A stretch of DNA of 34,948 nucleotides, from the NCBI GenBank assembly GCA_031269685.1, contig JAISYU010000041.1:1-34948 (forward strand), given 5' to 3'. The notes under the pieces were generated by a model. It worked only from the letters and a program-made list of their open reading frames with translations. It was not told where the DNA came from and searched no databases. Origin of the DNA: Dysgonamonadaceae bacterium (GTDB lineage Bacteria; Bacteroidota; Bacteroidia; Bacteroidales; Azobacteroidaceae). This document shows, piece by piece, positions 1-34,948 of the stretch; within the stretch, counting starts at the first letter, position 1, and the number at the start of each line of letters is the position of its first letter. The position numbers were made by a program, and so were the translations under genes.

Positions 1-1481
1 TTATCCATAATCACGTCAGCTCTAAAATCTTTTTCGTTATGATTGAAATCCCACGAATAGAAATCAACTCCGGCTTCGCTTTCGGCTTGCGCTTCAAACT
101 TATACTTCATATCTTCCAACTCTTCGGCTGTCAATGTGAGTATCTGCGGGTTCGTATATGAAATAATATCTTTAACATATTTCAATTCAATGATTATATT
201 GTCTCTATTTTTCAACCGTGCCACTTCATTTATCAAATCTTTTGAAAAACCAAAACCAATGATAAAACCGCAAGCTTGTCCTTCTTTTTTATTCTTTTCA
301 AAATGCGCTATATCATCTCTTTTAATCGCGGTAACAAACGCGTCGAGCGTATCGCGCCCGACCGATTTTTTCCATTTTTTTACCTGTATAGGCGTTCCGT
401 ATTGCGTATGTCCGTCGATGCCCAAGTCCTTTCCGCCTTTCGTGTTCGGAATTCCGCCGTATCGTTCAACTATGAAAATTTCAAAGTCCTTGCCATCCCG
501 TTCCTGCAATTTTTGCAAATCAAATGTCGGTATTATGACTTCAAACGGTTTTGCGAAAAGTTCGTTTTGTCGTTTTTTTAGCCGCATTTCCGTAACCTTT
601 ATAGCCATAACCGACTGGTCGATTCCAATCCATTGCCGGTTTAATTTATTGGCAACATCGACGGTAGTGCCGCCGCCTACAAAGGGGTCGAGGACTACAT
701 CGTCTTCGTTGGTTGTACATTCGATTATTCTTTGCAACAATGCTTCGGGTTTTTGGGTGGGGTAGCCTATGCGGTCTTTGGAATTTTGATTTATAACATC
801 AATATCTCCCCACCAATCTTCCAAAGCAACGCCGATTTTTTCGTCTAAATAATCTCTTACAACTAATTCAGGATTAGAAATTTCCCATTTTATATCAACA
901 TCTTTTGCACTGCGAATAGGGCTACCCTTTATTCCTCTGCCTTGAAGCCGGTATAATCTGCCGTTTTCATCTTTTAACCGGTATTTTCCAACAGTATTAT
1001 CGGATAATTCACGAACAACTCTTTCCCAGTTGAAAGTGTAACTGTCTGATTTTGTATAAAAGAAAATAGTGTCGTGCTTTCTCCCAAAATATTTTTTAGA
1101 TTGTGGACGAGATTTATAACACCACACAATCTCATTTCTAAAGTTATTTCGCCCAAAGATGTTATTCAACACATCGACTTTAATTTCAGCGTTTGCATGC
1201 CAATCGCAGTGCAAAAAAATACTGCCTGTCGGTTTTAAGATGCGGTGCATTAGCCGCACGCGGATTTTCAGCCAACTAATATAATGGTCTATTCCGCCTG
1301 CAAAACGGTCTTCAAAACTGCGCCTCTCGCCGTCATCGCCCCAAATTACTTCGTAACTGCGGTTACTGAAAAACGGTGGGTCTAAATAGATTAAATCCAC
1401 GCTTTCGGCGGGCAAATTTTGCAGTTCGATGAGGTTATCGCCCAAAATTAGTTTGTTAGTAAAATTTTTATCTTCAGGCAT
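1..1481 (-). CDS. DNA methyltransferase fused to Mrr-like nuclease domain (3' end outside window)
   Basis: The frame is open from an ATG at 1481 to the left edge (493 codons seen, stop not reached). DPPF (residues 34-37, motif IV) comes before DPFVGGGTT (265-273, SAM-binding motif I), the order of beta-class N4-cytosine/N6-adenine DNA methyltransferases. After the methylase core, residues about 330-440 carry YGGI, then KGGKDLGIDG, then QVKK (366-369). This matches the Mrr-type PD-(D/E)XK nuclease pattern, with Asp356 and Gln366-x-Lys368 as likely active-site residues. The protein could therefore be a one-chain restriction-modification enzyme, or a methylase with a degenerate nuclease tail. 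It starts 15 bp after the atpD stop on the same strand, so it may be read from the atpD promoter. No separate restriction gene is visible. Methylase family is clear; nuclease activity and target site are unknown. Confidence 0.85.
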   Translation of the reverse strand, partial: MPEDKNFTNKLILGDNLIELQNLPAESVDLIYLDPPFFSNRSYEVIWGDDGERRSFEDRFAGGIDHYISWLKIRVRLMHRILKPTGSIFLHCDWHANAEIKVDVLNNIFGRNNFRNEIVWCYKSRPQSKKYFGRKHDTIFFYTKSDSYTFNWERVVRELSDNTVGKYRLKDENGRLYRLQGRGIKGSPIRSAKDVDIKWEISNPELVVRDYLDEKIGVALEDWWGDIDVINQNSKDRIGYPTQKPEALLQRIIECTTNEDDVVLDPFVGGGTTVDVANKLNRQWIGIDQSVMAIKVTEMRLKKRQNELFAKPFEVIIPTFDLQKLQERDGKDFEIFIVERYGGIPNTKGGKDLGIDGHTQYGTPIQVKKWKKSVGRDTLDAFVTAIKRDDIAHFEKNKKEGQACGFIIGFGFSKDLINEVARLKNRDNIIIELKYVKDIISYTNPQILTLTAEELEDMKYKFEAQAESEAGVDFYSWDFNHNEKDFRADVIMD

Positions 1482-1496
1482 AACTATTGTTAGTTA

Positions 1497-3062
<1,566 letters not shown>

Positions 3063-3114
3063 TATTTATCGAAAAAAGGACAAATTGAGTATTGATAGAG
3101 GAGTGGTAATTTAT

Positions 3115-3145
3115 TTTGCTATTAAAGAAAAATGTTGTACCTTTG
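3115..3145 (+). promoter_or_regulatory. Promoter for tmRNA (and probably purN)
   Basis: TTTG (3115-3118), 19-bp spacer, TACCTTTG (3138-3145). The -7 box lies 14 bp before the first base of mature tmRNA, leaving a short 5' leader for removal by RNase P. No other promoter is visible before purN. Confidence 0.75.
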
Positions 3146-3159
3146 TCGCCATAAATCAT

Positions 3160-3556
3160 GGGCTTGACTGGTTTTGACAGCGGGTAGAAGTGGTTTGTAA
3201 GCATGCAGTGCGTCGTTGTTCGGCACTTTAATCTCGAATGATAAAATTTAATTGGCGAAAAATCTTACGCTCTCGCTGCGTGATCGAAGTATAGTAAATC
3301 ACTCGCTTAATTCCCGTATAGTGTACAGGAACGAGACATCACCCGGGGCTGTTGCTCCGAAGCGACCCGAACCGGTGGTGCAGTAATATCGGAGATAGTC
3401 TGTGAGCGTTCCCGGCAAACAGATGAAATGATTTGGGAATAAGCTCTTCGTTGGTGGCTTTGGTCTGGCGTGGGGTCGAAAACAAAAGCAGAGATAAGCA
3501 TGTAGAAAGCAGATTAGTTCCCTGTTTGGACGAGGGTTCGATTCCCTCCAGGTCCA
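3160..3556 (+). ncRNA. ssrA: Transfer-messenger RNA (tmRNA)
   Basis: The 5' GGGCTTG (3160-3166) pairs with CAGGTCC (3549-3555) to make the tRNA-like acceptor stem, followed by discriminator A3556. The T-arm sequence GGTTCGATTCCC sits just before it, and the 5' part has the usual tmRNA sequence GACTGGTTTTGACAGCGGGTAG. CCA is not encoded (genome continues CATG), so it must be added by tRNA nucleotidyltransferase. The body of about 397 nt fits a one-piece tmRNA with a tag frame and pseudoknots. It frees ribosomes stalled on broken mRNA and tags the peptide for proteolysis. Confidence 0.95.
3254..3283 (+). other. tmRNA proteolysis-tag reading frame (GEKSYALAA)
   Basis: GGC GAA AAA TCT TAC GCT CTC GCT GCG then TGA encodes GEKSYALAA. 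The ALAA end is the degron recognised by ClpXP-type proteases. The resume codon is read here as GGC, by analogy with known tags rather than by direct evidence. Confidence 0.85.
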
Positions 3557-3557
3557 C

Positions 3558-4124
3558 ATGAAGAGAATAGTTATTTTCGCTTCCGGTTCCGGTTCCAATG
3601 CCGAGAATATTATTTGCAGTCTTGCAGGTAATAAGTTCCTGTCTTTTCCTATGATTATCAGTAACAGGAGGGATGTGTTTGTGCATGAACGGGCGGAGCG
3701 GATTGGTGTGCCTTCCTTTTTCTTCAGTAAGCAGCAATTTGAGGATGGTGACGTTCTAAAGTTTCTTTTGGGGCATGGGATAGATTTTATTGTCCTTGCC
3801 GGTTTCCTGCTTAGGGTTCCGGTTAATCTTCTTCAGACTTTCCACGACCGTATTATTAATATCCATCCCGCACTTTTGCCTAAGTTCGGTGGTCAGGGAA
3901 TGTATGGTGACCGGGTTCACGAGGCGGTTGTAGCTGCCGGTGAGAGAGAGTCGGGGATTACCATTCATTATGTGAATGAGAACTATGATGAGGGACGGAT
4001 TATCTTCCAGGCTCGGTGTATTGTCAATCCTGATGATACTCCCGGCGCTGTGGCTGCGAGGGTTCACGAACTGGAGTACCGGTATTTCCCAAAGGTAATC
4101 GAACAGTTAGCTATCTTGTCCTGA
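3558..4124 (+). CDS. purN: Phosphoribosylglycinamide formyltransferase (GART)
   Basis: Transfers the formyl group of 10-formyl-THF to GAR, the third step of purine synthesis. The 188 residues are normal length. The N-terminal FASGSGSN loop binds phosphate; INIHPALLP holds the catalytic Asn and His, and NYDEGRIIF carries the catalytic Asp. The motif-bearing N-terminus fixes the start at 3558, only two bases after the mature tmRNA end (3556). The gene therefore has no private promoter and no ribosome-binding site outside the tmRNA, and probably arises from a tmRNA-purN transcript. If the tmRNA 3' end is processed first, the remaining mRNA would be almost leaderless. No terminator is evident after the stop. 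Confidence 0.95.
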   Translation: MKRIVIFASGSGSNAENIICSLAGNKFLSFPMIISNRRDVFVHERAERIGVPSFFFSKQQFEDGDVLKFLLGHGIDFIVLAGFLLRVPVNLLQTFHDRIINIHPALLPKFGGQGMYGDRVHEAVVAAGERESGITIHYVNENYDEGRIIFQARCIVNPDDTPGAVAARVHELEYRYFPKVIEQLAILS

Positions 4125-4154
4125 AATATCTTTACAAAAACAAACAATAAGAAA

Positions 4155-4500
4155 GTAAAGTTATGTCAGGAGAAAAGGTTTTACATAGCAGGGTTTAAGG
4201 AACAAGTTTTGACTACATATAACAGCGGCGATGAATCGGTCGCATAGATAGCTCGTCGGTTTAAGGTTAATTAAAACACTGTCAAAAAGTTGGGCCTATC
4301 TCAAACGGACTGCGCTAAATTTGTGACATCATAAACAAATCGGATGGACAATAATGGAAAACTGTCTCCGGAAGAAATGGAAACCCACACCTTGGAACAG
4401 TAGCATTCAGTTTTCTATATAGAATATGCGTTCGGGGAGTTTGGGCAAGATAATAGAGATTGCCGAAAGATAATTAAAATATACCTCCTGCTTTAATCCA
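4155..4500 (+). pseudogene. Decayed IS3-type transposase orfA remnant
   Basis: One frame (codons starting at 4167, 4197 and so on) reads FKEQVLTTYNSGDESVA, stop, IARRFKVN, stop, NTVKK, which looks like the helix-turn-helix start of an IS3-family OrfA. Further on it reads NNGKLSPEEMETHTLEQ, then another TAG. The first two stops (TAG and TAA) fall where Gln would be expected, as C-to-T changes of CAG and CAA would give. Past about 4390 the similarity becomes uncertain and seems to change frame. No terminal inverted repeats or orfB were found. The rest of 4125-4733 holds only the promoter and leader ORF listed next. Boundaries are approximate. Confidence 0.45.
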
Positions 4501-4632
4501 TCACGCAGTGTACGCTAAAGCAATATTTCAGACTGATTTGGTATCTGGTTCATAGTGGAGAAATATGGCTTTAACAAGGTGCCTGTATGTAATGAAATTC
4601 AATAGAAAAACGCAGTTGTTTGAAAAAATATG

Positions 4633-4640
4633 TACCTTTG
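4633..4640 (+). promoter_or_regulatory. -7 box upstream of the lipid A acyltransferase
   Basis: TACCTTTG followed by CAGG, a typical Bacteroidota -7 element and start context. A TTTG lies too close (4619-4622) to be a well-spaced -33 box, so this is a partial match. It would give a leader of about 90 nt before the 4734 start and about 20 nt before the short ORF at 4663. Confidence 0.5.
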
Positions 4641-4662
4641 CAGGAAATTTAATTTAACCGTA

Positions 4663-4737
4663 ATGAAACAAACAGTAATGTTCCGCTCTTTTTCTACAAC
4701 TTGCAGTACGTTCACTCTTAGAATAAACAGACTATGA
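4663..4737 (+). CDS. Candidate 24-codon leader ORF overlapping the next start (ATGA)
   Basis: An ATG 22 bp after the -7 box opens a 24-residue frame (MKQTVMFRSFSTT..., ending TLRINRL). Its TGA stop overlaps the ATG at 4734 as ATGA, the standard layout for coupled translation. The peptide resembles nothing I know. It may be a translated leader that feeds ribosomes to the acyltransferase start, or a chance ORF. Only the geometry supports it. Confidence 0.3.
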   Translation: MKQTVMFRSFSTTCSTFTLRINRL

Positions 4738-5597
4738 ATATGTTTAGACATGGTAAAGGCAGAACTCGCTACAATGTAATGCTCTTCCTGAGCCTGATAC
4801 CGATGCCGATGCTTTATTTATTATCCAAAGTCTTGTACGTGATACTGTTTTACGTTGTTGCATACCGTAAATCGGTCGTCATACAGAATGTTTCCCGTTC
4901 TTTTCCCGAAAAGCGGTACGATGAAGTCAACGCTATTGTGAAAGATTTTTACCACTCGCTTTGCGATAACATGGTCGAAACGCTTAAATCGGCTTCTATC
5001 ATGCCCGAATTGCAAAAAAAGAAGGTCATGCTGAGTGGATTTGAACCGGTGATGGAACAAATCAAACAAGGAAAACATGTTATCGCAGCAGTCGGACATT
5101 GTGGAAACTGGGAAATGCTGAATATCATTCCCGCTCTTTTCGATGTGGATATGTATGCGGCGTATAAACCAATTGCTGTGAAATCTTTGGATAGGATGTT
5201 CATTAAAATCCGTTCCCGTTTCGGAATGAAACTGTTGCCCTATAAAACTGTCGCCCGCCATTTTATGTCCAACAAGACCCCGTCGTTGTATTTCCTGCTT
5301 GCCGACCAGTGTCCCAAACAGGTTAGCGAAACATTCAGATTCAATTTTCTGAATCAGGATACCGGTGTATTTCAAGGCGTTGAAAAACTTGCCTGCAAGG
5401 TGAATGCTTGCGTGGTGTATCTTAATACGGTACGTGTTTCACGCGGATTATACAAGATTGAATGTCGGGAAATTACCACCAATTCACACTCAACGGCGGA
5501 AAGGGAAATCACAGGTAAATATATCCGTCTCCTGGAAGATAATATCCTCGAAAATCCGGGCGGATGGCTCTGGTCGCACAAACGATGGAAACGGTAG
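4734..5597 (+). CDS. Lipid A biosynthesis acyltransferase (LpxL/HtrB family)
   Basis: Inner-membrane acyltransferase that adds a secondary acyl chain to a lipid A precursor. The 287 residues fit the family. A hydrophobic N-terminal segment (about residues 14-43) anchors it, the catalytic HX4E motif is His122-Cys-Gly-Asn-Trp-Glu127, and the C-terminus has the family's WLWSHKRWK ending. A second ATG lies two codons in; 4734 is kept because it overlaps the leader ORF stop. The gene converges on the GH106 gene with 26 bp between stops and no clear terminator. Whether it acts as LpxL or LpxM, and the chain length used, cannot be read from sequence. Confidence 0.88.
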   Translation: MNMFRHGKGRTRYNVMLFLSLIPMPMLYLLSKVLYVILFYVVAYRKSVVIQNVSRSFPEKRYDEVNAIVKDFYHSLCDNMVETLKSASIMPELQKKKVMLSGFEPVMEQIKQGKHVIAAVGHCGNWEMLNIIPALFDVDMYAAYKPIAVKSLDRMFIKIRSRFGMKLLPYKTVARHFMSNKTPSLYFLLADQCPKQVSETFRFNFLNQDTGVFQGVEKLACKVNACVVYLNTVRVSRGLYKIECREITTNSHSTAEREITGKYIRLLEDNILENPGGWLWSHKRWKR

Positions 5598-5623
5598 CGA
5601 TTTTTGCTTATTCGTGATTCTTA

Positions 5624-8600
5624 CTATTCTTTTTCCCGAAAATATGGGGTGACTACCCGTACTTTACCGCTTAATCCTGATTCCTGCAACGGCGAATCAG
5701 CGCGTAGCCTAACGTATGACGATTCTACTTTCCGATCTTCCTTAGGCAGTAAACTGTCGCCAATAATGCGGTTTATCCAATTATTTGCCAATTCTATCTC
5801 AATCGTATTATCGCCTTCATGCAATAAATCGCCTATATTTATACGGTATGGCGGCGTCCATATCCCACCTGCGTATTTGCCGTTAATGTGAACTTTTGCT
5901 ATTCCTCCAACTTTGTCGAACTCAAGGAAGAGTCCTGAAGATTTGAAATCTGAGAAATTTGAAAACTTAAAGACAGTACGGTAAACCGCAGTCCCGGAAT
6001 AGTATTTTATTCGTGGGTTGTCAAACTCGGTCCAGTCAATCAACTTGCTGAAAACTACCGATTCGTTCGGTCCGCGATAAATACTGTCGGAGTTAAATTG
6101 TACAGTCCACGGCGAAATGATCTCATGCAAGGTTTCAAAGCAGGGAAAGTTATTTATATCCCTGGAATCTGAGGTTTTAAGAGATGTCTGCTTTTTGTGA
6201 AAAACAATAAATGTGCTTTCATACGCATCCAATTTCAATGGTACGGAAATTTTTCCTTCTTGCTGCTCAAATACGGGTAAGATGCGGATTTCACCGGTAA
6301 CGGGATTCCATAACTCCGGTGCTCTTCCGGTAACCCTGAATTCGGACGTTATACGTACGCAATCGGGATTCTGATTCGATATAAAGTATATTTCTCTGTT
6401 CCCATCCGTCCGGTGTGCAAAAAGTATATTATCGGTATCAGATCGAAAGTCAGGCAAAATGTTGAGTTTCTTAAAAACCTCTTCAAGATCGGTGTCACGG
6501 TAAACAGAATAGTTATTCCAAATCCTATCCGCCAACTCCCTTACCTTTTCGTCCGCTTCAGGATAATTCTCCAAACTTGGCGAACTTTCAGGCGGATTAC
6601 CTACTACAATAGCTCCCGCCTCAACTAATTGCCCGATCTTTTCTAAAACCTCCGGACGCATGGTCTTTGTGCCGGGAAGCACTAGCACACGGTATGATGT
6701 ACCGTGAGGCAATGTCAACAGCCCGTCTTTAACTGTCATACTGTTGAGGATAACATCGGAATTGACATAATCGTAATGATAACCTGCGGGTAATGTGGGG
6801 ATTGATTTTCCTTCCTTATTCTTTACTTCAAACGGTCCGCTGTTAACAGGGACGTCTTCTCCAATGAAACAGGCAATATCGGCTACGTTCAATCCCCGTT
6901 CGAGCATCATCCCACAACGTTTAATGTAAGAAGTTAACAAGTCTATCTGGTTGAACCACGTGTTTTTGCGGTTAAATTCCACTCCAAACCATGAGTCGAT
7001 GCCCGGAAATATATTTTCGTATGCCTGATGTACATAGACATGCAGTGCGCAACGGGTCATACCTTCGGCAAAAGCAGCGTCGGCAAAACGTTTAAGTGTT
7101 TGTGGATTATGACGGTAATTATCTATGGCGTTGGTAAAAGATTCGGCATAAACACTTGGCTTGTTATAGATATGCGCACAGGAAGCGGCAATCGAAATGT
7201 ATGGCTTTTTCTGATCTTCCCAAAACTCGCCACCTACCCTGTCTGCATATTTGCCATACAGCAACGCTTCGCCCGGGAATCCCCAGTCGCCATAGTTCTC
7301 AAGCCACGAATAAAGCCCGTGCTTATTGGCAATATCTGTCAGTCCACCGACATTCTCGCTTGCTTCGAGCTCTGCTGCAAGACGGCGTACATCCCAAAGG
7401 AAACGGGAAGAAATATCCTCATTACCGACTACATGCCCAACCAGTGCAGGTAGATAAGGCTTGGCATCATATCCGTACCGTGAAATAAAGATCTCTAAAA
7501 AGTTGTCGGTAAAGTTCTGTCCTGCTTTTTCCCAACTATCTTCTACCATTACCTTAAAAGTTTTACGGTCTTTTGCCGGAATACGGCGTAACATTTCACC
7601 TATAAATGCGTCGAAATGCTTCTTTATCGGTGTACGGCTCATTTTGTCCATTTCCAAGCCTGTACCTTCCGGTGTTGCAGGGGAGTTTTTGATGTAAGTC
7701 GGTACCATTCCTGTACGCAATACAAGCCATTCTCCTTCGGGAACGTTCCACTTTAATGTTCCGTCGTCAGACATGTGTTCTGTAATGTCAATGACCTGTT
7801 CTGCCGATGGAGCAAGTCCTGTTAAATTTGTTGCCGGCTGTTGTGGAAAATGGTAGTAATCCCATTCGGGTGAATCGCTCTGATACAGTCTGGCTAACGT
7901 CTTTTCCGGGTAATTATCTAAAGCAGGAGTAGGTGAAAGTATTATTTTCCCTGCACCATTATTACTTGTGCAGTTGTTGGTAAAGACGATACGAAACTCA
8001 TCCGAAACTGTTTCAGGGAAAGAAAATACGGAAGGAGCAAACGGAATATGACCGACGTGCAGCATAGGCAGTTTACGATTGACGTGAAAGGCTTTAACGG
8101 TATGAAATGTGCCGTTTATCTTTGCTTGCACTTCTACATTCAGGAAAAGCAATCCGGCAGGATAGATAGTAAGACTCCGTGCAATTTGCGCTTTAGGCAG
8201 TTTCAATAAGATATGTGATTCACCTTGGGGTAGCACATATCGCGGTGCTATATTTACCGAATCGGACACTTTAGGGCTGTAAGATACCCGCACTTCGGGT
8301 GACGGTTTCAAAACATTAGATGTTTCAACAATCGCACCTGGCATCTCTAACAGATTCAGTCCGTAATCTTTCGGTACTGGGAATACCAACACGCGTACGT
8401 CCTGGAAATCCTCTGCCGGACGATCATCGTTGTTCTCAAACTTATCTGACCATTCTGCCATACGCGAAGCGGCATGTGGAACAGGTAAATCTATTGTTGC
8501 CTCACCAGGACCTGTCAGGCGGGTTTCCGAGGCAACGAGATAACGCATCGATTCCGATGGTTTGATCCATGGACCTCCTGACTGGCTCCAGCCGGGCGAG

Positions 8601-8944
8601 TTAAACATTCCTATCTCAATGTCCAGTTCTCCCGCTGTTTTTAGTGTAGTATGAATGATGTCCCACCACTCATCGGTGAGTATCTTCACTTTACCGTTGA
8701 AGGCTGAGTTTCCGCCAATGTTACCTATGAATGCGCTGTTAATGCCTGCCTGTTTCATAGCTTGGAGATCGCGAATAACGCCTTCTTTGGAGATATTGTC
8801 CGACAACCAGTACCAGTAACAACCGGTAGTCATTGATGGCGGTGGACACTTAAAGTCGCTTTTCAGGTCATTTGTTTCGTTACTGCATGAAAGGGTAAGC
8901 AGTATCACGAATACGGATAATAGAATAACAGTTTTGTTGAGCAT
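5624..8944 (-). CDS. GH106-like alpha-L-rhamnosidase, surface or periplasmic lipoprotein
   Basis: Large glycoside hydrolase (1106 aa). The signal peptide ends in a lipobox, LTLSC, giving lipidated Cys20. The catalytic module starts CYWYWLSDNISKEGVIRDL and continues with MKQAGINSAFIG, typical of GH106. MVEDSWE (Glu468) and YAESFT (Glu601) are well placed to be the catalytic glutamates of this family. A C-terminal beta-sandwich (about residues 980-1090) has the GH2-like sugar-binding sequence HINGKYAGGIWTPPYRI. GH106 enzymes remove alpha-L-rhamnose from plant polysaccharides such as rhamnogalacturonans. Unusually, no SusC/SusD or other glycosidase is adjacent; it follows ribBA by 18 bp and probably shares its transcript. 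Family call is strong, exact substrate unknown. Confidence 0.85.
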   Translation of the reverse strand: MLNKTVILLSVFVILLTLSCSNETNDLKSDFKCPPPSMTTGCYWYWLSDNISKEGVIRDLQAMKQAGINSAFIGNIGGNSAFNGKVKILTDEWWDIIHTTLKTAGELDIEIGMFNSPGWSQSGGPWIKPSESMRYLVASETRLTGPGEATIDLPVPHAASRMAEWSDKFENNDDRPAEDFQDVRVLVFPVPKDYGLNLLEMPGAIVETSNVLKPSPEVRVSYSPKVSDSVNIAPRYVLPQGESHILLKLPKAQIARSLTIYPAGLLFLNVEVQAKINGTFHTVKAFHVNRKLPMLHVGHIPFAPSVFSFPETVSDEFRIVFTNNCTSNNGAGKIILSPTPALDNYPEKTLARLYQSDSPEWDYYHFPQQPATNLTGLAPSAEQVIDITEHMSDDGTLKWNVPEGEWLVLRTGMVPTYIKNSPATPEGTGLEMDKMSRTPIKKHFDAFIGEMLRRIPAKDRKTFKVMVEDSWEKAGQNFTDNFLEIFISRYGYDAKPYLPALVGHVVGNEDISSRFLWDVRRLAAELEASENVGGLTDIANKHGLYSWLENYGDWGFPGEALLYGKYADRVGGEFWEDQKKPYISIAASCAHIYNKPSVYAESFTNAIDNYRHNPQTLKRFADAAFAEGMTRCALHVYVHQAYENIFPGIDSWFGVEFNRKNTWFNQIDLLTSYIKRCGMMLERGLNVADIACFIGEDVPVNSGPFEVKNKEGKSIPTLPAGYHYDYVNSDVILNSMTVKDGLLTLPHGTSYRVLVLPGTKTMRPEVLEKIGQLVEAGAIVVGNPPESSPSLENYPEADEKVRELADRIWNNYSVYRDTDLEEVFKKLNILPDFRSDTDNILFAHRTDGNREIYFISNQNPDCVRITSEFRVTGRAPELWNPVTGEIRILPVFEQQEGKISVPLKLDAYESTFIVFHKKQTSLKTSDSRDINNFPCFETLHEIISPWTVQFNSDSIYRGPNESVVFSKLIDWTEFDNPRIKYYSGTAVYRTVFKFSNFSDFKSSGLFLEFDKVGGIAKVHINGKYAGGIWTPPYRINIGDLLHEGDNTIEIELANNWINRIIGDSLLPKEDRKVESSYVRLRADSPLQESGLSGKVRVVTPYFREKE

Positions 8945-8962
8945 AATTTATGTGTTGTTAGA

Positions 8963-10174
8963 TTATTTCAAATTCTTTAGGGTGTGTCCCATACGTATCT
9001 TCTTGGTACGCATGTAAAACTCGTTATATGGATTAATGGGTATTTCGAGCGGGATATTCTCCACGATTTCGAGTCCATACCCTTCGAGTGCTGCGCGTTT
9101 GACCGGGTTATTTGTTATCAGCCGAATCTTTGAGATACCTATGTCACGCAGTATTTGTGCGCCGACACCATATTCCCGTTCGTCGGAGTCGTGTCCTAAG
9201 TGAAGGTTCGCATCGACGGTATCGAGTCCCTGTTCCTGGAGTTTGTAGGCTTTGATCTTTTCCATTAGCCCGATGCCGCGTCCTTCCTGGTTAAGATATA
9301 CTATGGCGCCTTGTCCTTCGCGTTCCACCATTTCCATAGCCTTGTGCAGTTGTTCTCCACATTCGCATCGCATCGAACCAAAGATATCGCCTGTGGCGCA
9401 CGATGAGTGCATACGGACGAGGACAGGTTCATCTTTGCGCCATTCGCCTTTTATGAGTGCTATATGTTCCAACCCGTTGGATGTCTGTTGGAAAGGGATT
9501 AGTTTGAAATGCCCGTAAGCAGTAGGCATATCTACCGTCTCGCCCTTATTGACGAGTGACTCCCGTATTAGCCGGTATGCTATAAGGTCTTTGATACTGA
9601 CTATCTTTATCCCGTATTGCCTTGCGACATTAAATAATTCGGGGAGTCGCGCCATTGTACCATCTTCGTTGATGATTTCGATTAGTGCACCGGCCGGATA
9701 AAGTCCTGCGAGGCGGGCGAGATCAACCGCGGCTTCGGTATGCCCTGCCCGTTTCAATACCCCCTTAGATCGGGCTCTGAGGGGGTTAATATGTCCGGGT
9801 CGTCCGAGGTCGGAAGGCTGTGTTTTGGGGTCGGCTAACGCCCGTATTGTTGCAGCACGATCGTGCATTGATACGCCGGTAGTGCATCCGTTTCCAAGTT
9901 TATCGACTGTGATGGTGAATGGTGTTTCATATATCGAGGTGTTATGCGGCACCTGCATATTGAGTTCGAGCTCATCACAGCGTTCTTCGGTGATTGGCGC
10001 ACAAAGTACACCGCGACCGTTAGTCAGCATGAAGTTTACCTTATCTGCTGTTATTTTCTCTGCAGCGATTATAAAGTCGCCTTCGTTTTCGCGTGTTTCA
10101 TCGTCCACGACGATCAGGAATTTGCCTTCGCGGAAGTCGTCAATTGCCTCTTCTATAGTGTTTAGTTTTTCCAT
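8963..10174 (-). CDS. ribBA: Bifunctional DHBP synthase / GTP cyclohydrolase II
   Basis: Makes both starting blocks of riboflavin. The N-terminal half (about 1-200) converts ribulose 5-phosphate to 3,4-dihydroxy-2-butanone 4-phosphate, with [11 protein letters not shown] and [16 protein letters not shown] holding the acidic metal-binding and catalytic residues. The C-terminal half opens GTP, with zinc ligands in [15 protein letters not shown] and the motif NQEGRGIGL. At 403 residues both domains are complete. A TTG two codons upstream (10180) is possible, but the ATG at 10174 matches the usual MEKL start. It lies 9 bp behind the permease gene and 18 bp ahead of the GH106 gene, implying one transcript. 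No FMN riboswitch is visible. Confidence 0.95.
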
Positions 10175-10183
10175 TGTCAAACT

Positions 10184-11659
10184 TTATATATCTTCATCTT
10201 CTTTTGTTTTAACATTGATACCGAACGCAGCCGCTATTGTTTTCATCAGACTCATTACTCGCTTCATGTCATTCGTATTAATCATGAAGTCGTTAATAGC
10301 CTTATGTGTGATGAATGCGCCGAGTATGGTCAGCATCAGCGAGCTTAGCCACATTCCCTGCCACACTTCCCATACGTTCTGCTTCGCCATTTTGAAGCCG
10401 AAGGTATCGATAGTGTAATATAGGATAAATATGAATACCGAGAGCACGGTCGGCAAACCAAGTCCGCCTTTACGGATGATTGCGCCGAGGGGTGCACCGA
10501 TGAAAAAGAACAGTATGCAGGCTGCGGAAGCGGCTATTCGACGGTGCATCTCTATCTGGTGTCCTTTGAGTTGTTTCCTTGCATCGGTCTGGGAGAACAT
10601 CCGCACTGACAGGTCATTTGTTTTCCTCAGAGCGCTGGACTTAGCTGATTCTATGATACGCAAGCGTTTCTCTATTGTACTGTTTTCAAAGAAATCGTTT
10701 ACAGTGGCAATAGTTGAATCTTCGGGCATGGGTTTACCGGTCATGTGGAATGTCGTACCGTACGCGATGTCTATCAGCCCTGTCGCTATTTGGCGGTTGA
10801 TGCTGTCGGTCACTGTTGACATTGAGTCTATCGAGTGTCGCAGGGCGTTCATGTCTTTACTGATGTCGCGACCTTCCATGAATGATTCGTCGACCATGTT
10901 AAAGTTGGAATCGAACTCAACGACTATCTCCTTGTAACGGAATTTCTCTCTCTGATATGGAATCAACTCATTCTTTTTCCCTGCTCTCCGCTTACGCAGG
11001 TTACGGAAAGATTCTCCGCTGTGGAGGGCAAGTATGTTGTACTTTTTATCCGCCGATACCTTTATGCAGCCGGAATCGGCAACTATCACAGCCGCATCGT
11101 TTCCACTATCGTGTGAGTAGTCGTAAATCATTACATCCCGGAACATACCATTTCTTTCTTTCTTTTCCATATATATATTGTATCCCGGTAGTTCCTTGTA
11201 AAATGCGCGTTCGGGAATATCCAGTTCGGGTGACTTCTGCCTGAGTGAGAGCAGGATCGTGCTAACCTTTGTCTGCGCTCTGGGGAGTACGGTATCCTGA
11301 AAGACAAAGTCTGCCGCGGCGATACAGACAACCACTATTAGCAGCGGCTTCATGATACGTATCAGTGATATGCCTGCCGCTTTAATGGCGAGCAGTTCAA
11401 ATCGCTCGCCCAAGTTACCGAAAGTCATTAACGACGCCAGAAGGATCGCCAGTGGTAGACACATCGGTACCAGCATATTTGCCGCATGGAAGAATAATTG
11501 GATTAGTACCTTAAACTCTACCCCTTTGCCGACCATTTCGTCCACGTATTTCCAAAGGAATTGCATTAACAGCACGAACAGGCACACGCTAAACATTACC
11601 GTCAGCAGGGGCAGGAATGATTGTATCAGGAATGAGTGGAGTCGTTTGATGCGCAGCAT
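10184..11659 (-). CDS. LptF/LptG-family permease (YjgP/YjgQ)
   Basis: Inner-membrane protein of the family that, with LptB, pulls lipopolysaccharide out of the membrane towards LptC/LptA. Hydrophobic helices lie at about residues 12-34, 52-78 and 100-120, and three more in the C-terminal quarter (about 385-460). Between them is a large soluble, periplasmic-type domain with the PERAFYKELPGYNIYM segment. The N-terminal motif NLGERFELLAIKAAGISL is characteristic. At 491 residues it is longer than E. coli LptF because of a charged insert (about 270-360). It heads the run with ribBA and the GH106 gene. Whether it is the F or G partner cannot be decided; the second permease gene is not in the window. 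Confidence 0.87.
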   Translation of the reverse strand: MLRIKRLHSFLIQSFLPLLTVMFSVCLFVLLMQFLWKYVDEMVGKGVEFKVLIQLFFHAANMLVPMCLPLAILLASLMTFGNLGERFELLAIKAAGISLIRIMKPLLIVVVCIAAADFVFQDTVLPRAQTKVSTILLSLRQKSPELDIPERAFYKELPGYNIYMEKKERNGMFRDVMIYDYSHDSGNDAAVIVADSGCIKVSADKKYNILALHSGESFRNLRKRRAGKKNELIPYQREKFRYKEIVVEFDSNFNMVDESFMEGRDISKDMNALRHSIDSMSTVTDSINRQIATGLIDIAYGTTFHMTGKPMPEDSTIATVNDFFENSTIEKRLRIIESAKSSALRKTNDLSVRMFSQTDARKQLKGHQIEMHRRIAASAACILFFFIGAPLGAIIRKGGLGLPTVLSVFIFILYYTIDTFGFKMAKQNVWEVWQGMWLSSLMLTILGAFITHKAINDFMINTNDMKRVMSLMKTIAAAFGINVKTKEDEDI

Positions 11660-11675
11660 AATCTTGATTAGGCTG

Positions 11676-11683
11676 CAAAGATA
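11676..11683 (-). promoter_or_regulatory. -7 box for the permease-ribBA-GH106 run
   Basis: Minus strand TATCTTTG followed by CAG, 16 bp before the permease ATG. No convincing -33 TTTG is seen. It faces away from the duplicated promoters that serve the metal locus. Confidence 0.5.
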
Positions 11684-11754
11684 AGGAAAAATTTGCAGAT
11701 AGTGGTTAATGATTAATGATAAAAATCACCTAACCACGCTATTTTTTATTGAAA

Positions 11755-11774
11755 AATACCTTAAATAGGGTATT
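11755..11774. promoter_or_regulatory. Operator-like palindrome, copy 1
   Basis: AATACCTTAAATAGGGTATT; 8 of 10 positions match between the arms. It abuts and overlaps the -33 TTG, a place where a bound repressor would block transcription. One arm base differs from copy 2, so the two sites may bind with different strength. Confidence 0.55.
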
Positions 11775-11796
11775 GACAGGTATATCTTTTGTGTCG

Positions 11797-11804
11797 TACC
11801 TTTG
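11797..11804 (+). promoter_or_regulatory. -7 box of duplicated promoter, copy 1
   Basis: TACCTTTG followed by CAGCCGG, identical to copy 2. Start of transcription expected near 11810, about 42 nt before the GTG of the small ORF. Confidence 0.65.
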
Positions 11805-11851
11805 CAGCCGGAATTTATAACATTTTTTATTAACAGGTTTTTTTCAAAATA

Positions 11852-11998
11852 GTGAAACAGAAAGGATATTTTTTAGCGTCAGCGATAAGATTGTTCAGAC
11901 TGAATGATTTAATCGGGCTTTTGAAAGATAATTGGAGGGCGAATAGTTATGTCATATTTAACCCAACATGCATTTTTTTTGAAAAATACCCTAAATAG
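11852..11998 (+). CDS. Candidate 48-codon small protein between the duplicated promoters
   Basis: A GTG start 47 bp after the copy 1 -7 box opens a frame beginning MKQKGYFLASAIRLFRL and ending with TAG at 11996-11998, inside the second operator palindrome. The spacing from -7 box to start resembles that of the HMA gene behind copy 2 (52 bp). The peptide is amphipathic and basic in its first half (RLFRLNDLIGLLKDNW), with one Cys near the end; no family recognised. It could be a real small protein, a regulatory leader, or what remains of a deleted gene. Support is the frame and the promoter geometry only. Confidence 0.3.
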   Translation: MKQKGYFLASAIRLFRLNDLIGLLKDNWRANSYVIFNPTCIFFEKYPK

Positions 11999-12004
11999 GG
12001 TATT
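11985..12004. promoter_or_regulatory. Operator-like palindrome, copy 2
   Basis: AATACCCTAAATAGGGTATT, with 9 of 10 positions matching between arms. The TACCC/GGGTA arms recall operators of CsoR-type copper sensors, which would suit the metal-binding gene downstream, but this is resemblance only and the regulator is not in the window. Confidence 0.6.
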
Positions 12005-12026
12005 GACAAGCATATCTTTTGTGTTG

Positions 12027-12034
12027 TACCTTTG
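12027..12034 (+). promoter_or_regulatory. -7 box for the HMA gene
   Basis: TACCTTTG, 21 bp after TTG at 12003-12005. It gives a leader of about 45 nt before the ATG at 12087. Confidence 0.75.
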
Positions 12035-12086
12035 CAGCCGGAAATTATAACATTTTTATATATTAATACATTTTATTCTTAAAACA

Positions 12087-12812
12087 ATGAAAGTAAAAAG
12101 ATTATCAATCGTTGTATTGATGTTTGCCTTAGGAGTCGGATTGATTCAGGCGGACAAAACTGTAAAGTTCGTATCCAACAGTATTAGTTGTGGGGGATGC
12201 GCAGGCAAGATCAAGAATGCAGTAAGTGCGCTTGACGGAGTTTCGGGATCGGAAGTGAATCTCGAATCTAAAGTAGTAGGCATTACTTATGACGAGTCAA
12301 AGGTAAAGCCGGAACAAATCAAGGAGGCAATTGTTGCTGTCAAGCACACTGCTGAAGATTACGACGAAAATGCGGTTATTTTGAAGACTGCATCGTTCTA
12401 CGCCAAGCAAATCAACTGCGGCGGATGCGCAGGCAAGGTTAAGAAGAACATTGGCGCGGAAGCAAACATTATCAGTGTCGAGGCGGATCCTGCAACGAAG
12501 ATTGTAAAGATTGAATACGACGCTAACAAGACTTCGCGGAAGAATTTCAAGGATTATTTCAAGAAATTTGACTACACGGTGACTAATTACTATCCAAGCG
12601 AAAAGGTGAGTTACGCTCGCTACACGTTTGAGGACATTAGCAGCAAAGTTGCCGACATCGAAAAAACGCTTAAGGAAACGAAAGGCGTTCTCGATTACAC
12701 CACCAACGAAAAGACCAACACTCTTGCCGTTGCTTATAACAACACGTTAGTTACTGAGGAAGTTCTCGCAGAAAACCTTCAAAAGAATGACCTTAAACTT
12801 GCGTCAAAGTAA
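12087..12812 (+). CDS. Secreted protein with tandem heavy-metal-associated (HMA) domains
   Basis: 241 residues with a signal peptide (about 1-22, cut near IQA-DKT), so exported. Two HMA-type domains follow: residues 24-95 with Cys35-Gly-Gly-Cys38 and 100-170 with Cys111-Gly-Gly-Cys114. Each CGGCAGK is followed by a helix and has a beta-alpha-beta-beta-alpha-beta look. Such pairs bind soft metals, typically Cu(I), and pass them between proteins. A third stretch (about 176-236) fits the same fold but has DISSKV where CxxC should be. Export is notable, since many HMA proteins are cytoplasmic copper chaperones or P-type ATPase N-termini. It is 67 bp ahead of the plug-only SusC gene. A role as metal scavenger or donor for the outer-membrane system is inferred; the metal is unknown. 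Confidence 0.8.
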   Translation: MKVKRLSIVVLMFALGVGLIQADKTVKFVSNSISCGGCAGKIKNAVSALDGVSGSEVNLESKVVGITYDESKVKPEQIKEAIVAVKHTAEDYDENAVILKTASFYAKQINCGGCAGKVKKNIGAEANIISVEADPATKIVKIEYDANKTSRKNFKDYFKKFDYTVTNYYPSEKVSYARYTFEDISSKVADIEKTLKETKGVLDYTTNEKTNTLAVAYNNTLVTEEVLAENLQKNDLKLASK

Positions 12813-12879
12813 ACATTTCAATTTTTTAAAAGAAATTACAAATTAAAAATTACAATTTACAATTTAACAAATTACAAAA

Positions 12880-13698
12880 ATGAGAACGAAAGTATTATTA
12901 ATTGCAGCGCTGGGATTATTCCTTTCTGCATCGGCAGTTCAAGCGCAAAACATCAGAGGAAGGGTCGTTGACGAAAAAGGTACGCCTGTTGCTGGAGCTA
13001 TCGTATCGTACGGTAACAAACAGGGGCTTGCAGCCGACGACAATGGTGAGTTTAGCATTGACCGTACGAAAGCGGGCAGCAAACTCAAAGTCAGTTATCT
13101 TGGTTACAAAACGCAGGACGTTAATCTGAAAAAGGATGCGTCAAACGTTACTGTAACGCTTTTGGAAGATCAAAAGGCTCTCGACGACGTAGTTGTTGTC
13201 GGATACGGCACATCGACCAAAGAGAAGCTCACAGGTTCGGTAACTACTATCGACCGTAAGACCCTGGAGCAGTATTCCGGTCGTAGCGTATTGGATGTAC
13301 TCGACGGACGTATTGCCGGTTTGTACCTTACCTCAACGAGTGGACTTCCGGGAGCGAAAGCTAACATCACTGTACGCGGAACAAAAAACATTTCCGGCGG
13401 CGGAGCTGCTGATGCTTGCGGATGCTGCGGAGGAGGTGGCGGCGCTGGTGACAACACCTACAACGGTCCTCTTATCCTTATCGACGGCATACCGTATACC
13501 AATGAATCTGTCGGCGTCCTTGACATTGGTTCAGCCGGCTCGACAGGACCTCTTGCTTTCCTTAATACAAACGATGTTGAGCGTATAGACGTTCTGAAAG
13601 ACGCAGATGCAACTGCCATCTACGGTTCGCGCGGCGCTAACGGAGTTATCCTTATTACAACCAAGAAAGGATTACTTAAGCAGAAAACAAAAGTATAA
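12880..13698 (+). CDS. Stand-alone SusC N-terminal half: regulatory-like domain plus TonB plug, no barrel
   Basis: 272 residues with a signal peptide (1-22, AVQA-QN). A carboxypeptidase-D regulatory-like domain (about 23-97, NIRGRVVDEKGTPVAGAIV) is followed by DDVVVVGYGT, a SusC signature near the plug boundary, and a complete plug (about 105-262) ending IYGSRGANGVILITTKKG. It stops exactly where the barrel should begin, after a basic tail. The plug holds an insert after GTKNISGG with Cys180-Gly-Cys182-Cys183 and a glycine run, a possible metal site unlike ordinary SusC plugs. The next receptor gene has its own plug, so this is an additional plug and not simply the missing half of a broken gene. 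Both are complete ORFs separated by a repeat array and terminator. It could be a periplasmic accessory, a stable remnant, or a decoy; function unknown. Confidence 0.8.
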   Translation: MRTKVLLIAALGLFLSASAVQAQNIRGRVVDEKGTPVAGAIVSYGNKQGLAADDNGEFSIDRTKAGSKLKVSYLGYKTQDVNLKKDASNVTVTLLEDQKALDDVVVVGYGTSTKEKLTGSVTTIDRKTLEQYSGRSVLDVLDGRIAGLYLTSTSGLPGAKANITVRGTKNISGGGAADACGCCGGGGGAGDNTYNGPLILIDGIPYTNESVGVLDIGSAGSTGPLAFLNTNDVERIDVLKDADATAIYGSRGANGVILITTKKGLLKQKTKV

Positions 13699-13720
13699 TT
13701 GAGTGTTACACCATAACTTA

Positions 13721-13972
13721 TTCATGCGCTTAAATAACTCGTTCATGCACTTAAATACTTTATTCACGCACTTAAATATTTTGTTCACGCGCAGAAATAC
13801 TTTGTTCACGCGCATGAATGTTTTATTCACGCGCATGAATATTTTGTTCACGCGCATGAATGTTTCATTCACGCGCAGAAATATTTCATTCACGCGCAGA
13901 AACATTTTATTCACGCGCAGAAATATTTTGTTCACGCGCATGAATATTTTATTCACGCGCTACAATAACTTG
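13721..13972. repeat. 21-bp tandem array 1 (12 units)
   Basis: Twelve consecutive units of exactly 21 bp with no indels; the commonest form starts TTCACGCGCATGAAT and ends in a T-rich part (TTTTA or TTTTG). The first three units differ (TTCATGC... or TTCACGCAC... with TTAAAT). A partial unit follows. Both strands stay open in one frame (heptapeptides like LFTRMNI on plus, KIFLRVN on minus), which a 21-bp period allows without coding. It fills most of the gap between the plug gene and the terminator before SusC. Confidence 0.97.
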
Positions 13973-14013
13973 TTTATGCTGTACCAAAAGAGTATTCGGA
14001 ATTATTAACAAAC

Positions 14014-14067
14014 AAAAGCGCATCTCAAAATTTCCATTTCCAACGGCTTTTGGATGCGCTTTTTTTA
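14014..14067 (+). terminator. Terminator or attenuator hairpin before the SusC gene
   Basis: AAAAGCGCATC (14014-14024) pairs perfectly with GATGCGCTTTT (14053-14063), an 11-bp stem with a 28-nt loop, followed by a run of T. It lies 11 bp before the ATG at 14079, so transcripts of the HMA and plug genes would end here unless read through. No clear TAnnTTTG promoter is seen between hairpin and ATG. Confidence 0.75.
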
Positions 14068-14078
14068 ATAAAATTATT

Positions 14079-16793
14079 ATGACAAAAGTAATACAAAAAT
14101 CTTTTATAAAAAAATTCAGGTTAGTTTTCTACCTTTTCCTGTTAATTAGCGTATTTTCCGGGCAAGTTTCCGCTCAAAACGCTAAAAAAGATACTGCGCG
14201 CGTTTCCACTGTTCACGCTAAGGATGTAGAACAGGAACTTTCCACAAACACGGCGGGCGCATTGGAAGGACGTGCGGCTGGCGTTCAGTTGATTGATGGA
14301 AAAGTGCAAATAAGGGGACAGAAAAACCTGATCGGTTCTAATCCGCTGTTTATCGTTGACGGGGTAAGGCTTCCGTCGGAATATGTACTCGGCGGGGATG
14401 AATTGAATAACCCGCTCAATTTATTTAATTCAACCAATATTGAGAAAATTGAGCTGCTGAAATCTGCTGAAGAAACCGCCCGCTATGGTCCTCAGGGCGC
14501 TAATGGCGTTGTGTTGATTACCACAAAAAACAAACTTACATCGCATTTGCAGGTTGACGCCCGCATAAGCGCCGGTTTTATTCAGCCAAGCACCTGGTAT
14601 GACTTCCTTAACACGGAAGAATACCTTGATATTCGTCGTAAGGCGCTTGCCGCAGATAATATTACACCCACTGCAAGCAATGCTTACGATTTAGAGACTT
14701 GGAGTCCTAACGATTACACCGACTGGCAAAAGGAATACCTTCGCAAAACAGGCGGCGTCACTCAGGGACAGGTTAGTTTTTCGGGCGGAACGGGCAAAAC
14801 TTATTTCTACGTAAACGCCGACTATTACGAAACGAACAACATTTATCTTGCCGAAGACGATGATAAGACGAAGAGACTAAATACCCGTCTGCTTGTCAAC
14901 CATACTTCCGACAATGACAAGTTTAACTTCAACGCAGCATTGAGTTATGGCATTTTAAACTCCAAAGAGCGTGGTTCTGACCCTGACGGCGAAAGTTCAT
15001 ATCTTGTTTATGCGCCTAATATGCCGAAATATAATGAAGACGGTTCGTTATACTGGCTCAACTCGTCGGTAAGCAATCCATTGAGATTGAAATATACTTC
15101 TGCCGAGAAGCGAAACAGGTATATACTTGGAACAACGTCTTTTGCCTACCGTCCATTCAAGGAAATTGATGTAAAGTTGGATATTGGTTATAATCATACA
15201 GGTGCGGAAGAATACTCTGCCATTCTCAACGGTTATTTAAACCCTCACGCCAACAATTCATATCAAAACAGGGTAGTAAACGGAGGTTCTTTCAAGGATG
15301 TTATCTCAATCGAACCTTATGTGAATTATACCAAAGATATAGGTTACGGTACATTGACCGGATTGTTGGGTTTTACGTATCATGTACAGAGTGAAGGTAA
15401 TTATGCTTTTGAACTTCGTGACTTTCCTGATGAAACCCGTATCAAAACATTTGATGCCGCAGCCGTAAAAAATTCCGTTGAGGGTACAAGTGGAGGTAAT
15501 ATAAAGCGCGCTTCGGTATTTGGGAGGCTTGGTTATTTTTGGAAAAACCGTTATCTGTTAAACTTAAACTTCCGTCGGGACGGTTCATCTATCTTTGCAC
15601 CCGGACACAGGTGGAATTACAGTGGCGCTGCCGGTGCAGGCTGGATTTTCTCAAAAGAAGACTGGGTACAGGATAATTTGCCGTTTTTCAATTACGGAAA
15701 ACTGCGCGCAAGTTACGGTATAATCGGCAATGACCAGATAGCGTCATTCCTTTATTTGAATCAGTATCGATACAGCACTTATTCATACAACGGATCAAAG
15801 GGACTTTATTTAAGTTCGGTAGCTAATCCGAATTTCAAATGGGAAGTAACTCATGCTACTGATATTGCTCTTGAATTTGGGCTCTTTAAGGACAGGCTGC
15901 AAGGCAGTGTTACCCTCCAGCGTACATATACGGAACAGATTGTTGGTGGATTGCCATTATCTTCGCAGTCCGGTTTCACGGAATATAAGGACAATCTTCC
16001 CGACGCTTTGGTACGCAACCAGGGTATAGAAATCGAATTGATTGCTCCACAGAATTTTGGGAAGTTTGAATGGATACCGCAACTAACGCTTACCATTCCG
16101 CAATATAACACGCTTCTCAAATTCGACGGCATAGAAAACACATCGTATGCTACGACTTTTAAGGTCGGTGAATCAATGAACATTACACGTTTGTACAAAT
16201 TCACAGGCATCGACCCGACTAACGGTGCGCCTACGGTAGAGGACGTGGACGAAAACGGAGTAATATCATCAACTTACGACAAGCAGTTTTTGAAAGATAC
16301 CGACCCCGATTTATTCGGCGGGTTAGGCAATTCATTCCGTTATAAGAACCTTCGGCTTGACGTATTCTTTACTTTTGAATTGCGTCCCTTTGCGGAAGGA
16401 TACCTGAAGTCATATTATTATCCGCTCGGATATGTTAACAGGAATATTTTGAAAAAATATGCTACTGACTACTGGACGCCGGAAAATCCCAACGCATCGC
16501 GTCCGGGTTTGACAACAAGTACCAGCAGTACGATTGGGAACGCTTATTATCTCTGGTACACCGAATCCGATGCAGTATATACCAATAACTCGTATATCCG
16601 CCTCAAGAACATATCGCTCTCTTATGATTTGCCTGGAAAACTCCTCGACAAGTTCGGCGCTTCATACATATCATTGTTTGCGATAGGCGAAAACCTTGCG
16701 TTGTGGAGTAAGACTGACCAGTGGGATCCGACGACGGGACAATCCGTTCCTCCGCTTCGCACTGTCACGGCAGGTATTAAAGTAAGATTTTAA
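14079..16793 (+). CDS. SusC/RagA-like TonB-dependent outer-membrane receptor
   Basis: 904 residues: signal peptide (about 1-33, VSA-QN), plug (about 40-155, from STVHAKDVEQEL to ARYGPQGANGVVLITTK), then a 22-strand-type barrel ending PLRTVTAGIKVRF with a terminal Phe, as outer-membrane proteins do. The N-terminal carboxypeptidase-regulatory domain of classical SusC is absent, whereas the upstream plug-only protein has one. It imports a ligand across the outer membrane using TonB energy, with SusD as lid. It is 23 bp ahead of susD. The metal-type neighbours suggest a metal complex, but glycans or peptides cannot be excluded. Confidence 0.9.
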   Translation: MTKVIQKSFIKKFRLVFYLFLLISVFSGQVSAQNAKKDTARVSTVHAKDVEQELSTNTAGALEGRAAGVQLIDGKVQIRGQKNLIGSNPLFIVDGVRLPSEYVLGGDELNNPLNLFNSTNIEKIELLKSAEETARYGPQGANGVVLITTKNKLTSHLQVDARISAGFIQPSTWYDFLNTEEYLDIRRKALAADNITPTASNAYDLETWSPNDYTDWQKEYLRKTGGVTQGQVSFSGGTGKTYFYVNADYYETNNIYLAEDDDKTKRLNTRLLVNHTSDNDKFNFNAALSYGILNSKERGSDPDGESSYLVYAPNMPKYNEDGSLYWLNSSVSNPLRLKYTSAEKRNRYILGTTSFAYRPFKEIDVKLDIGYNHTGAEEYSAILNGYLNPHANNSYQNRVVNGGSFKDVISIEPYVNYTKDIGYGTLTGLLGFTYHVQSEGNYAFELRDFPDETRIKTFDAAAVKNSVEGTSGGNIKRASVFGRLGYFWKNRYLLNLNFRRDGSSIFAPGHRWNYSGAAGAGWIFSKEDWVQDNLPFFNYGKLRASYGIIGNDQIASFLYLNQYRYSTYSYNGSKGLYLSSVANPNFKWEVTHATDIALEFGLFKDRLQGSVTLQRTYTEQIVGGLPLSSQSGFTEYKDNLPDALVRNQGIEIELIAPQNFGKFEWIPQLTLTIPQYNTLLKFDGIENTSYATTFKVGESMNITRLYKFTGIDPTNGAPTVEDVDENGVISSTYDKQFLKDTDPDLFGGLGNSFRYKNLRLDVFFTFELRPFAEGYLKSYYYPLGYVNRNILKKYATDYWTPENPNASRPGLTTSTSSTIGNAYYLWYTESDAVYTNNSYIRLKNISLSYDLPGKLLDKFGASYISLFAIGENLALWSKTDQWDPTTGQSVPPLRTVTAGIKVRF

Positions 16794-16816
16794 TTAACTA
16801 TAAAAACAATAAATTT

Positions 16817-18211
16817 ATGAAGACAAATATAAAAAATATATTCTTTTCCATAGTGATTGCCGTCTTAGGACTGTTTTTACGTTCATGCGAAAGTATCGTA
16901 GAATCATCCCCTCCATCAAGTGTTTATGCAGAATCGGAACTGCAAGGAAAAGCCGAAGCGCTTAGAGCGCTTGTGACGGGACTGTATACGGAAAATCTTA
17001 CCGGTAACGGCGGGCTTCTATATTACGAATATTCTTACCTGGGGCAGCCTGTCACCGACGATGTCTACCATAACCTCACTTCGGCTGCAGTCGTTGAATT
17101 GAACACCAATACATATTCGGCGGCAAATACTGCTCTTGCATATCTCTGGCAGGAATCATACAGGAGCATATTTCACAGCAACAATGTAATAAGGTTGATT
17201 TCGGAGACAACGCTGTTGACTGAAGACGAAAAGGCTAAATATATAGGTGAAGCAAAGTACTTTCGCGCCTTTCACTATTTCCTTTTGACATCATTCTACG
17301 GAAACGTGCCTTTGATAACGTCGCTTGACATAGTGAAAACAACGCTTCAGCCGCGAGACCCTAAAGAGACAGTCGTCCGCTTTATCCTCAATGACTTGCT
17401 TGATGCCGAACAACTCCTCGCCGGAGGCGATAATCCTAAAGTCAAGATAACCGAATGGGCAGCCAAATCACTTCTTGCCCGTCAATATCTCTATGCACAG
17501 AAATATGACAGTGCAGAAATCAAGGCGAACGACGTTATAACAAACTCAGGATACACCCTTGAGGCTGACCTCGACAAAGTATTCCTCCGTCAGAGCACTG
17601 AAACAATATTCACAAGTTCTTCCAGCGGTTCAATATCATCTTATGTCGACAGGACGTATTACGGTTACATTTCTCTAAACAATAATTACTTCCGCCTCGA
17701 CAGTAACCTCATCAAATCATTTGAACCGAATGACCTGCGTGCGACAAAATGGGTAAAGGCAGTCAGTGGATTCCCTCACCAGTATAAATACAAAAAGAAT
17801 GCAGCAACTTCGACTGGCGACGCTGAGGACCAGGTCTTCCTGCGTCTTGCCGAACAGTTCCTCATACGCGCCGAAGCGAGGGCGCAGCGGAATAACCTGC
17901 CCGGAGCCATCGCCGACATCGACACTATCCGCACCCGCGCCGGACTCGATAAGTTGCCGCAAACGCTAAGCAAAGAAGAAATACTGTTGGCAATCGAAAA
18001 CGAACGCAGGCACGAACTCTTCATCGAAGAGGCTCATCGTTGGTGGGACTTGACACGAACCGGAAGGGCGGGGGCAATACTTGGCAACAAAACCAATTTC
18101 CCTAACAAGCAATGGGAAGACTATAAAGCCTTGTGGCCCGTCCCGCAAAAAGAGATTGAAAAAAACCCCAACCTGGAGCCACAGAATCCAGGGTACGGCG
18201 AAATAAATTAA
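16817..18211 (+). CDS. SusD/RagB-like nutrient-binding lipoprotein
   Basis: 464 residues. Signal peptide with lipobox FLRSC makes Cys24 the lipidated residue, so it sits on the outer membrane. The TPR-rich SusD fold is shown by the N-terminal ALRALVTGLY region, YLWQESYRSIFHSNNVI, EAKYFRAFHYFLLTSFYGNVPLI, and the C-terminal ENERRHELFIEEAHRWWDLTRTG. It forms the hinged lid on the SusC channel. It is transcribed with the receptor (23-bp gap) and followed by a strong terminator. Shorter than many glycan-binding SusDs. Ligand unknown. Confidence 0.93.
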   Translation: MKTNIKNIFFSIVIAVLGLFLRSCESIVESSPPSSVYAESELQGKAEALRALVTGLYTENLTGNGGLLYYEYSYLGQPVTDDVYHNLTSAAVVELNTNTYSAANTALAYLWQESYRSIFHSNNVIRLISETTLLTEDEKAKYIGEAKYFRAFHYFLLTSFYGNVPLITSLDIVKTTLQPRDPKETVVRFILNDLLDAEQLLAGGDNPKVKITEWAAKSLLARQYLYAQKYDSAEIKANDVITNSGYTLEADLDKVFLRQSTETIFTSSSSGSISSYVDRTYYGYISLNNNYFRLDSNLIKSFEPNDLRATKWVKAVSGFPHQYKYKKNAATSTGDAEDQVFLRLAEQFLIRAEARAQRNNLPGAIADIDTIRTRAGLDKLPQTLSKEEILLAIENERRHELFIEEAHRWWDLTRTGRAGAILGNKTNFPNKQWEDYKALWPVPQKEIEKNPNLEPQNPGYGEIN

Positions 18212-18257
18212 AACATTTTTCTCCATTTTATAGAGCCAATAGATTAATTAGAGTGCG

Positions 18258-18305
18258 GAGCAACCCATCTTTGACAGTCATGTCGGGTGGGTTGCTCTTA
18301 TTTTA
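18258..18305 (+). terminator. Rho-independent terminator after susD
   Basis: GAGCAACCCATC (18258-18269) pairs with GGTGGGTTGCTC (18286-18297) with one mismatch in 12, then TTATTTT. It ends the SusC/SusD transcript. The stretch 18306-18436 shows nothing recognisable. Confidence 0.85.
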
Positions 18306-18436
18306 GCGGCTAATGACAGATCTTTCTTTTGCCTGAACTATGATTTTGAATACTTGAAATGATTAACATAATTCAGTAAGCCTGATAATGAGTAGAATTA
18401 CAGTTCATACAATCTCCAAATTTGGCAAATTGTCGC

Positions 18437-18982
18437 GTTTAAAACGTATAACGCCGCATTTAAAACGTATAACGTCGCGTTTAAAACATAAACATTTAGG
18501 TTTTAAACCTAAAAATATATGTTTATAACTGAAAAATTTCACATGAAAACCTAAAAATATCACTTTACAACTGAAAAATATCAGTCAAAAACCTAAAAAT
18601 ATCAGTTTAAAACCTAAACGTTTAAGTTTTAAACCTAAAAATATCAGTTGACAACTGAAAATTATCAGTCAAAAACCTAAAAATATCAGTTGACAACTGA
18701 AAATTATCAGTCAAAAACCTAAAAATATCAGTTGACAACTGAAAACTATCAGTCAAAAACCTAAAACTATCAGTCAAAAACGTATTACTATCACATAAAA
18801 ACGTATTACTATCAGTCAAAAACGTATTACTATCACATAAAAACGTATTACTATCAGTCAAAAACGTATTACTATCACATAAAAACGTATTACTATCACA
18901 TAAAAACCTATAACTATCACATAAAAACATAAAAGTATAGGATGAAAATATAAAAATACAGGACGAAAATCTGTATGCTTTT
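18437..18982. repeat. 21-bp tandem array 2 (26 units)
   Basis: About 26 consecutive 21-bp units, no indels over 546 bp; the edges are more degenerate. Unit types occur in blocks: GTTTAAAACGTATAACG-type first, then alternating GTCAAAAACCTAAAA and GTTGACAACTGAAAA types (a 42-bp dimer), then alternating GTCAAAAACGTATTA and CATAAAAACGTATTA types. Phased A-tracts suggest curved DNA. Junctions create inverted repeats such as CAGTTGACAACTG. Only the minus strand keeps a long open frame (heptapeptides such as FLTDSNT); not accepted as a gene. Lies between the susD terminator and hisD. Confidence 0.97.
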
Positions 18983-19068
18983 TTAATAAGGGACGCCTTA
19001 TTTATCTTAACCTGGTGATATTGACCGGTAAATTTTTCTTTTTTAGCGGGATTATAAATAAAAATCAC

Positions 19069-19076
19069 TACTTTTG
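19069..19076 (+). promoter_or_regulatory. -7 box immediately before hisD
   Basis: TACTTTTG ends only 4 bp before the hisD ATG, so transcription should begin at or within a base or two of the start codon. No convincing -33 box. Confidence 0.6.
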
Positions 19077-19080
19077 CAAC

Positions 19081-20358
19081 ATGATTAAAACCTTTATTTA
19101 CCCGAAAAAAGAACAATGGCAAGATATAGTATGCCGCCCGCAATTTGATACGGAAAATCTCTTCGATACAGTCGGTAAGGTGCTGCGTGACGTCAAAACC
19201 GGAGGCGATGACGCCCTGAAAATGTACGGGGAAAAATTCGACGGTATTCTTTTGCCCGATCTTTGCGTTACAGACGAAGAAAAAGCAGAGGCTACACAGT
19301 CAGTTTCAAATGAACTGAAAAACGCTATTTATATAGCCAAAAATAATATCGAGAAATTTCACGCAGCACAAAAAAATGACGTCAAAAAGATAGAAATTAC
19401 CGAAGGAGTCGTCTGCTGGCAGAAACAATTACCAATCGAGAAAGTCGGACTATATATTCCAGGCGGTACGGCGCCGCTGTTCTCAACCGTGCTCATGCTT
19501 GCAGTACCGGCAAAGATAGCAGGATGCAGGGAAATCGTACTCTGTTCGCCGCCGGCAAAAAACGGAAAGATAAATCCAGCCGTAATATTTGCCGCAACAG
19601 TAGCCGGAGTGGATAAAATATTTAAAGCAGGCGGGATTCAGGCAATCGGAGCAATGGCGTACGGAACTCAAAGCATACCAAAAGTATACAAGATCTTCGG
19701 ACCCGGAAACCAATACGTCACAGCGGCTAAACAAATAGTCGGAATGAAAGATGCAGCAATAGATATGCCCGCCGGACCTTCGGAAGTCGAAGTTATTGCC
19801 GACCATACCGCCAACCCATCATTCGTTGCCGCAGACATGCTATCGCAAGCCGAACACGGATCCGACAGCCAGGCAATTCTTGTCGCCTCATCAGAAGATA
19901 TTGCAACCGCAGTCTTGAAGGAAATAGAACTTCAAGTCGAAAGATTACCAAGAAAAGAATTTGCTTTGAAAGCGCTTGCAAATAGTCGTATAATCGTCCT
20001 CAATGCCGACGACATCGTCGAATTCACTAACCTTTACGCACCCGAACACCTTATCATAGAGACCGCCGACCATAACGCACTCGCAGAACGAATAACAAAT
20101 GCCGGCTCAGTTTTCCTCGGACATTTCACGCCCGAAAGCGCAGGCGATTATGCATCCGGTACAAATCATACCCTTCCAACAAACGGTCACGCCCGCGCAT
20201 ACAGCGGCGTCAATCTTGACAGTTTCATGAAAAAAATTACTTTCCAGGAGATAACGCAGGCAGGTATAAACAGATTAGGTCCAACAATCCGGGTAATGGC
20301 GGATAACGAACTGCTCGTCGCTCACAGTAATGCAGTCAAACTGAGGATGAACATCTGA
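19081..20358 (+). CDS. hisD: Histidinol dehydrogenase
   Basis: Catalyses the last two steps of histidine synthesis, L-histidinol to L-histidine with two NAD+. The 425 residues are standard. Motifs: YIPGGTAPLFSTVLM, GPGNQYVTAAK, DMPAGPSEVEVIAD, zinc ligands Gln and His in SQAEHGSDSQ, catalytic Glu-His in YAPEHLI, zinc Asp in SAGDYASG, and a C-terminal VAHSNAVKLR with the last likely zinc His. An upstream start at 19015 is possible in frame but would include the promoter, so the ATG at 19081 (MIKTFIYPKK) is used; the mRNA may be leaderless. No other his gene is adjacent, unlike the usual hisGDCB arrangement in Bacteroidales. Confidence 0.96.
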   Translation: MIKTFIYPKKEQWQDIVCRPQFDTENLFDTVGKVLRDVKTGGDDALKMYGEKFDGILLPDLCVTDEEKAEATQSVSNELKNAIYIAKNNIEKFHAAQKNDVKKIEITEGVVCWQKQLPIEKVGLYIPGGTAPLFSTVLMLAVPAKIAGCREIVLCSPPAKNGKINPAVIFAATVAGVDKIFKAGGIQAIGAMAYGTQSIPKVYKIFGPGNQYVTAAKQIVGMKDAAIDMPAGPSEVEVIADHTANPSFVAADMLSQAEHGSDSQAILVASSEDIATAVLKEIELQVERLPRKEFALKALANSRIIVLNADDIVEFTNLYAPEHLIIETADHNALAERITNAGSVFLGHFTPESAGDYASGTNHTLPTNGHARAYSGVNLDSFMKKITFQEITQAGINRLGPTIRVMADNELLVAHSNAVKLRMNI

Positions 20359-20394
20359 TTTTTAGCATCTGAAAGTATTCAATCAGGCGTCCAA

Positions 20395-21189
20395 TCATGC
20401 ATTGAATCCGGTTATCCTGAAAAGCCTGCCTACAGGATCGAACTTAGCGCCTTGGCAAGGAAAAAAATTCTCTATGCTGCCGTCATTGACAAGTTTTTCA
20501 GGAGTTCCTGTTATCACACTGTTAGAGGTAAGAAGGAGTAGTCTGTCGGCTGTTTGAAGGGCGAGTTCGAGGTCGTGGGTAGATATGAGGATGGTTTTAT
20601 TTTCTTCGCGGGCGAGTCTCATCAGGAATCGCATAGTATCTACGCGGCTTGGGAAATCGAGGAAGGCGGTAGGTTCGTCGAGAATGATTACCGGTGTCTC
20701 CTGGGCAAGCGCTTTTGCGATCATTACTTTTTGTCGTTCGCCATCGCTGAGGGTATTTACTGATCTGTCGGCGAGGGATTCTATTCTTAGACTGCATATA
20801 GCCTTATTGATTTCACGTTCGTCATTGTAGTTGAGTCTTCCCCAGAACCCTGTATATGGGTTTCGTCCGAGTCCGACGAGATCCCGCACTGTCATTTCGC
20901 GCAGTTCTGTTTTCTCAGTCAGGACGACGCCGACAGTTTTGGAGAGGGTTTTCCTGGAGTATGATTCAATAACCTTGTTTTCTATAAGGATATTTCCTTC
21001 GAGTTTAGGCTGTAATCCGGCGATGGTTCTCAGCAGTGTAGACTTTCCCGATCCGTTTGAACCGAGCAGACAAGTAAGTTCTCCTTGCCGGATGACTGCG
21101 GAGAGTTTTACGGCAACGCTACGGGTTACATTACCGGAATTGTATCCGATTGATAAATTATTGATTATTATGCTTGCCTGATTGTTCAC
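20395..21189 (-). CDS. ABC transporter ATP-binding protein, iron-siderophore/cobalamin type (FecE/BtuD-like)
   Basis: 264-residue ATPase that powers an importer. Walker A GSNGSGKST (43-51), signature TLSDGERQKVMIAKALAQ, Walker B VIILDEPTAFLD and switch His in ISTHDLELALQTADRLLLL are all intact. The arrangement is that of the FecE/BtuD/FhuC subgroup. No FecCD/BtuC permease or binding protein is in the window, so it must pair with subunits coded elsewhere. It has its own promoter and is convergent with hisD. Cobalamin is worth considering because an adenosyltransferase gene lies about 6 kb away, but iron siderophores are equally likely given the imelysin and porin genes next to it. Confidence 0.88.
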   Translation of the reverse strand: MNNQASIIINNLSIGYNSGNVTRSVAVKLSAVIRQGELTCLLGSNGSGKSTLLRTIAGLQPKLEGNILIENKVIESYSRKTLSKTVGVVLTEKTELREMTVRDLVGLGRNPYTGFWGRLNYNDEREINKAICSLRIESLADRSVNTLSDGERQKVMIAKALAQETPVIILDEPTAFLDFPSRVDTMRFLMRLAREENKTILISTHDLELALQTADRLLLLTSNSVITGTPEKLVNDGSIENFFPCQGAKFDPVGRLFRITGFNA

Positions 21190-21218
21190 TGTGGTTTGTT
21201 TTGCCGGTTATTGTTTTG

Positions 21219-21226
21219 CAAAGGTA
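21219..21226 (-). promoter_or_regulatory. -7 box for the ABC ATPase
   Basis: Minus strand TACCTTTG followed by CAAAAC, 30 bp before the ATG. No good -33 box. It separates this gene from the imelysin gene upstream. Confidence 0.6.
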
Positions 21227-21274
21227 ATGCTTTTTTGTATATCGGGAGATTTAATGGCGTCAGGCAGAAAGGGA

Positions 21275-21312
21275 GAAGCCTCCTCATCCGCACGGGCGGT
21301 CGAGGAGACTTC
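21275..21312 (-). terminator. Hairpin terminator after the imelysin gene
   Basis: On the minus strand GAAGTCTCCTC (21312-21302) pairs with GAGGAGGCTTC (21285-21275) through 11 positions with one T-G wobble, and an inner CCGC/GCGG stem continues it. The following TCCCTTTCT is only moderately T-rich. It lies 30 bp past the imelysin stop. Confidence 0.55.
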
Positions 21313-21341
21313 CAATGAAGAAAAAAATGGTTTTGATGTGT

Positions 21342-22508
21342 CTATTCTTGAAGTTTACTCTTTGCCGAGTTTAGCAGAGTTGTCAGTTCGTCGCATGCTT
21401 CCATGGCGGCGCCGGCTTCCTGCGAGGCATAGTTGCGGGCAAAAGGAGTTGGGATCTCGCCTATTTTGCCGATGCAGTTTATGATGGATGCTTTGATGTC
21501 GGCGTCCAGTTGTTGATCGACGGACTTGATATAATCGCTCACGGAAGCTCCGCGTTTTGTTTCGTCTGCTCCGCCGAGGTATGCATTTGCTATGCTTCGG
21601 ATATTATCTGCGAAGTCTGTTTTTGAGTTGAAACTGTACGGCGATTCTATATAGTTCACGTCTTCCTTGGAAAACGCCGTTCCTATCTTTATCTCGCCCA
21701 CTTCCGCCGAGATGTCCATGCAGCCTTCTATTATTGCCGCCGCGGCATCTGTTACCGTGCGGTAGAGGCTACCCGGGTTTCCTGCGTTCAGCATGTTCTC
21801 GGAATAGTTGAAACGGCTGGTGGAAAGTCCAGTCACGAGTTCGCGGTCTTCTATCAGTTGCTGTTTTTCTTCCGAAACGTTGTCGAGTCCTGCCCACGCT
21901 GCTTCGAGGCGGATGCACTGGTTACGGAGGTCTCCGCCGACTGCGGTAGCGTAGATTAGTTCATTGTCGGTTATCTCCGAAATGTTTTTCGGCGAACCTT
22001 CCTTGTAGAGGATGAACTCTATCCCGTGGAATCCGAGCAGGGCGAATCCGAGATGCTGGTCAGCCCAGATGTCACCGTCTTCGGCATCCATTCCGTCGAG
22101 ATGTCCCTGGTTTGCCATCTCTTCCAGGAAAGCCCTTTCGTCGAGGGGCCAGGTGTCGATGTGCGGGTCAATCCCGAAGTCGGCGACCGCACCGAACAGG
22201 AATGCCTCGCTCAGTTCCCAGTAGGTCCTGGATTTTATCCAGGCGTCGGTTGCTTTGACGAGGTTGTCCTGCGTCTTGTCTTCTTTGAGGACAGCGAGGG
22301 CATTGTAGAGATCGGTTGCGGCATCGGCAAGCGATCGATAGGTAGCGATTACCGTATTGTTTACATACTGCTCGACGGCAGGTTTCAGCGCTTCTTCTTT
22401 TTTCTCAAAAGCGTCGTCGTCGCTGTCGTCGTCGCTACATCCGGTAAATCCGCCTGCAACTATAAACATTGTTGCAAGCAATAGGTAAAACTGTCTGATC
22501 TTTTTCAT
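21342..22508 (-). CDS. Imelysin-like lipoprotein (peptidase M75 family)
   Basis: 388 residues. Lipobox GFTGC gives lipidated Cys24, followed by an Asp-rich linker (DDDSDDD). The helical imelysin domain has VEQYVNNTVIATYRSLADAA at its start and the family's GxHxxE motif as Gly159-Phe-His161-Gly-Ile-Glu164. Members (ICMP, IrpA, EfeO relatives) are linked to iron uptake and regulated by iron, though most lack real peptidase activity. The porin-like gene is 182 bp upstream on the same strand and the ABC ATPase follows, so a shared iron-handling role is likely but unproven. No Fur box was identified. Confidence 0.85.
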   Translation of the reverse strand: MKKIRQFYLLLATMFIVAGGFTGCSDDDSDDDAFEKKEEALKPAVEQYVNNTVIATYRSLADAATDLYNALAVLKEDKTQDNLVKATDAWIKSRTYWELSEAFLFGAVADFGIDPHIDTWPLDERAFLEEMANQGHLDGMDAEDGDIWADQHLGFALLGFHGIEFILYKEGSPKNISEITDNELIYATAVGGDLRNQCIRLEAAWAGLDNVSEEKQQLIEDRELVTGLSTSRFNYSENMLNAGNPGSLYRTVTDAAAAIIEGCMDISAEVGEIKIGTAFSKEDVNYIESPYSFNSKTDFADNIRSIANAYLGGADETKRGASVSDYIKSVDQQLDADIKASIINCIGKIGEIPTPFARNYASQEAGAAMEACDELTTLLNSAKSKLQE

Positions 22509-22523
22509 ACTGTGTAGTTTTTA

Positions 22524-22658
22524 TTATTTATTAATTAAAGTATTCTGTATTGTCTGATGCTGATTGCATATATAAATAAGAATGTCTGAGAGAGTAGCCA
22601 CGAGCGCGGCAGGTTTTCCGTAGAAGTTGTTCCTGATTGAATTTATCGTGTTTATCAT
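22524..22658 (-). CDS. Candidate 44-residue ORF between porin and imelysin genes
   Basis: ATG at 22658 opens a frame starting MINTINSIRNNFYGKPAALV and ending with TAA at 22524, filling most of the 182-bp gap between two same-strand genes. The middle (PAALVATLSDILIYI) is hydrophobic enough for one short membrane segment. No family recognised and no promoter seen; it may be a small protein of the operon or a chance frame. Confidence 0.25.
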   Translation of the reverse strand: MINTINSIRNNFYGKPAALVATLSDILIYICNQHQTIQNTLINK

Positions 22659-22690
22659 ACCTTAAATTCCTGTACGGCAATCTTTATTCA

Positions 22691-23968
22691 TTACTTGAAA
22701 AACCCTGCGTATGCTACTCCGACAGAGATTGAGCGTTCATTGTTTAACGGCTTTTTCAGCAATCCTGCGGAATACTCCGCTTTCACAACCACGTCGCGGA
22801 CAGGAAACCAGTTCAGTCCCGCGACCACCCGCTGCCGCCCGCACCAGGCTTCGTCGTTGATATTCGCCGGCGTACGGAACATTGAGTCGTAGTATTCGTA
22901 GCGTCCGAAGAGGAATAGCCGTGCGGGAAGGTGTGATTTGTCCTGCCGTAGCGAGAGGACGTCGTATCCTGCTTCTATGCCGGTCGCGATTGCATCGGAG
23001 GCAATGTTTGTCCGCGGTGAGGGAGACTGGTTGGCAAGAGTGCGGTTGTATTTGGATATTGCTTCCGCATCGCCGAGGTGTCCGTAGTCGAAGTATCCGC
23101 GGGCGATGACATTGTGCGCAATATATTCAAAGTCCGCGCTGCCTATCGTAACTTCTCCCTTGACGCTTTTATACTTATCGCCGTAGGCAGGCATCAGGCT
23201 GTTGCCGAAACTCTGACCATAGTAAGCGCTTGCACCGATTCGCAACCCGGCAACGGTATAGTTGTCGATGCGTATAGCGGTAGCGTATCTGTTGGCTATC
23301 TTAAATTCATACGGTGATGCAGAGGCTCCGGCAATCCAGCCTGCGCTGCCGAAGAGGTCGGAATCGAGGGCGGGAAGGAGTTGTATTTCGTACCGGAAGT
23401 CGGAAGCCTTGCCCCATACTGCGATACCGGTTTCGTGCCAGGTGCAGGGCAGAATGGCGCTCTCGCCTTCAGGTCTATATACGGTAAAGAACTGCGTAGG
23501 TAAATGGTTGCCGTTCGTCAGACCGACAGGGACAATAATATGTCCGGCGCGGATGTTGAGTGCAGGGAAAAAGGATTTCTCGACCCAGAACTGCTCGATA
23601 GCGACTTCGCCGCCGCGTTCGATTTCCTGTTCATATTCGCCGCCTTCTTCCGCCTCAATCTCCATTGCCGATTCGGTGCCGCCGTGCTCGAATTCTATCT
23701 CGGAGTTCATCCGCCAGCCTTTACCAAACTCGTAGCCGGCGAGGAAAACGATGTGAGGCAGGTCAAACCGGCCGTGACTCGGATCCTTGCGGTACTTTTC
23801 GGGATACATATAGCGGAACGGATTCCCGCTGAAAAAATTGCGCGTGTAGTTGGCTTCGCCGTAGCCGCCGAGCGTAAGGCTTGATTTAATCCGTACGGAA
23901 TCGTTACCCTGTGCGACCGGCGAGACTGCAAAAAACGCCGCCATGAATAAAATAAACAGATGCTTCAT
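22691..23968 (-). CDS. Outer-membrane porin-like beta-barrel protein
   Basis: 425 residues with a signal peptide (about 1-20). The mature part is rich in alternating aromatic/glycine strands (LTLGGYGEANYTRNFF, HIVFLAGYEFGKGWRMNSEI, FLFGRYEYYDSMF) and ends in Phe-Lys after VGVAYAGF, as a barrel does. The layout resembles the OprO/OprP-like porins of Bacteroidota. An acidic stretch (about 105-120, EIEAEEGGEYEQEIE) may be an extracellular loop that attracts cations. It is upstream of the imelysin gene in the same direction. Substrate cannot be told; proximity suggests iron or other cations. Confidence 0.75.
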   Translation of the reverse strand: MKHLFILFMAAFFAVSPVAQGNDSVRIKSSLTLGGYGEANYTRNFFSGNPFRYMYPEKYRKDPSHGRFDLPHIVFLAGYEFGKGWRMNSEIEFEHGGTESAMEIEAEEGGEYEQEIERGGEVAIEQFWVEKSFFPALNIRAGHIIVPVGLTNGNHLPTQFFTVYRPEGESAILPCTWHETGIAVWGKASDFRYEIQLLPALDSDLFGSAGWIAGASASPYEFKIANRYATAIRIDNYTVAGLRIGASAYYGQSFGNSLMPAYGDKYKSVKGEVTIGSADFEYIAHNVIARGYFDYGHLGDAEAISKYNRTLANQSPSPRTNIASDAIATGIEAGYDVLSLRQDKSHLPARLFLFGRYEYYDSMFRTPANINDEAWCGRQRVVAGLNWFPVRDVVVKAEYSAGLLKKPLNNERSISVGVAYAGFFK

Positions 23969-23990
23969 TGCTATATTGAAATTTTCGCCG

Positions 23991-23998
23991 CAAAGGTA
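23991..23998 (-). promoter_or_regulatory. -7 box for the porin-imelysin pair
   Basis: Minus strand TACCTTTG followed by CGGCG, 22 bp before the porin ATG. The -33 element is unclear. Between here and the next gene end (24151) nothing else is recognised. Confidence 0.6.
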
Positions 23999-24150
23999 CT
24001 GGGTTTTGCGAGATTAGGAAATCGCAATATATAGGTATTTTTTATCGGTTTATTACCCTCTTGTTGTTAGTTTCTCCATATTTTATTCCAATTTGAAGCG
24101 ATAGGAACAGTCTTCTGTCAGGCAAAAGACACGAGGTTGCGATTAGTTTA

Positions 24151-26097
24151 TTACTTCTGATGCCTCATCAGGGAATCGGCGACGACGGTCATTGAGACGG
24201 CGTAGCCTTTCAGTCTTGATGTTATTTCGGGTGATTTGCCGGCAAGGTTCTCAGGAGAATCGCTGTGAAGGTTGTACAGGAAATCTTTGTCGATGTCCAG
24301 ATCCCTGACGTAGAAGTTGTCCCCGTCAATGCAGCCGAGCTGATTGTTTGAGGAGAAGAACATGCAGGAACGCTCTTCCCGCAGCAGGTCGATGCCGAAA
24401 GAGTCATTTGTATAGCTACGGTTGAGCAGTCCCATTACGGTAGGGAAGATGTCTATCTGCCCGCCGTAGCAGGACAGGCGTCGCGGTGCATCTTTTAGCA
24501 TCGGCGAATATATTAAGCATGGCACATGGTTATAACTTAACGCCATGCCATATTTCTGAAATCCCATAACGGCGCCATGATCGCCCAGCAGGACAAAGTA
24601 AGTGTTTTTGAACCATTCCTGCTGTTCGGCATTTTCCATGAACGTTTTCAGGCTGTTATCCGCGAAGGCGAGAACACATTCCTCTTCTTTCTCTGAAGCA
24701 TCTTTATGCTTTTCCGGTACTATGTATGGTGGATGATTGCTGACCGTCATGAATACTGCGAGGAACGGCTTGTCCTTCTTTGCTGCTTTGTTGAGGGTAT
24801 TCATTCCGTATTCAAACAGGTAATCGTCCGAGACGCCGAAATTATTCACTATCTTTTCTTCGGGGTAATCAAACTGGGAATAAATCCGCTGGAAACCGTT
24901 TACAAGCAGGAACACATTCATGTTGTCGTAATTGGGATTACTTGTAACGAAGAATAGCGTTTGATAGCCGGCGTTTTGCAGGTTTACCGGCAATCCTGTA
25001 TATTGGTTCGGGTTTTGCGCCATTGACGGGCGGTCGAATAGGGTAGGGTAGCCGTAGAGGGTGGAGACTATGCCGTTATTTGTATGGACGCCGGACGAAT
25101 AGAAATGTTCAAAATAGTACGAGCGGTTTATCAGTTGATTCAGGTAAGGGGTTAGTTTTTTCCCTTTGCTTTCGAGGGACAGGCAGTTTGACGACATTGA
25201 CTCCATCAGTATGACGACCACATTAGCGTCTGACGGTTCACTTTGCGCGCATACTTCGCGGGCAAGTGGGTTTTCGCCGGTTTGTCCTTCGATGCCGAGT
25301 TCCTTTTTAACCTGGTCAAGTGCATCGGACATCGTCATCAGGTCATTGACTGTATTACGTTGTTTGGATGCGTCCTGAATACTTTTCATGAAAGTAAAGG
25401 CGGGATTGATTCCGAGTTGGTTATAGAACGGGTAGCAGGTAAAGAATGCGTCGCCGGTGCGGAGTGGATATAGATTGAAAGTTCCTCTCATACCTATGAT
25501 ACACAGGACATGCAAGAGCAGCATAACGGGAATAAACACTTTCATGTTCAGTTTGGTATCGTTGTCCACTTGGGTTCGGTACAGTTTTTTCCCTGCTTTA
25601 CGGATAATAATGTATAGTGTGGCGGAGGTAGCGATTCCGAGCGCCAGGAATGGGTAGTTGCTTATTTCCTGGAACACCATTCCGGTAGTAGTCTCGGCGA
25701 ACTGAAACCATCCGAATGCGTCGGTTTTGATATGAGCGAGGAAATATTTAAAATACTGAATATCGGCTATAGATATTCCGAGAGCGATAGAGTAGAATAT
25801 GATATAGAACCCTGTCAACGTCCAGACGCATAATTTCGTTACTTTTTTTATCACTGTAAGGATACTCAGTACGACGAGTGGGACGAAAGAGATATACGAC
25901 GTTATCAGGTTATCGAATTGTATTCCTTTGAGCAGTGCTTGGAAGAACAGTTCTGTTTTACCGGTTATTCCGGTGGTTTGTTCGAGGTTACAGAGGTAGA
26001 GTATGATTCGGAAAACGGTAAAAAACATGAGACCGAGTAGATGTACCTTTAGGAGGTATATAGCGGCGCCCAGAGTTTTATTTTTCCGGTATTGCAT
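24151..26097 (-). CDS. LTA-synthase-like membrane phosphotransferase (sulfatase/alkaline phosphatase superfamily)
   Basis: 648 residues from this start. The N-terminal third has about five membrane helices (for example HLLGLMFFTVFRIILYL, YISFVPLVVLSILTVI, MLLLHVLCIIGM). The rest is a periplasmic catalytic domain: VVVILMESMSSN with the metal-binding Glu, HTNNGIVSTLYGYP with the likely nucleophile Thr, and VLLGDHG with metal-binding Asp-His. This is the pattern of LtaS/OpgB-type enzymes that move phosphoglycerol or phosphoethanolamine onto envelope glycans. Start choice: a longer frame begins with TTG at 26154, but the promoter (-7 box 26123-26130) lies inside it. ATG 26118 would be leaderless; ATG 26097 leaves a 20-nt leader. 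Acceptor unknown. Confidence 0.85.
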   Translation of the reverse strand: MQYRKNKTLGAAIYLLKVHLLGLMFFTVFRIILYLCNLEQTTGITGKTELFFQALLKGIQFDNLITSYISFVPLVVLSILTVIKKVTKLCVWTLTGFYIIFYSIALGISIADIQYFKYFLAHIKTDAFGWFQFAETTTGMVFQEISNYPFLALGIATSATLYIIIRKAGKKLYRTQVDNDTKLNMKVFIPVMLLLHVLCIIGMRGTFNLYPLRTGDAFFTCYPFYNQLGINPAFTFMKSIQDASKQRNTVNDLMTMSDALDQVKKELGIEGQTGENPLAREVCAQSEPSDANVVVILMESMSSNCLSLESKGKKLTPYLNQLINRSYYFEHFYSSGVHTNNGIVSTLYGYPTLFDRPSMAQNPNQYTGLPVNLQNAGYQTLFFVTSNPNYDNMNVFLLVNGFQRIYSQFDYPEEKIVNNFGVSDDYLFEYGMNTLNKAAKKDKPFLAVFMTVSNHPPYIVPEKHKDASEKEEECVLAFADNSLKTFMENAEQQEWFKNTYFVLLGDHGAVMGFQKYGMALSYNHVPCLIYSPMLKDAPRRLSCYGGQIDIFPTVMGLLNRSYTNDSFGIDLLREERSCMFFSSNNQLGCIDGDNFYVRDLDIDKDFLYNLHSDSPENLAGKSPEITSRLKGYAVSMTVVADSLMRHQK

Positions 26098-26122
26098 AAG
26101 ATTTCTTTTTACAAACATGCGG

Positions 26123-26130
26123 CAAAGGTA
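26123..26130 (-). promoter_or_regulatory. -7 box for the LTA-synthase-like gene
   Basis: Minus strand TACCTTTG followed by CCGC. It rules out the TTG start at 26154 and is divergent from the truA promoter some 30 bp away. Confidence 0.65.
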
Positions 26131-26157
26131 ATACAAAATCTCCGAATGGGACAAATA

Positions 26158-26190
26158 TTTGTCTTCTCCGGCGGTTTTTTCCTAACTTTG
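26158..26190 (+). promoter_or_regulatory. Promoter for truA
   Basis: TTTG (26158-26161), 21-bp spacer, TAACTTTG (26183-26190), then CGG. About 12-15 nt of leader before the ATG at 26209. Confidence 0.7.
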
Positions 26191-26208
26191 CGGTTGATTT
26201 AGGAACAG

Positions 26209-26943
26209 ATGAGGCGGTATTTCATATATCTATCCTACGCCGGCACTGCATATTGCGGATGGCAGAACCAGCCTAACGGCGTTACTGTCCAGCAGCGGCT
26301 GGAGGAGGCTTTATCCTTGCTTTTGCGGGAAAAGATTGACGTTGTTGGGGCTGGTCGTACTGATGCTGGAGTCCATGCGCGTTTGATGGTTGCTCATTTT
26401 GATTATGGGGGTGGGGAAGTGCTTGGCGATCTTGTCGGCAAACTCAACGGCATATTACCGTGTGACATATCTGTTGACAGGATAGTTGAAGTAGATTCGG
26501 GCAGCCATGCGCGGTTTGACGCTGTGTCTCGCACGTATCAATATTTCATTTGCCTTCGGAAAGATTCTTTTTATCATCCTTTTCATTTGCGCACCCGCTA
26601 TGATTTGGACTTTGTGGAAATGAACCGTGCTGCGGCGTTGTTGCTTGATTATACTGATTTCGGGTCTTTCTGCAAGGCACATTCGGATAACAGGACTAAC
26701 AGGTGTCATATTACGGAAGCGGTATGGGCTCCTGCTGGTGTTGCCGGCGAATGGGTTTTCACTATCCGTGCCGACCGGTTTTTGCGGAACATGGTACGAG
26801 CGATAGTTGGCACCTTATTGGATGTTGGTCGTGGAAAGATTACGGTTGAGGATTTTCGCATGATTATTGAGTCCGGCGACCGTTCTTTGGCGGGCGCATC
26901 GGCTCCTGCCTGCGGTTTATTCTTAGCCGGCATAGAATATTGA
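26209..26943 (+). CDS. truA: tRNA pseudouridine synthase A
   Basis: Converts uridines 38-40 of the anticodon stem-loop to pseudouridine. The 244 residues are the usual length. The catalytic motif GAGRTDAGVHA places the nucleophilic Asp at residue 52; also present are the tRNA-binding RTYQYFI region and DRFLRNMVRAIVGTLLDVGRGKI near the C-terminus. It is monocistronic with its own promoter and converges on the DUF2795 gene with 22 bp between stops. Confidence 0.96.
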   Translation: MRRYFIYLSYAGTAYCGWQNQPNGVTVQQRLEEALSLLLREKIDVVGAGRTDAGVHARLMVAHFDYGGGEVLGDLVGKLNGILPCDISVDRIVEVDSGSHARFDAVSRTYQYFICLRKDSFYHPFHLRTRYDLDFVEMNRAAALLLDYTDFGSFCKAHSDNRTNRCHITEAVWAPAGVAGEWVFTIRADRFLRNMVRAIVGTLLDVGRGKITVEDFRMIIESGDRSLAGASAPACGLFLAGIEY

Positions 26944-26965
26944 GGAGTTAGAGACTTTTAGTTTC

Positions 26966-27187
26966 TCAGTATTCGTCTTTATTAAAGAAAAAATCTTCTT
27001 CGGTTGGGTAATCCGCCCAAATATCTTCGATACACTCATAAATTTCCCCTTCGTCCTCTATATCTTGGAGGTTTTCGACGACTTCCTGTGGTGCGCCGGA
27101 TCGGAGGGCATAATCGATCAGTTCATCTTTTGTGGCGGGCCACGGTGCGTCTTCGAGTTTTGATGCTAATTCTAAAGTCCAATACAT
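26966..27187 (-). CDS. Small acidic DUF2795-family protein
   Basis: 73 residues, strongly acidic. The core MYWTLELASKLEDAPWPATKDELIDYALRS matches small cytoplasmic Bacteroidota proteins of the DUF2795 family, which have no known role. The C-terminal half is a run of Asp/Glu and aromatics (EDEGEIYECIEDIWADYP). No signal peptide or membrane segment. It is downstream of the adenosyltransferase gene on the same strand but has its own promoter, overlapping the end of that gene. Confidence 0.8.
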   Translation of the reverse strand: MYWTLELASKLEDAPWPATKDELIDYALRSGAPQEVVENLQDIEDEGEIYECIEDIWADYPTEEDFFFNKDEY

Positions 27188-27231
27188 AAACTATAGTAGT
27201 AAAAAAATTAAACAACTTTTCAAACAGGGCG

Positions 27232-27261
27232 CAAAAGTATAAAAATAAATCATACTAACAA
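27232..27261 (-). promoter_or_regulatory. Promoter for the DUF2795 gene
   Basis: Minus strand TTG (27261-27259), 19-bp spacer, TACTTTTG (27239-27232). The TTG falls inside the last codons of the adenosyltransferase gene. Confidence 0.6.
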
Positions 27262-27803
27262 GGCTTTTCCCAAAAAATTTCATCAATATTTTGAGATGCG
27301 TTATACTTTCGTCCCAGGAGGAAAAAATAATCCGACAGGCGATTAATATATTTCAGTGCTAAGTCGTCTACTTTTTCTTCTTCGTTAAGCCGATATATTG
27401 CTCGTTCGGCTCGGCGGCACACTGTACGGCAGACGTTTGCTTCTGCGTTTGCGCGGCATCCGCCTGGCAGGATAAATTTGTGCACTGGTGGGAGTATTTC
27501 ATCGAGTGCATCGAGTTCGTTTTCTATTTTTGTCACGGCGTTTATGTTGATTGCGCATTTTGTTTTGTTTGGTTCTGATGCGAGGTATCCGCCGAGGGTA
27601 AACAGTTCCGACTGTATTTCCTTTAGGAAATTTTTGTCATGTTTGTCGTTAGTTTCTACGACGAGGCATGAGATATTGGCATTCAGTTCATCGACTGACC
27701 CGTATGCTTCTATTCTTGGGCAGTGTTTAGTTGTTCTTTTCCCGTCGGCGAGTGAAGTAAAACCCTCGTCGCCTGTTCGGGTGTAGATTTTGCTTTTTCC
27801 CAT
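27255..27803 (-). CDS. Cob(I)alamin adenosyltransferase, PduO type
   Basis: Moves the adenosyl group of ATP to cob(I)alamin, making coenzyme B12. The 182 residues are family length. The N-terminal ATP-binding motif is TRTGDEGFTSL, and the C-terminal half has the PGGCRANAEANVCRTVCRRAER and INRLSDYFFLLGRK motifs of PduO-type enzymes, distinct from CobA/EutT. The motif-bearing N-terminus makes ATG 27803 firm, so the first 77 bp lie inside the methyltransferase frame upstream. The two genes are probably co-transcribed and translationally linked. Confidence 0.93.
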   Translation of the reverse strand: MGKSKIYTRTGDEGFTSLADGKRTTKHCPRIEAYGSVDELNANISCLVVETNDKHDKNFLKEIQSELFTLGGYLASEPNKTKCAININAVTKIENELDALDEILPPVHKFILPGGCRANAEANVCRTVCRRAERAIYRLNEEEKVDDLALKYINRLSDYFFLLGRKYNASQNIDEIFWEKPC

Positions 27804-28512
27804 AATCGAAATAAATTTTATAATGATGACTGTTTAGTTTCTTGTTAAACAACACTATTCCCATTGCGTAGAGGTCGAGAGAGACTACTGTCTGCGGCAT
27901 ATTTTTCACTGTGTTCCAGATGTTTCTCATACCTTTATTGAGGGAAATCCCATCGACAACGAGCACTGTATTTTCTGCAAGGAATCGTTTACAGAGGTTT
28001 ATTGCTTCGTTTGTTTGTGCTGCGCTACCGTTACAGTTAACAAAAACGAGGTCAAAATGTTTAACCGACTCTTGCAGTTTGTCTATTGAATTGCTTACCG
28101 TACCGGAAATAAAACGCAGATTATGAAGACCTTTCTTTTCTGCGAATTTCTTTGTGTGGCTTATTTTTTCGGTTGATTCTTCTATTGCGTAGCACACGCA
28201 GTCTTTGGACGCTGCTGCGATATAGAGGCTCATTATACCTGTTTGGGCATATATTTGCAGTATGTTTTGGCATTTAAAATGATTTACCAGCCGGAACAGT
28301 AGTGCGCCATAATTGCGATGTTGGCTTTCGCCCGGCGATAATTTGGATTTTTTAAGTTCTGTTCGGAAGGCTTCTATTTCGTCGAACGCATAGAAAGCCG
28401 ACTTTTCCTCTATCACTTTTGTGATCAGGTTAAAGATTGACGGTGAATGAACTCCGTGCCCTTTTCGGAACCGGAGTTTCCTGTAAAACTTTATTTGCGA
28501 TGCGAATCTCAA
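27727..28512 (-). CDS. Class I SAM-dependent methyltransferase (TTG start)
   Basis: 261 residues. Rossmann-type features: NILQIYAQTGIMSLYIA as the SAM-binding strand-loop (degenerate glycines), VCYAIEE as the acidic end of strand 2, and FDLVFVNCNG as the strand-4 motif. The N-terminal RKGHGVHSPSIFNL block is typical of a Bacteroidota family near O-methyltransferases. No ATG or GTG fits: an in-frame TGA lies three codons upstream of TTG 28512, so TTG is the likely start. The last 25 residues (from about DYGKKQ), basic and Arg-rich, are read inside the next gene and look like an extension past the family's usual end. Substrate unknown. Confidence 0.75.
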   Translation of the reverse strand: MRFASQIKFYRKLRFRKGHGVHSPSIFNLITKVIEEKSAFYAFDEIEAFRTELKKSKLSPGESQHRNYGALLFRLVNHFKCQNILQIYAQTGIMSLYIAAASKDCVCYAIEESTEKISHTKKFAEKKGLHNLRFISGTVSNSIDKLQESVKHFDLVFVNCNGSAAQTNEAINLCKRFLAENTVLVVDGISLNKGMRNIWNTVKNMPQTVVSLDLYAMGIVLFNKKLNSHHYKIYFDYGKKQNLHPNRRRGFYFTRRREKNN

Positions 28513-28532
28513 AACTTTTCAAAAAATTTTTG

Positions 28533-28563
28533 CAAAAGTATAAAATTTTTTTTGAACTGCAAA
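28533..28563 (-). promoter_or_regulatory. Promoter for the methyltransferase-adenosyltransferase pair
   Basis: Minus strand TTTG (28563-28560), 19-bp spacer, TACTTTTG (28540-28533). The leader before the TTG start would be about 15 nt. Confidence 0.7.
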
Positions 28564-28649
28564 ATGCGCTACTGATAAGCGATTCGGAGAAATTTTTTGT
28601 GTAAATGTGAAGGTGCGGTAAAAAAAAGTTTAAAAAAGTGCGAAAAAAA

Positions 28650-28681
28650 TTTGGAGGTTAAAAAACAATATTATAACTTTG
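28650..28681 (+). promoter_or_regulatory. Promoter for the candidate small RNA
   Basis: TTTG (28650-28653) within AAATTTGGAGG, 20-bp spacer, TAACTTTG (28674-28681). A close sequence relative lies at 28920-28950. Confidence 0.7.
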
Positions 28682-28686
28682 CAACG

Positions 28687-28791
28687 TGAAAATTAGAAAA
28701 TAAGGTTACAGGAGATATTTTTTTGGTTGATATCAAATTTCTCATTCAGGGTTAAGAAAAAATTTTCATTGTTATCCTGTAACCTTTTTTT
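28687..28791 (+). ncRNA. Candidate small RNA with long closing stem
   Basis: A clear promoter is followed about 20 nt later by AAGGTTACAGGA (28702-28713), which pairs without mismatch with TCCTGTAACCTT (28775-28786) and runs into seven T (28785-28791). The 12-bp stem closes a loop of about 60 nt with a smaller possible GATAT/ATATC hairpin, and the whole acts as its own terminator. No ORF of note lies within. The predicted RNA is about 105 nt. It could be a trans-acting regulator or a terminated leader; I do not recognise a known family. Confidence 0.55.
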
Positions 28792-28919
28792 AAGATTCGC
28801 ATATTGTCAAAAGCAGTAAGAACAAAAAAAACGTAACGAAGGAATTAGAGTAATGAACAGAAGAAAACAACAGGAAAGATTATTTTTTTGCATGTTTCTT
28901 AAAAAAAACGCGAAAAATA

Positions 28920-28950
28920 TTTGGAGATTAAAAATTAATGTATAACTTTG
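28920..28950 (+). promoter_or_regulatory. Promoter upstream of the microsatellite ORF
   Basis: TTTG (28920-28923) within ATTTGGAGATT, 19-bp spacer, TAACTTTG (28943-28950), then CAGCC. The ATG at 28970 is 19 bp on. The preceding 28792-28919 shows nothing else recognisable. Confidence 0.7.
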
Positions 28951-28969
28951 CAGCCTCAGAGTAGAAGAT

Positions 28970-29353
<384 letters not shown>

Positions 29354-29364
29354 ATTGTAATAAT

Positions 29365-29694
29365 ATGATTGCCGCCTCAAATAACATAAGTTCCAAGCCA
29401 TTTGGATTTAAATCTGACCCCCTTAGATTTAAATCCGAGACTTCTGGATTTAAATCTGAGCCTTCTGGATTTAAATCTGAGACCTTTGGATTTAAATCTG
29501 ACCCCCTTAGATTTAAATCTGAGACCTTTGGATTTAAATCCGAGCCTTCTGGATTTAAATCTGAGACCTTTGGATTTAAATCCAAGCCATCTGGATTTAA
29601 ATCCAAAACCAATAAATCCGAACAATTCGGATCTTGTACTGAAGAGATTTTAAACATTAGTATAAACAAATTAATTCAAATTTACTATGAGTAA
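29365..29694 (+). CDS. Uncertain heptapeptide-repeat ORF overlapping the next gene
   Basis: 109 codons starting MIAASNN; most is a heptapeptide repeat (variants of GFKSETF and GFKSEPS) made by 21-bp array 3, followed by a non-repeat tail (EQFGSCTEEILNISINKLIQ). Its stop (29692-29694) overlaps the ATG of the next gene at 29687 by 8 bp, as in coupled translation. Other frames and the opposite strand are also open across the array, so openness is weak evidence. It may be a translated repeat leader or simply non-coding. Confidence 0.3.
   Translation: MIAASNNISSKPFGFKSDPLRFKSETSGFKSEPSGFKSETFGFKSDPLRFKSETFGFKSEPSGFKSETFGFKSKPSGFKSKTNKSEQFGSCTEEILNISINKLIQIYYE
29403..29612. repeat. 21-bp tandem array 3 (10 units)
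   Basis: Ten consecutive 21-bp units without indels. Each starts TGGATTTAAATC or TAGATTTAAATC, then a variable half (TGAGACCTT, CGAGCCTTC, TGACCCCCT and similar). The core GATTTAAATC is a perfect 10-bp palindrome, so identical two-fold sites recur every 21 bp. Unrelated in sequence to arrays 1 and 2. Confidence 0.97.
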
Positions 29695-30346
29695 AAGTTA
29701 CATCCCTAAAAAGGACGCCGAATTTAAGACGTGGTCAAAGACCTTCGTTACAAGACTGGCTGTAATTATGGGGCGCATCGGTTTTCCGAGCGCTGAACAA
29801 CTGTTACTTTTGTCGCTCTACAATGATTTTGATGAAAAATATCTAATCTCAAGCGACAAAGCGACACGAACTGAAAGTGCTGTTGACGAGAAGAACAAAG
29901 CTCGCAAGGCGCTGGAAGACAGAATCAGGCAGGACGTTGAGGAGTACATCCAACACAACCACCTGGTAACAGACACCGACAGGATAAACCTTGGTCTTCC
30001 TGTCTACAAGAAGACGCGGGATAAATCGCCGGTTGCGACGGATTATCCGTGGATGAGGGTATTGACGCATCTTATACGTCATATCGTCATCGAATATGGC
30101 GGCTCCGAAACTTCACGGGCAAAACCGGAAGGGCAACACGGCATCGAACTTGTCTATCTTATCTCCAATGATCCCCCCTGGGACATCTCACAACTTACCC
30201 TCGACGAATTCGATACCGATCCTCCTTTGATTCTCGAGTTTCCGGAAGAGAAGCGAGGTAGTAAAATCTGGTTTGCAGCCAGATGGGAAAATACCCGCGC
30301 TGAAAAGGGTCCATGGTCTCCGATTTATTCTGCGGTGATTCCGTAA
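29687..30346 (+). CDS. Conserved uncharacterised Bacteroidota protein
   Basis: 219 residues, no signal peptide. The N-terminal half is mostly helical and charged (YIPKKDAEFKTWSKTFVTRL, KNKARKALEDRIRQDVEEYI). The C-terminal part (about 135-219) is a beta-rich domain with SRAKPEGQHGIELVYLI, LTLDEFDTDPPLILEF and WFAARWENTRAEKGPWSPI. I recognise this as a recurring hypothetical family of Bacteroidota and some spirochaetes with no assigned role; the C-terminal part resembles a fibronectin-III-like sandwich. The start is set by the MSKSYIPKKDAEF motif. It follows the microsatellite and array 3, and precedes a long hairpin-rich gap. Confidence 0.75.
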   Translation: MSKSYIPKKDAEFKTWSKTFVTRLAVIMGRIGFPSAEQLLLLSLYNDFDEKYLISSDKATRTESAVDEKNKARKALEDRIRQDVEEYIQHNHLVTDTDRINLGLPVYKKTRDKSPVATDYPWMRVLTHLIRHIVIEYGGSETSRAKPEGQHGIELVYLISNDPPWDISQLTLDEFDTDPPLILEFPEEKRGSKIWFAARWENTRAEKGPWSPIYSAVIP

Positions 30347-30702
30347 ATCAAACTAAAGAAAGAAAAGAAACCAAACTGAACTTTATAACAAAAGCAATAT
30401 GAAAAAACTCCAAAACTGTTAGTTCTTAACCATTGACTAAAAACGGTGTTGAGCGTCAGGCGGCTAAGGGTAAGAGAAACATCACACATAGCACATATTT
30501 CGTGTACTATTATCTTAAAAAAAAACATGTGAGAGGTTAGCCAAATTGCCTGTATCGTGAAAGATAGTTAAACTTGATAAATGCCTCCCATAACCGCCTG
30601 CGCAAAGCACTAAGTAAGTTAAGAACTAAGAACTAAAAGTTAGAGAGTTAAAAACTAATAACTAAGAATGAAGAATAAAGAGTTAATAACGAGTTTTTCT
30701 TT

Positions 30703-30729
30703 AAGGACTTTAATCCTTTTAAAGTCCTT
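30703..30729. repeat. 11-bp perfect hairpin
   Basis: AAGGACTTTAA (30703-30713) and TTAAAGTCCTT (30719-30729) are exact reverse complements with a 5-nt loop. More CTTTAAGG-like pieces follow to 30763. There is no T-run, so it is not a typical terminator. Confidence 0.85.
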
Positions 30730-30780
30730 AATCTCCTTAAAGCCCTTAGCGTCTTTAAAGTTTTCGGAGATTGCGAATAC

Positions 30781-30875
30781 GCCGCATCGCGGTATAGCAT
30801 CTCGCAACACCACAGCGGAAAGTGCGCCGCTGCACGGCATAGTATCTCGCTACACTACAGCGGAAAGTACGCCGC
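30781..30875. repeat. 45-bp tandem repeat, about two units, GC-rich
   Basis: Units at 30781-30825 and 30826-30870. The 40-bp parts at 30791-30830 and 30836-30875 differ at 5 positions; both share ACAGCGGAAAGT and CGCCGC. A third start (GCCGCATCGCGG, 30871) makes CGCATCGC-G-GCGATGCG, another perfect inverted repeat. Composition is far richer in GC than the neighbouring intergenic DNA. Confidence 0.85.
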
Positions 30876-30888
30876 ATCGCGGCGATGC

Positions 30889-31055
30889 GTTTATAGCCGT
30901 GTGCGACAGCGCACGGTCAAAAACGCCACCGACCGTTGCGCTGCTTCGCAGTGCCGCATTGTTAAGATGTGATCTCAATAATATCAGCACCGCTACGCGG
31001 CGCATTAATTGTATGGATGCTTCTGTCCCGTGCGCTGTCGCACACGGCTATAAAC
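30889..31055. repeat. 167-bp element bounded by a perfect 28-bp inverted repeat
   Basis: The 28 bp at 30889-30916 (begins GTTTATAGCCGTGTGCG) are the exact reverse complement of 31028-31055. Each arm also contains a small internal hairpin, GTGCG/CGCAC. The 111-bp interior has further short hairpins (CTGC/GCAG, CCGC/GCGG). A GCCAC/GTGGC hairpin follows at about 31060-31075. It could be a MITE or REP-like element, or a large RNA hairpin in the leader of the next gene. No coding capacity or clear target-site duplication was seen. Confidence 0.85.
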
Positions 31056-31167
31056 ACGATGCCACTATGTGGCATGATGGCAATGCCGGCAAGATGTTCA
31101 GACAAATAACTCAGAATAAGAGTATTTTTAATCAAACGTATTTTTTTATAAACCAAATTTTTGTACA

Positions 31168-32661
31168 ATGAAACGAATAAAACAAAAACAAAAAGAGAGA
31201 GCCGGCGTTGCCGGCAGTTTCAGGTGGTATTCCACAGTTATGGGAATACTGCTGTTGTTGATCTCTTCCGCCGGTATCACATTGGCGGATAGACCAAAGG
31301 TCATAATTTCCTGCCCCGACGGCTCCAAGGAGGCGGTCGAAGCGTACAGTACGCTTGAGCGGGACGGACTGCTTCAGACCTGGGGCGACGCAGAAGATGG
31401 TATGAAGGTTTTCGACACCGACCGTCAAGCTGTCTTTAAGTGGACAGGTATGGGATGGGAGGTAGAAGGTCCTGTACCTCCTAATGTAGTGATACCGAAT
31501 GCTGACCCTCCTATCTTCCCGCCGAACGAAGATGGTGAAATTGGTGGTGAAATAGAGGTGACGTATACCCCGGACGGCGGAACACAACAAACAGTAACTT
31601 GTACACCGAGACCTATCCGCTTTATGTCTTACAACCTCGGAGCAGACCCGAATTATGATACGCCAAAGAAGCAGATGGCGTACTATGCCTCGTTGAGACA
31701 TTCAACCGAAGCAAATGTCGACCTTCCTGGAAGGCCCGCTTACAGAGATAGAGATTTAGACGCTACTGTCAGCGGCGGACTCTACCAGTGGGGACGCTGG
31801 GGGCACGATTATGCAGTAGACGTAGATGGAACTGAAGGTCTTCCATACAGAAGGCGCTCTAGTGACTGGGTAAATTACCCCGCCACAGTTGGTACAGCGC
31901 CGAGAAGTACTTATCCTCCAATTAATGATACATTATTTTTTGCAAATAATAATTCGTGGTATAATGGTAGTGATTTCAGTACACTTTGGGGTGGTGGTAT
32001 AGATGGCAAACAGCAAACTGTTAAGTCCAAATATGACCCATGTCCCACGAACTTCCGGGTTCCTACCCATGATGAGTGGGAACAATTAGTAAATTACGAA
32101 TGTAGTCCCGACAATACTCGTACTACATCTTTATCCCTCAGCGCTAGCGCTGTTGTTACGGAAACCAATCGCGGTCTTGTATGGGTGCGCGTTTTTTGCC
32201 CTACCAGGTATGACAAATGCGTTCCGACTACAAACTTTGTATCAGGATACGCTATTTATACTAAAGAGGAATGGAATAAATCCGAATACAATAATTATAA
32301 GACCCCAAATACATTTAATGACAACGGCAGTGGAGCACAAAATCAAGGTACCGGTAATTTTACCGGTATAAGCACATACTGCCTTAGCGATGACGATGCT
32401 CCGAATCCTCTTATATTCCTTCCACTTGCTGGAATGCGTTATAATGATGATTCAAAGAATAATGCAGAAAATGGCTACATACGAACTGGTCAAGTTGCTT
32501 CTACTTGGGGATCAGGAAACTATTGGACCAGCACTATGAACGGTTCAGATAAGCCCCCTTATAAGCCCTCTTTCATGGAGATCACAGACAAAAAGGTGAA
32601 TCTAAATACAACCACTGAACATAATGCCCGCGGCTACAGCATCCGCTGCATATTAGAATAA
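31168..32661 (+). CDS. Secreted protein with Fibrobacter-succinogenes-major-paralogous (FISUMP)-like domain
   Basis: 497 residues. After a basic start, residues about 22-41 (YSTVMGILLLLISSAGITLA) form an export signal. The C-terminal part has the FISUMP pattern: GGLYQWGRWGHDY, then YDPCPTNFRVPTHDEWEQLV near residue 290, LPLAGMRYND, GNYWTSTMNG, and the closing ARGYSIRCI. These domains, with an FGE-like look, recur in surface proteins of Bacteroidota and Fibrobacter with unclear roles. The N-terminal DRPKVIISCPDGSKEAVEAY region is not recognised. It is 27 bp before a large secreted protein gene and probably co-transcribed. Confidence 0.75.
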   Translation: MKRIKQKQKERAGVAGSFRWYSTVMGILLLLISSAGITLADRPKVIISCPDGSKEAVEAYSTLERDGLLQTWGDAEDGMKVFDTDRQAVFKWTGMGWEVEGPVPPNVVIPNADPPIFPPNEDGEIGGEIEVTYTPDGGTQQTVTCTPRPIRFMSYNLGADPNYDTPKKQMAYYASLRHSTEANVDLPGRPAYRDRDLDATVSGGLYQWGRWGHDYAVDVDGTEGLPYRRRSSDWVNYPATVGTAPRSTYPPINDTLFFANNNSWYNGSDFSTLWGGGIDGKQQTVKSKYDPCPTNFRVPTHDEWEQLVNYECSPDNTRTTSLSLSASAVVTETNRGLVWVRVFCPTRYDKCVPTTNFVSGYAIYTKEEWNKSEYNNYKTPNTFNDNGSGAQNQGTGNFTGISTYCLSDDDAPNPLIFLPLAGMRYNDDSKNNAENGYIRTGQVASTWGSGNYWTSTMNGSDKPPYKPSFMEITDKKVNLNTTTEHNARGYSIRCILE

Positions 32662-32688
32662 AATAAACAACAAATAAAATATATCAAC

Positions 32689-34948
32689 ATGAAAAAGAAT
32701 ATTTTATCATTTCTAATGATTCTCATCCTCTTCGCTGCTAATGCGATGAATGGATGGGCTGGTGTAGAAATCGGCGTGCCGGGTGATAAGCCCGCTTTGG
32801 TGACTCCAGAAGGCACGGAATTTACACTCAATATTAATAACTCTACACTGACGAAGCCTAACAAGGTAATCCTCAGTGTGGATGTAAAAAAAGGAGACAG
32901 GAGCTCGTTCGTACTGGATTATTTCAATCCGTTGACCAACTCCTGGACACAAGCAGGTCTACCAAACACTCCATCAGCAAGCGGTGATAGACAAGGCTGG
33001 TACGAATGGGAGGTACTGGTATCCGAAAACGGCGGCGTATATTCGTCCGACTTATTCACTAACTGGGAGACTTCTGCTGCAACAGCCGGAGGCTTGGATG
33101 TAAAACTCCGAGTCAAGTCAAGTAACACGCTGTCGAATGATATAGATGTGGAACTTAATGTGTCGGTAACGGTGAAATGTGCAGCCGGAAAGTGTGCTGA
33201 CGCTTCTGCAGGTGAAGTTTCAGCAACGTCGGGCGATGGTGAGAACGGAGGCGCCATTAACGGTGTATCGGATGACCCATTAAAACTCTCATTCAAGGCT
33301 CTGAAAACAAGTCCTGAGACAGTCCTTGAGTGGTCTACGGTACTGCCGCAGAACCTTGCATACGGGGATACGATATACACTACCATCAATATGGTAACCG
33401 ATGTATCGGAAGGAACGGCGGGTAAGGCGAAAATAACCGGCTCCAACCTCGACCGCATTAAGATTGAATACCTTGATGCAGATGCAGCTACAGCTACAGA
33501 TAAATGGAAAGAGTTTGATGACATAGTGTTCAAGAATAATGCCGAAATCGAATTGAGAATCTTCCAAGATAAGGATGTCACGGCAACTGAAACTGTATCA
33601 ATCGGATTCAATATTCATACGGCGATAAGCCCCGACGGAGGCGCAACATGGCTACAAAACTCCAATATCCTCGCCGGCGGATTCAACGCACTCGCAAAGG
33701 GGCCCGCATCGCCATACATCAACCTCACGTTAAGCCGCCCATTGGCAGTAGCGGAAATAGATTCCGTATGGCAGGAGTTTACTGTACTTATTAATACGAA
33801 TACGGAGGATTATGATAATATAGCCTTTGATATATCCTTCAAGTCTGGTGGACAGGCAGAATGGAACTCGTTCGATTTGCAATACTATCAGACATCGGGC
33901 TCCCCTCCTGCCCCAGCCTATGGTAGGTGGGCTGATGCTAAAAGCAACAACACTAATGCGGGTTTCTTCCGAGTGACAACTACTGTTGAACGTGATTATA
34001 ATTGGTCGTTAAGCAACAATAGTACGGGTAATGGTTTCAAAGTGAAATTAGGCGACTGGTTCGACGGCAAGGAAATCCGTTTCCGTATAAGGTCCAACCA
34101 GACACTAACGGCAGATAAACCAATATCGTTTGGTCTTGAACTTACGCACAAATTAAACAACGTATTAACAAAATCGCGCAATGATGTAGCTCTGTTGTTT
34201 ACTGCAAAACGTTATGACCTAATTAATTTGGATTGGAACAACCCATTGCCGACAGAAGTAACTGGCTCGGATTGGACATACTTCGGTCTTGACCTGAGTA
34301 CGGTTATCCCAAAGTTGTTGGTAAATACTGATCCACCCGTAAATTCTACAATACATCCCAGACAAGAAGTCCCGAATTCCCTGTTGATATTTAGAGAGAA
34401 TGCTACCCCAAAATACAATACGCGTTCAGTGATGTATTTAGGGGACGAGAATGTCAATCCGGCCTTTTTCAAAATCACGGGTGAGAACTTTGACAAGACA
34501 GTTCTTGATATGGAATATTATAAAGGCGGTGATTGGGTTAAATTTACACTTGACAACGAAGGAGTATTTAAGGATGCAAGTGATAATATTATTTCTGTTG
34601 ACTTGCAAAATGCTCCCGATTGGCAGTTCCGCATCAAGAGTATTTCAGCAACAGATGTACCGGTCAACTTTAACATCACTACGGTTTACAAACCCTACGA
34701 TGAATACGTGACGAGAGATCCGAGCATAAGCACAGAACGCTTCATAGCTAATAGTTCTACCCTGTCGAAAAGTTTCACGGCAAAGAAGGTAGAATATCCG
34801 ACGGCAACCCTGTCCTGGACTCAGCAATTACCTGCGACCTTGGCGTACGGCGATTCTGCAATAGTCAAGATCAATATGGTAACCGATGCCCCAGACGGCA
34901 CAACCGGCAAGGCAGTGTTCACTATCCCTGACGGCATTGTAGTTACCT
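32689..34948 (+). CDS. Large secreted surface-type protein, right end outside window
   Basis: Open from ATG 32689 to the window edge (753 codons seen, no stop). A signal peptide (about 1-24, NGWA-GVEI) is followed by beta-rich, Thr/Asn/Asp-rich sequence without Cys apart from CAAGKC near residue 165. A segment recurs: LEWSTVLPQNLAYGD then INMVTD near residue 210-235, and LSWTQQLPATLAYGD then INMVTD near 705-730. This indicates long domain repeats about 495 residues apart. No enzymatic motif seen. It is probably a cell-surface or secreted adhesin-like protein; the C-terminal anchor or sorting signal is not in the window. Confidence 0.7.
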   Translation, partial: MKKNILSFLMILILFAANAMNGWAGVEIGVPGDKPALVTPEGTEFTLNINNSTLTKPNKVILSVDVKKGDRSSFVLDYFNPLTNSWTQAGLPNTPSASGDRQGWYEWEVLVSENGGVYSSDLFTNWETSAATAGGLDVKLRVKSSNTLSNDIDVELNVSVTVKCAAGKCADASAGEVSATSGDGENGGAINGVSDDPLKLSFKALKTSPETVLEWSTVLPQNLAYGDTIYTTINMVTDVSEGTAGKAKITGSNLDRIKIEYLDADAATATDKWKEFDDIVFKNNAEIELRIFQDKDVTATETVSIGFNIHTAISPDGGATWLQNSNILAGGFNALAKGPASPYINLTLSRPLAVAEIDSVWQEFTVLINTNTEDYDNIAFDISFKSGGQAEWNSFDLQYYQTSGSPPAPAYGRWADAKSNNTNAGFFRVTTTVERDYNWSLSNNSTGNGFKVKLGDWFDGKEIRFRIRSNQTLTADKPISFGLELTHKLNNVLTKSRNDVALLFTAKRYDLINLDWNNPLPTEVTGSDWTYFGLDLSTVIPKLLVNTDPPVNSTIHPRQEVPNSLLIFRENATPKYNTRSVMYLGDENVNPAFFKITGENFDKTVLDMEYYKGGDWVKFTLDNEGVFKDASDNIISVDLQNAPDWQFRIKSISATDVPVNFNITTVYKPYDEYVTRDPSISTERFIANSSTLSKSFTAKKVEYPTATLSWTQQLPATLAYGDSAIVKINMVTDAPDGTTGKAVFTIPDGIVVT

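Follow-up and report, generated by a model that had tools for sequence, protein, structure and literature searches.

A doubled promoter-operator cassette in a Dysgonamonadaceae genome and the probable sulfur-supply regulon to which it belongs

The doubled block ahead of an outer-membrane importer operon in a Dysgonamonadaceae bacterium consists of two copies of a switch that also precedes genes for cysteine and methionine synthesis in the same genome. Sequence comparisons show that this switch also stands before sulfur-assimilation genes across gut Bacteroidales, and its reader is probably an undescribed regulator of the NarL type. We consider it likely that this regulator, a NarL/FixJ-type protein encoded on contig C86, reads the duplicated sigma-ABfr operators and controls a sulfur-supply regulon that includes the operon in the window (the whole stretch of 34,948 nucleotides analysed here). 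The open-access papers searched contained no account of the control of cysteine and methionine synthesis in Bacteroidales, nor of a Bacteroides sulfur regulator. With a defined site at a fixed spacing and a linked regulator, this regulon can be tested directly, including in B. fragilis and Parabacteroides.

Two copies of a promoter-operator cassette

The earlier note had reported that two blocks (11751-11827 and 11981-12057) are identical at 72 of 77 positions, with a spacing of exactly 230 bp, including a palindrome, a -33 TTG and a TACCTTTG box, and pairwise comparison within the window bears out each of these points. The full direct repeat is longer (Table 1) at the same offset, and outside it similarity drops abruptly to 4-10 identities per 20-base block, near chance. 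The six mismatches between the cassettes fall at 11748, 11761, 11779, 11781, 11795 and 11814 (copy 1 numbering), and the TTG and the TACCTTTG box are unaltered in both. The palindrome of copy 2 is perfect except at its centre, and that of copy 1 (TACCTT...) carries a single arm change. With up to three mismatches allowed, the palindrome has five matches in the window versus 0.29 expected, four of which are the strand pairs at the two copies.

Promoters of the Bacteroidetes primary sigma factor have a -33 TTTG and a -7 TAnnTTTG element (PMC7366714). In each cassette, the 16-bp palindrome TACCCTA-AA-TAGGGTA abuts the -33 TTG and lies 24 nt ahead of a TAnnTTTG box, and the sigma-ABfr elements are recognizable in both, with TTG alone present of the -33 element. 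Judged by its sequence, each cassette combines a full promoter for the primary sigma factor (sigma-ABfr) with an operator directly adjoining the -33 element; the earlier identification of a promoter-operator block was right. Taking -7 as the centre of the -7 box places the centre of the window palindromes near -43. A fixed distance between operator and promoter fits an activator that touches RNA polymerase, and a repressor at this position is also possible. A search of the locus for riboswitches and other RNA families returned none.

Table 1. Features of the doubled block and of the operon behind it (window positions)
Feature	Positions	Strand	Basis
Promoter-operator cassette, copy 1	11743..11827	+	direct repeat, 79/85 same as copy 2
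Operator 1, TACCTTAAATAGGGTA, one changed arm base	11757..11772	+	palindrome searches
Promoter 1, -33 TTG	11773..11775	+	consensus PMC7366714
Promoter 1, -7 box TACCTTTG, 24 nt past operator 1	11797..11804	+	
145-bp spacer separating the cassettes, without long ORF	11828..11972	.	
Promoter-operator cassette, copy 2, adjoining the gene	11973..12057	+	direct repeat
Operator 2, TACCCTAAATAGGGTA, 7-2-7 inverted repeat	11987..12002	+	palindrome searches
Promoter 2, -33 TTG	12003..12005	+	
Promoter 2, -7 box TACCTTTG	12027..12034	+	
Probably exported protein with HMA domains, two with CGGC motifs	12087..12812	+	PF00403, E 1.6e-29, 3 stretches
Conserved stand-alone SusC N-terminal and plug protein, no barrel, Cys-rich insert	12880..13698	+	
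SusC/RagA-type TonB-dependent transporter	14079..16793	+	TIGR04056
SusD-type lipoprotein	16817..18211	+	PF07980

Sites in the source genome and in other Bacteroidales

The source genome is a draft of 2.23 Mb, 93% complete, in which the palindrome matches 13 times in forward and 9 times in reverse orientation (0 and 1 for a reversed-pattern control), amounting to about 13 distinct sites. A TAnnTTTG box follows the sites at a distance of 23 nt, except that the distance is 24 nt for both window copies and for one SusD promoter. The genes behind them comprise cysK, metY and that of the NarL-type regulator itself, together with genes for a thioredoxin-like lipoprotein, two SusC and two SusD proteins, a BspA-like repeat protein, a small membrane protein and a small helix-turn-helix-like protein, the HMA operon of the window, and a TonB receptor operon (C12) whose last gene encodes a second HMA protein. 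On contig C86, the regulator gene and cysK are separated by a single palindrome, with each of the two -7 boxes 23 nt away, and the closest relatives are arranged alike. The earlier note had expected the palindrome to lead to further metal genes; the second HMA operon agrees with this expectation, but the best-conserved targets are sulfur genes rather than metal genes.

This association with sulfur genes extends to other genomes. Among 80 loci collected by similarity to the regulator, 39 have a cysK or metY-type gene within ~4 kb, some of the metY-type matches being distant paralogs, and one more has cysD only. In these loci, which were thus picked by regulator similarity, and with two mismatches allowed in palindrome plus -7 box, the site occurs in 24 of 30 cysK upstream regions versus 11 of 583 for other genes (Fisher p 3e-29); metY genes there mostly have no site. 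Across 198 Bacteroidales genomes, exact sites before cysK or metY are found in 9 of the 18 that bear the regulator and in none of the 180 others (Fisher p 5e-11), where presence means a close homolog with E below 1e-27, a cut-off chosen after the list was viewed. Half of the regulator-bearing genomes hence have no exact cysK/metY site, and the Fisher p-values overstate independence because the genomes share ancestry. The species with a cysK site include B. fragilis, B. fluxus, B. heparinolyticus, B. propionicigenes, Parabacteroides gordonii and Dysgonomonas sp. 520.

The strongest sign of a sulfur theme is the cysDNH-sulfite reductase cluster of one genome (G066). Two sites stand ahead of this cluster, which holds genes for a PstB-like ATPase, sulfite reductase, ThiF, a PstS-like binding protein and permeases, as well as siroheme-type genes, cysD, cysN and cysH. 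Other site-bearing genes encode sodium:dicarboxylate-family symporters and a MetQ-like lipoprotein. The regulon also suggests functions for importers that have no assigned substrate, such as the SusCD/HMA operon of the window and the PstS-like ABC transporter beside cysDNH.

Two loci deserve separate mention. At L297:1-15403, the PstS/PstB-like ABC transporter inside the cysDNH-sulfite reductase cluster is a candidate sulfate importer. At L218:1004-7748 (genome G024), an exact palindrome is followed by nifH and nifB-like genes, with nifDK absent from the stretch covered, and by alcohol dehydrogenase-like and aminotransferase-like genes, while a second site precedes a MetQ-like lipoprotein gene.

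The candidate regulator and its rivals

The best candidate for the reader of these sites is the orphan NarL/FixJ-type protein encoded divergently from cysK (L003:812-1459, minus strand). It has a C-terminal LuxR/GerE helix-turn-helix (PF00196, E 1.5e-15), and the profile of its family matches NarL over nearly the full length (E 3.5e-21) and VraR too. As for the conserved Asp and Lys of an N-terminal receiver domain, residues D56 and K106 are invariant in the family and D10 is nearly so; the Pfam receiver model gave no score. NarL sites are inverted heptamers 2 bp apart, and the one at ogt abuts the -35 element at -44.5 (PMC7419079). The window operators are similar to these E. coli 7-2-7 operators (ogt, yeaR; PMC7419079) in their inverted heptamers, 2-bp gap and TACYYMT-like half-site; they also abut the upstream promoter element with a centre near -44, and ogt likewise has two sites. 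A compilation of 20 cysK/metY sites gives approximately TACCMTA-WW-TAKGGTA, which agrees with a NarL-type heptamer pair (TACYYMT-like, 2-bp spacer), the TACC and GGTA ends being set by the search pattern and the inner bases free. There are differences as well. The window promoter is of the Bacteroidetes -33/-7 type, the genes concern sulfur supply, and no partner kinase gene is adjacent; moreover, unlike those at ogt, the two window sites are separated by 230 bp and each possesses a complete promoter of its own.

From these features we infer that the C86 protein most likely binds the palindrome, that it would act as an activator, and that its signal would be a shortage of sulfur amino acids, at which a dimer centred at about -43 would help RNA polymerase to start, much as NarL does at ogt. 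Its targets would be cysK, metY and, in genomes that have them, the genes of sulfate assimilation, along with thiol/disulfide proteins and certain outer-membrane importers. The window operon for the HMA protein, plug protein, SusC and SusD would also come under its control, with copy 1 supplying an additional regulated start some 230 bp farther upstream. Counting against this reading, many of the genes behind sites (SusC/D, BspA-like, HMA proteins) have no obvious connection with sulfur, and the source genome also encodes a second NarL-type regulator. A more tentative proposal is that a Bacteroidales-wide sulfur regulon, including TonB/SusCD importers with heavy-metal-binding partners, is run by an orphan regulator of the NarL type whose sensing of sulfur status needs no partner kinase. 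If true, this would imply that a sulfur or metal-thiolate source is taken up through the outer membrane.

The earlier note had instead proposed a CsoR-type operator, in which a copper- or metal-sensing repressor would bind the TACCC/GGGTA arms and control metal genes. The arms are indeed like those of CsoR/CstR operators (PMC3902906), and HMA proteins in two palindrome-led operons also fit. However, CsoR operators differ in being G-tract pseudopalindromes, the 93%-complete source genome has no detected match to the CsoR family (PF02583), for which control genomes scored, and the sites lead cysK, metY and the cysDNH cluster. Given these observations and the co-occurrence with the NarL-type regulator, the copper-sensor reading fails, and we regard it as highly improbable. 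Nevertheless, some link to metals could exist, since the second HMA-domain operon carries the palindrome.

Among the known cysteine regulators, CysB belongs to the LysR family and CymR to the Rrf2 family. The genes in their regulons are of similar kinds (cysK, sulfate assimilation, sulfur importers), whereas the candidate here is of the NarL/FixJ family. An Rrf2/CymR-type sulfur regulon was rejected because no Rrf2-family gene was detected in the 93%-complete source genome.

A repressor of another family, for example of an iron or redox type, might also read the palindromes, including those at cysK, with the NarL-type gene a mere neighbour or target. The site adjoins RNA polymerase territory, as would suit a repressor, and equally spaced TACCTA-N4-TAGGTA boxes, related in sequence, are found ahead of feoAB, HmuY-like and TonB genes of other Bacteroidales. 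Because a related motif precedes feoAB where the close regulator homolog is absent, another protein can evidently read a related site. However, feoAB in the source genome has no such site, which also led us to reject an iron-box identity for the palindrome; no Rrf2 gene was found, the cysK sites track the NarL-type gene, and the 7-2-7 half-sites fit the NarL family. We therefore consider such a repressor unlikely, and prefer the C86 protein.

The feoAB-type palindromes may form a class of their own. In about 20 Bacteroidales genomes, TACCTA-N4-TAGGTATTG-like palindromes lie 23 nt before the feoAB -7 box, and others occur at HmuY-like, TonB, ferredoxin and hemerythrin genes (L148, L153, L156, L158, L161, L166, L170-L172, L205, L207, L209, L212, L234, L237, L239, L241-L243, L257, L273). 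This is a candidate iron box distinct from the sulfur site, the two classes sharing TACC/GGTA by construction of the search pattern. A second NarL-type regulator (L213:1474-2750, L149, L255) adjoins a gene for a hemerythrin-domain (RIC-like) protein, and at L149 and L255 an iron-box-like site lies upstream of this pair.

The importer operon and its upstream copy

The gene for CxxC metal-binding domains recognized in the earlier note does encode HMA domains, in a protein with a signal-like N terminus. A contig scan gave no homologs of it, and a whole-genome search found five relatives in the family. All four relatives with an upstream region have the palindrome, spaced as elsewhere, and in one of them the -7 box differs by a single base; the HMA operon hence seems to belong stably to the regulon. 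On this comparative basis, the window operon probably belongs to the sulfur-supply regulon. The plug protein with its Cys-rich insert adjoins the HMA gene, and a full SusC comes next in several genomes. Stand-alone plug proteins of 265-272 aa are encoded in the window and at L292:2344-3153, L294:2269-3066, L295:2253-3050 and L296:658-1455. A truncation or frameshift as the origin of the short SusC ORF was rejected, because the four relatives share a plug-only protein of 265-269 aa.

Identity between the two window cassettes is 93%, and no other site in the genome exceeds 87% identity to them, the nearest being the SusD promoter that shares the 24-nt spacing and a promoter on C34. Copy 1 is hence either a recent duplicate or has been homogenised by conversion. 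There is perhaps an even chance that it is a relic, left by a lost in-between gene or by duplication of the cassette and now devoid of a role, which would be compatible with regulation by the C86 protein. The spacer has no long ORF, the arm of copy 1 is mutated, and in G024 (L296) two HMA-operon cassettes 395 bp apart flank a reading frame that, by eye only, resembles a thioredoxin-like end and seems to be a decayed gene. However, copy 1 keeps its -33 and -7 elements and most of the operator, and the G024 cassettes are only 48/85 alike, so that they do not stem from the duplication seen in the window.

Alternatively, the paired operators might cooperate through looping or cooperative binding, as a 230-bp spacing comes close to an integral number of helical turns and two palindromes are likewise present in L295 and L296. 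The remaining sites of the regulon are mostly single, though, with one at the HMA operon of L292 and probably one at that of L294. Looping is not needed, and we consider joint action of the two operators quite improbable.

The window also contains tandem repeats. Between the plug gene and SusC (13718-13960) lies a 21-bp repeat of 11.6 copies, and further arrays at 18434-18970 and 29401-29603 have the same 21-bp period with different sequences.
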